Assembly: GCA_958296385.1 (NCBI GenBank)
Contig: OY282494.1
Location: forward strand, 2,145,537 to 2,209,536
Direction of reading: 5' to 3'
Origin: an uncultured Dehalococcoidia bacterium
GTDB lineage: Bacteria; Chloroflexota; Dehalococcoidia; Lucifugimonadales; UBA3495
Length of the DNA stretch: 64,000 nt
Under the pieces are notes generated by a model. The model was not told the origin of the DNA. It was given only the letters and a program-made list of their open reading frames with translations, and did no database searches. Position 1 is the first letter of the stretch; each line of letters starts with the position of its first letter. A program made the position numbers and the translations under genes. Positions 1 to 64,000 of this stretch are shown here, piece by piece.

Positions 1-459
1 CATCCCAACCACTTTTTCCGCAACCCGGAGTCCGGCGGCGGCCTGGAGTACACCGGCATCGGCCACCTGCGCGACTCCGTAGCCGAGGCCGTGGGCGTCC
101 CCGGCGCCTACGACTACGGCCCGCAGCGCGTGTCCTGGCTGGGCACGCTGATGACCAACTGGATGGGCGATGACGCCTTTCTGAAACGGCTGCGCGTGGA
201 AACCCGCCGTTTCAACGTGTACGGCGACACGCAGTTTTGCAAAGGCCGCGTGGCCCGCAAGTACATCCACAACGGCAGCGCCCTGGTGGACGTGGACATC
301 TGGGCCGAGAACCAGCGGGGCGAAGTAACGGCGCCCGGAATGGCAACCGTACTGTTGCCCTCCCGCAACCCCCACCACCCCTGGTTCACCGACGGCAGCC
401 GCCTATCCCTGCAAGAAGCAACCCTACCGGAGGAAGCGCCGCCCATACTGCCGGCCTGA
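1..459 (+). CDS. MaoC-like acyl dehydratase, C-terminal part (5' end outside window)
   Basis: The reading frame is open from base 1, so the start lies upstream; 152 residues are visible, ending at TGA 457-459. The segments YGPQRVSWLG, GDTQFCKGRV and DVDIWAENQRGEVTAPG resemble the C-terminal hot-dog half of MaoC-like/FAS1-like dehydratases, which hydrate or dehydrate acyl-CoA thioesters. In family members a conserved tract before the final strand reads like WAENQRGE-x-T-x-PG, as here. A CoA transferase lies 2.3 kb downstream, which fits an acyl-CoA catabolic setting, but small accessory genes separate them. Substrate cannot be inferred. The family call is fairly secure; the exact enzyme is not. 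Confidence 0.75.
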   Translation, partial: HPNHFFRNPESGGGLEYTGIGHLRDSVAEAVGVPGAYDYGPQRVSWLGTLMTNWMGDDAFLKRLRVETRRFNVYGDTQFCKGRVARKYIHNGSALVDVDIWAENQRGEVTAPGMATVLLPSRNPHHPWFTDGSRLSLQEATLPEEAPPILPA

Positions 460-488
460 TAGAATGGCAGCATCCAGGAGGGCAAAGC

Positions 489-800
489 GTGGAATTCTTT
501 CCCTGCCCTTATTTGGGCGGAATGGTAGAACTCAACGAGGAGCGGGAGCAGCACGTCCGTGAGAAACACTCCGACTTTCTCACGGAACGGCTGTATTACG
601 TTGCCGGCGCACTGGCCGACCCGGACCGGATATTACGCAAAACGCCCGATTCCGACACAATCGTGTTCTACCGATGGTATGATGACTTGGACAAGTACGT
701 CCTTGTTGCGGTGGTAAATCATCCTGGCCGTGACTGGATAGTCACCGCTTTTGTCACACGCCGGTTGCAAAGAGGTGAAATAATATGGCGGCGACATTGA
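489..800 (+). CDS. Small hypothetical protein, possible PBECR/RelE-like toxin
   Basis: This 103-residue protein is best started at GTG 489, because AGGAGGG lies at about 477-483; longer upstream versions overlap the preceding gene. It contains HVREKHSDF near residue 20, ADPDRILR near residue 40, and a C-terminal VNHPGRDWIVTAFVTRRL. The layout His-rich helix, 'DPDRI', then a beta-rich 'ivTAf' strand recalls small nuclease-like folds of the BECR/RelE group often annotated as PBECR or DUF4258-like. That assignment is tentative. Its stop overlaps the start of a DUF2283 gene by 16 bases, so the two are translationally coupled, as in toxin-antitoxin pairs. Confidence 0.7.
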   Translation: MEFFPCPYLGGMVELNEEREQHVREKHSDFLTERLYYVAGALADPDRILRKTPDSDTIVFYRWYDDLDKYVLVAVVNHPGRDWIVTAFVTRRLQRGEIIWRRH

Positions 801-1156
801 GATTCGAGCACGATGTTGTTGGCGATATTCTCTATATCGAGAAGTGCCGTCCCTACCTGGGTCAGGACTCCGACGATATTGAGGACTTCGTTATCGCCAG
901 GCTTAACCCCAATAATGATGAGGTGGAAAGCATGGAGATACTGTTTTACTCCACCCGCATCATAAGTCGCCAGCCGCTCCGTTTGAACATCCCCGTTGCC
1001 AAAGGCGCCATCAACGGGCACCCGGCAGCGGCGGAATTCGACTGCCTGGCGCAGTCCGTCTCACCCTGGCTGACGGTGCCGCCGGACGCCGAAATCGTAG
1101 AACTATACATCCCCGGCGCATCGGCAGAGCCAGCAGCAGTGACGCCAAGCGTCTGA
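785..1156 (+). CDS. DUF2283 family protein (copy 1)
   Basis: A 123-residue protein starting at ATG 785 with GAGGTG (773-778) upstream, overlapping the previous gene. The first 60 residues carry the DUF2283 pattern: FEHDVVGDILYIEK, then an acidic DDIEDFVIARL and VESMEILF. DUF2283 proteins are small, of unknown biochemical role, and often sit beside small toxin-like ORFs. The C-terminal half (LNIPVAKGAINGHPAA onward) is longer than the minimal domain and is shared with the paralogue at 1254-1679. If the upstream gene is a toxin, this is the natural antitoxin candidate; that is inference from arrangement only. Confidence 0.75.
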   Translation: MAATLRFEHDVVGDILYIEKCRPYLGQDSDDIEDFVIARLNPNNDEVESMEILFYSTRIISRQPLRLNIPVAKGAINGHPAAAEFDCLAQSVSPWLTVPPDAEIVELYIPGASAEPAAVTPSV

Positions 1157-1192
1157 TGCGGACAAAAGGCTGACTCCCGAATCAAAGGATTT

Positions 1193-1234
1193 AGCATTAT
1201 GGGCGTTACCTACGCCAAAGGCAGCATCACCGGC
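1193..1234 (+). repeat. 42-bp direct repeat, copy A (truncated protease start)
   Basis: These 42 bases are identical to 1689-1730, which contain the start codon and first 12 codons of the aspartyl protease gene. Here the copy breaks off after the GGC codon and runs into the leader of the second DUF2283 gene, so it is a dead duplicate of the protease 5' end. Confidence 0.9.
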
Positions 1235-1253
1235 CGGCGACGGGAGAAACGGA

Positions 1254-1679
1254 ATGGAAACGAGTCTAACATTTCAATACGACAGAATCGGTGATATTCT
1301 CAACATTGAGATACGCCCGCCTTATCAAGATCAGGAATCCGAAGAGATTGACGATTCGGTAATCGCCCGGTTTCATCCACAGACCGATATGGTGGAAAGC
1401 ATCGAGATCCTGTTTCTGTCCACGCACATTTTGGGTGATGACCCGTTCCGGCTGAACATTCCCATTACGCCCGGCGCAATCAACGGTTGGCCGGCCGCGC
1501 CGGAATTCAACTGCCTGGTTCAGCCCGACTCAAACTGGTTGACGGTGCCTAAGGCGGCCATCATCGGGATGGAACTGGACACCAGGCCGCCCCGGTTTCC
1601 GACCTATCCCGGCAACCGCCCGGCCGACATCAGCCGCTTTGAGATGGCGATTGATGGTACGATGTCGCTAACGCGCTAG
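1254..1679 (+). CDS. DUF2283 family protein (copy 2)
   Basis: A 141-residue paralogue of the 785-1156 product, started at ATG 1254 with GGGAG at 1242-1246. Shared blocks include GDILNIEI, the acidic EEIDDSVIARF, VESIEILF, FRLNIPITPGAINGWPAAPEFNCL and the tail motif NWLTVP. The last 35 residues are unique and proline/arginine-rich. It lies between a truncated copy of the protease 5' end and the intact protease gene, the arrangement expected from a tandem duplication of a DUF2283-protease unit. Function unknown; no catalytic motif seen. Confidence 0.75.
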   Translation: METSLTFQYDRIGDILNIEIRPPYQDQESEEIDDSVIARFHPQTDMVESIEILFLSTHILGDDPFRLNIPITPGAINGWPAAPEFNCLVQPDSNWLTVPKAAIIGMELDTRPPRFPTYPGNRPADISRFEMAIDGTMSLTR

Positions 1680-1688
1680 AAAGGAGCC

Positions 1689-1730
1689 AGCATTATGGGC
1701 GTTACCTACGCCAAAGGCAGCATCACCGGC
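1689..1730 (+). repeat. 42-bp direct repeat, copy B (intact protease start)
   Basis: Identical to 1193-1234. It spans the end of the leader and first 12 codons of the protease gene. The two copies lie 496 bp apart and flank the second DUF2283 gene, so homologous recombination between them could delete that gene exactly. Confidence 0.9.
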
Positions 1731-2399
1731 AAAACCGAAACCCGCGAGTACGATTTTCTGGTCGATACGGGCGCCACTAAGGTTGGCATCCCGCAGGCCG
1801 ACATCGACGCGCTGGGGCTGGACACCGTGCCCAACGCCAGCGCCCGCCTGATGACCGCCGACGGCACAATCAAGGACACGCCCATCTACATCGCCGTCGG
1901 TATGCTGGAAGGAACGGGATTCGTCAACGGCGCAGTCCCCGCCGCCATGCCGCTAGTAGGCTACAACCTGCTGCAAGATTTGGGGTTCAATGTTGACCTG
2001 GTGAACGAGCGCATCGAGCAACGCCCGGATGACGAAATAGGGCCGCCGTTTCTGCTGCAACCGCCTATGGCGGTGAAACCCGGCGCGCCGGAGGACATCG
2101 CCAACCCCGAGCCGACCGAACTGGAGGCCCGCTCTCAGGAAATCTGGGATGAGGTCGCGCAGGCCGTGACCGCCGTGGCCCGCCGGCGGGGTTGGACGTG
2201 CGTAACTGACGCAGACATTGAACACACAGTGCGTCGTTTGGACGCGGAATTCCCGGACGGCAAGAAAGGGCCAATGTCATATTTTGCCGCACCCCAACTC
2301 CTTTGGGCCAATGCCAGATACGGATTTATGGACCAGTTCGAGTTTGACGACTGCAAACCTCGGGCGAAAGAACTCATCAAACTATTGTCCACTTTGTGA
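1695..2399 (+). CDS. Retropepsin-like aspartyl protease with C-terminal HEPN-like domain
   Basis: A 234-residue protein from ATG 1695 (AAGGAG at 1681-1686). Residues 1-110 form a retropepsin-like unit with the catalytic VDTGAT motif near residue 23, a flap-like tract (TADGTIKDTPIYIAVG) and the usual closing LVGYNLLQDLGFNVD. Such single-domain proteases act as dimers. After a proline-rich linker (about residues 115-135) comes a helical region containing AVTAVARRRGWT, which resembles the HEPN/PaREP1-like proteins encoded at 2427-2786 and 21658-22044. The fusion is unusual. No signal peptide is seen, so a cytoplasmic role is likely. The protease call is firm; the HEPN-like call rests on the A-x2-A-x3-RGW pattern. 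Confidence 0.8.
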   Translation: MGVTYAKGSITGKTETREYDFLVDTGATKVGIPQADIDALGLDTVPNASARLMTADGTIKDTPIYIAVGMLEGTGFVNGAVPAAMPLVGYNLLQDLGFNVDLVNERIEQRPDDEIGPPFLLQPPMAVKPGAPEDIANPEPTELEARSQEIWDEVAQAVTAVARRRGWTCVTDADIEHTVRRLDAEFPDGKKGPMSYFAAPQLLWANARYGFMDQFEFDDCKPRAKELIKLLSTL

Positions 2400-2426
2400 C
2401 CAACCCCAACAGGCAGGAGAGCACTA

Positions 2427-2786
2427 TTGACAGTGGAGGAACACATAGCCGAAAGCAGGGATTCAGCGTTAACCGCCGACCGCCTGTATAACGAAGGCCG
2501 GGGACTGCAAGGCGCCGAAATAATTTGGTGTTCGGTAAAGCACGCCATCAACGCCATTGCCGTGCAACGGGGGTGGCGTCATGCTACTTACGGACAGAAA
2601 CGCAGCGTTGTACGGGGACTGGAAAATGAAGGTAACCAAGATTTGGCGGATGAACTCGAACGCGCCCGGCTCTTGCACGTCCATTCTGATAACGGGTTCC
2701 TGAGCGACCACACGGTTGCAGAATTGCGCGCCGGTGCAGCCAGACTTACCCAACGCCTGCTGGCAATGGCGGCCCCAAATGGATAA
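2427..2786 (+). CDS. HEPN/PaREP1-like small helical protein
   Basis: A 119-residue protein with a probable TTG start at 2427, supported by AGGAG at 2414-2418. It is mostly alpha-helical, with KHAINAIAVQRGWRHAT in the middle and an HVHSDNGFLSD segment further on. The same plan appears in the 21658-22044 product and in the tail of the protease just upstream. Such proteins (PaREP1-like, HEPN-superfamily candidates) are often RNases or nucleotidyltransferase partners, but no R-x4-6-H HEPN motif can be assigned with certainty here. The gene end overlaps the CoA transferase start by eight bases. Confidence 0.65.
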   Translation: MTVEEHIAESRDSALTADRLYNEGRGLQGAEIIWCSVKHAINAIAVQRGWRHATYGQKRSVVRGLENEGNQDLADELERARLLHVHSDNGFLSDHTVAELRAGAARLTQRLLAMAAPNG

Positions 2787-4011
2787 TCCGTCCGCTATGC
2801 CCACCGCCCTCCCCAATCTCCGCGTGCTGGAGGTTGCGTCGTTAATCCCCGGGCCCTATTGCGGCAAGTTGCTGGCTTCCTTAGGCGCGCAGGTTGTCAA
2901 GGTTGAGCCGTCTGCCGGCGATCCGGCCCGCCGGCGGGGCCCCTTTCCCGATGATGTGCCGCATCCGGAGCGCAGCGGGTTGTTTTTGTACCTTAATACC
3001 GGCAAGCAGAGCGTTACGCTCAATCTTGAGGATTCTGCCGGATTGGATTTGCTGCGCCGGCTGGTTGCCAGCGTTGATGTGGTGGTGCATGATTACGAGC
3101 CGGCGCGCGCCGCCGCTGTTGGCTTGGACAGCGATTCGCTGCTGGCCGCCAATCCTGATGTCATTGTGGCTGCCGTTACGCCTTTTGGCAGCAGCGGGCC
3201 TTATGCCGACTATCGCGCCGGGCATCTGGCGGCCTTTCACGCTGGGGGGGAGGGGTGGCTGCTGCCTAATGGGCTGGCGCTGGACACTTTTCCCGACCGT
3301 CCGCCCATCGTGGCCGGGGCAAATATGGGCGATTATCAGGCCGGGCTTACCGCCGCCGTGGGCGCGGTGGCTGCCGTGTATCATCGGATGGGCGATGCTG
3401 GCGGCGGTGGGCCGCGGGGCCAAGTGGTGGACGCGTCGGCGCAGGAGGCGCAGCTGTCGGTGGGCTATATGCCCATCCAGCGGCACGAATCCGAGGGCAT
3501 CACCGAAACCCGGTTCTCCCGCTATTTCCGTGTTGGTGGCGTGCTGCCGGCATCGGATGGATACGTGGAGCTGTTGACTTTGGAAAGCCGGCAGTTTGAG
3601 GGACTGCTGTCTTTTATGGGCAACCCGGATTGGGCGTCGGCGGAGATGTTCGGCGACCCGGCGCGCTACGGGCCGGAGCTGAACCGCCGGATGCGCGAGT
3701 GGTTTGGCCAGCACACCCGCGCGTGGCTTTACGCCGAGGGGCAGGCCCACGGGGTGCCGATTGCGCCCTACTACACGCCCGCCGAGGTGTTCAGCAGCCC
3801 GCAGCAGCGGCAGCGCGGCTACTATGCGGCGGTGGCGCATCCGGAGACGGGGCCGCTGGAATATGCCGGCGCTCCGTTCCAGCTGGACGGCACGCCGACG
3901 CGGTTGGAACGCGCGCCGCTGCTGGGCGAACATAACGCATCGGTGTACGGCGCGCTGCTGGGCTATGCTGCCATCGAACTAACCGCGCTGGCGCGGGCCG
4001 GCGTCATATAA
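2779..4011 (+). CDS. CaiB/BaiF (family III) CoA transferase
   Basis: A 410-residue protein from ATG 2779, overlapping the previous stop (ATGGATAA). The N-terminus LRVLEVASLIPGPYCGKLLASLGAQVVKVE is typical in sense for the family (given here as two motifs: LIPGPYCGKLLASLG and AQVVKVEP). The catalytic aspartate, which forms the aspartyl-CoA thioester intermediate, is expected at about residue 218 in QVVDASAQEA. Length matches the family (about 390-430). These cytoplasmic enzymes move CoA between carboxylic acids such as carnitine, oxalate, formate or succinate; the substrate is not readable from sequence. The next gene is an MFS transporter only eight bases downstream, which may import the acid. 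Confidence 0.9.
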   Translation: MDNPSAMPTALPNLRVLEVASLIPGPYCGKLLASLGAQVVKVEPSAGDPARRRGPFPDDVPHPERSGLFLYLNTGKQSVTLNLEDSAGLDLLRRLVASVDVVVHDYEPARAAAVGLDSDSLLAANPDVIVAAVTPFGSSGPYADYRAGHLAAFHAGGEGWLLPNGLALDTFPDRPPIVAGANMGDYQAGLTAAVGAVAAVYHRMGDAGGGGPRGQVVDASAQEAQLSVGYMPIQRHESEGITETRFSRYFRVGGVLPASDGYVELLTLESRQFEGLLSFMGNPDWASAEMFGDPARYGPELNRRMREWFGQHTRAWLYAEGQAHGVPIAPYYTPAEVFSSPQQRQRGYYAAVAHPETGPLEYAGAPFQLDGTPTRLERAPLLGEHNASVYGALLGYAAIELTALARAGVI

Positions 4012-4019
4012 GGGTTGAC

Positions 4020-5291
4020 TTGACGCCGCCGCACGCTGACCCTCGCATCGCCACCTCGCCCCGGGGGTGGGTTTTGCTTTTGACCAACCGACTGCATTAC
4101 AGCTCGGTGGTGCTGTCGTCGTTTGCGTTCGGACTGTTTCTGCCCTTTCTGCGGGCCGATTTGGAATTGTCGTACCTGCAAGTTGGGCTGCTGCAAGGCG
4201 TGTGGTGGATTACGTCGGCGGTGGCGCTCGTGCCGATGAGCGTGGTTTTCGCCGGGATGAACCCCAACCGCCGCGTGGTGGGCGCGCTGGCGGTAATCAC
4301 GCCCTTTGTGTTCGCTCAAGGATTGGCCACCGGATTTTGGACGCTGCTGGCCGCGCGCTTTTGCACGGTGCTAACGCAGGCGGCGATGGCGCCGGTGCGC
4401 CCCTTGCTGCTGCGCTACTGGGCCGCCCCGTCGGACTACGCCCGCGTCACCTCGGCCGGACTATCGGCCCACTCCACGCTGATGGCGGCGGTGATAACGT
4501 TCAGCCCGCTAATCATCATCAGCCTGGGCAGCTGGCGTCAGGCGTACTTCATCCAGGGCGGGCTGATGGCGCTGCACCTGGTGGTGTGGGGAACGCTGGC
4601 GCTGGCGAAACCGTCCGCGCCGGTCAGCCGCCTGACGGACGGAACGCCGGCGCCGCCGGACCGCGACGGCGGGCGGCGTCCCGTCCGGGCGCTGCTGGCC
4701 TACCCCCACGCCTGGCTGCTGGGCGTGGTGATGCTGTGCCTCTCGGCGTCGTGGACTACCGTGCTCACGTTCCTGCCCACCATCCTCGAGGAGGAGCGCG
4801 GCGTCGCCATATCCGCCGGCGGAGTGGTGTTTGGATTCCTGTACTACGTGCTGATTCCCGGCGGATTTCTGGGCAGCAAGATTTCCCGGCACGTTACGAA
4901 CCGGCGCTGGATGGTGCTGGCGCCGGCGTTGTTCAACGTCGTCTGCACGGTGGGCGCGGCGCTGGCCGGCAGCGTCGCCCTGGCGGCCCTGGCGCTGGCC
5001 GGCCTGGGCCTGGTCTGGGTATTCGTGCCGGCAATGGAGGTGCTGCCTTTCGAGTTTCGGGACATTCACGAGCGGGAGGTGTCGGTAATCGCGGCGCTAG
5101 TGCTGACGTTCGGCGCCGTCGGATTCGCCAGCGGCCCGCTGGCCGCCGGCCTAATCGCCCAACTCACCGGCTCGCTGGTAACCGGCGTGCTAACCGTAGC
5201 GGCGCTAACCGGCCTGGCCATCATCGCCGCCCTGCTGTTCCCCAAAACCCCGGCGCTGGTGGCCGCGCGCTGCCGGCCGGCGCTGGGCTGA
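4020..5291 (+). CDS. MFS transporter
   Basis: A 423-residue integral membrane protein with about 12 hydrophobic segments, beginning at TTG 4020, eight bases after the CoA transferase stop; AAGGG at 4010-4014 gives a weak ribosome site. The loop between helices 2 and 3 (GMNPNRRVVGALA) sits where the MFS G-x3-D/N-R-x-G-R/K signature is found, and a central hydrophilic loop (SRLTDGTPAPPDRDGGRR) splits the two six-helix halves. The protein sits in the cytoplasmic membrane as a proton-coupled or uniport carrier; cargo unknown. Tight coupling with the CoA transferase suggests transport of an organic acid or its product. Confidence 0.85.
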   Translation: MTPPHADPRIATSPRGWVLLLTNRLHYSSVVLSSFAFGLFLPFLRADLELSYLQVGLLQGVWWITSAVALVPMSVVFAGMNPNRRVVGALAVITPFVFAQGLATGFWTLLAARFCTVLTQAAMAPVRPLLLRYWAAPSDYARVTSAGLSAHSTLMAAVITFSPLIIISLGSWRQAYFIQGGLMALHLVVWGTLALAKPSAPVSRLTDGTPAPPDRDGGRRPVRALLAYPHAWLLGVVMLCLSASWTTVLTFLPTILEEERGVAISAGGVVFGFLYYVLIPGGFLGSKISRHVTNRRWMVLAPALFNVVCTVGAALAGSVALAALALAGLGLVWVFVPAMEVLPFEFRDIHEREVSVIAALVLTFGAVGFASGPLAAGLIAQLTGSLVTGVLTVAALTGLAIIAALLFPKTPALVAARCRPALG

Positions 5292-5344
5292 TTTCTGGCA
5301 ATGACGTTGCGGCGGTGGTAACATCGGGCGGCGATGCTGGTTGA

Positions 5345-6745
5345 ATGATGATTGACGATATGGCAGGCAGCGTAAATCTGCACACGGCGCCGGCCGATTT
5401 GGGCGATGGGGCGATTCTGCCCAATCTGCTGCTGTTCGGCGAAACGCTGCGCCGGCTGGGGCTGGACTTTGGCACGGCCAATATGCTCGACCTGGTGCGG
5501 GCTACCGAGTACGTGCCTCTGGGCGGCAGTCGCAACGATTTCCGGCTGGCGGCCCGCGCTTTGCTGGTGCACCGGCGCAGCGATTTGGAGCTGTTTGACG
5601 AGGCGTTTCAAGTCTTTTGGCGGCGGCCGGCCCACGGCGCCAGTATGCGCGACCTGCGCTCCATGGGCGAGGAACGCCGCTACCGGACACCCCGCATTGC
5701 GCCGCACCGGGAGGACACGTCCGACGGCCCGCCCTCCGATGACCCCGCATCCGACGATGCCGGCGAGCGGCAGCCGGTGGTGGACTTGCAGCGGTCGTTC
5801 AGCGCGCGGGAGGTGCTGCGGCAGCGGGATTTCGCCGAGTACACGCCCCCGGAGGTTGCGGCGGCCCGTGCGATGATGTCGGAACTGGCCTGGGACTTGG
5901 GCCGCCGCCGCACCCGCCGCCGCACCTGGGGCGATGGTTCGGATGTTGACTTGCGCCGCAGTATGCGCCGGAGTCTGGCCTACGGCGGCGAGCTGCTGGA
6001 CATCGCCCACCGCCGCCGCAAGGCCAAGCCGAGGCCGCTGGTTCTCATCTGCGACGTGAGCGGGTCGATGGAGCGTTACACCCGGATGCTGCTGCACTTT
6101 GTGCACACGGTGGCCGTGAGCGGGCAGCAGGTGGAGGCGTTTCTGTTCGCCACCCGCCTGACCCGCATCACGCGGCACCTGGCCCACCGGGGCGTTGACC
6201 AGGCGATGGCCGAAGTGTCCCGGGCAGTGCCGGATTGGGCTGGCGGCACCCGCATCGGGGAGGCGGTCAAGGCGTTCAACTACCGCTGGGCGCGCCGGGT
6301 GCTGCGCAGCGGGGCGGTCGTGCTGGTCATCTCCGATGGCTGGGACCGGGGCGAGCCGGAGCTGCTGGGCCGGGAGATGGCCAGACTGCAACGCAGCTGC
6401 CACCGCCTAATCTGGCTCAACCCGCTGCTCGGCTCGCCAACCTACGAGCCGCTAACCAGAGGAATGCAAGCCGCGCTGCCGCACATCGACGATTTCCTGC
6501 CCGCCCACAACCTGCACAGCCTCCAGGAACTAGCCCACCACCTGAACCAACTAACCGCCCACCGCCCACCCCCCCGCCGCAGCCAACCCCGCCCCCGTCC
6601 GGCACAAGCTACGCCCACCACCACCGACGAAACCACTACCCCCAACGACAACACGCCAGCCCACACCCGCCGGCAACTAAACCCCGCCCTGGCGCCCACC
6701 TTCCGCCACCCCCTATGGGGTCACCCCAACATACCCGGCGGATGA
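5345..6745 (+). CDS. CoxE-like VWA-domain protein
   Basis: A 466-residue protein from ATG 5345. Residues about 230-400 hold a von Willebrand A domain with an intact MIDAS: ICDVSGSMERY at about residue 236, a downstream threonine (GGTRIGEA) and VISDGWDRG near 328. The N-terminal half is CoxE-like (helical, with RATEYVPLGGSRNDFRLA). The last 60 residues are proline/threonine-rich and low-complexity. CoxE/BchD-type VWA proteins work with MoxR-family AAA+ ATPases in metal insertion or enzyme activation; a MoxR-like ATPase is encoded at 48612-50018, not adjacent. No signal peptide is seen, so it is probably cytoplasmic. The client enzyme is unknown. Confidence 0.85.
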   Translation: MMIDDMAGSVNLHTAPADLGDGAILPNLLLFGETLRRLGLDFGTANMLDLVRATEYVPLGGSRNDFRLAARALLVHRRSDLELFDEAFQVFWRRPAHGASMRDLRSMGEERRYRTPRIAPHREDTSDGPPSDDPASDDAGERQPVVDLQRSFSAREVLRQRDFAEYTPPEVAAARAMMSELAWDLGRRRTRRRTWGDGSDVDLRRSMRRSLAYGGELLDIAHRRRKAKPRPLVLICDVSGSMERYTRMLLHFVHTVAVSGQQVEAFLFATRLTRITRHLAHRGVDQAMAEVSRAVPDWAGGTRIGEAVKAFNYRWARRVLRSGAVVLVISDGWDRGEPELLGREMARLQRSCHRLIWLNPLLGSPTYEPLTRGMQAALPHIDDFLPAHNLHSLQELAHHLNQLTAHRPPPRRSQPRPRPAQATPTTTDETTTPNDNTPAHTRRQLNPALAPTFRHPLWGHPNIPGG

Positions 6746-6754
6746 CGGCATAAA

Positions 6755-6789
6755 TGCGCCCCCATTGTCATAACGACAGCAGGGGCGCA
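6755..6789. terminator. Hairpin between convergent genes
   Basis: Arms TGCGCCCC (6755-6762) and GGGGCGCA (6782-6789) pair perfectly, with an inner TGTC/GACA. It lies between the convergent VWA and giant surface-protein genes, where a bidirectional terminator would be expected. No U-tract follows on either strand. Confidence 0.5.
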
Positions 6790-6821
6790 CAGAATTACGG
6801 GGGCGATGCTGGCGATTGCCG

Positions 6822-9800
6822 TTATCCGGCGCGCCGCCGCCTCAGCAGGGCGATGCCTCCGCCTACTATGGCCAGGGCGATTACGGCAATAATGCCAATC
6901 AGCAGCCACGGCGCGCCGCCGCCGGCCGGCTCAACCGCCGGCGTCGTAACGACGGTTTCGCCTCCGGCAGGGGGTGTAGGCGCAGCCATTGCCGGCGTTA
7001 GGATTGCGATTTGGGATTGGCCGTCCACCCGCACGGTTACCTCGGCGCGGGCGTCCGGGGCTACGATGGGGAGTTGTACGGCTTGGGTTTGGCCGGGTGG
7101 GATGGTTAGCGTTTGGCGTTGTACCACTTCGCCGGCGATTTCCAAGGTTAGCTGGTACTCGGCGATGATGGGGCCGGGGTTGGTTACGGGGAACTCTGCC
7201 ATCAGCGCGCTGCCCGGTTGCGGGTTGTTGTTGCTGAAGGTTATATCTCCGAGTACGGGCGGCTGCTGGATGGCGGCGGCTACCGGGGGCGGTTGGGTTG
7301 GCGGTAGCGCCGTTGGGGTTACTGCCGGCATGGGTGTTGGCGCCGGCGTTGGCGTGGGCCGGACGGTGGCCGGCGTTGGCGTGGGCGTTGGGGCGGGTGT
7401 TGAGGCCGGCGTGGTTGGGGCCGGTGTTGGCGTGGGTGTTGGCTGCGGGGCCGGCGTTGGCGTGGGCCGCGGGGCCGGCGTAGTGCTGCCGCCGCCGCTG
7501 CCGCCGGAGCCACCACCGGAACCGCCGGTAGGAGTGCTGCCGGTAGGAGTGCTGTCGTCGTCGTCGTCATCCTCCTCGTCGGGCGGCGGCGGCGGCGGGG
7601 CGGCGGTTGTGGTGGCGGGGCGGCCGGTTATGAATGGGGAGAAGTCGGTTACGGTGCCGCAGACTTTGCCGTTTTGCACCCGGCTGGGCACCGTCCGCCA
7701 GCTGCCGGACTGGTAGTGCATTAGCTGGGGGGTTCCGCTGCCGCCCTGGGGTATCGGCAGGCAGATTTGCAGGCCGCCCGGCGGCGCCGGCGTTGCGCTG
7801 ATGTCCACCAGGGTAGCGCCGTCCAGGGTGTAGCCGCTGCGGGTGGTTGGGGTGCCGGCCGCGCTGCTGAACGTTACGGACAAGTCGGCGTTCACGCCTT
7901 GCACGGTGCGGGCGGTTATGCCCTCGGGGAGGTCGGGTGCGCCGATTACGGTTAACGTGGTGGTGGCGTTTATGGTGTGGGTTGTGGGGGTGGCGTCGGT
8001 TGGCGGTATGATTACGACCGGGCTGCTCTCCGCCGCGCCGGGTTCCCGGAGCAGCACGGGCAGCGGGGTGGCGTCGCTGGCCACGCCCCGGATGGTGGGC
8101 GTGTGCGTAATCTCGAACACGTTGTGCACCGTGTCGGCGTCGGCCGTATTGCTGACCGTTACCGTCTGGATGGTGGCAAAGTCGGTGGTGGTAAATTCCA
8201 GGGAGGCCGGGTTGACGGTTACTGCGGGGTTGCCGCTGGCGATGGCCACGGTGGTATCGGCAACGGGCGCGGCCGCCAGTCGCACGGTGTACGTATCGTT
8301 GACGCCCTCATCCAGGGACAACTCGCTCTCGGACAGGGTGATGCCCGGCGCGGTGGTGTCCTGCACCATTACGGTTACGTCGGCGGTAACCCCGGCCTCA
8401 AAGCCGCCGGTTTCGCTGGCGGTGTGCGTTATCGTGTCGGTGTCGTCGACCGCATTGGCGTCGGCTACCGCTTTGACGGTTACCGTCTGCGGATTATTCC
8501 AGGTGCTGGCGTTGAAAGTGAGGGACGCCGGGGTTACGGTGGTTTTGGCGGCGTCGTTGCTGATGGCTACGGTTACCGTTGCCGAGGGGCGGTGGCTCAG
8601 TTTGACGGTGTAGGCTGCGCCGGTGTCGTCGCCCTCGGTTACGGTGCGGGTGGTTTCGGACAGTACCAGGGAGCCCTCGTCGTCGTCGGTTATCGTTACG
8701 GACAGGGTTTTGGTGGACAGGACGTTGTAGTCGGTGTCGGTGCTGGACGGGTTGTGGGTAATCGTGGGCGTGGTGTCGTCGGCCAGGTCGTTGTCGCCGC
8801 CGGCGCGCACGTTTATCGTCTGCGCCGTCGTCCCGGTGGTGGTGCTGAACGTCAGCGTTTCGCTGGCGGTGAACGCGGTTGAGGCGTCGGGGCCGTCGAT
8901 GGTCAGGTTGCCCGTTGCGGTTACCGTTACCATTACGTCGGCGCTGGGCAGGGTGGACAGCCGCACGGTGTACGATTCGCCGCTGGCGTCCTCCTCCTCT
9001 ACTGACAGCGAGGCTTGGGACAGCAGGAGGTTGGGTATGTCGTTGTCGGTGACGTTCACGGTCAGGTTTTTGCTGATGCCGTCGTAGCCGCTGGCGGTGG
9101 ACGTGGCGTCGGTGGCGGCGTGGCTCAGGGTTACGCCGGATTCGTTGTCGTTGTTGCCGTCGTCCGGCGCCTGGATGGTTACCATCTGCGCCGTGTTGTA
9201 GTCCGTCGGGGTGAAAGTCAGCGTCTGGCTGCTGGCGAAAGTGCCGCCGGCTTTGTTGATTCTCAGGCTGGCGGTGTGGTCGCTGGGGACGGTTACGGTT
9301 ACGGTTACGTTGGCCAGGGGCGCGTTGGTCAGGGCTACGTCGTAAGTGACGTTGGGCGTGGCTTCCTCGGTTACGTCCAGCGTGGTGATGGCCGCGCTGT
9401 TGCGAGTGAGGGTGATTGCGGGCGTGGTGGTGTCGTCAATTGCAACGGACAGCGTGGTGGTGGCGGTGTTCTCAAAGCCGCTGCCGGCGCCGGCGGCGGT
9501 GTGCGTCAGGGTGGCTGTGCCGTCGGCCAGGTCGGTGTCGCTGGCCGCGCTGACCGTTACCGTGCGCGGCGAGTTCCAGTTGCCGGCGTTGAAAGTCGGC
9601 ATTGCGGGGTTGATGGTAACGTCCGCGTTGTCGCTGGCGATGGTTACGGTTACCGTGCTGGCCGCTTTGGGCGGGCCGCCCAGCCGCACGGTGTAGGTGT
9701 TGCTGGCGCCCTCGTCCACGTCCAGTGCGGCGGTGGAGATGAGGATGGTATCCCGGCCCTGCTTGAGCAGGTCCAGGCCGTCGTATTGCAGCGCCGGGTA

Positions 9801-12800
9801 TTGGGTAGCGTAGCCGAAGTTCCAGGGGTTGTCGTTAGCGGATGTGCCGCCAACGTCCACGTTCCAATCGGAGTAGATGCCGCTGCCGTAGGCGGTGGGC
9901 GTTTGCAGCCCGCTGGTAGTCTGGCCGCCGGCGCCGGTGATGCCGCTGGTAGTCGTGTCCCAATAGCTGTTGACCACCGTAGCGCCGGAGAGCAGAAAAC
10001 CGACCAGCCCGCCGATGTTGTTCGCGTCCGACGTAACCGTTCCCGTTGCATAAGACGCCGTGATGACGGACGCGCCGGTTTGGGCCACTCCGACCAGGCC
10101 GCCGACTTGAGAGTTGCCGCCGGCGCCGCCGGCTACCGCGCCGGTAGCATAGCTGGCCGTCAGCGTGCCGCCGAACAGATAGCCCACCAAGCCGCCGGCC
10201 GCCACCGAGGTGGCAGTATTGGCGGCAGTTACATCCACCCGGGCATAGCTGGCCTGCACTGGGCCCGCGGCGTAACCCACCAGCCCGCCGATAAGTTTGT
10301 TAGCGGAGCCGGTACTGGTATTGGTGGAAGTTACGCTGCCGGTAGCCCAGCTGGACGTTACCGACCCGCCGGTACTCACCTGACCGGCCAGGACGCCGGC
10401 GTTGATTGTAGCAGCGGCCCCGGTAATGCTGGCGTCAGGCAGGCCCACGCCGGACATGTCGCCGCTGATTTGGCCGAACAGCCCCACGTAGCTCACGCTG
10501 GCGGCGGCGTCAATAGTCAGGTTGGCGATGGTGCGGTTGTTGCCGTCAAAGTCACCCGTGTAAGTTCCGATGGGCGTCCAGTTGTCGTAGGGCGCGTCGG
10601 CTACGTCATCGTTGCCGGTGGTGTCAAAGTCCAGGTCGGCGGTCAGTTCGTAGCCGGCGCAGGTGGTTTGGCAGCCCATGCCGGCGCTCAGGCCGGGGAA
10701 CGCGGCCGCGTACTTGGCGCTGTCGCTGCCTTTGGCGATGCCGGCGCCGTCGCCGTTCAGGTCGTAGCGGATGGCGTCCAGCTGGGCCAGGGTGGTGACG
10801 TCAATCAGGTTGTTGTCGTTGCCGTCGTAGTCCTCGGCGGTGCTGCCGCGCTGCCGGTCGATGGCGACGGCATCCCGGTCAAATTGCAGGATGGGGTATT
10901 GGCTGGCGGTGCCGAAGTACCAGGGGTCGTCGAGGCCGGAGCTGTCTCCGGTGCTGGTATCAGCGTCCGCGTCCACGTTCCAGTCGGAGTAGATGCCGGT
11001 GCTGCCGTAGGCGGTGGGCGTTTGCAATGCGCTGGTGTTTTGGCCGGTGCCGGGGCCGGCGGCGCCGCTGGTATCGGTATTGTAATAGCTGATGGTTACC
11101 GTGGCATCGGCGGGCCGGGTGGCGACCAGGCCGCCGGTGTTGGCGAGGGCGCCGGAGCTAACCGCTCCCGTAGCGTAAGACGCCGTTATGGAGGTGGTGG
11201 CCGAATTGTTCATCGAGCCCGCCAGGCCGCCGGTGTGGGAGGCAATGGTCGCGCCGCCGGCTACTGCGCCGGTGGCGTAGCTGGCCGTCACTGAGGCGCC
11301 GGACAGAAGCCCGGCCAGGCCGCCGGCGTGCACCGTTGTGGCCGTATTGGCGGCGGTTACCGTTACGCCGGCGTAGCTGGCGCGCACCGCGCCGCCGTTG
11401 TAGCCCACCAGCCCGCCGACGTACTTAAAGTCGGTGCTCGTGCTGCTGGAGGTTACGCTGCCCGTAGCCCAGCCGGAGGTTATCGTTCCGCCCAGCCCCA
11501 GCGAGCCGGCCAGCGCGCCGATGGCGAGATTGTCCCGGGCCCCGGTTACGCTGGCGTTGGGCAGGCCCACTGCGGAGATGGCGCCGGTGGTCGTGCCGAA
11601 CAGGCCCACGGTGATGACGGCCGTACCAGCGTTGACGTTCAGGTTGGAGATGATGTGCCCGTTGCCCTGGAACGTGCCGCTGTACGGCGTTGTGTCGGTT
11701 CCGATGGGCGTCCAGCCGGCGCCGCCGTTGTGATAGGCGTCGTCGGTACGGGTAGGCTGGCCGGTGTTAAAGTCCAGGTCGGCCCGCAGTTCGTAGCCGG
11801 TGCAGTCGTTGTCGTCGGCGTCGTCGGTGGTGATGGGGCAGCCCATGCCGGCGGCGGCGATGGGAAACGCGGCGGCGTACGCGACCCGGTTGGCCATGCC
11901 CACCCCGCCGTCGCCGTCCAGGTCATAGCGGATGGCGTTGAGCTGGGCCAGCGTCGTGACGTCAATCAGGCCGTCGTCGTCGTCATCGTAGTCTTTCTCC
12001 GGCACGGTTATGGTGAGGATGTACGACGTTTCCGAGCCGTCCTGCGCGGTGACGGTAAAGGTGATGACCGTCGTGGGGCCGCCCAGGGTGACCTGATAGC
12101 CGGCCGTGCCGGTATCGGCGTCCGCCGTAACGGGGGCGGCGCTGCCGATTACCGCGCTGTAAGACGCGCGGGCAGACGAGTGGGCCGGCGTACCGAGCAC
12201 GGTGACCGAGGTAAAGGTAGAGCCCTCGGGCACGCTTGCCGTGTAGACAGCAGTGCCCGTCGCAAAGGGCGTATTGAGCGTAACCCCGGTTACGCTGAGC
12301 CCGGAGAAGGCGCTGTCGGTGGCGATGGTCGGCTGGCGGGCAAACTGCGCCGCCGTGTTTGCGCTCAATACGCCGTACTTCAGCACCGGATAGTGCAGGC
12401 TGGTGCCAAAGTCCCAGGCGTCGTCGGGCCCGGTATCAAGGTCGTTGTCGCCGTCGGCGTTGTCAACGTCCACATCGTCCCAGGTGTGGTAGATGGGAGG
12501 CGTGCTGGTGGTAGGCGTGCGCAGCTCGTAGGTCTTGCGGCCCTCCCCGGCGCTGTCGGCCGGGGTAGTGTCGGCGATGCTGCTGGCGGTAACGTCCCAA
12601 TAGCTGGCGGTTATGGCGGCGGTGGTGCCGCTGACGACGTTGGCCAGCCCGCCGACGTTGGCGTTGGCGCCGGATGTTGCCGTGCCCCTGGCGTAAGACG
12701 CCGTGATGCTGGGCGACGTGCCGGACAGCAGCCCCACCAGGCTGCCGACGTAAGAAGTGGCGCTCGTGCCGCCGGTGACGTTGCCGGTGGCATAGCTGGC

Positions 12801-15800
12801 GACGACGTGGCCGCCAAACACGGTTCCAACCAGGCCGCCGGCCCTGGCCTGCGTCGCACTGCCGGCGGCGGCAACCGTTACGTCGGCGTAGCTGGTGCGC
12901 ACCGTGCCGGCGGTATGGCCCACCAGCCCGCCGACGTATTTGTCGGAGCTGCCGGCGCCGCTGGAATCTACGCTGCCCGTAGCCCAGCCGGACGTTATCG
13001 TTCCGCCCGACAGCGAGCCGGCCAGCGTGCCGATGGCGATAGGGTCACTCCCACCCCGGGCCCCGGCTACGCTGGCGTTGGGCAGGCCCACGCCGGAGAT
13101 GGCGCCGCTGGCCGTGCCGAACAGGCCCACGGTGACGACGGTCGCATCAGCGTTGACGGTCAGGTTGGAGATGGTATGCCCGTTGCCCTGGAACGTGCCG
13201 CTGTACGGCGTTCCGTCGGTGCCGATGGGCGTCCAGTTGTCGTAGGGCGCGTCGGCCATGTCGTCGTTGCCGGTGGTGTCAAAGTCCAGGTTATTGAGAA
13301 GTTCGTAGCCGGCGCAGGAGCCGGCGCAGCCAATCCCGGCGCCCAGGCCGGGGAACGCCGCCGCGTAAGTGGCCGCGCCCGCCCCGGCCGCCGGCGTGCC
13401 GTTGCCGTCCAGGTCATAGCGGATGGCGTTCATCTGGGCCAGGGTCGTAACGTCAATCAGATTGTCGTTGTCGGCGTCGTTGCTGCGCTGCCGGGCGATG
13501 CCCAGCGCGTTGCGTTCGTATTGCAGGATGGGATATTGGGCGTTGGTGCCGAAGTTCCAGGGGTTGTCGTTGGCCGACGTGCCGCCAACGTCCACGTTCC
13601 AGTCGGCGTAGATGCCGCTGCCGTAGGCGGTGGGGGATTGCAGCGCGGCGGTGGTTTGGCCGGCGCCGGCGCTGGTGGACGGGTCAGCATCGGCGATGCC
13701 GCTGGTGTCGGTGTCCCAATAGCTGTCGGTGATGACGGCGCCGCTGGGATTATTGCCGGCCAGCCCGCCGGTGTTGGCGTTGGCGCCGGACGTTGCCGTT
13801 CCGGTGGAGTAGGAGGCCGTTATGGTGGGCGTGCCGGAGGTGGGCAGCTGGCCCACCAGCCCGCCAACGTCAGAGGCGGCGCTCGTGCCGCCGGACACTG
13901 CGCCGGTGGCATAGCTGGCCGTTACCGAGCCGGCGCCGGTCGCTACGATGGCGCCTATACTCCCGACCAGGCCGCCGGCCCTAACATTCGTGGCCGCGTT
14001 GCTGGCCGTTACCGTCACGTCGGCGTAGCTGGCCCGCACTGTGCCATAGGAAAAACCCACCAGCCCGCCGGCGTTCTTGGTTGCGCTGTCGGCGTTGCTG
14101 GAGGCCACGCTGCCCGTGGCCCAGCTGGATGTTACCGTTCCGGACGCCCCCAGCGTGCCCGTCAGCGCGCCGATGGCGGTATTGTCCGCCGCCCCGGTTA
14201 CGCTGGCGTTGGGCAGTCCGATGCCGGTGACGGCGCCGGAAAGCGTGCCAAACAGGCCCACGGTGGCGATAGTAGCGCCGGAGTTGACGTGCAGGTTGGA
14301 CAAGGTATGCCCGTTGCCCCGGAACGTGCCGCTGAACGGCACGCGGTCGGTGCCGATGGGCGTCCAGCCGGCGCCGCCGTTGTAAAACTGATCGTTGGCG
14401 CGGTTGCCGTCATTGCCGGTGTCAAAGTCCAGGTCGGCCCGCAGTTCGTAGCCGATGCAGGCGGCCGCGCAGCCCATGCCGGCGCTCACGCCGGGGAACG
14501 CGTTGGCGTACTTGACGGCGCCCGCCCCCGTGACCGATGCGCCGTCGCCGTCCAAGTCGTAGCGGACGGCGTCCAGCCGGGCCAGCGTCGTAATGTCAAT
14601 CAGGTTGTTGTCGTTGGTGTCGTAATCCACGGTGGTTGCGTCGGGGTTGCGCTGCGCCTGGATGCCAATGGCGTCCCGGCCGAATTGCAGGATGGGGTAT
14701 TGGGAACTGGTGCCAAAGTACCAGGGGTCGTCGTTGCCGGTATTGCCGTCAACGTTCACGTTCCAGTTGAGGTAGATGCTGGAGCCGGTGCCGTAGGCGG
14801 TGGGCGTTTGCAATGCGCTGGCGCTCTGGCCCGCGCCGCCGCCGCCGGTGAGGGTGCAGGCGCCGGTGCTCCAGTAGCTGTTGGTTATGGTGCCCTGGCT
14901 CGGCGCCAGGCAGTACGACAAAACGCCCTGGCCCGCCGTCGCGGAAACGGAACCGGCGGCGTAACTGGCGATGATTGTGCCGCCGACATTGCTGGTGACC
15001 AGCCCGGCGGCGGTGGTAAAAGTACCCCCGCTACTGACGGCAGCAGTGGAGTAAGAGGCGCGTATCGTCCCCGTGTTGGTGCTGACCAGCCCGCCGGGTC
15101 TGCCAAAATTGCCGGTGGCACTAACGGCGCCGCTGCTGACATATACGGCGTTAATCGTGCCGCTGTTGTCGTGCGCCAGCGCGCCGGCATCCGCAGAGTG
15201 ACCCGAAGTGCTCACCGAGGGGTTAAACAGTCCCAATGCGGTGACCGTACTGCTGCTGCCCAATTCCGTGAATAGCCCGACCCCTCCATTAGGGGCGCTC
15301 GAGTTGATGGTCAGGTTGGAAATGGTATGGCCGTTGCCCTGGAAAGTGGACGTGTAAGTACCGAGGGGCGACCAGTTGGGGTAAGCGTCGTTGCTGTCCA
15401 CGTCGTCATCGCCGTCGGTGTCAAAGTCCAGGTCGGCCATCAGCTCATAGCCGGCGCAGGTAGCGGCGCAGCCCATCCGCCCGGTGGCCAGGAACTGGCG
15501 GTGCGGAAAGGCGGCAACGTAATCGGCGTGGGTAGCATCGCCGTTGCCGTTCAGGTCATGGCGGATGGCGTTCAGCTGGGCCAGCGTGGTGATGTCAATG
15601 AGGTTGTCGTCATCGGTATCGTAGTCGGTAAGCAGGTATTTCAGCACGGGAAGTTGCGCTGACGTGCCAAACGCCCAGGGGTCATCGTTGCCGACTACGC
15701 CGTCCAGGTTCAAGTTCCAGGCGGAGTAAATGCCGGTGTAGCCGGTGGGCGTTTGCAGCTGGGTGGCGGTTTGGGCCGTGCCGGGGCCGGCGGCGGTGCA

Positions 15801-17090
15801 GGCGGTAGAACTGTAATAGCTGCCTCTGATGGTGCCGGTATTGCTGCCGCCGACGGCGCTGTTGAGGCCCGTCAGGCAGCCGGAGTTAACCATGTTGCCG
15901 CTGGCGGTAACGGCGCTGGCCGCGTAGCTGTATTCAATAACTGCGCTGTTATCGGCGTTGCTGCCCGCCAGCCCGCCAACGATATCGCGCGCGCCGGTGC
16001 TGCTCACCGTGGTTCCGGCGGCGTAAGACGCCCGTATCGTCCCGCGATTATTCCCCACCAGCCCGCCGACGCCCGAGTCGCCCCTGTTGCCGGTAACGGA
16101 GCCGCCCCGGACGTAAGAGGCGCTGATGACGCCGCTGTTATTCCCCACCAATGCCGCGGCAAAGGCGATGTCGCGAGTGGACGCCACAGTAGGATTAAGC
16201 AGTCCCACTGCGGTGATGACGCCGGAACCGCCCAGCGTCGAGAACATTGCGGCAAACCGGGTGCTGATGTTCAGGTTGGAGATGGTATGGCCGTTGCCCT
16301 GGAAAGTAGTCTCAAAAGTATCGATGGGCGACCAGTTGGCGTAGGCCCCGTCGGCGACGTCATCGCCGTCGGTGTCAAAGTCCAGGTCGGCCATCAACTC
16401 ATAGCCGGCGCAGGTACCCGGACAGCCCATGCGCCCGGTGGCGGCAGTTACGCGGTTCGGAAAAGCGGTATTGTAAGCAGTGGTTCCCGCTCCGGCAGTA
16501 GGGGCGCCGTCGCCGTCCAGGTCATGGCGGATGGCGTCAAGCTGGGCCAGCGTAGTGATTTCGATGAGGTTGTCGTTATCGGCATCGTAGTCGATAACGT
16601 TGACCTTGTGCCCGGCCTGCGCGGTAGCCAGCGTGTTGGGGAGGGCACGGTTGAGAGCGGAGGAGCTGCTGCCGCCGTCCTGGTGCCGAAAGGTGCCGGA
16701 GAGGGCGTTGGTAGCCACGGTGATGCCGTCGGCGTCACGATCGCCGGCAACGACCCGGTAAGTGAAGTCAACGTTTGAGCTGTTGGGGAAACTGGTATTC
16801 GAGCTGACAGTGCGGGTGTTGCTGCCAATGCCGATTCGCACTTGGCCATTGCTGATGCCATTGATATGAGTATTAAAGGACACCCGCACGGTGATGTCCT
16901 CGCCGGTGTGGTAACTGTCACCCGAAGCCGGGGTGGTGGTGATGCTGACCGCGCTGACAGTGGCAGTGTGGGCGGCGGCGGGCCGCACCTCCGGCAGCAG
17001 CCAGCCGGCCAAGCCCGCCAGCACGACAAACAGGGCCAGCGCAGCGCCGGCCAGCGCAAAGCGGATGCTAATACGGCGGCGGGGCATCAT
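6822..17090 (-). CDS. Giant GLUG-module surface protein, membrane-anchored
   Basis: About 3,422 residues. The best start is ATG 17090 (or 17087), giving a signal peptide MMPRRR + hydrophobic core + RPAAAHT cleavage region; an in-frame ATG at 17117 reads through the G12 tract but has no ribosome site. Order: an N-terminal beta-sandwich domain; six ~1-kb modules each opening with a calcium-loop-like header such as [18 protein letters not shown] followed by DLDGDG and GLUG repeats (G-x-GG-LVG, ASYATG); a cadherin-like beta-sandwich near 12.3 kb; about five Calx-beta-like repeats (9.7-8.0 kb); a Pro/Thr-rich stalk with an Asp run (7.6-7.3 kb); a CARDB-like domain; and a final transmembrane helix followed by RRRRAG. 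It is probably an adhesin or cell-surface fibre anchored by its C-terminal helix; ligand unknown. Confidence 0.85.
10740..16605 (-). repeat. Six long protein-coding GLUG modules of ~0.95-1.5 kb
   Basis: Module headers encoding DxDxxDNLI(E/D)xTTLAQ and DLDG(D/N)G occur near 16.55, 15.60, 14.59, 13.43, 11.95 and 10.79 kb. Spacing is about 1 kb except for the fourth interval, which holds an extra cadherin-like domain. Module ends share the pattern NPWNFG/DPWYFG + YPILQF/Y. The units are diverged rather than recent copies, but contain short near-identical patches. Confidence 0.8.
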
Positions 17091-17094
17091 TCTA

Positions 17095-17106
17095 CCCCCC
17101 CCCCCC
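17095..17106 (-). repeat. G12 homopolymer tract four bases before the surface-protein start
   Basis: Twelve consecutive C on the plus strand read as G12 on the coding strand, followed by TAGA and then ATG 17090. The tract replaces a normal Shine-Dalgarno and is long enough to be prone to slippage. A change in length would alter ribosome-site spacing, or shift the frame if the upstream ATG 17117 is used. Confidence 0.85.
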
Positions 17107-17216
17107 GTTCCGAACATTCGCGCTACGCAGCAAACTCACACCCCAGCCGGCAAGCATCGGCAAAACCTCCAGCCCGCAAAGCGGGGCATTGATAAACGCA
17201 AAGCATAACGGCAGGG

Positions 17217-17225
17217 ATTATAGCA
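17217..17225 (-). promoter_or_regulatory. Extended -10 promoter for the giant surface-protein gene
   Basis: The minus strand reads TGCTATAAT, a perfect extended -10. Transcription would start near 17210 and leave a 5' leader of about 120 bases that includes the G12 tract. No clear -35 is visible, as expected for an extended -10. Confidence 0.55.
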
Positions 17226-17256
17226 CAAAACCGGCGGGGGGCAAGCCCACCCCAAC

Positions 17257-18060
17257 CTAGCCGCCCCCCTGCTGCCGGAGCTGCTCCTGCAACTCGCGAA
17301 CCTGCGCCTCAGCCTGCAGGCGGGCAGCACGCTCCTGCTCGGCGCGGGCCTCGGCGCGGAGGCGGTCCTCCCGCTCGCGGAGAAAGGCTTCCTGCCTCTC
17401 GTCAAACGTCGGGATGTGCTGCCCCGTTTCCGGGTCGTACCAACCCAACATACCCTGCTCTCCCTGCACGGGCTCCCACCGCAGGTACACGTTCAGCACG
17501 GGGCTGTACCCCTGCAAAGAACCGTCGGGCAATTCCTCAATAGGGATAGGCTCATACCCCCCATCCACCAAACGGTCGCCGGCCAGCCGCACTCCGTGAG
17601 AATCCCCCGTCTCGTCAAAGCGCCAGTACTCCAGGATGCCCAGCCCCGCGTAATCAGCCGGCTTCTCCTCAACGTCCACCTTGGCCGTGCTTGGCGAGGC
17701 AATTTCCAGCACAAAATCCGGCGGCTTGCCCTGCTCCGTGATTAGATAACCCCGGGTGGCATGGTAAGCCTGCGGGTCAACGTCAAAAGCCACGAGCAAA
17801 TCAGGCAGACGCAGGCCGGTAGTGCCGGGGCGCGGCCCACGCGCAATCCAACGGTCCGCGGTGACCAGGGTGGTAGCCTCATTGCCGAGATACCGGGCCA
17901 GGTGGTGGCAATGGCCCGTATAGGTCATTTGTCGGTGGTTAGTCATTGCCTCATCAATCTCACGTTCAGGCGGGTCCGGAAACCGGAAACGGGCCGGGGC
18001 CGGCGATGGCGGCGGCGGCGTTTTGACGGCGATGGCGGTGTTAGCGGTGGTGGTGGTCAT
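17257..18060 (-). CDS. Uma2-family (PD-(D/E)XK-like) protein, cluster copy 1
   Basis: A 267-residue protein. ATG 18060 is chosen over the in-frame GTG 18072 because GAGGTGAGG lies just before it. Uma2/DUF820 core motifs are present: LRLPDLLVAFD (Asp), DFVLEIASPST (Glu), VEEKPADYAGLGILEYW (Lys and the EYW signature). These match a PD-(D/E)XK nuclease-like active site, although cellular function of the family is not established. The N-terminus is proline-rich and the last 50 residues form an Arg/Glu/Ala coiled coil (AEARAEQERAARLQAEAQ). It is the last of three tandem same-strand paralogues, each with its own -10. Confidence 0.85.
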   Translation of the reverse strand: MTTTTANTAIAVKTPPPPSPAPARFRFPDPPEREIDEAMTNHRQMTYTGHCHHLARYLGNEATTLVTADRWIARGPRPGTTGLRLPDLLVAFDVDPQAYHATRGYLITEQGKPPDFVLEIASPSTAKVDVEEKPADYAGLGILEYWRFDETGDSHGVRLAGDRLVDGGYEPIPIEELPDGSLQGYSPVLNVYLRWEPVQGEQGMLGWYDPETGQHIPTFDERQEAFLREREDRLRAEARAEQERAARLQAEAQVRELQEQLRQQGGG

Positions 18061-18150
18061 GCTGAACCTCACCTCTGGAACCCGGCGGGATGGATGGACG
18101 GATGGATGGCCCGTTGCGCCGGATGGGACGGGATGCGATGCCTGCGGCGT

Positions 18151-18156
18151 ATTATA
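18151..18156 (-). promoter_or_regulatory. -10 element upstream of Uma2 copy 1
   Basis: Minus strand TATAAT about 90 bases before ATG 18060. The surrounding CGCTATAATACGC is repeated before copy 2 (19071-19076), so promoter regions were duplicated with the genes. No convincing -35. Confidence 0.45.
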
Positions 18157-18209
18157 GCGGGTTCTGGCGGCTGACTGAAAAAACGGGCAGTCTAGCCCGT
18201 CCCGGACGC

Positions 18210-19001
18210 CTACCCACCACCGCGCAGCCGCAGCCGCTCCCGCAACTCCCGAACCTGCGCCTCAGCCTGGAGGCGGGCGGCGTGTTCCTGCTCGGCGCGG
18301 GCCTCGGCCTGTTCAGCCCGGGATTCAGCCTGGAGGAAGGCTTCCTGCCTCTCGTCAAACGTCGGGATGTGCTGCCCGGTTTCCGGGTCGTACCACCCCA
18401 ACCCGTCCTGTTCCGCCCGCAGGTACAGGTTCAACACCGCGCTATATCCTTGCAAAGACCCATCCGGCAGTTCCTCAATGGGAATGGGCTCATACTGCCC
18501 ATCCACCAAACGGCCGCCGGCCAGCCGCGTGTCGTGAAACTCCCCCGTTTTGTCAAAGCGCCAGTACTCCGGGATGCCTAACCCAGCGTAGTCGGCCGGT
18601 TTCTGATCCACATCCACGCGGGCGGTGCTTTTCGACGCCACCTCAAGCACAAAATCCGGCGGCTTGCCCTGCTCCGTTATCAGATAACCCCCGGTGGCAA
18701 AGTAAGCCGCCGGGTCAACGTCAAAGGCGATGAGCAAATCGGGGCAGCGCAAGCCCAGAGTGCCGGGGCGCGGCCCGCGGGCCAGCCAAAAGTCAGCACC
18801 CACCAGGGTGGTATCCCGGTTGCCCAGGTGCCGGCTGAGATGCAGGGGGCTGCCCACCAAGTGCACATACTGGTAATTAGTCATTGCCTCATCAAGCTCA
18901 CGTTGGGGAGGATCCGGAAACTGGAAACGGGCCGGCGCCGGTGCGGACGGTAGCGGTGGTGGCGGCGGCGTTTTGACGGCGGTGATGTTTGTGATGGTCA
19001 T
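18210..19001 (-). CDS. Uma2-family protein, cluster copy 2
   Basis: A 263-residue paralogue starting at ATG 19001 (AGGTGAGG before it). Motifs: LRCPDLLIAFD, DFVLEVASKST and VDQKPADYAGLGIPEYW. The coiled-coil tail (QAESRAEQAEARAEQEHAA) resembles copy 1. The N-terminal stretch NYQYVHLVGSPLHLSRHL differs from copies 1 and 3, but the next 60 codons are nearly identical in DNA to copy 3, a sign of recent gene conversion. A PD-(D/E)XK-type fold is predicted; biological role unknown. Confidence 0.85.
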   Translation of the reverse strand: MTITNITAVKTPPPPPLPSAPAPARFQFPDPPQRELDEAMTNYQYVHLVGSPLHLSRHLGNRDTTLVGADFWLARGPRPGTLGLRCPDLLIAFDVDPAAYFATGGYLITEQGKPPDFVLEVASKSTARVDVDQKPADYAGLGIPEYWRFDKTGEFHDTRLAGGRLVDGQYEPIPIEELPDGSLQGYSAVLNLYLRAEQDGLGWYDPETGQHIPTFDERQEAFLQAESRAEQAEARAEQEHAARLQAEAQVRELRERLRLRGGG

Positions 19002-19070
19002 ACTGAACCTCACCTTTGGAACCCGGCGGGACGGGCTGTTGCGCCGGATGGGACACGATGCGTGCAGCGT

Positions 19071-19076
19071 ATTATA
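19071..19076 (-). promoter_or_regulatory. -10 element upstream of Uma2 copy 2
   Basis: Minus strand TATAAT about 70 bases before ATG 19001, in the same CGCTATAATACGC context as copy 1. Confidence 0.45.
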
Positions 19077-19125
19077 GCGGGCTTTTGCGGCTGACAGATG
19101 CTGATGCGGGGTTGGTTACCGGGGG

Positions 19126-19983
19126 TTAGTCTTTCTGCGGCCAGGGGATTTCCAGTCGCCGTTCGCTAATCCGGGCTTCGGCCTTGACGATGCCGGCTTC
19201 AGCCCGGAGGCGGGCCGCGCGGTTCTCGGCGATGAGGGCTTCGTCCCAGAAGCGGGCCGCGAGGTACTCGGCGGTGCGGGCATCAGCCCGGAGGCGGGCC
19301 GCGCGGGCGGCGGCGGTGCGGGCCTGCTCATTGAGGTGGGCTTCCTTCACGTCGTCAAAGGTTAGGATGTGCCGTCCGGTGGCCGGGTCGTGCCAGGTTA
19401 ACCGGCCGCGTTCCCAGCGGAGGTACAGGTGCAGCGCGGGGCTGTAGCCCTGCAATACGCCGTCCGGCAGTTCCTCAATGGGGATGGGCTCATAGTGGTC
19501 GTCCACCAGCCGGTCTCCGGTCAGCCGGGAGCCGCAATACTCGCCGGTTTGGTCAAAGCGCCAGTACTCCAGGATGCCCAGCGCCGCGTAATCAGCCGGC
19601 TTCTGCTCCACGTCCACCTTCGCCGTGCTTTCCGAGGCTACTTCCAGCACAAAATCCGGCGGCTTGCCCTGCTCCGTTATCAGATAACCCCCGGTGGCAA
19701 AGTAAGCCGCCGGGTCAACGTCAAAGGCGATGAGCAAATCGGGGCAGCGCAAGCCCAGAGTGCCGGGGCGCGGCCCGCGGGCCAGCCAAAAGTCGGCGCC
19801 CACCAGGGTGGTATCCCGGTTGCCGAGATACTGGACGAGGTGGTGGCAGTGGCCCGTATAAGTCAGTTGTCGGTGGTTAGTCATTGACTCATCAATCTCA
19901 CGTTCGGGCGGCTCCGGGAACCGGAAAGGTTCCGGGGCCGGCGGTGGCGCCGGCGGCGTTTTGACGGCGATGGCAGTAGTCAT
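19126..19983 (-). CDS. Uma2-family protein, cluster copy 3 (mosaic)
   Basis: A 285-residue paralogue from ATG 19983. The core carries LRCPDLLIAFD, DFVLEVASEST and VEQKPADYAALGILEYW. The N-terminal NHRQLTYTGHCHHL matches copy 1, while the middle NRDTTLVGADFWLARGPRPG matches copy 2, so the gene is a mosaic of its neighbours. The tail is different: a longer alanine/arginine coiled coil with an internal repeat around AARLRADA and AARLRAEA. The first gene of the cluster, with its own -10 at 20022-20027. Function unknown beyond the nuclease-like fold. Confidence 0.85.
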   Translation of the reverse strand: MTTAIAVKTPPAPPPAPEPFRFPEPPEREIDESMTNHRQLTYTGHCHHLVQYLGNRDTTLVGADFWLARGPRPGTLGLRCPDLLIAFDVDPAAYFATGGYLITEQGKPPDFVLEVASESTAKVDVEQKPADYAALGILEYWRFDQTGEYCGSRLTGDRLVDDHYEPIPIEELPDGVLQGYSPALHLYLRWERGRLTWHDPATGRHILTFDDVKEAHLNEQARTAAARAARLRADARTAEYLAARFWDEALIAENRAARLRAEAGIVKAEARISERRLEIPWPQKD

Positions 19984-20021
19984 GCTGAACCTCTGGAATC
20001 TGGCGGGACATGGTGCGCCGT

Positions 20022-20027
20022 ATTATA
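20022..20027 (-). promoter_or_regulatory. -10 element upstream of Uma2 copy 3
   Basis: Minus strand GGGTATAATA, about 40 bases before ATG 19983. The context differs from the -10 elements of copies 1 and 2. Confidence 0.45.
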
Positions 20028-20074
20028 CCCGTCCTGAAATCGGGCTGGCATACCGGGTTGGGGTAGTCTGAGCG

Positions 20075-21172
20075 CTAAAACCCTCTGATACGCGGCAGAA
20101 CCTTGCGCCCGAACAGTTCTATGGATTCCATAACCGTTTGGTGCGCTACTCCCGGCTGCTGAAAGGCCAGGTCCACCACGCCCACGCTGCACTTGTCGCG
20201 GTACTCCCGCAGCTGCTCCACCACCGTGTCGGGGCTGCCGACGAAGTTCATCATGTAGCCAATTCCCCGGTTGGCGTTGACCTCCGGCGGACGGGCCGGC
20301 GTTATTCGCGGGTCAAGTTCGTCGTTGAATCGCCGGGATGATGCCGTACCGCCATCACGGGTTGCCGCGCCACCGCCGGCCGCCTGCGTTATGTCGGCGA
20401 GGCACTCTTGCGCGGCGGCGTCGGTTTCGGCCAGGCAGATGCCGCCCCGGTAGGCGATTTGCTCCGGCGTCGGCTCCCAGCCGGACTGCCGGCACTGCTC
20501 CCGATAAACCGCTATAACCTGCGCCATATCGTCTGCCCGGTCGTAGGAAACCGCTACGCCCAGGCGGTGGGCGGCGGCGTAGCGCACGGTGGGCGCGCTG
20601 CGGGTGGCTACGAACAGCGGCGGGTGCGGCTGCTGCACGGGGCGCGGCCAGACGGCGACGGTGCCGTACTGGTAATGCGCGCCCTGCCACGTAAACGGTT
20701 CCGGCTCGGTCAGGGCGTGCCGCACGATGTCCATACCCTCCAGCAGCCGCGCTCTGGCCGTGGCGCGGCCAACGCCATGCACGGCGTCCTCGTTGGGCGT
20801 GCCGCGCATAAACGCCGCCACCAGCCGCCCGCCGGTCAGGTTGTCCAGCATCGCAATCTCCTCCGCCGCCCGCACCGGATTGTTGATGGGCAGCAGCTGC
20901 CCCAGCAGCGCAATCCTGGCCCGGCGGCAGCGCTGCGCGACGGCGGCCGCCATCACCGCCGGGCTGGGCGTCAGGCGGGCGCCGGAGTAGTGATGCTCCG
21001 ATACGCTAATCCAGTCAAACCCCACCGATTCCGCCAGCGCACACTCGTCCAGTCCCTCCCGGTACGACCGTTCGGACGCCGGCGGGTTTTGATGCCGGGG
21101 CGCCACCGGCCACGCGCCGGGCAGCGCGTGCCGCTCGGAGTACCCCATACAGCCAAAGTACGAAGCCAGCAT
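20075..21172 (-). CDS. LLM-class flavin-dependent oxidoreductase
   Basis: A 365-residue luciferase-like monooxygenase. ATG 21172 is preferred to the longer frame, which would overlap the VOC gene. Family marks: FDWISVSEHHYSG near residue 55, LGQLLPINNPVRAAEEIAMLDNLTGGRL, GTPNEDAVHG, and a C-terminal GSPDTVVEQLREYRD. These TIM-barrel enzymes use reduced FMN and oxygen to oxidise organic substrates; expanded paralogue sets are known in SAR202 Chloroflexota. The exact substrate is not predictable. It is the third gene of a minus-strand group with a VOC protein and a HEPN-like protein. Confidence 0.9.
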   Translation of the reverse strand: MLASYFGCMGYSERHALPGAWPVAPRHQNPPASERSYREGLDECALAESVGFDWISVSEHHYSGARLTPSPAVMAAAVAQRCRRARIALLGQLLPINNPVRAAEEIAMLDNLTGGRLVAAFMRGTPNEDAVHGVGRATARARLLEGMDIVRHALTEPEPFTWQGAHYQYGTVAVWPRPVQQPHPPLFVATRSAPTVRYAAAHRLGVAVSYDRADDMAQVIAVYREQCRQSGWEPTPEQIAYRGGICLAETDAAAQECLADITQAAGGGAATRDGGTASSRRFNDELDPRITPARPPEVNANRGIGYMMNFVGSPDTVVEQLREYRDKCSVGVVDLAFQQPGVAHQTVMESIELFGRKVLPRIRGF

Positions 21173-21210
21173 CGCAATCGCCTCGCGCCGTCCGTGCGTA
21201 AAACCCGGCG

Positions 21211-21636
21211 CTACTGCTCGGCGGGCAAGTCGTAGTTGAACATCCAGTTGACGCCGAACTTGTCGGTGCAGCACGCAAAATAAGCGCCCCAGAACATATC
21301 CGCCGGCGCCACCTTAACCGTGCCGCCCGCCGCCATCCCGCTGAACAGCCGGTCGGTTTCCTCCCGGCTCTCGGTAAGGATGCTGATGGCAAAATTGTTG
21401 CCCGCAGTGCTGGGCGGCCCAAACGCCGAAGTAGTATCGCTGCCCATCAGCACACCCGACCCGATGGGCAAAGACACGTGCATGATGCGCTCACGCTCAT
21501 CGTCCGGCACCGACAAATCCGGCGGCCCATCGCCAAAAGTAGCCAGCCACGAGAACTCGCCGCCAAAGACCCCACGATAAAACTCAAAAGCCGCCCGGCA
21601 CTCCCCGTTGAAGTTAAGATAAGTGTTGATGTCCAT
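21211..21636 (-). CDS. PhnB-like VOC (glyoxalase-fold) protein
   Basis: A 141-residue protein from ATG 21636 with AGAGGAGA just before it. It has the PhnB/3-demethylubiquinone-methyltransferase-like VOC layout: YLNFNGECRAAFEFYRGVFGG, IMHVSLPIGSGVLMGSD, TESREETDRLFSGMAAGG and a final WGAYFACCTDKFGVNWMFN. VOC proteins fold as paired beta-alpha-beta3 units, often with a bound metal; many in this subgroup have no proven activity. A gap of 38 bases separates it from the flavin oxidoreductase downstream, so co-expression is likely. Confidence 0.9.
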   Translation of the reverse strand: MDINTYLNFNGECRAAFEFYRGVFGGEFSWLATFGDGPPDLSVPDDERERIMHVSLPIGSGVLMGSDTTSAFGPPSTAGNNFAISILTESREETDRLFSGMAAGGTVKVAPADMFWGAYFACCTDKFGVNWMFNYDLPAEQ

Positions 21637-21657
21637 TATATTCTCCTCTGGATTTTC

Positions 21658-22044
21658 CTATCGACGGCCGGTTTCACCATCCAGCACTGCCAGCAGACGG
21701 GCTACAAAGCGCTGCACCGCCGGGCGTTCCGTCGCAATATCGTAGTCCTCCATATTGTCGTGAAAGGAGTTCTCGTGAAACCGCTCCGCAGCCGAAAACC
21801 CGCCCACGATAAGCGGCTCCCCCTGCTCCCGCGCCACCTCCGCAACCGCCTGCTTCATCGCCCGGTGGCTCCGGTAACGCCACCCCCGCCGCTGGCAAAT
21901 GGCAATGACCGCCTGCGTAGCCGCCCAGTAAAGTTGCTCCGAGCCTTGCAGATGGTCACCGGCGGCAAACTCCCGGTCAGACGCGACCAGGAAATCGCGC
22001 GCCGTTTGAGCGTGCTCTTGAGCGGTCATTTCGCGGGTAGTCAC
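21658..22044 (-). CDS. HEPN/PaREP1-like small helical protein
   Basis: A 128-residue helical protein; GTG 22044 is supported by GGGAG upstream. Central motif ATQAVIAICQRRGWRYRSH resembles KHAINAIAVQRGWRHAT of the 2427-2786 product and AVTAVARRRGWT in the protease fusion, so three members of this family lie in the window. Start-proximal helix (AQEHAQTARDFLVASDREF) resembles sugar-binding-pocket-free HEPN helices. RNase or nucleotide-linked function is possible but no catalytic residues can be assigned. It is followed 21 bases later by the VOC gene. Confidence 0.65.
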   Translation of the reverse strand: MTTREMTAQEHAQTARDFLVASDREFAAGDHLQGSEQLYWAATQAVIAICQRRGWRYRSHRAMKQAVAEVAREQGEPLIVGGFSAAERFHENSFHDNMEDYDIATERPAVQRFVARLLAVLDGETGRR

Positions 22045-22199
22045 AGCAATCTCCCATCCGATTGGATTGAGGCTACATTATGCCAGATTTATCAGCAACC
22101 GCTATCGGCAGTGGCCGGCCGGCTGGCGTAACTACCAGGCGTTAGGGTTATAAGCATCCGGCGGCGTTACGCCGTGGAATATGGAGTATTGCGATATGA

Positions 22200-22856
22200 C
22201 TACATCAGCGAATAAACGCCATCGACTGGTTCAGAACTTCGCCCATGTCCGCTTTCACGGCAGTTGATGAGTTCAAGCATATATTGCTTTTCCTCAATAT
22301 GACGGAGTTCCGGAGCTGGAACACGGGTCGGCGTAAGTGTGGGAACCGGAGCCAGGGTTGGTGTCGGTTGCTTTGCCTCTGCATTGGTAGATGTTGGCCG
22401 CAGCGCCGGTATCACCGCCAATGGAGCATCGCTGGTCCTTGTTGTAGTCGGAGTCGGCATCGGCATAGCCGGCGCAATCGCGCCAGCCGCGCCATTTTGC
22501 CCGACAATGTTTCCAATCACGCCGCTGCCCCGGTCCAGCCACCATAGAACCCCGCCTATCACAGCCAGTATGACGACTATGAGAATAACAGCCTTGAGTC
22601 GGCTGCGGGAATTCCCTCTCCTCCGGGCGCGGCGTTCCAACCGCCTTATGTCATCCTCAAAGACGGGAGGACGGCGAACCACGTCAAACCGTAATTCTCT
22701 TACTCTCGGTGTATTGAAAGTGCGGTTGCATCTCCGACACCGCCACAGTTGCGAGCTATGACGCCGCCGCCGGATTCGGATACTCGAACTACGGCAGTGA
22801 GGGCAGGTGGCGACTTGTCCGGTGTCAAATCCACCACCTTGGGGTACGTTTATCAT
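22200..22856 (-). CDS. Zinc-ribbon, single-pass membrane protein with truncated CAP-like end
   Basis: A 218-residue protein from ATG 22856 (TAAGGAA upstream). Residues 18-45 form a zinc ribbon with CPHC and CRRC pairs; an Arg-rich stretch follows, then one transmembrane helix (AVILIVVILAVIGGVLWWL) and a Pro/Thr-rich linker. The end, HIEEKQYMLELINCRESG, looks like the first helix of a CAP/SCP domain (which begins with a similar ..LINxxR..), but the protein stops 20 residues later. It could therefore be a truncated CAP protein or a genuine short form. Orientation would place the ribbon in the cytoplasm and the linker outside. Confidence 0.7.
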   Translation of the reverse strand: MINVPQGGGFDTGQVATCPHCRSSSIRIRRRRHSSQLWRCRRCNRTFNTPRVRELRFDVVRRPPVFEDDIRRLERRARRRGNSRSRLKAVILIVVILAVIGGVLWWLDRGSGVIGNIVGQNGAAGAIAPAMPMPTPTTTRTSDAPLAVIPALRPTSTNAEAKQPTPTLAPVPTLTPTRVPAPELRHIEEKQYMLELINCRESGHGRSSEPVDGVYSLM

Positions 22857-22988
22857 GATTTCATTTCCTTATGACTAAAGTATGCCGCACCGGACGCATG
22901 GAAACCTCATCCAACGGCAGCCATAGTTCGGCAGCGGCTGCACAATTGGACGGAGATTTCCATGCCAACAGGCAATCCCGGCTGAACG

Positions 22989-23945
22989 CTACTCCTCATC
23001 ATCCGGGTGGGTGCTGATAAACCGCCCGGCCCGCCCGGCGTCAACGTGCGGCGCGCGTACTTCTACGCCGGCTTGTTCCTCTTGCAGCCGCACGGTTACG
23101 CTGCTGTCCAGTTCGGCCCAGCCTCGGTTCATCGCCTGCATTGCTATTTGCTCGGCCAGCGTGGACATTGGCATTGGCACGTCGTATTCGCGGGCCAGTT
23201 CGGTGGCCAGCGTTATGTCCTTGAACGCCAGGTTGAGGGCAAAGCTGGCCGGCTCAAACTCGCCCCGGAACATCGTGCGCACCAGCCCCTCGTGCAGCAC
23301 GCGCATCCGGCCCAGCGAACCCCGGCGGACGCATTCCCACAGCGCCTCCGGTTCCACGCCGGCCTTGACGCCCAGCGTCAGCCCCTCGGCGATGGCCTGG
23401 CGCACGCTGTGGCCAATCATGTTATGCACCAGCTTGGCCACGCTGCCGGCGCCAATTTCGCCGGCGTAAAACACCTTGTCCCCAAAAGCGTCCAGCACCG
23501 GCTTGATACGGTCAAACACCTCCCGGTCGCCGCCCACCATCACCGCCAGATTACCCGACGTCGCCCCCGTCTTGCCGCCGCTCACCGGGGCGTCCAGCAC
23601 GTAGGCGCCCTTGGCCCGGAACTGCGGTTCAATCTCCCGGATGAGCGTCGGCCGGCTGGACGACAAATCAATGTACACAGAGCCCGGCCGGATGCCCTCC
23701 AGCACGCCCGACGCGCCCAGCGACACTGTTTCAACCTCATACGGGCCGGGCAACGACGTAAAGGTAACGTCGCAAGCGGCGGCAACCTCGGCGGGCGTGT
23801 TGGCCAGCCGCGCGCCGCCCTCCAGCAGCGGCAGCGCCGCCTCCTCGCGCAGGTCATAAACCACCATTGGATAGCCCGCCCGCTGAATGTTGGCCGACAT
23901 CCCGCCGCCCATGTTGCCCAATCCGATAAATCCTACCGTTTCCAT
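22989..23945 (-). CDS. 3-hydroxyisobutyrate dehydrogenase-family NAD(P)-dependent oxidoreductase
   Basis: A 318-residue protein from ATG 23945. The N-terminal Rossmann motif is VGFIGLGNMGGGMSANI; the substrate-binding DAPVSGGKTGATSG tract is near residue 122, and the catalytic lysine lies in GSVAKLVHNMIG near residue 170. Length and order fit beta-hydroxyacid dehydrogenases (3-hydroxyisobutyrate, tartronate semialdehyde or related). A C-terminal tail after residue 295 (VEVRAPHVDAGRAGRF) is extra. It is single-gene, with an extended -10 at 24001-24009. Cofactor preference is not certain; there is no neighbouring valine or glyoxylate pathway gene to fix the substrate. Confidence 0.88.
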   Translation of the reverse strand: METVGFIGLGNMGGGMSANIQRAGYPMVVYDLREEAALPLLEGGARLANTPAEVAAACDVTFTSLPGPYEVETVSLGASGVLEGIRPGSVYIDLSSSRPTLIREIEPQFRAKGAYVLDAPVSGGKTGATSGNLAVMVGGDREVFDRIKPVLDAFGDKVFYAGEIGAGSVAKLVHNMIGHSVRQAIAEGLTLGVKAGVEPEALWECVRRGSLGRMRVLHEGLVRTMFRGEFEPASFALNLAFKDITLATELAREYDVPMPMSTLAEQIAMQAMNRGWAELDSSVTVRLQEEQAGVEVRAPHVDAGRAGRFISTHPDDEE

Positions 23946-24000
23946 TGTGTACCGTCACTCCATCCCATTGCGTTTTGATTGCTGCCTGTTGATTGCGGCG

Positions 24001-24009
24001 AGTATAACA
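24001..24009 (-). promoter_or_regulatory. Extended -10 for the hydroxyacid dehydrogenase gene
   Basis: Minus strand reads TGTTATACT, a TGn extended -10, about 55 bases before ATG 23945. Confidence 0.45.
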
Positions 24010-24117
24010 CCGGCCCCCGCGCCGCCCGTCATTGCCGGGCGCTCCGGTGTCATTTGGCACTTGCCCCGCCCCGGTGCAGGTGCTAGACTGCCCCGTCATT
24101 CTTTGATTTGACCGCCG

Positions 24118-25380
24118 ATGCTTGTGTTAACCGTTGCCGAGAACCCGATGATGGCGGGCGTTTTCCCTGCCCACCGCGCCGACGCTCAGACCGCCGTTCT
24201 CGCTGCGGTGCGCCGTCTGGCCGATGACGCCGGCGTTGCCGCCTACCTGGTGGGCGGCCCGGTGCGCGACCGCCTGCTGGGTGTCCCCGTCCACGACCTT
24301 GACGTCACGGTAGCAGGCGATGCCCCGGCGCTGGCGCAACGCCTGGCCGACGCCATCGGCGGGCAATGCACCGTACACCGTCGCTTTGGCACCGCTACGG
24401 TTGAGACGCCTAACATCGCCGTTGACCTGGTATCCGCCCGCCGCGAAACCTACCCGACGCCGGCCGCGCTGCCGGTTGTCCAAACGGGCACGCTGGCCGA
24501 CGACCTGGCCCGCCGCGATTTCACCATCAACGCCATGGCCCAGCCCATCGCCGGCGCTGACGACGACACCGGCAACGACGGCCTGATTGACCATCACGGC
24601 GGCCGCGCTGACCTGGCATCGGGCGTCATCCGCACGCTGCATCCCCGCAGTTTTTGCGATGACCCTACCCGCATATTCCGGGCGGTTCGCTACGAGCAGC
24701 GGTTCGGTTTCCGCATTGCTGCGGACACCCTGAACGGCCTGCAATCCGCCGTCGCCGCCGGCAGCATCGGCCGGCTGTCGGGCGACCGGGTGCGGCACGA
24801 ACTGGCGCGCATCCTGCATGAGCCGGCCCCGCTGCCGGCGCTGCAACGGGCCAATGCGCTGGGCATCTGGCCGGCCGTCCATCCGTCGCTGAACGCAGCC
24901 CATCTCAGCGGATTGCAAGACTGGCAAGCCCCGGCCCCGGCCTGGATGTCGGCGCTGGTGTGGCCCCTCAGCGGGCCGGCCGGCGCAGCCGTCGCATCAC
25001 GCCTCAATGCGCCATCAGACTGGATGCGGGCCATCAGCGACACGGCCATTTTGACGTCAAGATTGCCGGCGCTGCAAGCGGACAATCTGCCGCCATCGGG
25101 TGTATGTTTAGAGTTGGACGGGTTATCGCCCGACGCGCTGGCCGCCGGTATCGCCCTGGCGCCGGCGCCGGCCAGCGCACGCATCGCCCGCTATCTGGCG
25201 GAATGGTGGCAAATTGCCCCGCTGCTGCGCGGCGATGACCTGCTGGCCATCGGCGTGCCGGCCGGGCCGTCCGTCGGCGAAGTCCTGCGGGTTCTGCGGC
25301 AGTCCCGGCTGGATGGCCAGGTCCACAGCCGGCAAGATGAAGTACAACTGGCCCGCCAATGGGCCGTCAAATCCGAATAA
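24118..25380 (+). CDS. CCA-adding enzyme / poly(A) polymerase family nucleotidyltransferase
   Basis: A 420-residue class II nucleotidyltransferase. Motifs in order: AYLVGGPVRDRLLG with DLDVTV (metal-binding DxD) near residue 60, RRDFTINAMA near 135, and DDPTRIFRAVRYEQRFGF near 180, followed by the helical body and tail. This adds or repairs the 3' CCA of tRNA, or acts as a related poly(A)-type polymerase; the two cannot be separated here. No HD domain is visible. The start could also be ATG 24148 or 24151, since no clear ribosome site precedes 24118. The encoded tRNA-Leu in this window already carries CCA, so a repair role is possible. Confidence 0.88.
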   Translation: MLVLTVAENPMMAGVFPAHRADAQTAVLAAVRRLADDAGVAAYLVGGPVRDRLLGVPVHDLDVTVAGDAPALAQRLADAIGGQCTVHRRFGTATVETPNIAVDLVSARRETYPTPAALPVVQTGTLADDLARRDFTINAMAQPIAGADDDTGNDGLIDHHGGRADLASGVIRTLHPRSFCDDPTRIFRAVRYEQRFGFRIAADTLNGLQSAVAAGSIGRLSGDRVRHELARILHEPAPLPALQRANALGIWPAVHPSLNAAHLSGLQDWQAPAPAWMSALVWPLSGPAGAAVASRLNAPSDWMRAISDTAILTSRLPALQADNLPPSGVCLELDGLSPDALAAGIALAPAPASARIARYLAEWWQIAPLLRGDDLLAIGVPAGPSVGEVLRVLRQSRLDGQVHSRQDEVQLARQWAVKSE

Positions 25381-25411
25381 TCAAACCTTTACAGTGGTTG
25401 GGAGGAGTGCA

Positions 25412-25639
25412 GTGGTTACCGCTTTTCAAGTGTCCGGGACGGCGTTTTGCGTGGTGTGCAACGAGGAACTGGAGGGGCCGCACCGCTCCACCTGCCAGAT
25501 GTGCGGCGGCCCCTTTCACCAGCCCTGGTCGCCCGACAGCACCGCGCCCCGCTGCGGCAAGGCCGCCAGCCACGACGAAACGCTGGCCGTCGTTTTCCTT
25601 TGCCGCGATTGCTACGACAATCGGCGCCCGCCCATGTAG
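25412..25639 (+). CDS. Small zinc-ribbon protein
   Basis: A 75-residue protein starting at GTG 25412, with GGAGGAG at 25401-25407. It contains CVVC near residue 13, CQMCGG near 28, a single RCGKAASH and a final CRDC, which together can bind two zinc ions in a treble-clef or double-ribbon arrangement. It lies in the short gap between the CCA-adding enzyme and the alcohol dehydrogenase-like gene, same strand. No family is recognised. The good ribosome site and regular cysteine pairs argue it is real rather than a fortuitous frame. Confidence 0.7.
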   Translation: MVTAFQVSGTAFCVVCNEELEGPHRSTCQMCGGPFHQPWSPDSTAPRCGKAASHDETLAVVFLCRDCYDNRRPPM

Positions 25640-25699
25640 GCGCATCCGTCAATCCGGCGCATCCATCCGTCTATCCGTCTATCAGGAGCAAGCGTACCG

Positions 25700-26737
25700 A
25701 TGAAAGCCGTTTATATTGAAGCCCACGGCGACGTGGACGTTCTCCAGTACGGTGACCGTCCCGACCCCACGCCGGGCCCCAACGACGTCGTGGTGCAGGT
25801 TCGGGCCAGCGCCCTGAACCGGCTGGACATATTCACCCGCCAGGGCCAGCGCGGCCTGGCGCGCGAGTTTCCGCCGCCGCTCATCCTGGGCGGCGATACC
25901 GCCGGCGAGGTGGTTGCCGCCGGCGCCGGCGTTACCACGCTGTCGGTTGGCGACCGGGTTGTCGTCAACCCCCGCGTGGCCTGCGGCGTCTGCCAGTGGT
26001 GCGGCTCCGGCCGCGACGACCTTTGCCCCCGCAGCCGGTTCCTCGGCACCGCCCGCGACGGCAGCTACGCCGAGCTGGTGGCCGTGCCGGAAGTGAACGC
26101 CTACCGGCTGGACGAATCCGTTTCCTTCGCGTCCGCCGCCGCCGTGCCGACGACCTATCTGCCGGTGTGGAACATGGCGGTGCGCCGGGCGGCGTTGCAG
26201 CCGTGGGAAACCGCGCTGGTTTTCTCGGCCTCGGCCGGCGTCGGCGCCGCCGCCATCCAGGTGTTCAAAAACGTGGTAGGCGCAACCGTCATCGCCACCA
26301 CCAGCACGCCGGAGAAAGCCGAACTGGCCCGCAACCTCGGCGCCGACCACGTCATCAACTACAACGACGAGGACATCACCCAGCGCGTGCGGGAGATTAC
26401 CGGCGGCGCCGGCGTGGATTTGCTCATTGACCACGTGGGCGCCGACGTGTGGGCCCACGGGTTCCGCGCCCTGCGCCCCGGCGGACGCTACTGCATCTGC
26501 GGCGCCACCAGCGGCCTGCGCACCGAACTGCATCTCGGCCTGCTGTTCAGCCGCCAGATTGAAATATACGGCGGCTACATGGGCTCCCGCGAGGATATGC
26601 GCCAAATCGCCGCCGTCCTCAATCGCGGCAGCGTCCAGCCCGCCATCCACCAAACCTACCCCCTGGCCCAAGCCGCCGCCGCACAGCAGGCAATGGAAGC
26701 CACCAACTTCTTCGGCAAACTGCTGCTCCAACCCTGA
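25700..26737 (+). CDS. Zinc-type medium-chain dehydrogenase / quinone oxidoreductase-like
   Basis: A 345-residue protein from ATG 25700 (CAGGAGC upstream). Family marks: MKAVYIEAHGDVDVLQYGD, ALNRLDIFTRQG, LGGDTAGEVVAAGAGV, structural zinc-type cysteines ACGVCQWCGSGRDDLC near residue 95, and a Rossmann glycine stretch SASAGVGAAAIQVF. The catalytic-zinc His is not in its usual GHE context, which instead reads GGDTAGEV, as in quinone-oxidoreductase-like members. It would reduce or oxidise alcohol, aldehyde or enone substrates with NAD(P)H. Substrate is not inferable. It sits 60 bases after the zinc-ribbon gene. Confidence 0.88.
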   Translation: MKAVYIEAHGDVDVLQYGDRPDPTPGPNDVVVQVRASALNRLDIFTRQGQRGLAREFPPPLILGGDTAGEVVAAGAGVTTLSVGDRVVVNPRVACGVCQWCGSGRDDLCPRSRFLGTARDGSYAELVAVPEVNAYRLDESVSFASAAAVPTTYLPVWNMAVRRAALQPWETALVFSASAGVGAAAIQVFKNVVGATVIATTSTPEKAELARNLGADHVINYNDEDITQRVREITGGAGVDLLIDHVGADVWAHGFRALRPGGRYCICGATSGLRTELHLGLLFSRQIEIYGGYMGSREDMRQIAAVLNRGSVQPAIHQTYPLAQAAAAQQAMEATNFFGKLLLQP

Positions 26738-26773
26738 TACCCCAACCGCTCAAACCGGCACCGGAGGAACATC

Positions 26774-27067
26774 ATGCTTTCTACCCCCCCCCCCCCCCGC
26801 ACTTTGCGGTTTAAAATGCGCTTGACGGCCGGGAAACGGCTGCTGGGCATAGCGCTGGCCGCCGCCGCCCTGGGCATTATGATTATGGCGTGCAGCACCA
26901 GCGCCACCCCGTCCGCGTGCCTCGAGGCCGCCGAGGACGCCGGCCTGCCCGACAGCGTCATCGAGCAGCTCGAAAAGCCGGGCGAGCTAAACGCCATCGA
27001 ACGCGTCGCCCTCCGCGAAATCCTCAAAAAAGCCGGGCTGGACACCGTCTGCGACCAGGTTAACTAG
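26774..27067 (+). CDS. Small lipoprotein with in-frame C15 tract
   Basis: A 97-residue product from ATG 26774, backed by a strong GGAGG at 26763-26767. The fourth to eighth codons are made by a C15 run (T-P-P-P-P-R), then KMRLTAGKRLLGIALAAAA and IMIMAC form a lipoprotein signal with the lipobox cysteine near residue 37. A second possible start, ATG 26816, gives a compact signal peptide beyond the tract but lacks a good ribosome site. The mature part is acidic and helical (AAEDAGLPDSVIEQLEKPG) with two further cysteines. Function unknown. A one-base tract change would shift the frame for the main start, so expression may be phase variable. Confidence 0.75.
   Translation: MLSTPPPPRTLRFKMRLTAGKRLLGIALAAAALGIMIMACSTSATPSACLEAAEDAGLPDSVIEQLEKPGELNAIERVALREILKKAGLDTVCDQVN
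26784..26798 (+). repeat. C15 homopolymer tract inside the lipoprotein start region
   Basis: Fifteen consecutive C in codons 4-9. The tract is preceded by TCTA, as is the C12 run at 17095-17106 on the same strand. At this length replication slippage is likely. Confidence 0.9.
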
Positions 27068-27125
27068 GCAAGCCCGTCTCCCATCGTCGTTCGTCGTCGT
27101 TCTGAGTGAGTTGTCGGTTCGTGGC

Positions 27126-29009
27126 TTATTCAGCCGGCGCAATCACAAAGATATTGAAATCCCGGTAAGCGCTGGCTTGCTCAACTGCAACCCGCTCGCC
27201 CAGCGCTCCAAACCCCTCGATCGGGCCGATAGCATCCGTCTGCACCCGGTAGGTCGTGCCGTTCTTTTCGTAGGACACGCCGGCGCGCACGAACTTGCCG
27301 ATGTCGGCGCGCGTTGGCGCGTAGTTGAATGACCGCACGCCGGCGATGTCCGTCCAGCTGGCAGCGTCCCCAGTGACCGCATCGGGCCCATCGACCCCAT
27401 CGACGGCGCCCGTCCGGATGTCGGCCCGCTGCCAGCCCCAGGGCTTTACCGGGTCGTCATCCGCCCGGTGCAGCCGGTCGTTAACCAGATAGGCGGTGAT
27501 AATCTCCCCCACAATCCGGGCCGCGCCGTATGCTTGAACGCCGGTCTCGCCGGATACTGCCCTCCACAACGGCTTGCGGGTGTCCACCATCAAGATTCTA
27601 TCTGGAACATCGTGACGCGCGGCAATTAACTGCACCATCTCGTGGTTACACGGTTCCAGAGTGCGCCAACATTCCGCTGCTCCATAGTGATAGTTGCCCG
27701 GCTTTTCATCCTGATAGAACCGGAATACCGGGGCGGCATAGATGGTCACATAAACCACGTCCATTGCTACGGCATACTCCTCCAGAAAGGCGATCACCTC
27801 TTTGCTGTCGTGACTTGTTTCATAAGGATTGTCCTGCCCCATAGCGCTCACTCCGGCCAATGCGATTCCGCCGGCGGCAACGACGCCCAGCGCCGGAACC
27901 GCCCACGCCCGGCGCAGCAGCCCGGCCAGTCCCGCCGCCGCCCAATGGAGGGCAGCGCCGGCGGCCAGAAAGATTACCGGCCCCAGATACAGGTTTTGCC
28001 GAATATCTCCCAGCGGATAAACCGTCAGCAGGGCGGCGATGATGGCGATGCCAACGGCCAGCAGTGCCAGGATTGCAACGGCGTCAAACCGCCGCCGCCG
28101 CAGCGACACCGCCAGCATAACGGCCAACGCCGCAACCGCCGCAACCGCAACGGCCGGCGGCAAATGATAGTTCAGCAGCGCCCAGGTGCGGGCCGTCGCA
28201 AATCCCAGAACGTCGGCAACGTCAAACCCGCCTTGATAATAGAAGTACTCCCAACCGTCCCAACCCCCGCCCCGCCACTGATGCCGCAAAGTGGCCGCAT
28301 AGCTGACGGCGCACCCCGCCAGCAAGCACGCCGCCGGCCAGACCAGTGCGCTGCGCTGCTTGAACCATTTACGAATCCGGCTGCGGTACGAATCCGATTC
28401 CGATTCCGGCCCGGCCAAAGTCGGGGCGGGCAAAATCAGAGCAGCGCCTATCACGGCGATGCCGAACAGGACCAAACCGTACTGGAGCAGCGGCGCCACG
28501 AACAGCGCAACGCAGAGCAACCCTTTGCGGCCATCACGCAAATACCACAGCAGCCCCGCTATCAGCAGCGCAGCCAACAGCGCGTCAATGGAGTATTCCC
28601 GCGCATCCTGAGCGTGTTCTATTGCGGCAACCGAAACCGTCGCCAGCAGCGCCGCCAAAAACGCCGCCCACCGGCTCACCCCAAAGCGGGGCAGCAGAAA
28701 GAGCATCACGGCCACCGTCAAAACGCTGGCTATCGCCGGCAAGATGCGGATGCTGAAAGCCGATACGTCCACTTTCTGCACCGCCCACAGCGCCAGCGGG
28801 TACAGTATCGGCGATGAGTTTCCGAAACTGGTATTGGGGATTACCTCCGCAAGGGCGCCCCGCGCGTTACCGGAGGCAACCGCTTCGTCGTACCATACGG
28901 AATCCCCCGGCAAGTCGTAAAACCGCAGCCCCGCCGCCAGCGCCAGCAGGCACACAAACGCCGCCAGCGCCAGCCGTTCCCGGGACCGCCATTCTTTAAA
29001 AACGCGCAT
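27126..29009 (-). CDS. GT39-type membrane glycosyltransferase (ArnT/PMT-like)
   Basis: A 627-residue polytopic protein. The first periplasmic loop has the catalytic-type acidic pair in DLPGDSVWYDEAVASGN (the D-x-W-x-DE pattern of GT-C enzymes). About 10-12 hydrophobic segments follow up to residue 410, then a soluble C-terminal domain with DVVYVTIYAAPVFRFYQDE. GT39-like enzymes use polyprenyl-phosphate sugars as donors and work on the outer face of the cytoplasmic membrane. Acceptor unknown; the giant surface proteins are conceivable targets. The gene follows the SLC13 permease by four bases on the same strand. Confidence 0.82.
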   Translation of the reverse strand: MRVFKEWRSRERLALAAFVCLLALAAGLRFYDLPGDSVWYDEAVASGNARGALAEVIPNTSFGNSSPILYPLALWAVQKVDVSAFSIRILPAIASVLTVAVMLFLLPRFGVSRWAAFLAALLATVSVAAIEHAQDAREYSIDALLAALLIAGLLWYLRDGRKGLLCVALFVAPLLQYGLVLFGIAVIGAALILPAPTLAGPESESDSYRSRIRKWFKQRSALVWPAACLLAGCAVSYAATLRHQWRGGGWDGWEYFYYQGGFDVADVLGFATARTWALLNYHLPPAVAVAAVAALAVMLAVSLRRRRFDAVAILALLAVGIAIIAALLTVYPLGDIRQNLYLGPVIFLAAGAALHWAAAGLAGLLRRAWAVPALGVVAAGGIALAGVSAMGQDNPYETSHDSKEVIAFLEEYAVAMDVVYVTIYAAPVFRFYQDEKPGNYHYGAAECWRTLEPCNHEMVQLIAARHDVPDRILMVDTRKPLWRAVSGETGVQAYGAARIVGEIITAYLVNDRLHRADDDPVKPWGWQRADIRTGAVDGVDGPDAVTGDAASWTDIAGVRSFNYAPTRADIGKFVRAGVSYEKNGTTYRVQTDAIGPIEGFGALGERVAVEQASAYRDFNIFVIAPAE

Positions 29010-29013
29010 CGGC

Positions 29014-30444
29014 CTAGCGTACCAGCGGCTGCCCCACCAGCCCCCAGTAGGGAACTATCGCCAGCAGCAGCACCGCTATCACCAGCACGGTCATCGTCAT
29101 TCCGAACCGGAATATCTCCGGGTTTGAGATGTTGGCCCTTTGGAATACGAACACCGCCGAGGTGCCGCCGGCGCCGTAATAGACTGCCGAATCGCCCACC
29201 ACTACCGCCGCCATTCCGCACACCAGCGGGTTCAGCCCCAGCGCTGCGCCGGTGGCCATTGCGACGGGTATCACCAGCGCCAGGTAGCCGGCGATGTTCG
29301 GCACCAGTATCCGCACCGCCGCAAAGCACACGCAAAGCGCCAGCAGCGCCAGCAGCGGCTCGGACGACAGCTGCGCTACGCCGCCCACCAGCGTCTCCGA
29401 GAACCACGCCGCCGCTCCCGTAATTACCAGCGCGTGGGCCAGCGACAGCGACGTTGCGATGACAAAAAAGTTCGTCCACCCCACGTTGCGCTCAAACTGC
29501 CCCCACGTCAGGATGCCCACCCGCGGCAGCAGAATCAGGCACAGCGCAATCAGCGCCGGCACCGCCGGATGCAGCCCGTGCGCAAAGTCGGTGAACCACA
29601 GCAGCGCGGTCAGTACCACGATGGCCCCGGCCCGCATTTCGACGACGCTCATCCGGCCGGCCGGCGTCAGCGCCACTTTGGCAATGCCATCCAGCCGGAA
29701 TCCGGAGCGGTAGAACAGGAACAGCGCGGCGCCGCCGACGATGAGATTGGCGTAAAACGGCGCCGACATCAGCACGAACCACTGCGTCCACGAGAAATCG
29801 CCCAGCAGTCCGGATGCCACCACCGGCGTTATCCCCCCGGCCAGCAGCGCGGTGGAGCCCAGCCGGTTCAGGCTGCCCATCCCCATCATCACTGCCTTGT
29901 AAAGCGGGTGGCCCTGCGGCACGCCCCAGCGCGCCAGCACCTGCTCGTACACGTGCACCATAATGGCGCCCCGCGTGCTGGCCGACGGCAGCGCAAACGT
30001 GAGCAGCGCAAAGGACAGCAGCATCTGCACGTACAGCAGCCGGGGGCTGCCCGCCGCGCCGCGCATCAGAAACGTCGCCATCCGCTCGGCCAGCCCGGAG
30101 TGCTGCACCGCCAGCCCCAGCGTCAAAATGCCGATGAGAAAGTAGGCAACCGGCTGCGAGAACCCGTAAAGCGCCGTTCCGATGTCCGGCACCGCCCCAA
30201 ACAGCACCAGCAATACCACGCCGCCGATGCCGGCCACCGAGACGGGTATTGCCTCAGTAGCCCACAGAATCACCGCCAGCGTCATCACCGCTAGCGCCCG
30301 CTGCCCCGGCCCGGTCAACCCCTCCGGCGCCGGCGCCAGCAAGATGACCAGAAACACCACCCCGGCAACCAGCAGCTTGGCCCCCGCCCGGCTGAACACG
30401 GCCCGCGCCAGAGCGGATGTTGCCGGCAGATTGTCGTCAGTCAT
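29014..30444 (-). CDS. SLC13 (DASS) family permease
   Basis: A 476-residue membrane protein with about 12 hydrophobic segments. Early motifs include LWATEAIPVSVAGIGGVVLLVLFG and FSQPVAYFLIGILTLGLAVQ; re-entrant loops are suggested by ALPSASTRGAIMVH and, in the second half, VPNIAGYLALVIP. This resembles DASS transporters, which take up dicarboxylates, citrate or sulfate with sodium. The sodium/substrate SNT motif is replaced by PSAST in the first half, so substrate is uncertain. It is the first gene of a two-gene unit with the GT39-type protein. Confidence 0.85.
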   Translation of the reverse strand: MTDDNLPATSALARAVFSRAGAKLLVAGVVFLVILLAPAPEGLTGPGQRALAVMTLAVILWATEAIPVSVAGIGGVVLLVLFGAVPDIGTALYGFSQPVAYFLIGILTLGLAVQHSGLAERMATFLMRGAAGSPRLLYVQMLLSFALLTFALPSASTRGAIMVHVYEQVLARWGVPQGHPLYKAVMMGMGSLNRLGSTALLAGGITPVVASGLLGDFSWTQWFVLMSAPFYANLIVGGAALFLFYRSGFRLDGIAKVALTPAGRMSVVEMRAGAIVVLTALLWFTDFAHGLHPAVPALIALCLILLPRVGILTWGQFERNVGWTNFFVIATSLSLAHALVITGAAAWFSETLVGGVAQLSSEPLLALLALCVCFAAVRILVPNIAGYLALVIPVAMATGAALGLNPLVCGMAAVVVGDSAVYYGAGGTSAVFVFQRANISNPEIFRFGMTMTVLVIAVLLLAIVPYWGLVGQPLVR

Positions 30445-30506
30445 CTAATAGCCGGCCGCCGATGCTGCCGCCCGGTTTTGCGATCCGGTCCGGAGATCTA
30501 GATGGC

Positions 30507-31718
30507 CTATCCCCCGGCCAGTGCCGCCGCCAGGTCGGGATGCAGCGCGTCATCCCGTTTGCCGATGCCGACGTACCGCAGCCGCGCCACGTACTGCCGC
30601 ACGTAATCGCCCCGCAACTTGTGCACCGCCGCCATACCGGATTTCATCCCCGACACCGACCCGCCGGCGATAATCGCCAGAGCCTCCCAAAGCACCGCAT
30701 CCTTAAGTTCCCCGGCCATGTCCTTCTCGATTGAACCGAGAATACGCCGCAGCGAGGTAGCAAAATCGGCGCCCTGCACCGCCACCGAGTACTTGAGCAT
30801 CCCCTGACCGTAGGCCAGATGACGGGCCTTGTCTTGCAGGCAAAGGCTGAATATCTTGCGGTCAACCGGGTTGGCGGCATAATGCGCGCCGAACCGATAC
30901 AGCAGCAGCGTCAAAACGCCCCTGGCCAGATACAGCGCTACCGAGGTTTCCGGCCAGCCCGCCCGCGTTTCCAGCATCCGCCGGCTCACCATCCCCGCCG
31001 ATTCCACGCCCAGCGCGCCGCCGTTGCACAACGCCCGGTGCCGCATCACCTCGTGATGCCGCGCCGCGTCAAACTCCTCCGTCGCCAGAAACATCTTGGG
31101 TTCAATGTAAGCGTAGTTCATCCGGTGCAGCCACTGCCCGATAGTGTCGGTTTCGGCGATGGCATGATGCCCCAGCTCGGTGCACAGCTGGCACCAGGCC
31201 AGCTCAAAGTCCAGCAGCAGCGTCGGCAGCGCGTCCCATGCAATATCCTGCATCGCAATCCAGCGCCGTTGGATCGCCTCCTCGTACAGCCACGCCGCAT
31301 TCTCCGACCACAGCTCCTCCTTGCGGTTGACCGAGTAATTGTCCAGCCGGGGCAGCCCCGGCGTAGCAAAAGACCCCCGGGGCATCCGGGTCATCTCCCG
31401 GCTCTCATCGGGTATCTCCCCGTAAATGCCAATGTTAATAGCATCAACCGTAAGCCCGTGAGCAGTAACCGGCGCCCGCACCCCCCACTGCCGGGTATCC
31501 TTCATCCAGGCAAACCGCTCCGACGGCGCCGCCTTTTCTGCCGGAGATTCAGCATCCGCAGATTCAGCCGCCGGCGCCAACGCATCGCCGGCCGACACGT
31601 CCTGCTGCACCCGCTCCGCCGCCGACGAATGATAGCGGCCGGTAGGGTTGCTATCGTCAACCGGCGGCACCGGCGGATTCAGACCGTGTTCAGCGGAGGC
31701 ATCATTCTGTGCGGTCAT
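30507..31718 (-). CDS. Ferritin-like diiron-fold paralogue with missing metal ligands
   Basis: A 403-residue protein; ATG 31718 is preceded by GAGGGA, so the longer upstream frame is not needed. The N-terminal 90 residues are disordered (Ala/Pro/Glu-rich). The body aligns along its length with the 32635-33732 product: shared TPGLPRLDNYSVNRKEELW against TARGAL-like text, WCQLCTEL, RHHEVMRHRAL and LQDKARHLAYG. At three positions where the partner has Glu (in DESRH, GELMAYND, QDEARH) this protein has Ala, Ala and Lys (DAARH, GAHYAANP, QDKARH). Only one ligand-like Glu (FELAW) and the two His remain. It may be a catalytically dead subunit pairing with the intact paralogue. Confidence 0.82.
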   Translation of the reverse strand: MTAQNDASAEHGLNPPVPPVDDSNPTGRYHSSAAERVQQDVSAGDALAPAAESADAESPAEKAAPSERFAWMKDTRQWGVRAPVTAHGLTVDAINIGIYGEIPDESREMTRMPRGSFATPGLPRLDNYSVNRKEELWSENAAWLYEEAIQRRWIAMQDIAWDALPTLLLDFELAWCQLCTELGHHAIAETDTIGQWLHRMNYAYIEPKMFLATEEFDAARHHEVMRHRALCNGGALGVESAGMVSRRMLETRAGWPETSVALYLARGVLTLLLYRFGAHYAANPVDRKIFSLCLQDKARHLAYGQGMLKYSVAVQGADFATSLRRILGSIEKDMAGELKDAVLWEALAIIAGGSVSGMKSGMAAVHKLRGDYVRQYVARLRYVGIGKRDDALHPDLAAALAGG

Positions 31719-32031
31719 ATTCCCTCGCAGCCAGTGGTTTGGAGTTGACAATGCCAGCGGGACATTCAATCCCCCACTGAGACTCGTGCTGTCCATCAGG
31801 CGCACTGTCGTAGCCAGTGCAGTCAACTACTGCCCTTCCTGGCGGTTTGTCTGGCGACTGCACCCACGATTGCATCAGCGCCGCAGCACCGGGCCGCGCT
31901 GCCGCCTTCCTGGCCTTCTGGGCACGTATGTACCATTGCGGCACCGGCATCGGCTTTTCCGACGACGGAGGAGAAGTTGGACACAACGAGGGTCCGCCGG
32001 GGCCATCGGCCTTCTTAAAGGGGTTCCACAT
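31702..32031 (-). CDS. Hypothetical small proline-rich protein
   Basis: A 109-residue frame starting at ATG 32031 with GAGGA four bases upstream; another ATG lies at 32034. It overlaps the membrane-protein gene before it and the ferritin-like gene after it, each by 17 bases, as expected for translational coupling in the operon. The sequence begins MWNPFKKADGPGGP and is rich in Pro, Ala and Lys, with no recognisable domain and no signal peptide. Its placement is the main support; it could be a chance frame. Confidence 0.5.
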   Translation of the reverse strand: MWNPFKKADGPGGPSLCPTSPPSSEKPMPVPQWYIRAQKARKAAARPGAAALMQSWVQSPDKPPGRAVVDCTGYDSAPDGQHESQWGIECPAGIVNSKPLAAREYDRTE

Positions 32032-32611
32032 CATTCCTCACTGCGTAGTTGTTGACGTCGTGGTAGATAGTGCCCATCGAGCCCAATCTGGCTCTCCTTG
32101 CGGTTTGGATAAACAGTCTAATCTGTACGGCGGTGCAGTACCGGGGCACTACGAAAGTGACGTGGTCCTGGCTGGTTTCATTGGGTTCTATTTGGATGTC
32201 CAAGTCATTTTTGATGATGCGCTGCTGAATGTTCCAGGGAAATTCGGAGCTTCCCGTTTCAGACCTGATATCGCCGCTGGAAATGAAGTACTCGGTGATT
32301 TTTTCGGCTATCTCCGCATCGTCATAAATTGCCAGTCCGCGACATTCCCATTCCAAGACATCCGCTCTCGCCAGCACCCTGGAACCATTGTACAGTTTCG
32401 CCGTAACTCCAACCTGCATCTGCGTCGCGCTGCACGGCCGGCTGCTGGCCTCCAGGTTCACCGTGATGAATGGCCGGCCAAAGCGGAACAGCCTGTATTT
32501 TCTTACGCCTAGAAAGGCGGTGACGACTATGCTGATGGCTGTGATTACGTAGAAGCCGATTTGCGCCCATAACACGGCCTGTTGCAGGGGCGTTAGGTTT
32601 GGAGGCTCCAT
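32015..32611 (-). CDS. Single-pass membrane protein of unknown function
   Basis: A 198-residue protein from ATG 32611. An N-terminal transmembrane helix (residues about 14-36, VITAISIVVTAFLG) is followed by a soluble, beta-rich part containing RPFITVNLEASSRPC, LEWECRGLAIYDD and DHVTFVVPRYCTAV. No family is recognised. It lies 23 bases after the intact ferritin-like gene and overlaps the next small gene, so it belongs to a four-gene operon. One possible role is to anchor the diiron proteins at the membrane, but nothing in the sequence shows this. Confidence 0.7.
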   Translation of the reverse strand: MEPPNLTPLQQAVLWAQIGFYVITAISIVVTAFLGVRKYRLFRFGRPFITVNLEASSRPCSATQMQVGVTAKLYNGSRVLARADVLEWECRGLAIYDDAEIAEKITEYFISSGDIRSETGSSEFPWNIQQRIIKNDLDIQIEPNETSQDHVTFVVPRYCTAVQIRLFIQTARRARLGSMGTIYHDVNNYAVRNDVEPL

Positions 32612-32634
32612 TCCAGCGAATGTCCGGCCCCGAC

Positions 32635-33732
32635 TTACGCCGCCGCCTTGTACGCCTCCAGCAGCGCGGGGTTGACCCGCCCGTTTTCGATGCGGTCGTC
32701 AAAGCCGCAGGACTTCAGCCGTTGGAAGTATTCCTTGACTTGCCGCTGTCGGATAGCAGCGAGGATTTTCTGCCCTTCGTCGGCTTTGTCGGCGCCGCCG
32801 CCCAGCAGGATGGCCAGCGATTCGGCGGTTAGGTTGGCGCCCCGCGCGGCGGGGTTTTCGCCGCCGTTGCCGGTGGCCTGCCGGTCCTCCGCCTCGTCCA
32901 GGTAGGCGTGGATTTCCTCCCGGCGTTCCGGCGTGCACTCGTTCATATAGCGGGCGTGCAGCACGCCAAAGGCCACGTGCCGGGCCTCGTCCTGCGCGGC
33001 GCGGCGGTAGATGGCTTTCTCGGCGTCGTTGTACGCCATCAATTCACCCAGACGGAACAGCGTCAGCACGTTGCCCTCACCCACGATGTGCAGCCGGCTG
33101 GACATCTCGGTGAACTCGCGGGCGTTGTCGGTGCTGCCGCCGGTAACGTCGCTCACCGAGTCAATCATCCGCATCAGCCCGCCGCCGTTGGCCAGCGCAC
33201 GCTTGCGGAACACTTCCATGTGACGCGATTCGTCCATAACCTGCGTCAGCAGGAACATCCGCACCTCATGGTAGTCGGGCGACATCTGCGCTATGAACCG
33301 CCCCGGAACGTCGGCGGCGACGAACTCGACCTGCGCGAAAAACGTCGCCAGCTGGCACTGCGCCGCCTCCACGTCATCCGACAGCGGGCGCAGCGTATCC
33401 CACGGAATATCGGTAGCCGACGACCACTGGCGGGAAACCGCCTCCTGGTACAGCTTGGTCAGGTTGTAGCCCCACACTTCCTTTTTGTCGCGGAAAGTGT
33501 AGGCCGTGTACTGCGGGATGCCGGCGCGCGGCAAGGCGCCCCGCGTGCGCTGCGTAAAGTTGGTGGACTCGTCCAGCAGCCCCGCCGTATTCTCCGCCAG
33601 CGTAGGGTCGTGCGCCAACTCGTCAGCCGCGCCCGGAATCTGCTCCTTGAGCCGTTGCAGCCAGGAAAGGTCAAACCCGTCCTGAACGGCCTGTTCCATC
33701 TCAATAGTCGGGCGATCCTGCAAAGTTGCCAT
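32635..33732 (-). CDS. Ferritin-like diiron protein (R2-like superfamily), ligands intact
   Basis: A 365-residue protein; ATG 33732 is supported by CCAGGAG just upstream. The helical core carries a ferritin-like four-carboxylate, two-histidine set: Glu in SDDVEAAQCQLATFF, Glu and His in QVMDESRHMEVF, Glu in LGELMAYND, and Glu and His in AQDEARHVAFGVLH. Such proteins bind a diiron centre that activates oxygen for radical formation or hydroxylation/N-oxygenation; a ribonucleotide-reductase role is not supported because no large subunit is present. It heads the operon and is paralogous to the 30507-31718 gene. Confidence 0.85.
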   Translation of the reverse strand: MATLQDRPTIEMEQAVQDGFDLSWLQRLKEQIPGAADELAHDPTLAENTAGLLDESTNFTQRTRGALPRAGIPQYTAYTFRDKKEVWGYNLTKLYQEAVSRQWSSATDIPWDTLRPLSDDVEAAQCQLATFFAQVEFVAADVPGRFIAQMSPDYHEVRMFLLTQVMDESRHMEVFRKRALANGGGLMRMIDSVSDVTGGSTDNAREFTEMSSRLHIVGEGNVLTLFRLGELMAYNDAEKAIYRRAAQDEARHVAFGVLHARYMNECTPERREEIHAYLDEAEDRQATGNGGENPAARGANLTAESLAILLGGGADKADEGQKILAAIRQRQVKEYFQRLKSCGFDDRIENGRVNPALLEAYKAAA

Positions 33733-33925
33733 GATTACTCCTGGAGGTTGTCCGGGGTAGAAGTTGTCCGGGGCATTCGCAAAGCGACCGAAACCGCCGG
33801 CACAACCCGGCATCCGCATCGGCCATCGTTATAACAGCCGCAATGTATCCCAAAACAAACCACAGCGTCAAGCAACCCCCCGTCACCCTGATTGCGAAAC
33901 TGGCGCCACTGGCGACCGGCATCGC

Positions 33926-33954
33926 TTGACACCCGATTTAAGCGGGGCTATCTT
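33926..33954 (+). promoter_or_regulatory. Sigma70-type promoter for a structured leader
   Basis: TTGACA at 33926-33931, a 17-base spacer and TATCTT at 33949-33954. Transcription would begin near 33961, exactly at the 5' arm of the long hairpin described next. It is the best -35/-10 pair in the window. Confidence 0.7.
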
Positions 33955-33960
33955 ATCAGA

Positions 33961-34086
33961 GCGACAGATGAGAGTCCGTACTCTCTTTGGAGGTCCCGGG
34001 CAGCAGCGCAGGGGATAGGCAACTTGCCTCCTCGCGGCGCTGCCTATGGACTGAGCATCTGTCGCAAGAGCCTGACCCTTAGGGTC
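33961..34086 (+). ncRNA. Structured RNA: leader/riboswitch candidate or small RNA
   Basis: A perfect 10-bp outer stem joins GCGACAGATG (33961-33970) and CATCTGTCGC (34056-34065). Inside, AGTCC (33973-33977) can pair with GGACT (34048-34052), competing with a local AGAGT/ACTCT hairpin; further stems are GGCAGC/GCTGCC (33999-34004 with 34039-34044) and AGGC/GCCT. A separate palindrome GACCCTTAGGGTC lies at 34074-34086, just before the ribosome site of the next gene. Mutually exclusive pairings suggest a switch. The consensus of SRP RNA, TPP, cobalamin, FMN and c-di-GMP-I elements was not recognised. Confidence 0.55.
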
Positions 34087-34103
34087 GCGAGGGGGTTCCA
34101 GCG

Positions 34104-34625
34104 ATGGATGACGAACAGCCAGCAAGCGGCGAGCGCCGGGCGATAAACCGGCCGGCTACGACAAGGAGCAAGAACTCCGGCTGCATCGGCTGTCTGATTA
34201 CCGCTGGCATTATTCTAGTATTGGTCGTGTTGATCGGCGTAATCGGCAACCTTTGTGGAACGGATGACGCCGGCGATGTTCCAACAGGCCCCACGCGCGT
34301 GCCGACACCTGAGATTTCGAAAGACGAGCAATGCCTGAGGGAACCGGGTTGCGCCGCTGATAATGACGATTGGCTGTTTGATGCTGGATACGACTGTGGC
34401 CGGCAGATAGAGAACCTTGCTGCGTATGACTACGACTGGATCAATAGCCGGGTTGATCGTAGATTCGACCAGTTGATGGTTCAGTCTGACCAGAAATCCA
34501 TCTTGTACCTGGGGGACTACGTCAGGTTTCAGAATGGATTCGGCGCCTGGCAGCGAATGTCTTATTCGTGCAAGTACGACCCAATCAACCAGCGCGTGCT
34601 GGACGTAGCAGTACAGCCGTACTGA
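34104..34625 (+). CDS. Small membrane-anchored protein of unknown function
   Basis: A 173-residue protein from ATG 34104 with GAGGGGG at 34089-34095. A short cytoplasmic head is followed by a transmembrane helix (GCLITAGIILVLVVLIGVIG, about residues 30-50) and an outside domain with cysteines (DEQCLREPGC, GYDCGRQ, SYSCKYDP) that could form disulphides. The ending (YSCKYDPINQRVLDVAVQPY) resembles tails of small predicted lipoproteins, but no family is identified. It is preceded by the structured leader, so its expression may be controlled by RNA folding. Confidence 0.75.
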   Translation: MDDEQPASGERRAINRPATTRSKNSGCIGCLITAGIILVLVVLIGVIGNLCGTDDAGDVPTGPTRVPTPEISKDEQCLREPGCAADNDDWLFDAGYDCGRQIENLAAYDYDWINSRVDRRFDQLMVQSDQKSILYLGDYVRFQNGFGAWQRMSYSCKYDPINQRVLDVAVQPY

Positions 34626-35319
34626 TTAACGTCACCACCAGTTACGGAATCTACCCCTGTCAACCCAGGCACCCACACCCAATGCAATTCCGAGCGCAGC
34701 GATGAATCCCGACGACGCAGCAGCGCCCTTGCCCCCAAATACGCCGCCCCGTCAAAATCCCCCGCCAAATCTAAAAAATCAGCGACCCCAACCTCTTGCA
34801 GCCGCACATCGGTTCGTGTAAGATACATCCATCGGGCAAATCAACAACCAATCCCCGCCTCAGCCGTTCTCCACCGAGAGCGTCCCCTGAGGAACCGGGG
34901 CCATCACACTATCACAACACCGCATCAAACGTCGCCGGAGATTCCAGTCACCACGGCCACCCCCGTCAGCATCCAAACCGCAATCGGCCAGGCCGACCCA
35001 TCGACGCATCCACAGCGCGGGCGGTACTCCGCAGGGTATCGAGCTTCAGCCCGCGTGCTGCTCCCCCAAAGGGCAGGACACGTAAAATGAAGGTCCGTAA
35101 TAGTTGCGTAAAAACCTTCCGGCCGTAAGGGCTGACACCGACTCGAATCTCCGGCGATAACCACCAAATCCAACCAACACCAAATCAAACCGAACCCACC
35201 GCCCGATAGCCAATCGCCCGATTACCACACCCGCCCGATACCAGCCAACCGCAAAACCCACTCCCACAGGATGACCTATCATGACTTGACCAAACCACCT
35301 GAAACCGAACGCGGCCTGT
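34626..35319. other. Gene-free stretch with degenerate repeat
   Basis: No credible gene is seen in about 690 bases. Short frames here have no ribosome site or recognisable domain. At 34686-34722 lies a diverged half copy of the inverted-repeat element found intact at 51191-51294. From about 34900 to 35280 the plus strand is unusually rich in A and C. A 17-base match (35284-35300, minus) recurs at 54051-54067. Confidence 0.6.
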
Positions 35320-36234
35320 TCAGATGATGCCGCCTACTACCACCAGCATCACGCCGCCCACTGCCATCAGCGTGCCGATTACCAGCTCTTTGGGCACCGT
35401 TTCGCCGCCGCGCAGGAACAGCCGGGCCAGCAGCAGGGTTACCAGCGGGAAGCACGACACTATCGGCGTTACCACCAGTATGTTGGAACCCTCTCTGGTG
35501 ATGGCAAAGTACAGGCTCATCACGGCGCAGGCCGCCGCCAGGCCGGACAGGAACATGAACAGTCCCGACTTGCCGGAGCGCGCCACGCCGGCCACCGCCG
35601 GCGGGCCGTACCAGGGCGCCAGCACCAGCATCGCCAGGAACATACTGCCCGCCGCCATTACCAGCGGCGAGCCGAACAGATTGCTCAGCACCCGCCCGCT
35701 CAGCGTGGCCACTCCGTAGCACGCCGCCGAACTCAACGCCAGGCCGTAGCCCAGCACCGAACGCCAGTCCCGCCCCCAGCTCCGCCGCAGAAAGTTGCCG
35801 CTCGTCAACGCCAGCCCCAGCACGACCACCACCGTTCCGACGCCAATCATTACCGTCATCTGCTCGTCAAAACCCGGCACGCCAAATCTGGTGAACGCGA
35901 TGGCGAACAGCGCGGCGAACAGCGCGGCGCCGCCGACGATGGGCGTTACCCGCGCCGCGCCAATCAGGCTGATGGCGATGTACTGCTGCGTGCGCCCGCC
36001 CATGTAGGTCACGATGCCGTTGCCCAGCAGCCACGCCAGCGCGACGACCGGCAAAGCGATGATTTCGTCAAAGTTGAACGCCAGCGCCAGCGTCCCCGCC
36101 AGCAGCGTGGACGACACCAGCGAGATGAGCGTCCCCGGCATTGGCGACAGCCCCTGCATCCCCACGCGGGCAAAAATGGCGGCGCTGCCAAACCCCAGCG
36201 CCGCAATGCACGCCAACCCGATGGACAGCAGCAT
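35320..36234 (-). CDS. EamA-family (DMT) transporter
   Basis: A 304-residue membrane protein with about ten hydrophobic segments in two repeats, the drug/metabolite transporter pattern. The first repeat begins MLLSIGLACIAALGFGSAAIF; an EamA-like ending occurs in the second half, PIVSCFPLVTLLLARLFL followed by LVIGTLMAVGGVMLVVVG. It would export or import small metabolites through the cytoplasmic membrane; cargo unknown. The gene starts three bases after the purQ stop, completing a YqeY-PurQ-EamA operon. Confidence 0.88.
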   Translation of the reverse strand: MLLSIGLACIAALGFGSAAIFARVGMQGLSPMPGTLISLVSSTLLAGTLALAFNFDEIIALPVVALAWLLGNGIVTYMGGRTQQYIAISLIGAARVTPIVGGAALFAALFAIAFTRFGVPGFDEQMTVMIGVGTVVVVLGLALTSGNFLRRSWGRDWRSVLGYGLALSSAACYGVATLSGRVLSNLFGSPLVMAAGSMFLAMLVLAPWYGPPAVAGVARSGKSGLFMFLSGLAAACAVMSLYFAITREGSNILVVTPIVSCFPLVTLLLARLFLRGGETVPKELVIGTLMAVGGVMLVVVGGII

Positions 36235-36237
36235 TAT

Positions 36238-36963
36238 CTAGCGGCCTGCTCTGCCGTCAATCAGCCGGCCGTCAATCAGCCGGCTGTCAATCATTGACCC
36301 GAATATCAGATTGCCGTCCTCCGAACCCAGCAGCGCCTCGCAGCTGCGCTCCGGGTGCGGCATCATCCCCAGCACGTTGCCTTGTTCGTTCAGGATGCCC
36401 GCGATGTTGTCCACCGAACCGTTGGGATTAGCGGCCTCGGTAATCGTCCCGTCGTCGTCGCAGTACCGGAACAGGATGCGCCGCTGTTCCTCCAATTCTT
36501 GCAGCGTCAGCGGGTCGGTGTAGTAACTGCCCTCGCCGTGAGAAACCGGCACCGCCAGCGTCTGCCCCGGCGCGCACCGGACGCTGAAAGGCGTATCATC
36601 CCGCTCGGCCCGCAGCCGCGTCCACTGGCAGCGGTATTGCAGATGGCCGTTGCGCCGCAGCGCGCCCGGCAGCATTCCGGCCTCGCAAAGTATCTGAAAC
36701 CCGTTGCAGATGCCGATGACCAGCCCGCCCGATTCCGCAAACCCGCGCACCGCGCCCATCACCGGCGAGAACCGCGCGATGGCCCCCGCCCGCAGATAAT
36801 CCCCATAAGAGAACCCGCCGGGAACGATGATAGCGTCATACCCCGCCAGGTCAGCCGACTTGTGCCAGACGTAACCGGCCTCCTGCCCCAGCACGCCGCT
36901 GACGGCATAATGGCAATCGGTGTCGCTCCAGGTGCCGGGGAATACGAGGATGCCAAAGCGCAT
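36238..36963 (-). CDS. purQ: Phosphoribosylformylglycinamidine synthase, glutaminase subunit
   Basis: A 241-residue class I glutamine amidotransferase. The nucleophile cysteine is in VIGICNGFQIL (about residue 85) and the His/Glu of the triad in MMPHPERSCEALLG. The N-terminal MRFGILVFPGTWSDTD and PGGFSYGDYLRAGA are typical PurQ. The enzyme releases ammonia from glutamine for PurL in step 4 of purine synthesis. purS and purL are not in the window. The last residues repeat (DSRLIDGRLIDGRAGR) because of a tandem 15-bp duplication at about 36253-36282, a harmless-looking tail. It starts seven bases after yqeY. Confidence 0.93.
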   Translation of the reverse strand: MRFGILVFPGTWSDTDCHYAVSGVLGQEAGYVWHKSADLAGYDAIIVPGGFSYGDYLRAGAIARFSPVMGAVRGFAESGGLVIGICNGFQILCEAGMLPGALRRNGHLQYRCQWTRLRAERDDTPFSVRCAPGQTLAVPVSHGEGSYYTDPLTLQELEEQRRILFRYCDDDGTITEAANPNGSVDNIAGILNEQGNVLGMMPHPERSCEALLGSEDGNLIFGSMIDSRLIDGRLIDGRAGR

Positions 36964-36970
36964 AGCGTAA

Positions 36971-37426
36971 TCAGCCGGCGGTTTCCAGCAGCCGGGAAAC
37001 CACGGCGTTGACCTCGCTGCCGTCGGCCTTGCCCCGCACCTGCGGCATAATGCGCCCCATCACCTTGCCCCGGTCCGACGGGCCGCTGGCGCCGGTATCG
37101 GCAATCACCTGCCGGGCCAGCGCCTCCAGAGCGTCGCCGGTCAGCTGCTCCGGCAGATACTCCTGCAACACCGCCAGCGCCGCCTGCTCCTTCGCCACCA
37201 GGTCAACCCGCCCGCCGTCGCCAAACATCTGAATACTCTCCCGCCGGTCCTTAGCCTGCTTGGCCACCACGTCCACCACCCCGGCCTCGTCCAGCTCCTT
37301 AAGGCCGTTCTTCTCCACCATCTGAATCTGGCTTTTCAGAAAGCGCAAAGCGTCCAGCCGTTCCTGATTACGGGAACGCATCGCCGCGCGAATATCATCT
37401 TCCAAACGTTCCTTGATGCTTGCCAT
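36971..37426 (-). CDS. GatB/YqeY-domain protein
   Basis: A 151-residue helical protein from ATG 37426; the longer frame upstream runs over the tRNA gene and is discarded. Family marks: SIKERLEDDIRAAMRSRNQ, DALRFLKSQIQMVEKNG, ALAVLQEYLPEQLTGDAL and GKVMGRIMPQVRGKADGSEV. The YqeY fold resembles the tail domain of GatB, the tRNA-dependent amidotransferase subunit; free-standing YqeY proteins are common but of uncertain role. First gene of the YqeY-PurQ-EamA operon. Confidence 0.9.
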   Translation of the reverse strand: MASIKERLEDDIRAAMRSRNQERLDALRFLKSQIQMVEKNGLKELDEAGVVDVVAKQAKDRRESIQMFGDGGRVDLVAKEQAALAVLQEYLPEQLTGDALEALARQVIADTGASGPSDRGKVMGRIMPQVRGKADGSEVNAVVSRLLETAG

Positions 37427-37536
37427 ACAACCCTGCCCGTGCCGCATCATTCCAAGCGCAGTCAAGGAACGACGACAGCTAGGTGAGATTTTGCAGTCGC
37501 GCCATGCTACAACGGCGGCAACGCTAAAAGCAACCG

Positions 37537-37545
37537 TGCTATAAT
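37537..37545 (+). promoter_or_regulatory. Extended -10 promoter for tRNA-Leu
   Basis: TGCTATAAT, ending 18 bases before the tRNA 5' end. No clear -35. Confidence 0.55.
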
Positions 37546-37563
37546 TTCCCCCAGCAGCGCCGG

Positions 37564-37650
37564 GCCGAAGTGGCGGAATGGTAGACGCGCTGGTCTCAAA
37601 AACCAGTGGGAGAATATCCCGTGTCAGTTCGAGTCTGACCTTCGGCACCA
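37564..37650 (+). tRNA. tRNA-Leu (anticodon CAA)
   Basis: An 87-base gene including an encoded CCA. The acceptor arm GCCGAAG pairs with CTTCGGC, the anticodon stem CTGGT/ACCAG encloses loop CTCAAAA (anticodon CAA, reads UUG), a long variable arm (GGGAGAATATCCC) marks a class II tRNA, and the T arm is GTCAG-TTCGAGT-CTGAC. A TnpB-type element begins 130 bases downstream. Confidence 0.97.
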
Positions 37651-37658
37651 ACCCCCGA

Positions 37659-37676
37659 TTGCCCCTTTGGGGGCAA
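37659..37676 (+). terminator. Short hairpin after tRNA-Leu
   Basis: TTGCCCC (37659-37665) pairs with GGGGCAA (37670-37676) around TTTG. It could end the tRNA transcript, but no T-run follows, so it is a weak terminator candidate. Confidence 0.4.
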
Positions 37677-37780
37677 CGCCTAATTCGGTGACGGTTGCGC
37701 ACGCCACCCCGCCGGTTCTGTTGCAAAATGCAGAGTAGTTCTGATAGGCTAACTGGCAATCGGGCGGAGATGGGCAGAGG

Positions 37781-39025
37781 ATGTATCGCAGTCACCGCAT
37801 ACGATTAGACCCGACCCAGGCGCAGGTTGTCGCTTTTCAGCGGCACGCCGGCTACGCACGCGTGGCGTACAACTGGGCCGTAAGGGAGTTCCTGGCCAGC
37901 TGGCTCAGTGACGTTAATGAATGGTGCGGTGCATACACGCTCATTCCCCGGTTCAACGCCATCAAGCTTAAGATTAGCCGGTGGAACTTTCACAAGGAGC
38001 TATCGCAGAACGCCAGCAAGGGAGCCATCGAAGATGCTGGCAATGCCATCAAACTATGGGGCAAGTATTGCAAAGCCGTCAAAGCCGGGCAAAAAACCCG
38101 GTATGTGGGCAAGCCGTCGGAAAAGAAGTTTGGAAGTCGCCCTGCGTTCCGTGCCGACCATGGCGATGGTAAGGATGTCAAATGCAACGGCAAAACAATC
38201 AAATTGCCGAAGATTGGCGTGGTCAAGATGCGGGAAGTCCTGCGCTGGCAGGGCGAGATTGTCAGCGTGTGTATCAGCAAGCGCGCTGGACACTGGTATG
38301 CCAGCATCACTGTTAACGATGGCCTGCCCACGCCGTCGGTGTCCGATAACGGGCGTCCGGCTGTCGGTGTGGACGTAGGGTTGAAGACGCTGGCGGTATG
38401 CTCCGATGGTGTGGAGTACGCCAACCCGAAACCGCTGGTGCGGCTGCAATCCAGGTTGCGCCGGGCCAGCAAGTCGTTGAGCCGCAAGGAGAAAGGTTCG
38501 CAGAATTGGCACAAGCAGGTTGCCGCAGTCGCACGGCTGCACGCCCGCATTGCCAATATGCGTTCCGACTATGCCCATAAAGCGACGACTGCGATAGTCA
38601 ATCGGGCGGGCGCAATCAGCGTGGAAACGCTGAACGTCGCAGGGATGATGCAGAACCGGCGGTTGAGCAAGGCGTTCGCCGATGCCGAAGTGTCGGAATT
38701 CCTGCGGCAACTGGAGTACAAAGCGGCTTGGGCTGGCGTAGCGTTCCGGCGCGTTGACCGCTGGTATCCGTCCAGCAAGCTCTGCCACCACTGCGGCATC
38801 AAGAACGACACGCTCACTCTGGCGCAAAGGGAATGGTGGTGCGGCGGTTGCGGGGTACGCGTTGACCGGGATTTCAACGCTTCACTGAACATACGTGATT
38901 ACGATAATGGCCGGGGGCAGACGGCATCAGCCTGTGGAGACCGTGTAAGTCCGGCGGTAACGCCGTCGGCAGTGGTCTGCGAAGCAGGAATGGGAATCCT
39001 CAACAGCCAGTTGCGATTATGCTAA
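37781..39025 (+). CDS. tnpB: Orphan TnpB (IS200/IS605-type RNA-guided nuclease)
   Basis: A 414-residue protein from ATG 37781. The RuvC-like catalytic set is intact: Asp in GVDVGLKTLAV (about residue 195), Glu in ISVETLNVAGM (about 285) and Asp in DRDFNASLNIRD (about 365). A zinc finger lies between the last two (CHHCG and CGGCG), and the tail EAGMGILNSQLR is typical. TnpB is a guide-RNA (omega RNA) directed DNA nuclease that helps retain the element; no TnpA transposase is nearby. The right-end/omega RNA region would overlap the gene's 3' end and the bases after 39000. The insertion lies next to tRNA-Leu. Confidence 0.93.
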   Translation: MYRSHRIRLDPTQAQVVAFQRHAGYARVAYNWAVREFLASWLSDVNEWCGAYTLIPRFNAIKLKISRWNFHKELSQNASKGAIEDAGNAIKLWGKYCKAVKAGQKTRYVGKPSEKKFGSRPAFRADHGDGKDVKCNGKTIKLPKIGVVKMREVLRWQGEIVSVCISKRAGHWYASITVNDGLPTPSVSDNGRPAVGVDVGLKTLAVCSDGVEYANPKPLVRLQSRLRRASKSLSRKEKGSQNWHKQVAAVARLHARIANMRSDYAHKATTAIVNRAGAISVETLNVAGMMQNRRLSKAFADAEVSEFLRQLEYKAAWAGVAFRRVDRWYPSSKLCHHCGIKNDTLTLAQREWWCGGCGVRVDRDFNASLNIRDYDNGRGQTASACGDRVSPAVTPSAVVCEAGMGILNSQLRLC

Positions 39026-39101
39026 ATCGTAGCCGATTGTTGCAGTTCCCTAATACTACGCGCGCGTGGGGGCATCCCGCCGTTCCCGTTCGGTTGCAAG
39101 G

Positions 39102-39311
39102 GGTACCCCCGTGTGGGCGTAGGGAGCAGATGGCACGGACGCCCACCGAGAGGAGTACCCCAGGTACCCCCGTGTGGGCGTAGGGAGCAGATGGCACGGA
39201 CGCCCACCGAGAGGAGTACCCCAGGTACCCCCGTGTGGGCGTAGGGAGCAGTGAGGCATCATTCGATAGGGGGTAAAATGGCAGGTACCCCCGTGTGGGC
39301 GTAGGGAGCAG
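39102..39311 (-). CRISPR. Small CRISPR-like array, four 28-bp repeats, type I-E geometry
   Basis: Four perfect copies of a 28-bp repeat lie at 39102-39129, 39163-39190, 39224-39251 and 39284-39311. Spacers are 33, 33 and 32 bp. The repeat (plus strand) begins GGTACCCCCG and ends GGGAGCAG, like inverted type I-E repeats; 28/32-33 is also I-E geometry. On that view the array reads on the minus strand with its leader to the right of 39311. Spacers 1 and 2 are identical, so one unit was duplicated. No cas gene is in the window. A simple tandem repeat is the alternative. Confidence 0.65.
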
Positions 39312-39339
39312 ATTGGAGTACCTTTGATGAGTAGTTAGA

Positions 39340-39693
39340 ATGAGCCACCTCTGCGGCAGCACTTGCAAGGGCAAACAATCGCCCCCGATAGCCTGCTCAA
39401 CCGGCAAGTTGAGCGGCGGCAGTGGCAAAGGGCACGGGGCGCCGCGCCGGCCGCACGCCACGCCGAAGGAAGTCGGGGCGGCGGTTGATATGTACTTTGA
39501 CGGGCTGTCCTATCGCCGTACCGCCGAGAACGTGGAGGAGTACTTCGGGCGCAAGACCCACGCCGCCTCAAACGCGCGGAAAGGCCGCACGCTATTTGGC
39601 ATAATGCTGTACAATCAGACGCCATGCTTGGCATCGCAATCGGTTTTGCTTGGCAATTGCAAGTTCCGGGAGGATTGGTTTTATGAAGTATGA
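39340..39693 (+). pseudogene. DDE-transposase N-terminal remnant
   Basis: The frame encodes an N-terminal transposase-like segment: HATPKEVGAAVDMYFDGL followed by SYRRTAENVEEYFGRKT, the helix-turn-helix of a DDE-family transposase with a preceding cysteine-containing head. The similarity stops after about residue 75, where the tail becomes unrelated, and no DDE catalytic domain follows before the GMC oxidoreductase gene starts at 39683. It is best read as the stub left by a decayed insertion sequence. Confidence 0.65.
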
Positions 39694-41257
39694 TGTTATT
39701 GTCGTTGGCGGCGGCGCGGCCGGCTCTACTCTGGCCGGCCGTTTGGCGGAGAACCCTGCTACCTCCGTGCTGCTGCTGGAGGCCGGGAACGATTACCCCG
39801 ACCCGGCGCAGCTGCCCGACGAAATAAAGTTCGGCCATACCCGCTACGCCGAATCCCCGGACTCGGAGCATAACTGGGCCCTGCGCGGCACCATCACCGA
39901 GGAGCAGGGCGAGATTCACGTTGCCCAGGGCAAGGTTATCGGCGGCGGGTCGTCCATCAACGGGCAGGCTATGCAGCGCGGGTTCCCGGAGGATTTTGAG
40001 TCCTGGGCCGCGCTGGGCAACGACGCGTGGTCGTACTCCAACGTGCTGCCTTTCTACCGCAAGATGGAGCATGACCGGGACATCCAGGACGACTTCCACG
40101 GTTCGGACGGGCCGATGCCGGTGCGCCGCCGTCAGTCCGGGGCCTGGCCCGACATCCAGAAAGCCTTTCACGCCGCCTGCCGGCGGGCCGGCTACGGCGC
40201 GGTTGAGGACACCAACGGCGCCAACCCCACCGGCGTTGGCGTGTCGCCCACCAACAACCTGGGCGGCGTCCGCATGAGCGCCGCGCTAACCCACCTCGGC
40301 CCCATGCGCCATCGCCTCAACCTCACCGTGCGCGGCGGCGTGTACGTCCGCAAAGTGCTGTTCGATGGGCAAAAAGCCGTCGGCGTAGAGGCCGAAAGCG
40401 GCGGCGAGATTTTCACCCTGTCCGCCGACCGGGTTGTCCTGAGCTCCGGCGCCATCCGTTCGCCCCAGCTGCTGATGCTGTCGGGCATCGGCCCCGCCGA
40501 CCAGCTCAATCAGTTCGGCATCCCCGTCATCCGCGACGTCCCCGGCGTTGGGCAAAGCCTGTGGAACCACCTCAGCGCTCAAATCACCTTCAAGGTCAAG
40601 GACGGCGCTACCCTTTTGACCGAACCCGACGCCCCCCATTTCAGCCTGCATTACACCTCGCAGGGGTCGCGCGAAACTAACGATATGGTGCTGCGGGTCA
40701 GCACCGTCGTTGACGAGCGGGAGGAGCGCGTTGCCGGCGTGCGTACCAAGTATCTGATTGGCGACGTGCCGGCGGAACGGGCGGCCCGCATCTCCTGCAC
40801 CCTCGGCCTGCCCGCCGGCTCCGGCTACGTCCGGCTGGCCTCCGCCGACCCCAGCGTGCAGCCGTCCTTTAACTACTGCTACCTGCAACACCCCGACGAC
40901 CGCCGCCGCGTGCGGGAGGGCCTCCATTTCGGCATCCGCCTGCTGGAATCCGACGACTTCAAGGACGTAGTTGACCACCGCATCAACCCCACTGACGACA
41001 TCCTGGCCGACGATGCCGCGCTGGACCTCTGGGTACGCCGGACGGTAGGCACCGCCCGTCACGTGTCCGGCACCTGCAAGATGGGGCCGGATTCCGACCC
41101 GACGGCGGTGGTTGACCAGTATTGCCGCGTCAAAGGCGTTGCCGGGCTGTGGGTGGTTGACGCCTCCGTAATGCCCCGCATACCCCGCTCCGGCGGCATC
41201 CACCCCACCGTAATAATGGTAGCCGAACGCGTCGTAGATTGGATTGCCGCCGCCTGA
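39683..41257 (+). CDS. GMC-family FAD oxidoreductase (alcohol/choline dehydrogenase type)
   Basis: A 524-residue flavoenzyme; ATG 39683 follows GGGAGG at 39668-39673. The FAD-binding motif is VIVVGGGAAGSTLAGRLAE at the start, then GKVIGGGSSINGQAMQRG (GMC signature 1) near residue 90 and SSGAIRSPQLLMLSGIGP (signature 2) near 255. The C-terminus has the active-site histidines in ARHVSGTCKMGPDSD and SGGIHPTVIMVAERV. Such enzymes oxidise alcohols, choline or polyethylene-glycol-like substrates; which one is unknown. The stop overlaps the addB start by one base (TGATG). Confidence 0.92.
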   Translation: MKYDVIVVGGGAAGSTLAGRLAENPATSVLLLEAGNDYPDPAQLPDEIKFGHTRYAESPDSEHNWALRGTITEEQGEIHVAQGKVIGGGSSINGQAMQRGFPEDFESWAALGNDAWSYSNVLPFYRKMEHDRDIQDDFHGSDGPMPVRRRQSGAWPDIQKAFHAACRRAGYGAVEDTNGANPTGVGVSPTNNLGGVRMSAALTHLGPMRHRLNLTVRGGVYVRKVLFDGQKAVGVEAESGGEIFTLSADRVVLSSGAIRSPQLLMLSGIGPADQLNQFGIPVIRDVPGVGQSLWNHLSAQITFKVKDGATLLTEPDAPHFSLHYTSQGSRETNDMVLRVSTVVDEREERVAGVRTKYLIGDVPAERAARISCTLGLPAGSGYVRLASADPSVQPSFNYCYLQHPDDRRRVREGLHFGIRLLESDDFKDVVDHRINPTDDILADDAALDLWVRRTVGTARHVSGTCKMGPDSDPTAVVDQYCRVKGVAGLWVVDASVMPRIPRSGGIHPTVIMVAERVVDWIAAA

Positions 41258-44200
41258 TGACACTCCCCAATCCCCCCATCGTCACCGTTCCCGTCGGCCC
41301 GCCCGCGCTGTCCGCGCTGTCGGATGCCGTTGACCGGGCCAAGTCGGCTGACCCTTTTGCCCGCGTGGTAGTCATCGCTGACCATCGCGATGCGGCGGCG
41401 GCGGTGCGGCATTGGCTGGGCGCGCGCGGCACGATTAACGTAACCGTGCAGACGGGCGAGCGGCTGGCCGACGAGCTGGCCCGCCCGGAGCAAAAACCCC
41501 TGTCCCGATTGCTGGAATCTCAGGCCGTGCGTCTGGTTGCCGATGCCAAAGCGACGGAGCTGGGACTTGAACCGGCCGGCCGCCGCCGCCTCTTTCGCTC
41601 ACTGGCCACCGCCTTTCGCGAAATGCAGGAACGCCCCAATTCCCCGGAACTCCCCAATTCACATGACCGCCCCAATTCCGCAGACACTGCCAACACCGAC
41701 GCCGGCGCCAATGCCGACGCTATGAACCGTCTGGCCGAAAGTCTGTACCAGGAATATCTGGCCCTGATTCGCGCGCGCGGCTACTACCCCCCGTCGCAGC
41801 TGCACGATATGGCGGCCGCTGCGCTGTCCGATGCTCCGTCAGATGCTCCGTCAGAGGGACGGACGGCGGGCAATGCGCCGGCGGTCATCTACTATCTGCC
41901 CCGCCGCCTGTCCACCGGCGCCCTGCGGCTGGCCAATCTGCTGCTGCAACGCGGCCAGTGCCAGGTCATCTGCGGGCTTACCGGCGATGCCGACGCCGAC
42001 GCTCCAATACGGGAAATGCTGCAACGGCTGTCCGGGGATGCTACTAGCGCCGCCGACGCCAGCCCCTACCCCTTGCAGCAGCGCGCCGACGCCGGCGTGC
42101 TGTCCATCGTCGCCGTCCCCGACCCGGAGGAGGAAACGCGCACGGTCATTCGCCGCATCGCCGCCGCCAGCACGCCCTTTCATCGCACCGCCGTCATCTA
42201 CCGGCAGGACAACCCCTACGCCAGCCTGCTGCGGCAAGAGCTGGACTTCGCCGGCATCCCCTTTTCCGGCACCGATTACCGCAGCCTGGCCGACACCCCC
42301 ACCGGCCGGCTGGCCCTGGGCCTGGTTGACCTGGCCGTAGGCGTCAACGCCGCCCCCGAACCCGCAATTGACCGGGAACGGCTGCTCGAATGGCTAACCG
42401 CCACGCCGGTGCGTTGGCACAACCGGCCAGCCGATGCCGACGGCAACGCTCAATCCCGCCCGGTTCCCGCCGCCCGCTGGGCCAACCTGGCCCGCGAGGC
42501 CCGCGCCAACGGCAGCCTGTCCGATTGGCAGAGCCGGCTCAACGCCCACGCCAACCGGGAGGAAGCCCGGCGACGCGAGCAAATGTCCGATGATGTTGCC
42601 GCCGCTGCTGCCGCCGTTGCCAGTATGCGGCAGCCCATCAACGACCTGATCGCCTTTGTGAACGGCCTGGCCCAAGCCCTGTCCGGCCTGGGCAGCTTGA
42701 CCGGATGGCAGCCGGCCGCCGCCCAACTTAAGGCCATCCTCGCGGATTATCGCTGGTTCGGGCCGGGTGAATCCGACGACGACCGCCGGCGCATTGAGGA
42801 ATCCATCGACAGCGTGGCCGGGCTGGACGAGTGGGGCGAGGGTTACCGCCCGGAGGCGTTGCAGGAGGCCCTGCGCGAGGGCCTGCAAAGCCCGGTGTCC
42901 GAGCGGGGCCGGCCCGTGGGCGCCGGGGTTTATGTCGGCCCGCCGGCCGGCATCGCCGGCGGCGAGTACGACGCCGTGTACGCCATCGGCCTGGTGGAGG
43001 GGCAGTTCCCGCCCCGTCCGCGGGCCAACCCCTGGCTGTCGGCAAACCCGGCGGCGCAGCGGCAGGACGCTAATTTGGAACGCGGCGACTTTCTCACCGC
43101 CATCGCCGCCGCCGCAACCGCCGTGCTGTGCTGGCCGGCCGCTACCGCCAGCCGCAGCGTCGCCTACCCCTCCCGCTGGCTGGTCGAGGCCGCCAACCTG
43201 CTCCACGCCAACGCCGGCGGCACCGGCCGCCTGGCCTACGACAACATCGCCAGCGGCGCCGGCAGCGACCAATGGCTTACCGTAATCCAGTCCCGCGCCG
43301 ACGGCCTGCGCCGGCTGGCCAACACCGCAACCCCGCCGTCCGACATCTCCGATTACCGCCTGCGCCATCTGATTACCCAACCGCCGGCAACGCTGCCCAA
43401 CCATCCGGCCATCGCCGCCAACGCCCGGATGATTAGGGCATTAGAGGCGCAGCAGGCTCGCAACTACGGCCCCCTGTCAAAATGGGATGGGCGCGTAGCT
43501 GCCACCGCCCGCGTTGCCAGCATCGGCAGCCGGGAACACCCCATCTCCCCCAGCGCGCTGGAAACCTGGGCCAACTGCCCCTACCGCTACTTCCTCAGCC
43601 GGCTGCTCGGCCTCTCCGCCCCCCCGGACGCCGACGATGACGGCCAACTTTCCGCGCTGGACAAGGGTTCGCTGGTACACAGCATCCTGGAGCGGTTTGT
43701 CCGGGATGGCAAGAGTACATTAGAGGAACTGCTGGCCCTGGCGGATGCGGAGTTTGCCGACGCTGAACAGCGCGGCGCTACCGGCTACCCGCTGCTGTGG
43801 GAGATTACAAAAGAGGACATCCGCGCCGGCCTGGCGGTATTTATGAACGCTGAGCAGGATTGGCTGGGCGATACGGCATCCATGCAGTCGTATGCCGAAA
43901 AGGAATTTAAAGAGGTTGGCATCGCGGTAGCGGATCTGGGCGAAGTCTGGTTCCGGGGTAAGATTGACCGGATGGACGTTTCCGACGACAAAGTGCTCGT
44001 GCGGGATTTTAAGACGGGCAAGCCCGACAACTATACCGCTAAAAACGGCTATGCCGTTGCCAATGGGCGGGCGTTGCAGCTCCCGGTATATGCGGCGGCC
44101 GCCCACGAGTGGTATCCCGACGCTGAAATTTTGGCATCGTACTGCTTTCCCCTGTCCGATAAGCGAATCCACAATGTCCAGCCCTACACTGCGGAACAGG

Positions 44201-44457
44201 GGCAGGACGAGTTCCATGACACGTTGCGCCGGATTGTGGGCATGGCCCGGAGCGGCGTATTCCCGGCTACGCCGGACGGTGATGGCCAGTATGCCAACTG
44301 CGGCTACTGCGATTTCAACAAGCTTTGCCCCACCCGCCGCCGGCAAATTTGGGAACGCAAAGCCCGGCGCGACCCCGCTGCCGTCCGTCCGTTCAACGAA
44401 CTGGGCGGCAAGGCGGCGATTGGAACCAATGACGATGACAACGACGACGCCAACTGA
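41257..44457 (+). CDS. addB: AddB-like helicase-nuclease subunit
   Basis: A 1,066-residue protein; ATG 41257 overlaps the previous TGA. The N-terminal part is UvrD/AddB-like but shows no Walker A motif. The C-terminal PD-(D/E)XK nuclease has KVLVRDFKTGK (Asp and Lys), and four cysteines for an iron-sulphur cluster: one in ETWANCPYRYF (about residue 775) and three in CGYCDFNKLC near 1030. AddB pairs with AddA to process double-strand DNA ends for recombination, cutting the strand opposite to AddA's. addA follows with a 29-base overlap, confirming the complex. Confidence 0.88.
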   Translation: MTLPNPPIVTVPVGPPALSALSDAVDRAKSADPFARVVVIADHRDAAAAVRHWLGARGTINVTVQTGERLADELARPEQKPLSRLLESQAVRLVADAKATELGLEPAGRRRLFRSLATAFREMQERPNSPELPNSHDRPNSADTANTDAGANADAMNRLAESLYQEYLALIRARGYYPPSQLHDMAAAALSDAPSDAPSEGRTAGNAPAVIYYLPRRLSTGALRLANLLLQRGQCQVICGLTGDADADAPIREMLQRLSGDATSAADASPYPLQQRADAGVLSIVAVPDPEEETRTVIRRIAAASTPFHRTAVIYRQDNPYASLLRQELDFAGIPFSGTDYRSLADTPTGRLALGLVDLAVGVNAAPEPAIDRERLLEWLTATPVRWHNRPADADGNAQSRPVPAARWANLAREARANGSLSDWQSRLNAHANREEARRREQMSDDVAAAAAAVASMRQPINDLIAFVNGLAQALSGLGSLTGWQPAAAQLKAILADYRWFGPGESDDDRRRIEESIDSVAGLDEWGEGYRPEALQEALREGLQSPVSERGRPVGAGVYVGPPAGIAGGEYDAVYAIGLVEGQFPPRPRANPWLSANPAAQRQDANLERGDFLTAIAAAATAVLCWPAATASRSVAYPSRWLVEAANLLHANAGGTGRLAYDNIASGAGSDQWLTVIQSRADGLRRLANTATPPSDISDYRLRHLITQPPATLPNHPAIAANARMIRALEAQQARNYGPLSKWDGRVAATARVASIGSREHPISPSALETWANCPYRYFLSRLLGLSAPPDADDDGQLSALDKGSLVHSILERFVRDGKSTLEELLALADAEFADAEQRGATGYPLLWEITKEDIRAGLAVFMNAEQDWLGDTASMQSYAEKEFKEVGIAVADLGEVWFRGKIDRMDVSDDKVLVRDFKTGKPDNYTAKNGYAVANGRALQLPVYAAAAHEWYPDAEILASYCFPLSDKRIHNVQPYTAEQGQDEFHDTLRRIVGMARSGVFPATPDGDGQYANCGYCDFNKLCPTRRRQIWERKARRDPAAVRPFNELGGKAAIGTNDDDNDDAN

Positions 44458-47400
44458 CGACCAGCTTACCCTGCACAGCATCGTCAACGACCTGGACGCC
44501 AACCTGATCGTTGAGGCCGGCGCCGGCACGGGCAAAACCTATGCCCTGGTCAGCCGGGCGCTGGCGCTGGTGAAAGCCGGCATCCGCATGGAGAACATCG
44601 TCGCCATCACCTTTACCGAAGCCGCCGCCGCCGAACTGGCCGAACGCATCCGCTCCCGAATGAACCAGCTGCTGGACGATACCCACCCCGACAACGCCGA
44701 CGACCCGCTGGCCGAGAACATCTCCGACGCGGAACGGGCCCGCATCGCGGATGCCGTTGCCCAACTTGACCAGGCATCCATCCAAACCATCCACAGCTTC
44801 GCGGCCCAACTGCTCCGCGAGCGCCCCCTTTCGGTAGAACTGCCGCCGGGCTGGGCCACCCTAGACCAGCTGGAATCAGACCAGCGTTTCGCCGACCAGT
44901 GGGACGAATGGCTCGCCACCGCCCTGGGCAATAGCGATGGTGTGGACAAGGAATTGCAGGATACCTTGCGTCATCTGCTTAAGGCCAACGCCGGGATTGG
45001 CCACTGGCGAGCCGTCGCCAAAGCGTTCAGCGAGAATTATGACCGGCTGGCCAGCGACGACAGCATCCCCGATATTGACCTGCAACCCGTCGCTCAAAAT
45101 ACGCTGGATTTTCTCCAATCGTTAGCGGCAAATTGCCGCAATCCGGATGACCTGCTGTTTGGACATCTGACCAGAGCCATTGCAACCGTCCAGGCCGTGT
45201 TGGACTCCGCAGACGACCGGATAGCCGCCGCCTATGCGCTGGCCGCCGGCGATAACGTAGTCCCAGGCCGGGGCGGACAGGCCGGCAATTGGAACCGCCC
45301 ACCCGGAGAAATCCGCCCCGAGTTCCGGAGAATCGGGCAATCATTTCAGGCTTTGGTGAAAGCGGCTCCATTGATTCCGCTCCTCCGCAATCTGCGCCAA
45401 GAGTTTGCCGTTGCCTACACCGCGGCGCGCAAGGCCGACGGGATGGCAACTTTTGACGACTTGCTGGTTTGGGCGCGGGATTTGCTGCTTGACGATGACA
45501 CCCGCCGGCACTTTCAGAGTCGCTACACCCACATCTTGGTTGACGAGTTTCAGGACACCGACCCGTTGCAGGCCGAAATCGCTTTCTATCTGGCCGCCCG
45601 TCCCGATGCGGACATACACGGGGCGGCGTGGCACACCCTCCCGCTGGCGCCGGGCCGCCTGTTCATCGTCGGCGACGCCAAGCAGTCCATCTACCGCTTT
45701 CGCCGCGCCGACATCGCCGTTACCCAGCAAGTCAAAGCCAGCGGGCAGCTGCGGGAACTCACCCTCTCCGAGAACCGCCGTTCCCAAGAGGCCGTGCTGG
45801 ATTGGGTCAACGCCGCGTTCGGCGATACGGGCCAGCTGATGCAAGCCGAACCGGGCGTTCAGTCCGAATACGTTGCCCTGCATCCCAACGCCGGCATCCA
45901 GCAGGACGGCATCGGTTCGGTGCAGGTGTTCGGCGAACCGACGGAGGCTAACGCCGCCGCAATCCGACAGCAGCAGGCCCGCGATGTCGCCAGCATCATC
46001 ATCGCCGCCGCCAGCGACCGCGCCCCCGCCCGGCGGGACGTGTACGACAAGGAACGGAAGTGCCTCCGCAAGGCCAACCTCCGCGACGTCTGCATCCTGA
46101 TACGCACGCGCACCGGCCTGGGCGATTTGGAGCGGGGGCTGGAGAATGCCGGCATACCCTACCGCATTGAGGGCGGCTCCCTGCTTTTCAGCACGCAGGA
46201 GGTGCAAGACCTGCTGAACTGCCTGCGGGCGATTGACGACCCCACCGACGGCGTGTCGGTAGTAGCCGCCCTGCGCTCCCCGGCCTTTGCCTGCTCCGAC
46301 GTTGACTTGTTGGACTGGCGGGAATCCGGCCATTATTGGGACTATACGCGGCGATTGCCGGATGGCTCTGAGACTGATTATGATTCGCCGGTGCGCGCGG
46401 GTCTGCAAAAGCTCCGGGATTACCACTCAAACCGGCACGACGGCAGCGTAGCCCGGCTGATTAGCGAGTTCGTCCGCGAGCGGCGGCTGGAGGAGCTGGA
46501 CCTGGCCGAGCGCCGTCCCCGGGAACTCTGGCGGCGGCGGCAGTTCCTCATCGAGCAGGCGCGCAACCTGGAGTACACCAACGGGGCGGCCGGCGGCGCC
46601 CCCCTCACGCTAAACCGATTCATCCGCTGGGCCGAAACGCAGCAGGATGAGAACGCCCGCATCACCGAAGTAGCCGTCCCCGAAACCGACGATGACGCCG
46701 TGCGAATAATGACCATGCACGCCGCCAAAGGGCTGGAGTTCCCCATCGTAATCCTCCTCGGGCTGAACCAGGACATCTCAAACCGCAACGCCAACGTGCT
46801 GTTTGACGCCGCCGGCGGCCCGGCGCATATCAACATAGGCGGCCGGCAGGGCTTGGAAACGCCGGGTTACGCCGCCCTGCGCGATCAGGAAAAAGCCCAC
46901 GCCGAAGCCGAGCTGATTCGCCTGGCCTACGTAGCCGCCACCCGCGCCCGCGACCACCTGCTGGTAAGCCTCTATCACGGCGCCGACAGCCGTACTGGTT
47001 CCAAATCACTCGCCGCCGAGATTGCGGCCATTACAGACCTGCCCCACGTCCTGACAACGGTTGACGCCGATACGATGGCCCGGTTGCCGGCCGCCGCACC
47101 GGATACCGGCCGCCCCGCGCCGGACTACGCCGATGCCGACTGGCAGCAAGAGCGCAACGCCGCCAACCGGAAGCGTTCCCATCCGATGGCCGTAACCGCC
47201 ACCAGCCTCGCCAAAACCGCCGCCGCGCGCAACGCCGGCGCCGTTCAGGATGGAGCGGCTGCGGACAGCCCCGTCGAGAACAAGGACGACGAACCCGGCG
47301 GCCCCGACCGTCCCGGACGCCGGGGGCGCGGCGGCACCGCTTTCGGCAGAGCCTGCCACGCCGTCCTGCAAGACATCGTAGATTCGCTGGAACCCCGTCT

Positions 47401-47962
47401 GCCCCTGCCCGCCGACAGCAACCTTGACGAACTCTTGACGCAACTCGACGGCGCAATCACCCGTCTGGCCGAGCGGCACGGCGCTGCCGAGGGCACGCCG
47501 CCCACGCGCCAGGGCGAAATCATCGACTACGTAAAAAAGGCCCTGCGCCATCCCGCCGTCAGCGACGGCCTGCGGGCCCAACGTCGCTGGCCGGAAATAT
47601 CGGTAGCCGCCTCAGTAGGCGACGGCCCGCACCGCGTAGTAATCCAGGGCATCATCGACCTGCTCTACGAGGACAACGACGGCCAACTAGTCATCCTGGA
47701 CTACAAAACCGACGCCGTAAGCTCCGCCCAAGACGTGGCCAAACGGATGGAGCGCTACAAATGGCAAGGCGCCGCCTACGCCGCCGCCATAGAACAAGCC
47801 ACCGGCCAGACGGTGCGGGCAACGCAATTCCTGTTCATAAGCCGCGCGAATGATGCGGACGGCTTGCAGCAAATAGACAACTGGCGGCAACTGGCGCAGG
47901 AAATGCCCCAACTGATTGCTGATGGGCACTATCAGCCGGAGACGGCGTTACGCCCGGAATGA
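44429..47962 (+). CDS. addA: AddA-like UvrD-family helicase-nuclease subunit
   Basis: A 1,177-residue protein started at ATG 44429 (or 44435), overlapping the addB end. Superfamily 1 helicase motifs: Walker A VEAGAGTGKTYALV near residue 30, motif Ia AITFTEAAAAELAER, Walker B-like HILVDEFQDTDPLQ near 370, GDAKQSIYRFRRAD near 415, RIMTMHAAKGLEFP near 760. The C-terminal RecB-type nuclease has VVIQGIIDLLYED and VILDYKTDAV. AddA gives the ATP-driven 3'-5' helicase activity and one nuclease of the end-resection complex. Confidence 0.93.
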   Translation: MTMTTTTPTDDQLTLHSIVNDLDANLIVEAGAGTGKTYALVSRALALVKAGIRMENIVAITFTEAAAAELAERIRSRMNQLLDDTHPDNADDPLAENISDAERARIADAVAQLDQASIQTIHSFAAQLLRERPLSVELPPGWATLDQLESDQRFADQWDEWLATALGNSDGVDKELQDTLRHLLKANAGIGHWRAVAKAFSENYDRLASDDSIPDIDLQPVAQNTLDFLQSLAANCRNPDDLLFGHLTRAIATVQAVLDSADDRIAAAYALAAGDNVVPGRGGQAGNWNRPPGEIRPEFRRIGQSFQALVKAAPLIPLLRNLRQEFAVAYTAARKADGMATFDDLLVWARDLLLDDDTRRHFQSRYTHILVDEFQDTDPLQAEIAFYLAARPDADIHGAAWHTLPLAPGRLFIVGDAKQSIYRFRRADIAVTQQVKASGQLRELTLSENRRSQEAVLDWVNAAFGDTGQLMQAEPGVQSEYVALHPNAGIQQDGIGSVQVFGEPTEANAAAIRQQQARDVASIIIAAASDRAPARRDVYDKERKCLRKANLRDVCILIRTRTGLGDLERGLENAGIPYRIEGGSLLFSTQEVQDLLNCLRAIDDPTDGVSVVAALRSPAFACSDVDLLDWRESGHYWDYTRRLPDGSETDYDSPVRAGLQKLRDYHSNRHDGSVARLISEFVRERRLEELDLAERRPRELWRRRQFLIEQARNLEYTNGAAGGAPLTLNRFIRWAETQQDENARITEVAVPETDDDAVRIMTMHAAKGLEFPIVILLGLNQDISNRNANVLFDAAGGPAHINIGGRQGLETPGYAALRDQEKAHAEAELIRLAYVAATRARDHLLVSLYHGADSRTGSKSLAAEIAAITDLPHVLTTVDADTMARLPAAAPDTGRPAPDYADADWQQERNAANRKRSHPMAVTATSLAKTAAARNAGAVQDGAAADSPVENKDDEPGGPDRPGRRGRGGTAFGRACHAVLQDIVDSLEPRLPLPADSNLDELLTQLDGAITRLAERHGAAEGTPPTRQGEIIDYVKKALRHPAVSDGLRAQRRWPEISVAASVGDGPHRVVIQGIIDLLYEDNDGQLVILDYKTDAVSSAQDVAKRMERYKWQGAAYAAAIEQATGQTVRATQFLFISRANDADGLQQIDNWRQLAQEMPQLIADGHYQPETALRPE

Positions 47963-47981
47963 CCTGGGGTAACCCCGGCCC

Positions 47982-48197
47982 CTACCGCTCAAAACGGTAC
48001 TCGCCCTCCCAGAGCCGCCCGTCCTCGGTGTACTGCCCGGTGCTGATGGCGGCAATGTCATACTCCGGCAGTTCGCGCACGGCAACGCATCGGTCGCCGC
48101 TGCGTCTGGCAAAATCGGCGAAACGAAAGTCGGTATTCCTGTTGTAGGAACGGAGCGTCGCGGTGGTTTGCCAGTCCGCATGGGTATGTCTGCTCAC
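47982..48197 (-). CDS. Hypothetical short protein
   Basis: A possible 71-residue protein started at GTG 48197; the open frame extends further upstream but would then run through the divergent gene at 48231-48464. The C-terminal part (RCVAVRELPEYDIAAISTG and RLWEGEYRFER) has a protein-like composition with no recognised family. There is no convincing ribosome site. The call is weak. Confidence 0.4.
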   Translation of the reverse strand: MSRHTHADWQTTATLRSYNRNTDFRFADFARRSGDRCVAVRELPEYDIAAISTGQYTEDGRLWEGEYRFER

Positions 48198-48230
48198 AGG
48201 TACCAGGTAGATTCTTTGGAGGTGTTCGTG

Positions 48231-48464
48231 ATGCAGGCTCCTTCTTTTCACGCAGTGGGGCACGAACCGATCTTGCACTTGGACCTGGAAATCACTCCGC
48301 CCTCCATATACGGGCAAGAGATGATAGAGGTCCATTTTGGAATTCAGGCTGATTTCGAGATAGTGGGGGGATACACTAGCAATCAAAGTTACGCGGTGAT
48401 TACGATGACCGATGCTACCTACGCCACGATTTACGATGACGTACAAGATTTACTTAGACGATGA
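48231..48464 (+). CDS. Hypothetical small protein
   Basis: A 77-residue protein from ATG 48231 with a strong GGAGG at 48218-48222. It reads as an acidic beta-rich chain (HEPILHLDLEITPPS, then EVHFGIQADFEIVGGYT and ATIYDDVQDLLRR) with no recognised domain. The ribosome site is better than for the overlapping minus-strand frame, so this strand is preferred. The stop lies 148 bases before the MoxR-like ATPase gene on the same strand. Confidence 0.6.
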   Translation: MQAPSFHAVGHEPILHLDLEITPPSIYGQEMIEVHFGIQADFEIVGGYTSNQSYAVITMTDATYATIYDDVQDLLRR

Positions 48465-48534
48465 CCGGCTCAGCAAACGCCGTCAATAGCCAGCGCAACG
48501 AAAGCTCAGGGGCCGGTTTGCCATCCGCCGCTTT

Positions 48535-48543
48535 TGCTATACT
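48535..48543 (+). promoter_or_regulatory. Extended -10 for the MoxR-like ATPase gene
   Basis: TGCTATACT about 70 bases before ATG 48612. A TTGCCA at 48518-48523 is only 14 bases upstream, too near for a standard -35, so an extended -10 is the likelier mode. Confidence 0.5.
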
Positions 48544-48611
48544 GCCGGGGGATTCCTGCTGTGTTTGCCGGTATCTCTCATTTTTGCCAACGCAACGTAA
48601 GGACGTGCCTA

Positions 48612-50018
48612 ATGCCTACTACCTCTCTGCCTGCTACTTTCGGCGAACTCAAGGCCAGCGGCTATCAGTCCGTTTCGGTGCGCGAGGAGGTGCGCCGCAA
48701 TTTGATTGACCGGATGCGCGCTGAGGAACCCGTGTTTCCCGGTATCATCGGCTTTGACCAGACCGTTATTCCGCAGCTGGAGAACGCCATTCTTGCCGGG
48801 CAGGACATCATCCTGCTGGGCGAGCGCGGCCAGGCCAAGACGCGGCTGATTCGCGCGATGGTTGACCTGCTGGATGAGTTTGTGCCTATCGTGGAGGGCA
48901 GCGAACTGAACGATGACCCGTTCAATCCCATCAGTCCTGATGCCCGGCGGGTTATGGCCGAGCTGGGCGACGAGGCGCCGGTGGCCTGGATTGGGCGCGA
49001 CTTGCGCTATTCCGAGAAGCTGGCGACGCCCGACATCTCAATCGCCGACTTGATTGGCGAGATTGACCCGATCAAGGTTGCCGAGGGGCGGCATCTGGCC
49101 GACGAGACCGCCATCCATTACGGGCTGGTGCCCCGCACCAACCGGGGCATATTCTGCATCAACGAGCTGCCCGACCTGGCCGAGCGCATCCAGGTGGGTC
49201 TGTTCAATCTGATGGAGGAGCGCGACGTGCAGATTAAGGGCTATCGCATCCGGATGCCGCTGGACGTGTTCGTGGTCGCCACCGCCAATCCGGAGGACTA
49301 TACCAACCGGGGGCGCATCGTGACGCCGCTGAAAGACCGCTACGGAGCGCAGATTCACACGCATTACCCGCGCACGATTGAGGAGGAAATTGCCATAATG
49401 GAGCAGGAACGCAACCGTTTCCCGGATGAGGAACGGGTGGTGGTTCCTGACTATATGACGGAAATCGTGGCGGAGGTAACGGCGCGGGCCCGGGGCAGCA
49501 GCGAAATCAACCAGCGCTCCGGGGTCAGCGTGCGCGTGTCAATCTCCGACTACGAAACGCTCATCAGCAACGCCCTGCGCCGCAGCATCCGCCTGGGCGA
49601 GGGAATCGCCTGCCCGCGCATCAGCGATTTGCCCTATCTCATCGCCTCGCTGGGCGGCAAAATTGAGCTGGAAACCTTTGGCGAAGGGCGGGAGGACCGG
49701 CTGGTGGACGAACTGACCAAGCGGGCTACTATGGCAATCTTTGGGCGCCATTGCGACGTGGACGCGCTGGACGACATTGTGACGGCGTTTGACCTAGGCA
49801 ACGCCGTGGAAACGGGCAGCGACGTGCCGGCGTCCGAATACGTCAACTCGCTGAGCCGCATTGCGGGGCTGCCCGACGCCGTGGCGATGCTGATTGGCGA
49901 CGACGGGCGGCCGGAAGTGATTGCCTCGGCGGTGGAGTTTGTGCTGGAAGGGCTGCACCTGAACCGCCGCCTGAACTGCGCCCGCACCGCCGCCGGCGGC
50001 TACCGCTACGCCCGGTAA
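48612..50018 (+). CDS. MoxR/magnesium-chelatase-type AAA+ ATPase
   Basis: A 468-residue protein from ATG 48612. The AAA+ core begins GFDQTVIPQLENAILAGQD, then a variant P-loop LLGERGQAKTRLIRA near residue 80, a Walker B-like GIFCINELPDLAERIQ near 180, sensor-like VVATANPEDYTNRGRI near 220 and PLKDRYGAQIHTHYP. This resembles MoxR/ChlI ATPases that remodel partner proteins or insert metals with VWA-domain proteins such as the one at 5345-6745. The partner gene lies 42 kb away here, an unusual separation. Client unknown. Confidence 0.88.
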   Translation: MPTTSLPATFGELKASGYQSVSVREEVRRNLIDRMRAEEPVFPGIIGFDQTVIPQLENAILAGQDIILLGERGQAKTRLIRAMVDLLDEFVPIVEGSELNDDPFNPISPDARRVMAELGDEAPVAWIGRDLRYSEKLATPDISIADLIGEIDPIKVAEGRHLADETAIHYGLVPRTNRGIFCINELPDLAERIQVGLFNLMEERDVQIKGYRIRMPLDVFVVATANPEDYTNRGRIVTPLKDRYGAQIHTHYPRTIEEEIAIMEQERNRFPDEERVVVPDYMTEIVAEVTARARGSSEINQRSGVSVRVSISDYETLISNALRRSIRLGEGIACPRISDLPYLIASLGGKIELETFGEGREDRLVDELTKRATMAIFGRHCDVDALDDIVTAFDLGNAVETGSDVPASEYVNSLSRIAGLPDAVAMLIGDDGRPEVIASAVEFVLEGLHLNRRLNCARTAAGGYRYAR

Positions 50019-50032
50019 TGCGGAGGTTTCTT

Positions 50033-50596
50033 ATGGCCACGCAAAATCCCATCGCTGCGCCGCCGGTAACGCTGGCCGAGTTTGCCGGGCTGCCGGAGTA
50101 TCCGCGCTATGAGTTGGTCAAGGGGGCACTGGTTGAGCTGATGGTGGCGTCTGAAGAGCATGAGCATACTGCATCGTTGACGCACTGGCGTTTGTCGGCG
50201 CACGTTTTCCCTAACGGGTTGGGGCGCGTCTATGGCAGCAACCGGGGCTATGTTACCGGGGCTGACTCGCCGGCTACATCTCGTTTGCCCGATGTTTCAT
50301 TCGTATCTGCCGCACGGCTGCGGCCTGATGTTTTGGGCAGGCTGTACGATGGGGCGCCTGATTTGGCGGTGGAGATTTTATCTGACAGCAATACCCCTGC
50401 CGAAATGGCGCAAAAGGTTGCCGAATACCTGAACGCCGGGGGCAAGGCCGTTTGGGTTATTGACGTTGACGCACGGACGCTTATCATTCACACGCCAGAT
50501 GCTCCGCCGCAAATCCTTACCGATGCTGACACGGTGAACGGCGGCGATTATCTGCCGGGGTTTGTTTGCGCCGTTGCTGACTTGCTGCCCCGATAA
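50033..50596 (+). CDS. Uma2-family protein, second cluster copy A
   Basis: A 187-residue protein from ATG 50033, with CGGAGG at 50021-50026. Motifs: MATQNPIAAPPVTLAEFAGL, SRLPDVSFVS (Asp), APDLAVEILSDSN (Glu), AEMAQKVAEYLNAGGKAVWVID (Lys then the EYW-equivalent KAVWVID). It has the standard Uma2 length, without the coiled-coil tail seen in the 17-20 kb copies. A start 15 bases upstream (ATG 50018) is possible but lacks a ribosome site. It follows the MoxR-like gene by 14 bases. Confidence 0.88.
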   Translation: MATQNPIAAPPVTLAEFAGLPEYPRYELVKGALVELMVASEEHEHTASLTHWRLSAHVFPNGLGRVYGSNRGYVTGADSPATSRLPDVSFVSAARLRPDVLGRLYDGAPDLAVEILSDSNTPAEMAQKVAEYLNAGGKAVWVIDVDARTLIIHTPDAPPQILTDADTVNGGDYLPGFVCAVADLLPR

Positions 50597-50610
50597 ACGC
50601 GGAGGTTCTT

Positions 50611-51174
50611 ATGGCCACGCAAAATCCCATCGCTGCGCCGCCGGTTCCGGTTACGCTGGCTGAGTTTGCCGCCTTGCCGGAGTATCCGCGCTATGAACTG
50701 GTTAAGGGGGAGTTGGTTGAGCTGATGGTTGCGTCTGATGAACACGAGGAGACGGTTATGCTGGTGGGCCACGGGCTGCTGTCCCACGCGCTGCCGCTGG
50801 GCCTGGGCAAGGTTTATGGCAGCAACCGGGGCTACGTTACCGGGCCTGACACATCCCGTATGCCTGACGTATCTTTTATCTCCACCGAGCGATTGCGGCC
50901 GGATATTGTGGGAAAGCTGTACGATGGCGCTCCTGATTTGGCGGTGGAGATTCTATCCGATGGCAACACGGCGGCGGAGATAAATCGGAAGATTGCCGAG
51001 TATTTGAACGCCGGGGGCAAGGCCGTTTGGGTTATTGACGTTGACGTACGGACGCTTATCATTCACACGCCCGATGCGCCGCCGCAGATACTTGCCGATG
51101 CTGATACGGTGAACGGCGGGGATTATCTGCCGGGGTTTGTTTGCCTTGTTGCTGATTTGCTGCCGTCACTCTGA
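50611..51174 (+). CDS. Uma2-family protein, second cluster copy B
   Basis: A 187-residue tandem paralogue from ATG 50611 (GCGGAGG upstream), 14 bases after copy A. Shared motifs: MATQNPIAAPPVPVTLAEF, SRMPDVSFIS (Asp), APDLAVEILSDGN (Glu) and RKIAEYLNAGGKAVWVID (Lys). The C-terminal 60 codons are almost identical in DNA to copy A, another sign of recent duplication or conversion. PD-(D/E)XK-like fold predicted; role unknown. Confidence 0.88.
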   Translation: MATQNPIAAPPVPVTLAEFAALPEYPRYELVKGELVELMVASDEHEETVMLVGHGLLSHALPLGLGKVYGSNRGYVTGPDTSRMPDVSFISTERLRPDIVGKLYDGAPDLAVEILSDGNTAAEINRKIAEYLNAGGKAVWVIDVDVRTLIIHTPDAPPQILADADTVNGGDYLPGFVCLVADLLPSL

Positions 51175-51190
51175 GCGCATCCCTCCATCA

Positions 51191-51294
51191 ATGTCATTCT
51201 GAGCGCAGCGAAGAATCTCGACGGCGTAGCGCACACTTTGGGGGAAAGGCCGTTGCTACGCTATCGAGATTCTTCGCTGCGCTCAGAATGACAT
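51191..51294. repeat. 104-bp inverted-repeat element (MITE/REP-like hairpin)
   Basis: Arms of 31 bp at 51191-51221 and 51264-51294 are perfect reverse complements, starting ATGTCATTCTGAGCGCAGCG. An inner GCGTAGC/GCTACGC (51224-51230 and 51255-51261) prolongs the stem. It lies between the convergent Uma2 and selenoprotein genes, so it may also end transcription. A diverged half copy is at 34686-34722. Confidence 0.85.
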
Positions 51295-51329
51295 TGGGGG
51301 GACAAAGGGGACGCTCAGGGGGGCCGGGG

Positions 51330-51659
51330 TTACACTACTGAGGCGCGGCGGCCCAGGGTTATGCCGTCGGGTAGGGTTATGGTGGCTTTGAGGTTTTGGA
51401 AGAATAGGAAGCGGCTCATTGAGAGGGCTATTTGTTCGGCGTGGTCGGTTATGCCGGGGGCCAGCAGCAGTTTGATGTCCTCCCAGTCGGTGGTGTCGTA
51501 GGCGTTGAGGTTGCGGCGGCGTTTGGTGTTGGTATCGACCGATACTTCTACTGATTCGCCGGTTCAACCTTTCCAGCAGAGCAGGTCGACGACGGCCTGG
51601 CCGCCTTTGCTGCGGATGAATTGCGCCGCATCGGGCGATATGTTCAGCTGAGCGGTCAT
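51330..51659 (-). CDS. Candidate selenoprotein with in-frame TGA (Sec32)
   Basis: From ATG 51659 to TAA 51332-51330 the frame holds 110 codons with one TGA at 51566-51564 (codon 32), giving a 109-residue product if TGA is read as selenocysteine. Before it: LNISPDAAQFIRSKGGQAVV and DLLCWKG (Cys28); after it TGESVEVSVDTNTKRRRNL and later ALSMSRFLFFQNLKATITL. Codon use after the TGA matches nearby genes. A hairpin with stem GUAUC/GAUAC and loop GGUC, the loop seen in E. coli fdhF, begins 18 bases after TGA. The N-terminus is HesB/IscA-like, as in known CC/Se-motif (seleno)proteins. The alternatives are a nonsense-mutated gene or a sequencing error. The gene follows the HD-domain gene by 51 bases. 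Confidence 0.65.
51518..51560 (-). promoter_or_regulatory. Putative bacterial SECIS element
   Basis: On the minus strand GUAUC (51545-51541), loop GGUC (51540-51537), GAUAC (51536-51532). The loop lies 23 bases after the TGA, inside the 16-37 range used for bacterial SECIS. GGCG (51560-51557) and CGCC (51521-51518) can add a lower stem. Confidence 0.55.
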
Positions 51660-51710
51660 GGTCTTACCATCCTTAACGGTTTCCGGGTTGCCCGGACTAG
51701 TACCGGACTG

Positions 51711-52376
51711 CTAGCGGTCGAGCGGTCGGGGGGCGGTGGAGGGGGTGTCGGCTATTAAGAGGGAGTTTCGGGCTTCGATTGCCGCGGGGTGTATGGGGGC
51801 GCCGGCTTGCAGCAGGCGGGTTAGGTTGCGGGTCAGGAACATGGCGGTTGCGGCGGCCAGGTCGGTGTCGGCCAGCGCGCGCAGTTCGCCTTGCCAGGGG
51901 TAGGTGGGCAGTTTGACGGGGTCAAGTTTGTCGGCCAGGAATACCGCCTGTCCGATGGGGTCGCCGCCGGTTGGGTTGCCGGTGGTGTGCCAGTACACGG
52001 CGTTGTAGAGGGTGGGGTCGTCCAGGCGGTCTTCGCGGCGCAGCACTTCGGCGCCTACCGGGCCGTGCATGAGGGGGGCGTGGCGCAGCTCAAAGTCGGT
52101 GGCCGGCAGGGGGTATTCCTCGATTCGCAGCAGCAGTTCCAGGGGGCTGAAGTGCTTGGCGGCGTCGTGGCCCAGGGCGGCGATGCCAACTGCGTCGTCG
52201 TCCAGGCCGTGCCGTGTGGCCAGCTGGCGGGCGATTTGCTCTACGCGCTGGCAGTGGTCGCACAACGCGGGCGGCATCCGGTTAATCCGGCGGCGGATAC
52301 GGTCAATGACTGCGCCGGGGACGTGGATCGCGCCGGGGGCGTGAGTTTGGCCGGCGGTTGCGCTGGCGTCGCTCAC
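51711..52376 (-). CDS. HD-domain phosphohydrolase (YqeK-like)
   Basis: A 221-residue protein from GTG 52376, overlapping the HIT stop by one base (TAGTG). The metal-binding set is present: CDHCQRVEQIARQLA (His), AALGHDAAKHFSP (HD), HAPLMHGPVGAEVL and YWHTTGNPTGGD (His). This is the layout of YqeK, a dinucleoside tetraphosphate (Ap4A) hydrolase. With the HIT protein it suggests a nucleotide-clearance unit. The C-terminal tail is Pro/Ala-rich. Third gene of the minus operon. Confidence 0.85.
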   Translation of the reverse strand: MSDASATAGQTHAPGAIHVPGAVIDRIRRRINRMPPALCDHCQRVEQIARQLATRHGLDDDAVGIAALGHDAAKHFSPLELLLRIEEYPLPATDFELRHAPLMHGPVGAEVLRREDRLDDPTLYNAVYWHTTGNPTGGDPIGQAVFLADKLDPVKLPTYPWQGELRALADTDLAAATAMFLTRNLTRLLQAGAPIHPAAIEARNSLLIADTPSTAPRPLDR

Positions 52377-52732
52377 TAGCCCATCTCGCCGAGTTCGCGG
52401 CCGCCCAGCAGGTGGACGTGGGGCCAGGCGATGGTCTGTCCGGCGTCGGGGCCGTTGTTGAGAACGAGACGGTAGCCGCTGAGGGCAACGCCTTCACGAC
52501 GGGCCATTTCCTCGGCGACGACGAACAGATGGCCCATGATGGGAACCTGGCCGGGGCCGACGTAGGCGAGGCCGTTGATGGGCATATTGGGGATGATGAG
52601 CAGATGCACGGGGGCTTTGGGGTTGATGTCGCGCACCACGAAACAGCGCTCATCCCGATAAATAACGTCGGGATGCAGGGGGTCGCGGGACATGGCCATA
52701 AAAGGCGAACTGCGGGCGGGGGTCATCGTCAT
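52376..52732 (-). CDS. HIT-family hydrolase (HINT-like)
   Basis: A 118-residue protein with AAGGAG nine bases before ATG 52732. Family marks: RDERCFVVRDINPKAPVHLL, IIPNMPINGLAYVG, GYRLVLNNGPDAGQT and IAWPHVHLLGGRELGEMG. In typical HINT proteins the final motif is H-x-H-x-H; here the first His is replaced by Trp (WPHVH), leaving the catalytic middle His and the last one. It would hydrolyse adenosine phosphoramidate-like or AppA-type compounds. The YqeK-like gene follows with a one-base overlap. Confidence 0.85.
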   Translation of the reverse strand: MTMTPARSSPFMAMSRDPLHPDVIYRDERCFVVRDINPKAPVHLLIIPNMPINGLAYVGPGQVPIMGHLFVVAEEMARREGVALSGYRLVLNNGPDAGQTIAWPHVHLLGGRELGEMG

Positions 52733-52788
52733 CGGCGTGAACTCCTTGTCATTTATTAGTTAGCGTGGCTATTGCGCGGGTTCGCCAA

Positions 52789-53928
52789 TCAGCCGGCCTC
52801 GATCTCTTGCAGGGCGATTTCCTTGTGTTCGTGGGTGCTGCCGTAGGATAGTTCCTGGACTTTGGCGCGGCGGGTGTAGAGCTGGAGGTTGTGTTCCATG
52901 GTGAAGCCGATGGCGCCGTGGCACTGGTGGCCGAGGGAGCAGACGCGCTGGTAGGCGCCGCTGCACCAGGCTTTGGCCATGGCTACTTCCCGCCGGGCCG
53001 GTTCGCCCTCGGCGATGGCCCAGGCGGCCTGATAGGCGATTTGACGCGCGCCCTCAACGTCGGTGGCCATGTTGGCGCAGTGATGCTGGACGGCCTGGAA
53101 ACTGCCTACCGGCCGGCCGAATTGCGTGCGCTGCTTGACGTACTCGACGGTCATTTCCAGCACGGCGTCGGCGCCGCCGACCATCTGCACGCAGTGGGCC
53201 GCCGTGGCCCGGGCCAGCGTGCGCCGGATGATGGGCCAGCCCTCGCCAACCGGGCCCAAGACGGCGGCGGCGTCCACCCACACGTTGTCCAGCCGCACTT
53301 CGCAAAGGCGCTCGTTGCCGATGGTGCTGATTTGCTCCACTGTAACGCCGTCGGCGTGGGACGGCACCAGGAACAGGGTAATGCCCTGCTCCGGGTTGGC
53401 GCCGGCGGGGGCGGTGCGGGCGGCGACGATGATGGTATCGGCGGCGTGGGCGTCGGGGACGAACAGCTTGACGCCGTTGATGGCGTAGCCATCGGCAGAT
53501 GCGTCGGCGGTGGTGGTTACGCCCCAGGCTGCGGTGGTTGCCGATGGCTCGGTGAGGGCCAGGGTCAGGCGGACGGTGCCGGCGCAAACGCCGGTGAGCA
53601 GGTCGCGCTTTTGGTCGTCATTGCCGGCGTCGAGGACGGTGAGGCCGCCGAGGACGACGGTGGCAAAGAACGGCGCTGGCAGCAGGGCACGGCCCATTTC
53701 CTCGACGAGCACGGCGAGGTCGAGGAACGAGCCCCCGGTGCCGCCGTACTGCTCGGGGAACGGGATGCCCGTCCAGCCCAAGCTGCTGACCTGGCGCCAG
53801 AGGTCATCGGTAAAACCCTGCGGGTCGTCCTCCATTTCACGCACGAGCGTTAGAGGACATTCCTGCGCCAGAAACTCGCGCGCCGAGTTTTTCAGCATCT
53901 GCTGAATCTCGCTCAAGCCCATATCCAT
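52789..53928 (-). CDS. Acyl-CoA dehydrogenase
   Basis: A 379-residue flavoprotein; ATG 53928 is preceded by GGGAGGG with a short spacer, so the longer upstream frame is rejected. Family marks: LGWTGIPFPEQYGGTGGSFL, LTEPSATTAAWG for FAD/substrate contacts, YAINGVKLFVPDAHAADTI, TQFGRPVGSFQAVQHHCANM near residue 255 and the terminal GAIGFTMEHNLQLYTRRAK. It oxidises acyl-CoA to enoyl-CoA and passes electrons to ETF. Chain-length preference is unknown. First gene of a four-gene minus-strand group with HIT, YqeK-like and the candidate selenoprotein. Confidence 0.92.
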   Translation of the reverse strand: MDMGLSEIQQMLKNSAREFLAQECPLTLVREMEDDPQGFTDDLWRQVSSLGWTGIPFPEQYGGTGGSFLDLAVLVEEMGRALLPAPFFATVVLGGLTVLDAGNDDQKRDLLTGVCAGTVRLTLALTEPSATTAAWGVTTTADASADGYAINGVKLFVPDAHAADTIIVAARTAPAGANPEQGITLFLVPSHADGVTVEQISTIGNERLCEVRLDNVWVDAAAVLGPVGEGWPIIRRTLARATAAHCVQMVGGADAVLEMTVEYVKQRTQFGRPVGSFQAVQHHCANMATDVEGARQIAYQAAWAIAEGEPARREVAMAKAWCSGAYQRVCSLGHQCHGAIGFTMEHNLQLYTRRAKVQELSYGSTHEHKEIALQEIEAG

Positions 53929-53989
53929 AAAGCGGCCCTCCCGGCCCCGGCCCGTCGGCCATATCGCTTGCGAAAAGCAAACCGCAGGG

Positions 53990-54019
53990 AGTATAGCGCA
54001 ACGGATTGCCCGGCGGCAA
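53990..54019 (-). promoter_or_regulatory. Promoter for the acyl-CoA dehydrogenase operon
   Basis: Minus strand TTGCCG (54019-54014), 18-base spacer, TATACT (53995-53990); start codon 55-60 bases downstream. Confidence 0.5.
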
Positions 54020-54102
54020 ACGGACGGCCGCCGGGACGGGGTTTTGTTCAAGGTGGTTTGGTCAAGTGGAGTGTCGCTGATTTTTGGGATTGGGGGGTGA
54101 CG

Positions 54103-54142
54103 CTGGGGGAAATGATTTCCCCCAGACCCCCTCATAAGGGGT
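54103..54142. other. Two adjacent hairpins in a divergent intergenic region
   Basis: CTGGGGGAA/TTCCCCCAG (54103-54125, loop ATGAT) is followed by ACCCC/GGGGT (54126-54142). They lie between divergently transcribed genes, so they are unlikely to be gene-end terminators; they could be a REP-like palindrome or regulatory RNA structure. The rest of 53929-54222 holds only the promoter noted above and a 17-base dispersed match at 54051-54067. Confidence 0.6.
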
Positions 54143-54222
54143 GACTGTTGGGCGTTGCCCGGTGGGGGGGTGGCAATGTAGAATGGCGCATTGTATTACG
54201 CTCAGATCTGCGGAGGTGTATT

Positions 54223-54642
54223 TTGTATCAGCGACCTACTCTCGGCTTGGCGCAGACGCGCCGGGCGATGGATGTTATGCTCGACAAGGCGGCGCAGGAA
54301 CCGGGGCGGCCGCTGGCGATTGCTATTGTGGACGCCGACGCCAAGCTGCTGTGCTACGCCCGGATGGACAATTGCCGCGCGCTGCCGCAGCGGATGGCGG
54401 TTAGCAAAGCCTACACTTCGGCGATGTCGGGCGCCGACTCGGACGCTTACGCGCAGCGGCTTAAGAACGAGGGGCGCAACATTGCCGACTTTGGCGATTC
54501 GTCGCTGGTTGCGGTGCAGGGGGCCGTGGTGGTGCGGGACCCGGCGACCGATCTGGTGCTGGGCGCGATCGGCGTCAGCGGGCTGTCGGCGCAGGAGGAC
54601 GAGGACTTGGCCCGGCTGGGGCTGGAGGCTTTGGGCCTCTGA
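54223..54642 (+). CDS. GlcG/HbpS-family heme-binding-like protein
   Basis: A 139-residue protein with TTG start at 54223, supported by GGAGG at 54212-54216; the frame upstream is discarded. Family marks: LGLAQTRRAMDVMLDKAA, PLAIAIVDADAKLLCYARMD, AVSKAYTSAMSG, VQGAVVVRD and a final AIGVSGLSAQEDEDLA, the conserved GxGVSG-type ending. GlcG/HbpS proteins include an extracellular heme-binding redox sensor of Streptomyces, but most members are uncharacterised. No signal peptide is present here. The polysaccharide-deacetylase gene follows 70 bases later. Confidence 0.85.
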   Translation: MYQRPTLGLAQTRRAMDVMLDKAAQEPGRPLAIAIVDADAKLLCYARMDNCRALPQRMAVSKAYTSAMSGADSDAYAQRLKNEGRNIADFGDSSLVAVQGAVVVRDPATDLVLGAIGVSGLSAQEDEDLARLGLEALGL

Positions 54643-54712
54643 TTACGCCGTCGCATCGCCGCTGATTTGCCGTCAATACCGCGCCAATCTTATCCTAATA
54701 GGAGGGTGTCTG

Positions 54713-55594
54713 ATGCCCAATCCACGCGCTGAATACTCTCCAATCTTTGGGCGGCCCCGGCTGACGCTGCCGGACGGGGCCAGGGTAGCCGTCTGGTTTA
54801 TCATCAACGTCGAGGAATGGGATATGGGGCAGCCGATGGCGCGGACGGTTTTGCCGTCGCCGCAGGGGGCGACGGTGTCGCCGGACATCCCGAATTACTC
54901 GTGGTTTGACTACGGTATGCGGGTGGGGTTCTGGCGGTTACAGCGGGCGCTCAGCGATTTTGGTTTGCCGGCTACCATCAGCCTGAACGCCGCCGTCTGC
55001 GAGCATTATCCGGCGCTAGTGCAGTCGTGCCTTGACCTGGACTGGGAATTGCTGGGCCACGGGTATATCCAGCAGGTGCTGCACAAGGAACCGGACGAGG
55101 GGGCGACGATCCGCAAGACGATTGAGGTCATCCGGGAGTTCAGCGGGCGGGTGCCGCGGGGGTGGATGGGGCCGGGGCTGGCGGAGACGTTTGACACGCC
55201 GGATTTGCTGGCGGAGGCCGGGATTGAGTACGTGGCGGATTGGGTGAACGACGACCAGCCTTACGAGATGCTGGTGAAAAGCGGGCGGCTGGTGGCGCTG
55301 CCGTACACGGTGGAGCTGAACGACATTCCGATCTACCTGGTGCAGCATCATTCGGCGCCAGAGCTGTACCGGCGGGCCAAGGATGCGCTGGAAACGATGC
55401 TGATTGAGGGGGAGGACAACGCGCGGGTGATGGCCATATCACTGCATCCGTACATCACCGGGGCGGCGCACCGCATCGGCCACTTTCGCCGGCTGCTGGA
55501 ACACGTAACCCAGCAGGACGGCGTGACCTTTTGGACGGGCAGCGGGATACTGGACTGGTACAATGAGCAAGTGGGCGGCGCAGGTGAACGTTGA
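54713..55594 (+). CDS. Polysaccharide-deacetylase-family (PuuE-like) protein
   Basis: A 293-residue protein; ATG 54713 follows GGAGGG at 54701-54706. It has a NodB/PuuE-like barrel: RVAVWFIINVEEWDMGQ, GLPATISLNAAVCEHYPAL, ELLGHGYIQQVLHKEPDEG (the His motif), GRVPRGWMGPGLAETFDTP and MAISLHPYITGAAHRIGHF (second His motif). PuuE-type members act on allantoin or similar amides rather than on polysaccharide, and this protein fits that soluble subgroup (no signal peptide). Substrate unproven. Confidence 0.85.
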   Translation: MPNPRAEYSPIFGRPRLTLPDGARVAVWFIINVEEWDMGQPMARTVLPSPQGATVSPDIPNYSWFDYGMRVGFWRLQRALSDFGLPATISLNAAVCEHYPALVQSCLDLDWELLGHGYIQQVLHKEPDEGATIRKTIEVIREFSGRVPRGWMGPGLAETFDTPDLLAEAGIEYVADWVNDDQPYEMLVKSGRLVALPYTVELNDIPIYLVQHHSAPELYRRAKDALETMLIEGEDNARVMAISLHPYITGAAHRIGHFRRLLEHVTQQDGVTFWTGSGILDWYNEQVGGAGER

Positions 55595-55806
55595 TAACTC
55601 GTTGACAACAGGCGCTGTCCAGTTCACAAGGGTACGGTCAAACAAGGGCAATCCGTTGATAACCGGCCAGCAAAACCGGCGCAATCAAGCATCGCTATCG
55701 CCAACCGCACAGTTGACAACGCTATGATGGCGCCGGCACCATCATAATCAACGGGTTATCAACCGCAAATCGCCGTTGCATCCGGCACGGTAAGCACGCT
55801 GTCAAC
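55590..55806. promoter_or_regulatory. Cluster of GTTGAYAAC-type sites before obg
   Basis: Near-palindromic 9-mers occur at 55590-55598 (GTTGATAAC), 55601-55609 (GTTGACAAC), 55655-55663, 55712-55720 and inverted at 55755-55763 (GTTATCAAC), with a partial GTCAAC at 55801. The 255-base gap has no gene. The spacing suggests operator sites, though the regulator is unknown. Confidence 0.45.
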
Positions 55807-55849
55807 GACCTTATTATCACTGCTATATCCTCTACAGCTCTGGAATCTT

Positions 55850-57169
55850 ATGATTGATACAGTCAGAATTAACGTCAAGGCTGGCAACGGCGGCGATGGG
55901 TGCGTGAGTTTTCTCCGGCTGAAGTACCAGCCCCGGGGTGGGCCGGATGGGGGCGATGGGGGGGATGGCGGCAGCGGGTTTATCGTGGGGGATGGCTCCA
56001 TCAATACGCTGCTGCACTTGAAGTTCAACAGCACTTTTTACCTGGAACGCGGGGGGCATGGCAAGGGTAAGAACCAGCGGGGCGCGAACGGCAAGGATAC
56101 GATTATACGGGTGCCGACGGGTACGGTGGTTTGGCGGATGCACCGGGACGGGAGCCGGGATTTTGTCGCTGACGTGATTGACGAAACGCCGCTGCCGATT
56201 GCGAAAGGCGGCGATGGCGGGTGGGGGAACGCCCGGTTTGTGTCGTCAACCAATCAGGAACCGATGCTGTCGCAGTCGGGCAGCAAAGGGGAGTACTCGG
56301 TGCTGTGGCTGGAGCTGAAACTGCTGGCCGACGTGGGGCTGCTGGCCAAGCCTAACGCCGGCAAGTCAACGCTCATATCGCGCTGCTCGGCGGCCAAGCC
56401 GCGGGTGGCCGACTATCCTTTTACGACGATTGAGCCGGTGTTGGGCGTGGTTACGCACGGGGGGCAGGATTTTGTGATGATGGAGGTGCCGGGGCTGCTG
56501 GAGGGGGCGCACCGGGGGGTTGGCCTGGGGCATCAGTTTTTGCGGCACGCCGAACGCGCGCGGGTGTACGTGCATCTGATTGATGGGCTGTCGGATGACC
56601 CGGTGGGCGATTATCGGATGCTGAATCAGGAATTGTACGAGTTCAGCCCGATGCTGGCCGCCAAGCCGCAGGTGATTGCCGTCAGCAAGCTGGACACTAC
56701 CGAAACGCGGGAGCTGCGGGACGTTATCGAGGAGGAACTGCGGCGGGCGCTGCCGGATGGGCCGGATGAGGCCAGGCCGATTCACTTTATATCGGCCGTG
56801 TCCGGCGAGGGGGTGGACGGACTGCTGGGTCATCTGGCCAACATTCTGTCGGAGCTGCCCAAGCAATCCGGGATGGATGATGTCGGCTGGGGCGCATCGG
56901 ATGGGGCGGCGGCTGGCGATGGGGGTGCGGATGCTGCGGGCCGCCGGCGGCTGCCGCCGATGGGGTTTTACCGGGATGGGGACGTGTACGTGGTGGAGTC
57001 GGAGCGGCTGGAGCGGCTGACGGTGCGCGCGGATATGCGGGATTACCGGGTGCTGTTGCAGCTGTGGCGGGAGATGACGCGGCTGGGGATTGCCCGGCAG
57101 CTGGAGGAGGCGGGGATTGAGGCGGGGGATACCATCCGCATCGGCAACGCTGAGCTGGAGTGGTTTTAG
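55850..57169 (+). CDS. obg: Obg-family GTPase
   Basis: A 439-residue protein from ATG 55850. The glycine-rich Obg fold opens MIDTVRINVKAGNGGDGCVSF with GGPDGGDGGDGGSGF and ERGGHGKGKNQRGANGKD. The G domain has G1 GLLAKPNAGKST near residue 163, a G2 region YPFTTIEPVLGVV, G3 MEVPGLLEGAHRG (usually D-x-PG) and G4 AVSKLD (usually NKxD); the C-terminal OCT-like domain ends EAGDTIRIGNAELEW. Obg binds the 50S ribosome and controls growth. The Ser in G4 is unusual and may weaken guanine specificity. nadD begins one base after the stop. Confidence 0.93.
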   Translation: MIDTVRINVKAGNGGDGCVSFLRLKYQPRGGPDGGDGGDGGSGFIVGDGSINTLLHLKFNSTFYLERGGHGKGKNQRGANGKDTIIRVPTGTVVWRMHRDGSRDFVADVIDETPLPIAKGGDGGWGNARFVSSTNQEPMLSQSGSKGEYSVLWLELKLLADVGLLAKPNAGKSTLISRCSAAKPRVADYPFTTIEPVLGVVTHGGQDFVMMEVPGLLEGAHRGVGLGHQFLRHAERARVYVHLIDGLSDDPVGDYRMLNQELYEFSPMLAAKPQVIAVSKLDTTETRELRDVIEEELRRALPDGPDEARPIHFISAVSGEGVDGLLGHLANILSELPKQSGMDDVGWGASDGAAAGDGGADAAGRRRLPPMGFYRDGDVYVVESERLERLTVRADMRDYRVLLQLWREMTRLGIARQLEEAGIEAGDTIRIGNAELEWF

Positions 57170-57170
57170 G

Positions 57171-57815
57171 ATGCCGGCGGTGGGGGATTCGGGTGAGCGG
57201 CGCATCGGTATTTTGGGGGGGACTTTTGACCCGCCGCATCTGGGGCATCTGCTGATTGCGGAAACTGCGCGGGTTGCGCTGGGGTTGGAGTGCGTGCTGT
57301 TTGTGCCAGCCGGCGAACCGTGGCTGAAATCGGGGCAGGATATTACGGCGGGGGGGCACCGGCGGCGGATGGTGGAGCTGGCCATTGCAGATAATGCTAA
57401 TTTCTGCGTGTCGGACGTTGAGCTGCGGCGGGCCGGGCCGTCGTACACGGTGGACACTTTGCGGCAGCTGCGCGGGGAGTTTGGGGGTGATGCCGTCCTG
57501 TATTTTATAGTCGGTTCGGATGTTTTGGAGCAGTTTCACCGCTGGAAAGAACCGGCGGCGGTGCTGGAACTGTGCCGGCTGGCGGTGGTGACGCGTCCCG
57601 GCGGGCCGGCGGAACCGCTGGCGCTGATGGGGCGGCGCTACCCGGACGCGGTGGCCGGCGGCGCTGTGCTGCCGGTGCCGGGGCCATCGGTGAACTTTAG
57701 CGCATCGGAGCTGCGGGGGCTGATTGCGCGGGGCGGCTCGGCGCGCTACCAAGTGCCGGATGGGGTGCTGCGGTACATAGATGACAACGGACTCTACCGA
57801 ACGGGTTTGGAGTAG
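57171..57815 (+). CDS. nadD: Nicotinate-nucleotide adenylyltransferase
   Basis: A 214-residue protein from ATG 57171, one base after obg stops. Nucleotidyltransferase motifs: GILGGTFDPPHLGHLLIAE (HxGH near residue 22), PAGEPWLKSG, GPSYTVDTLRQLR, YFIVGSDVLEQFHRW and the closing NFSASELRGLIARG (SxTxxR-like, here S-A-S-E-L-R). It makes NaAD from nicotinate mononucleotide and ATP in NAD synthesis. The obg-nadD order is common in bacteria. Confidence 0.93.
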   Translation: MPAVGDSGERRIGILGGTFDPPHLGHLLIAETARVALGLECVLFVPAGEPWLKSGQDITAGGHRRRMVELAIADNANFCVSDVELRRAGPSYTVDTLRQLRGEFGGDAVLYFIVGSDVLEQFHRWKEPAAVLELCRLAVVTRPGGPAEPLALMGRRYPDAVAGGAVLPVPGPSVNFSASELRGLIARGGSARYQVPDGVLRYIDDNGLYRTGLE

Positions 57816-57819
57816 GAAA

Positions 57820-58380
57820 ATGCCGGAACAAATGGTGGAACGCCTGCTGGAGCGGTCGCTGGAACGGGGGGCTATCAGGTATGGGGACTTTACCCTTACG
57901 TCGGGGCGCAAGAGCGCTTATTACTTTGACGGGCGGCTGCTGAGTTTGGACCCGGAGGGGGCGTATCTGCTGGGGCGGACGCTGCTGCCAATCTTGCGGG
58001 AATACGGGGTTGAGGCGATTGGCGGGCCAACGCTGGGGGCCGATCCTATTGTGGCCGCGGTGGCCGCGGCGTCGTGGCAGGAGGGTACGCCGGTGCCGGC
58101 GTTTATCGTGCGCAAAGAGGCTAAGGGGCACGGGATGTCGCAGCTCATCGAGGGGCCGCTGGCGGCGGGGAGTACCGTTGCTATTGTGGATGATACCTGC
58201 ACTACGGGGGGGTCGCTGCTGCACGCTATTGCGGCGGCGGAGGATGCCGGGTGCACGGTGGGGCTGGCGCTGGCGGTGCTGGACCGCAACGAGGGGGGGA
58301 GCGCGGCGCTGCGGGAACGGGGGTATCCGTTTGCGGCGCTACTGACGGCCGGGGGGGATGGGGTAATCCGGGCGGGGTGA
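57820..58380 (+). CDS. pyrE: Orotate phosphoribosyltransferase
   Basis: A 186-residue protein from ATG 57820, four bases after nadD. Motifs: YGDFTLTSGRKSAYYFDGR, IGGPTLGADPIVAAVA, FIVRKEAKGHGMSQLIEGPL (substrate loop) and the PRPP-binding VAIVDDTCTTGGSLLHAI. The enzyme joins orotate and PRPP to form OMP in pyrimidine synthesis. Length is usual for the family. It ends the obg-nadD-pyrE operon. Confidence 0.94.
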   Translation: MPEQMVERLLERSLERGAIRYGDFTLTSGRKSAYYFDGRLLSLDPEGAYLLGRTLLPILREYGVEAIGGPTLGADPIVAAVAAASWQEGTPVPAFIVRKEAKGHGMSQLIEGPLAAGSTVAIVDDTCTTGGSLLHAIAAAEDAGCTVGLALAVLDRNEGGSAALRERGYPFAALLTAGGDGVIRAG

Positions 58381-58452
58381 AAGGGGGGCGCATGGGTCAT
58401 TCCAGGGCCGTTTTTCCCGATAGTTAGTATTCCCGACGGGTGGTTTGCCGTC

Positions 58453-58458
58453 TATAAT
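58453..58458 (+). promoter_or_regulatory. -10 element before the second giant surface protein
   Basis: TATAAT about 50 bases before ATG 58508; a loose -35-like TTCCCG lies 17 bases upstream. Confidence 0.4.
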
Positions 58459-58507
58459 GGCGGCTATTGCGGTTGTCATTGCATCCCCGGCCTGGCCTGT
58501 TGATTTG

Positions 58508-61500
58508 ATGCGCTCTGCTGTGACGCATACCAGACTGTTCACCCGCCGTGACGCCCGCCGGCGCCGGTTGTGGTGGGTTGGGGCGCTGCTGCTGGCGGTG
58601 GTTGCGGCGGCCGTTCTGGTTGGTGTGGGGGTGTGGGACGGGGCGGCTCCGGTGGGGGCGCAGGCGGCGGCTAATACGCTTTCGTCGATCCGGGTGCGGG
58701 ATAATGCCTATTCGTCCGGCCCGGCGGCTTATCGGTACTTTGACATCGCGCCGGCTTTTGAGCCGGGGACTAACGCTTATACCGTTACCGTGCCTAACGC
58801 GGTTGATACGGTGCGGATTGAGGTTGAGCGTTCTCGTTCCGGCACGGACACGCTTAGCCCGTCCAGCACTGTTGGCGCTCAAAGCGTTAGTGTGGGGAGC
58901 AATGCTTTTACGGTTGGGGTGGTGCCGCCGCCGGGGAGCGGGCTGGTTAATAACGTTTATACCGTTACCGTTACGCGCAGCGCGGCCAACTTTGACTATG
59001 ACGATGATGATGACGGGCTGATTGACGTTCGTACTCTGGCGCAGCTGAACGCGATCCGGTATGACCTGGACGGGGATGGCACGGCGGCTTTGTCGGGCAC
59101 CGGGGACAGCGGGTTTGCGGCGGCTTATGACCGGGCTTTTTGGTATCCGGAGGCCGGTTTGGGGTGCCAGGGGGTTGACGATGACGACGATGCGGATACT
59201 GCGGACGTGCCGGTTTGCCGGGGGTACGAGCTGCGGGCTGACCTGGACTTTGACACGGACGGCGACGGGGCTACCTACACGCTGGCGGCCGATGGCACGG
59301 TCTCCGGGGACAGCGGCGATGCTTATTACAACGGCGGGGCCGGCTGGACGCCCATCGCCGACGCTGGCATCGGCACGACCGACTTTGTGGCTACCTTTGA
59401 GGGGAATGGGCATACCATCTCAAATCTGTTCGTCAACGGGGGGCGCAGTCAGAGTACGGCTCTGGGGCTGTTTGGGTACGTGGGTAAGTCGGATGCTAAC
59501 GCGCGGATTCGCAACCTGGGGCTGGTTGACGTTTTTGTCAAAGGGACGGCTACTTACACCGGCGGGCTGGCCGGTTATCTGAACAGCAATCAGACTATTG
59601 GCTTTGGCCAATCTGCTTTCACCGCTTACGGCGAAATCGCTACCAGCTACGTTACCGGCATCGTTAGCGGCGCGGGCAACGTGGGCGGGCTGGTGGGGCA
59701 GAACGAGGGGAGCATCCGGGCCAGCTACTCGCACGCTGCGGTTAGCGGAATGGCGCAGGCCGGCGGGCTGGTGGGGCAGGTTGGCGGCGGCATTATCTAC
59801 AACAGCTACGCTGCCGGGCCGGTGGCGGCGGCCACTAATCCGGGCGGGCTGGCGGGTTTTAGCAGCCTTAATTTCGTAACGCCGCATGGCAATTCCAACG
59901 TCCGCAGCAGCTATTGGGACCTGGAAACCTCCTGCGAGCACACCCGACGGGCCAACAGCAGCGACCATCTAATTTACGGGCGGGGGCAGACTACGGCCGG
60001 GCTTACTACGCCGACGGGCTACTCCGGCATTTACGCCGCCTGGGACGACCTGGACGTGAACGACGACGGCAGCGACGATGACGCGTGGAGCTTTACCGCC
60101 GGCCGCTATCCCGTGCTGAAAATCGGGGGGCATGACGCGTCGGCGCAGGCTGACGCGCAGCGGATTGACTACGACTGCGACGACGACGGTCTGATTGAGA
60201 TTACCCGTTTGGCCCAGCTGGACGTCATGCGCTACGACCGGGACGGCAGCGGGGCGGTTGACGACGGGGCCAACAGCAGCAGCTACGCCGCCGGGTATCC
60301 TATCGCTGTTGCCGGGATGGGGTGCCGGCTGGTGGGGGCGACTAACCCGGCGCCGGTTTGCACGGGCTACGAGCTGGGGGCGAATTCGGACAGCGTGGTT
60401 GCGCTGAACTTTGACACGGACGGCGATGACGACGTGGACGCCAGCGACTCCGGCGGCCGTTACTGGAACGGCGGCCTGGGGTGGGAGCCGATTGCCAGCA
60501 CCAGCACGCCGTTTATTGGGACATTCAAGGGCAACTCCAACCCGGTGAACCGGCTGTTTATTAACCGCAGCGGGGCCGCCGGGGATTACGTGGGGCTGTT
60601 TGCCGCGGTGGGCGCCGGGCCCAGCTGGCTGGGAGGCATCCGGCAGGAGGCGCGGCTGGAGGGCGTCCGGCTGGTTAACGCCAGCGTAACCGGGCGGAAT
60701 TACGTGGGTGGGCTGGTGGGTTCCGGGATTGGCGCCATCGCCGACTCGTCGGTTAGCGGGGCGGTGTCCGGAGGCGATTACGTGGGCGGGCTGGCCGGCT
60801 CGGTTGCCGGCAGCGTCGTCAACTCTTACGGCGGGGGCAGCGTTAGCGGGGTTAACTACGTGGGCGGTTTGGTGGGCATTTTGGGGGCCGGCGGGAGTAT
60901 CGCCGCCGCTTACGCCGGCAGTACGGTCAGCGGAACGGACAAGGTGGGCGGGCTGGCCGGCTACAATCAGGGGGGGATTGCGGCGAGCTACGCGATGGGG
61001 GCGGTGACGGGCGCTACCGACGTGGGCGGGCTGGCCGGCGCGAAATCGCTGACCGGGGCGGCTACCGATGCTTACTTTGACGTGGAAACTACCGGGCAGG
61101 CGGCCAGCCCCGGCGGGGGGATTGCCCAATCAACCCGGGCTCTGATGGAACCTACGGCCTACGGCACCGCGCCCAGCATCTATCGCGAGTGGGACGTGGA
61201 TATTGACGGCGTGAGCGGGGACGATGACCCCTGGGATTTTGGCACCAACCGCCAGTATCCGGTACTCAAGCAGGGGGGACATGATACCGCCGGGCAGTTT
61301 GCGCTCCAGCCGGCCTTGCCGACCGATGCGGCGTTGTCGGGCCTGGCGGTTACCGATGGCGATGGCGGCGTTACTCTGACGCCGGCGTTTAGTCCGGATA
61401 CGCTGGCTTACGCGGCCAGCGTGGTTGCTACGTCGAGCCGGGTTACGGTGGCGGCGGTGGCCCGGCGGAGTTTGGCGGCGGTGGGTTACAGCGTGTCTGA

Positions 61501-64000
61501 TGCGGATGGCAGCACGCCGGATACGTTTGAGGTTGACCTGGCGACGGGGGTTAACACGTTCACGATTACGGTTACGGCGGCGGGGGGCACACCGCCGGCT
61601 ACGGCGGAATATACGCTGACGATTACCCGGGCCGCCGGCCTGGCGTACAGCATCAGCAGCCCGGCGGCCGGCACGGCGCTGGACGAGGATGGCGATGCGG
61701 CGGCGCGGACGCTGACGGTGGGGGTTAGCGGCAACCGGGCGCCGCCGGCGGCGGGGGACGTGCTTTGTACTATTGCGCCCAACACCGCCGGCGGGCGGGC
61801 CGGCACCGATGCGTCCGACTTTGCCAGCCTGACGGCGACGGCCAGCTTTACGGCGTCCGGGGCGGCTACCGACACCGCCGGCAGCTGCGTGTTCACCGTG
61901 TCCGATGATTCGGATGTTGAAAGCGCGGAGTATTTTACGGTTACGCTGTCGGCGCCGGCGGCGAACGCGATTGCCGGGGCTGGGTATGGGGCGGGGCGCA
62001 GTTTCAGCATCGCGGCCAGCGACGCTTTGCCGGACGATGCTACGCTGAGCAGTTTGAGCATCGTTAACGCCAGCACTACCGCCGCCGTGGTACTGGCGCC
62101 GGCTTTCAGCGCCGCGCGGACGGCTTACACGGCCGAGGTGGAGAACGGGGTTACGCAGGTTACGGTTACGGCTACCTCTACGGATGCCATCGCCGGCGTT
62201 GCTTACGAACCGGCGGTGGACGCGGACGCTACGGCGCCGGGGCATCAGGTGAACGTGGCCGTGGGCGGCAATACTATTAAGGCGGTGGTTACGGCGGCGG
62301 ACGGCGTTACGGCGCAGGAGTACGTCGTTGCGCTGTTTCGCCAGGGGGCGGGGAATACTTTGCGGCATTTGCGGGTTATCGGTTCGGACGGCAATACTTA
62401 CCCGCTGACGCCGGTATTCAATCCGGATACCGATACTTACGACGCCGCCGTGCCCCGTAGGGTGAGCAGCGTAACCATCTACGCGGAGGGCACCAACCGG
62501 GGGGCGGGGGTGCAGGTGGACTTGAACCCCGTTGGCGCCGACCGGACCAGCGACCCCATCGCGCTGGCCATCGGCGCCCGTAAGCTAATCCGCATCCAGG
62601 TTACCGGGGCGGTGGGGGACGGCAACAAGTCTTACAGCCTTTACGTTACCCGCAGCAGCGGGATTGACTACGACGACGACGATGACGGGCTGATTGACGT
62701 TCGCAATCTGGCGCAGCTGAACGCGATGCGGTACGACCTGGACGGGGACGGGACGGCGGCGCTGTCGTTTAGCGGGGACAACGACTTTGCGGCTACTTAC
62801 GCCGGGGCGTTTCCCAGCCCGCTGGCCGGGATGGGGTGCCGGCTGGCGGACCACGACGGCGATACGACTACTGCGGAGCAGCCGACCTGCCGGGGGTACG
62901 AGCTGCGGGCGGACCTGGACTTTGACACGGACGACGACGGGGCCACGTGGAGCCGGGCCGCCGACGGCACGATTACCGGGGACAGCGGCGACGCCTGGTA
63001 CAACGGGGGCGCCGGCTGGACGCCCATCGGCGACGTTGACTCGAGCCTTAATCCCTTCATTACCACCTTTGAGGGCAACGGGCACACCATCTCCAACCTG
63101 TTCATCAACGAGGCCCGCAGCACTTCCGACGCCGTGGGCCTGTTCGGGTTCGTGGGCAAGCTTGACGCGTCGGCCCGGATTCGCAACGTGGGCCTGGTTA
63201 ACGTGCTGGTGCAGGAGACGAATGCGGCTTACACCGGCGGGCTGGCCGGCGTCCTGATCAGCGAACATACCGGCTCCGTCTCCGCAGCAGGATTCAATAT
63301 TTACGGCGAAATATCCGCCAGCTACGTGACCGGCAGCGTTAGCGGGGCCGACCATGTGGGTGGGCTGGTGGGGCATAGCGACGGGAGCATCCGGGCCAGC
63401 TACTCCCACGCCGCCGTTACCGGAGGCGACGCGGTCGGCGGGCTGGTCGGCCAGAACGGCAATGGCATCGTCCATAACAGCTACGCCACCGGCCCGGTGA
63501 CGGGGAGCAGCAGGGCGGGCGGGCTGACGGGCCACAGCACTCTTAATTCGCAAAGCCCGCATCAGCCGTCCAACGTCCGCAACAGTTACTGGGACCTGAG
63601 AACCTCCTGCCAGCACACCCGTCACACCGGCAGCGAGGGCTCCCGGACCTACGGCCGGGGCAAGACTACCGCGGAGCTGACTACGCTGACGGGCTATACG
63701 GGCATCTACGCGGCGTGGGACGAGCTGGACGTGAACGGCGACGGCAGCAGCGACGCGGCGTGGCAATTTACCGCCGGCCGCTATCCGACGCTGAAAATCG
63801 GGGGGCATGATGCGTCCGCGCAGGCCAGCGCGCAACGGATTGACTACGACTGCGACGACGACGGGCTCATCGAGATTACCAGTCTGGCCGGGCTGAACGT
63901 CACGCGTTACGACCTGGACGGCAGCGGGGCGGCGGACAGTTCGGCCAACGCCGCCGCTTACGCCGGGCAATTCCCCATTGCCGCCGCTACGATGGGCTGT
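58508..64000 (+). CDS. Second giant GLUG-module surface protein (3' end outside window)
   Basis: The frame from ATG 58508 stays in phase at several checked module headers (near 59.0, 60.17, 62.67 and 63.84 kb) and reaches the window edge, giving at least 1,831 residues. The N-terminus is a signal peptide (RRRRLWWVGALLLAVV ... PVGAQA). A cadherin-like domain follows, then header-plus-GLUG modules ([35 protein letters not shown]). Between 61.3 and 62.65 kb lie three cadherin-like sandwiches and one Calx-beta-like unit (FTVSDDSDVESAEYFTVTL). The modules resemble those of the 6.8-17 kb protein, with cadherin-like domains more numerous. Likely an exported adhesin or matrix protein. Confidence 0.85.
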   Translation, partial: MRSAVTHTRLFTRRDARRRRLWWVGALLLAVVAAAVLVGVGVWDGAAPVGAQAAANTLSSIRVRDNAYSSGPAAYRYFDIAPAFEPGTNAYTVTVPNAVDTVRIEVERSRSGTDTLSPSSTVGAQSVSVGSNAFTVGVVPPPGSGLVNNVYTVTVTRSAANFDYDDDDDGLIDVRTLAQLNAIRYDLDGDGTAALSGTGDSGFAAAYDRAFWYPEAGLGCQGVDDDDDADTADVPVCRGYELRADLDFDTDGDGATYTLAADGTVSGDSGDAYYNGGAGWTPIADAGIGTTDFVATFEGNGHTISNLFVNGGRSQSTALGLFGYVGKSDANARIRNLGLVDVFVKGTATYTGGLAGYLNSNQTIGFGQSAFTAYGEIATSYVTGIVSGAGNVGGLVGQNEGSIRASYSHAAVSGMAQAGGLVGQVGGGIIYNSYAAGPVAAATNPGGLAGFSSLNFVTPHGNSNVRSSYWDLETSCEHTRRANSSDHLIYGRGQTTAGLTTPTGYSGIYAAWDDLDVNDDGSDDDAWSFTAGRYPVLKIGGHDASAQADAQRIDYDCDDDGLIEITRLAQLDVMRYDRDGSGAVDDGANSSSYAAGYPIAVAGMGCRLVGATNPAPVCTGYELGANSDSVVALNFDTDGDDDVDASDSGGRYWNGGLGWEPIASTSTPFIGTFKGNSNPVNRLFINRSGAAGDYVGLFAAVGAGPSWLGGIRQEARLEGVRLVNASVTGRNYVGGLVGSGIGAIADSSVSGAVSGGDYVGGLAGSVAGSVVNSYGGGSVSGVNYVGGLVGILGAGGSIAAAYAGSTVSGTDKVGGLAGYNQGGIAASYAMGAVTGATDVGGLAGAKSLTGAATDAYFDVETTGQAASPGGGIAQSTRALMEPTAYGTAPSIYREWDVDIDGVSGDDDPWDFGTNRQYPVLKQGGHDTAGQFALQPALPTDAALSGLAVTDGDGGVTLTPAFSPDTLAYAASVVATSSRVTVAAVARRSLAAVGYSVSDADGSTPDTFEVDLATGVNTFTITVTAAGGTPPATAEYTLTITRAAGLAYSISSPAAGTALDEDGDAAARTLTVGVSGNRAPPAAGDVLCTIAPNTAGGRAGTDASDFASLTATASFTASGAATDTAGSCVFTVSDDSDVESAEYFTVTLSAPAANAIAGAGYGAGRSFSIAASDALPDDATLSSLSIVNASTTAAVVLAPAFSAARTAYTAEVENGVTQVTVTATSTDAIAGVAYEPAVDADATAPGHQVNVAVGGNTIKAVVTAADGVTAQEYVVALFRQGAGNTLRHLRVIGSDGNTYPLTPVFNPDTDTYDAAVPRRVSSVTIYAEGTNRGAGVQVDLNPVGADRTSDPIALAIGARKLIRIQVTGAVGDGNKSYSLYVTRSSGIDYDDDDDGLIDVRNLAQLNAMRYDLDGDGTAALSFSGDNDFAATYAGAFPSPLAGMGCRLADHDGDTTTAEQPTCRGYELRADLDFDTDDDGATWSRAADGTITGDSGDAWYNGGAGWTPIGDVDSSLNPFITTFEGNGHTISNLFINEARSTSDAVGLFGFVGKLDASARIRNVGLVNVLVQETNAAYTGGLAGVLISEHTGSVSAAGFNIYGEISASYVTGSVSGADHVGGLVGHSDGSIRASYSHAAVTGGDAVGGLVGQNGNGIVHNSYATGPVTGSSRAGGLTGHSTLNSQSPHQPSNVRNSYWDLRTSCQHTRHTGSEGSRTYGRGKTTAELTTLTGYTGIYAAWDELDVNGDGSSDAAWQFTAGRYPTLKIGGHDASAQASAQRIDYDCDDDGLIEITSLAGLNVTRYDLDGSGAADSSANAAAYAGQFPIAAATMGC

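Follow-up and report, generated by a model that had tools for sequence, protein, structure and literature searches.

A divergent selenoprotein gene of a Dehalococcoidia bacterium, with a GGUC-loop SECIS hairpin and a predicted A-type carrier fold

In the SECIS of E. coli fdhF, a short stem closely following the UGA codon bears a GGUC apical loop. Bacterial SECIS elements in general are described as hairpins lying just downstream of UGA, with a G in a small apical loop (PMC1088965). Among the selenoprotein families listed in a 2026 review, NCBIfam NF041239, the 'CC/Se motif family (seleno)protein', is given the motif CxxU and one selenocysteine (Sec), and the HesB-like selenoprotein TIGR01911 is given the motif UxGP (PMC13188914). 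Here, we analysed a stretch of 64,000 nucleotides (the window) from the 3.3 Mb single-contig genome of an uncultured Dehalococcoidia bacterium, for which a preliminary description had proposed a new selenoprotein gene. The features of the locus are collected in Table 1.

Table 1. Features of the selenoprotein locus, in window positions
Feature	Position	Strand	Basis or remark
Selenoprotein gene	51330..51659	-	ATG 51659 to TAA 51330; 109 residues with Sec32, TAA stop; NF041239 match and same-genus TGA homologues
In-frame TGA, codon 32, read as Sec	51564..51566	-	TGA in 72/72 relatives; Cys in aligned L025/L026, TGA in L027
Cys28 codon	51576..51578	-	Proposed Sec partner; lineage-specific, Cys in 27/72 relatives
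SECIS hairpin GUAUC-GGUC-GAUAC	51532..51545	-	Apical loop GGUC 51540-51537; synonymous constraint, and co-variation over 66 loci
HD-domain protein gene (YqeK-like in the preliminary description)	51711..52376	-	PF01966, E=4.6e-10; 51 bp upstream of the ATG; synteny
HIT-family-like gene (name from the preliminary description)	52376..52732	-	Upstream; synteny by tblastn in the GTDB family
Acyl-CoA-dehydrogenase-like gene (name from the preliminary description)	52789..54135	-	Upstream; synteny by tblastn in the GTDB family

The frame first proposed was recovered on the minus strand at the same coordinates, as 110 codons from ATG to TAA whose sole break is the TGA at codon 32; read with Sec at that place, the protein is MTAQLNISPD...LLCWKGUTGESVEVSVDT...TLGRRASVV. 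A pseudogene or an assembly error, in which codon 32 of an ordinary gene became a nonsense codon, is what an in-frame TGA usually looks like, and the unremarkable RNA fold of the single sequence agrees with such an origin; this reading is nevertheless already refuted by the conservation of the TGA and of the protein sequence downstream of it, and we give it practically no credence. The TGA occupies the same codon in all 72 distinct relatives, which derive from many separate assemblies, and purifying selection is alike on either side of it, with dN/dS of ~0.16 before the TGA and still ~0.18 after it among 14 same-genus sequences. A scan of public genomes returned 15 relatives with TGA at the aligned codon in every one; one of them, at 42% identity, comes from an Actinomycetes metagenome bin. 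Profile searches gave 47 matches in 41 of 99 related genomes, each with one TGA, and 27 matches class-wide, with TGA in 27/27, while within the genus the gene was present in 14 of the 14 members searched. No stop-free, Cys or truncated form at codon 32 was seen in the class among the 72 distinct sequences.

Homologues with Cys at the UGA position do exist in other Chloroflexota, none having been found within the class. A search of 400 genomes of the phylum with NF041239 yielded three weak matches besides that of the window itself, which, when read on the right strand, proved to be two CC forms (L025 and L026) and one CU form (L027). The stop-free L025 and L026, from another Chloroflexota group, have Cys at the place of codon 32 within the motif RCC-x-G, and L027, also from outside the class, reads RC-TGA-SG, followed by a GTGTC-GGTC-GATAC hairpin of its own. 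The homologues with Sec or Cys at position 32 for which the preliminary description had called are available in both kinds, Sec in 72/72 and Cys in L025 and L026. One further candidate member, L044, looks like a chance match and was set aside.

Translation beyond the TGA, clear from selection alone, is also what would be expected if a near-cognate or suppressor tRNA, or a changed code, let the UGA be read as something other than Sec. We consider this highly improbable, given the Cys at the codon-32 place in the stop-free relatives, the constraint on the UGA-linked GGUC hairpin described below, and the full Sec machinery present in the genome; moreover, the fetched loci contain 239 distinct longer ORFs that terminate at TGA, which therefore appears to be an ordinary stop there. 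The machinery comprises selA (537 bits), selB (357 bits), selD (374 bits) and tRNA-Sec (66 bits), each above its cut-off, and is thus present in the very genome in which the preliminary description had suggested looking for it. Homologues truncated at codon 32 and a genome devoid of Sec machinery, both of which that description had named as grounds against its own proposal, are not what was found. As selA exceeds its cut-off in 84 of the 99 relatives, its co-occurrence with the gene is uninformative within the order. The genome's own SelD gene (L012, G000:C1:1766127-1767047) has an in-frame TGA, in the context HCAGUAAK, and because of it the selenophosphate synthetase looks like a selenoprotein too.

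Decoding as Sec is further indicated by the hairpin, which was found where it had been claimed, as GTATC-GGTC-GATAC starting 18 nt after the TGA, with its loop starting 23 nt after it. Folded by itself, the window sequence does not stand out (z -1.5, equalled or bettered by 12 of 200 shuffles), and the case for a SECIS therefore rests on comparison. Among the 14 same-genus sequences, codons 39-44, which form the hairpin, show no synonymous differences, the mean elsewhere being 0.39; a value as low was reached by 1 in 100,000 random codon sets. Over 66 loci, the commonest forms are GGTATC-GGTC-GATACC and GGTGTC-GGTC-GACACC, all six rungs are paired in 58 of the 66 first-TGA hairpins, and the spacer from TGA to paired block is 17 or 14 nt; the spacer of 18 in the window arises because the outermost rung is there an A.C mismatch. 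Rung 4 co-varies, being A-U in 35 hairpins, G-C in 30 and mixed in one (kinship is ignored in these and the other counts over the 66 loci), and both changes are synonymous, in Val and Asp codons. In one of the 66, the outermost rung has G-C replaced by C-G. The loop contains GU in 66/66 hairpins, but GU also served to locate them. A scan of the locus with Rfam gave no match. The locus agrees with the general description of bacterial SECIS elements, its loop being small and containing G and its structure being conserved.

Because the hairpin is both strongly constrained at synonymous positions and co-varying, we conclude with high confidence that the window gene is a selenoprotein gene, and the recoded UGA and its SECIS can be regarded as established by sequence analysis. 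On this point the preliminary description was right, its Sec-encoding UGA with a GGUC-loop SECIS being backed by conservation, constraint and co-variation alike. In the mechanism that we propose, SelB bound to Sec-tRNA would recognise the GGUC-loop hairpin just after UGA32, Sec would be inserted at that codon, and translation would then run on to the TAA.

The surroundings of the gene carry less information on its role. The acyl-CoA dehydrogenase, HIT and HD (YqeK) neighbourhood reported earlier is real and is kept in most of the GTDB family members that were compared, even where the identity of the HD protein falls to 45%. In more distant relatives, this neighbourhood was not conserved in tblastn synteny comparisons; being confined to the family, the context therefore marks lineage more than function. 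In some genomes of the family, the selenoprotein gene is present as a tandem pair, the second copy likewise containing TGA (L061, L064, L065, L068, L069 and L070); the hairpins of these second copies seem shifted to another register, for example GCCGA-GGUC-UCGGU, and some of their loops read GAUC. Just downstream of the window gene, at 51170-51310, lies a long inverted repeat, CATTCTGAGCGCAGCGAAGAATCTCGA ... TCGAGATTCTTCGCTGCGCTCAGAATG, which is perhaps a small mobile or REP-like element. Tandem Uma2-family genes occupy window positions 50018-50596 and 50611-51174 (PF05685 for the second), and relatives have up to five copies of such genes at the same place.

The window protein matches NF041239 over residues 4-92 with E=1e-9 and 38.3 bits, falling just short of the curated cut-off of 40, and the same model matches 35/35 scanned members, the best at 3e-13. 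These matches support the kinship with HesB-like and CC/Se selenoproteins that had been claimed. TIGR01911 gave no match to the window protein at E<=10 and is absent from the table of the 35 scanned members. The earlier wording 'new selenoprotein', taken as a new family, does not hold, because selenoproteins of this kind are already covered by NF041239, which is itself among the listed families (PMC13188914). Judged from sequence, the window gene is instead a divergent, Sec-only branch beside the known family. Selenoprotein genes of the NF041239-like kind are easily overlooked in annotation because their UGA is taken as a stop.

The sequence around the Sec bears on how the protein might work. 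The CxxU motif is absent, since position -3 of the window protein is Trp, and a Cys just before the Sec is not fixed among the 72 relatives. What is conserved is U-x-G, with Sec in 72/72 and Gly at +2 in 68/72. The preliminary description had paired Cys28 with Sec32, and a selenoprotein whose working motif is such a C-xxx-U redox pair draws some support from position -4, which is Cys throughout the 14 same-genus sequences and in 13 further relatives. In 45 of the 72, however, position -4 is Ser, Pro, Ala, Arg, Gln or another residue, while the Sec and the Gly at +2 stay. Given a Cys at -4 in 27/72 against a Gly at +2 in 68/72, the C-xxx-U pair is therefore limited to some lineages; the pairing does not stand as a general feature, and we consider it unlikely to be the working motif. 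That a Sec-only branch exists beside a family listed with CxxU speaks against a simple redox pair of Cys and Sec, and in favour of a selenolate occupying the ligand site of an A-type carrier.

The predicted structure points in the same direction. The AlphaFold2 model of the window protein has a pLDDT of 84, and solved proteins of the IscA/SufA/HesB type make up eight of its nine top matches in Foldseek. VIA-align superposed the model on SufA with Z 8.2 over 87 residues at 3.1 A, and on IscA with Z 7.2; these fold matches are modest (best Foldseek E 8e-3, Z ~8). The model of a relative with two Sec residues matches SufA with a Foldseek E of 1.5e-4. At the level of sequence, Pfam gave no match for the window protein, PF01521 included, and a search of PDB sequences with a 16-member profile gave none either; PF01521 (Fe-S_biosyn) is weakly matched by 15 of 35 relatives, with a best E of 5e-4. 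An ordinary A-type carrier with ACGCG (L091) is also encoded in the genome. Profile alignment pairs Sec32-x-Gly with the C-x-G motif of the IscA encoded in the same genome, and, since this alignment is weak (14% probability), the equivalence of Sec32 with the first ligand Cys of IscA is suggestive. An IscA-like fold and the rough place of the Sec within it are supported by the models.

Taken together, the window gene very probably encodes a 109-residue selenoprotein, made by way of the GGUC SECIS, with a predicted A-type carrier fold and a lone selenolate. The product would most likely take the HesB/IscA/SufA fold, as modelled, with the selenolate aligned with the first ligand cysteine of IscA, U-x-G corresponding to the C-x-G of IscA, and the C-terminal ligand tail absent. 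Such a selenolate may bind or transfer a metal or Fe-S unit, or it may perform one-selenolate redox chemistry rather than act through a C-xxx-U pair.

In 22 class-level relatives (L081, L083, L088, L095, L097, L098, L101-L103 and L106-L118), a second in-frame TGA occurs near the C terminus, giving the tail [T/A]-U-x-H-(G)-stop, and in five others (L085, L099, L100, L104 and L105) Cys stands at the place of this second TGA. The strict x-H-(G)-stop tail was found in 18 of the 22 second-TGA genes and in 1 of 239 controls, a set of distinct ORFs from the fetched loci that are at least 150 codons long and end in TGA. A GU-loop hairpin lies 17-27 nt after the TGA in 21/22 Sec-tail genes, 15/239 controls and 0/5 Cys-tail genes, kinship being ignored in these counts, of which 21/22 is optimistic because the hairpin rule was framed after sight of these sequences. 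Sec and Cys tails are also told apart by a score that uses no such rule (p 0.001, kinship again ignored). Because the reading frame closes two to four codons past the TGA, the hairpin is mostly or wholly beyond the stop. Transcription terminators were considered for these hairpins and rejected: the T runs that follow them are at most 4 long, and such hairpins are lacking in the five Cys-tail genes.

The selA gene exceeds its cut-off in 21 of the 28 relevant genomes; most of the seven others are incomplete assemblies, two of them passing 90% completeness. Human thioredoxin reductase has been produced in E. coli with a bacterial SECIS engineered into the 3' untranslated region (PMC9595596), and an arrangement beyond the stop can therefore work. 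The literature searched did not yield any description of a natural bacterial SECIS lying past the stop codon. It is likely that other Dehalococcoidia lineages make two-Sec proteins with a 3'-UTR SECIS and that the window branch is tail-less, with the first Sec alone; the window protein has no [T/A]-U-x-H tail. In such two-Sec proteins, this tail would sit where IscA has its C-terminal ligand cysteines. If these relatives are real, they would provide natural cases in which a bacterial SECIS works from a site outside the coding sequence.

Compared with the known systems, the window hairpin resembles the SECIS of E. coli fdhF in bearing a GGUC loop at the tip of a short stem close downstream of UGA, a comparison that covers the apical loop and short stem, and differs in its 5-bp stem (6 bp in most relatives), which starts 18 nt after UGA. 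The window protein and its relatives share with NF041239 (Moorella type) the presence of Sec or Cys at the same place. Unlike the CC/CU forms of that family (L025-L027), most window-type relatives have Gly, Ser or Thr in place of the Cys just before the Sec or Cys, and, unlike the CxxU with one Sec listed for the family (PMC13188914), the window protein has C-xxx-U with an unconserved Cys. The U-x-G motif and the predicted HesB-like fold are in common with TIGR01911, whereas U-x-G is followed mostly by Ser, Glu, His or Arg rather than by the Pro of UxGP. The A-type carriers IscA, SufA and ErpA (PF01521) have Cys where the window protein has Sec, and two C-terminal ligand cysteines (CGCG) where it ends TLGRRASVV, but the fold predicted for the window protein resembles theirs, with the first ligand at roughly the same position.
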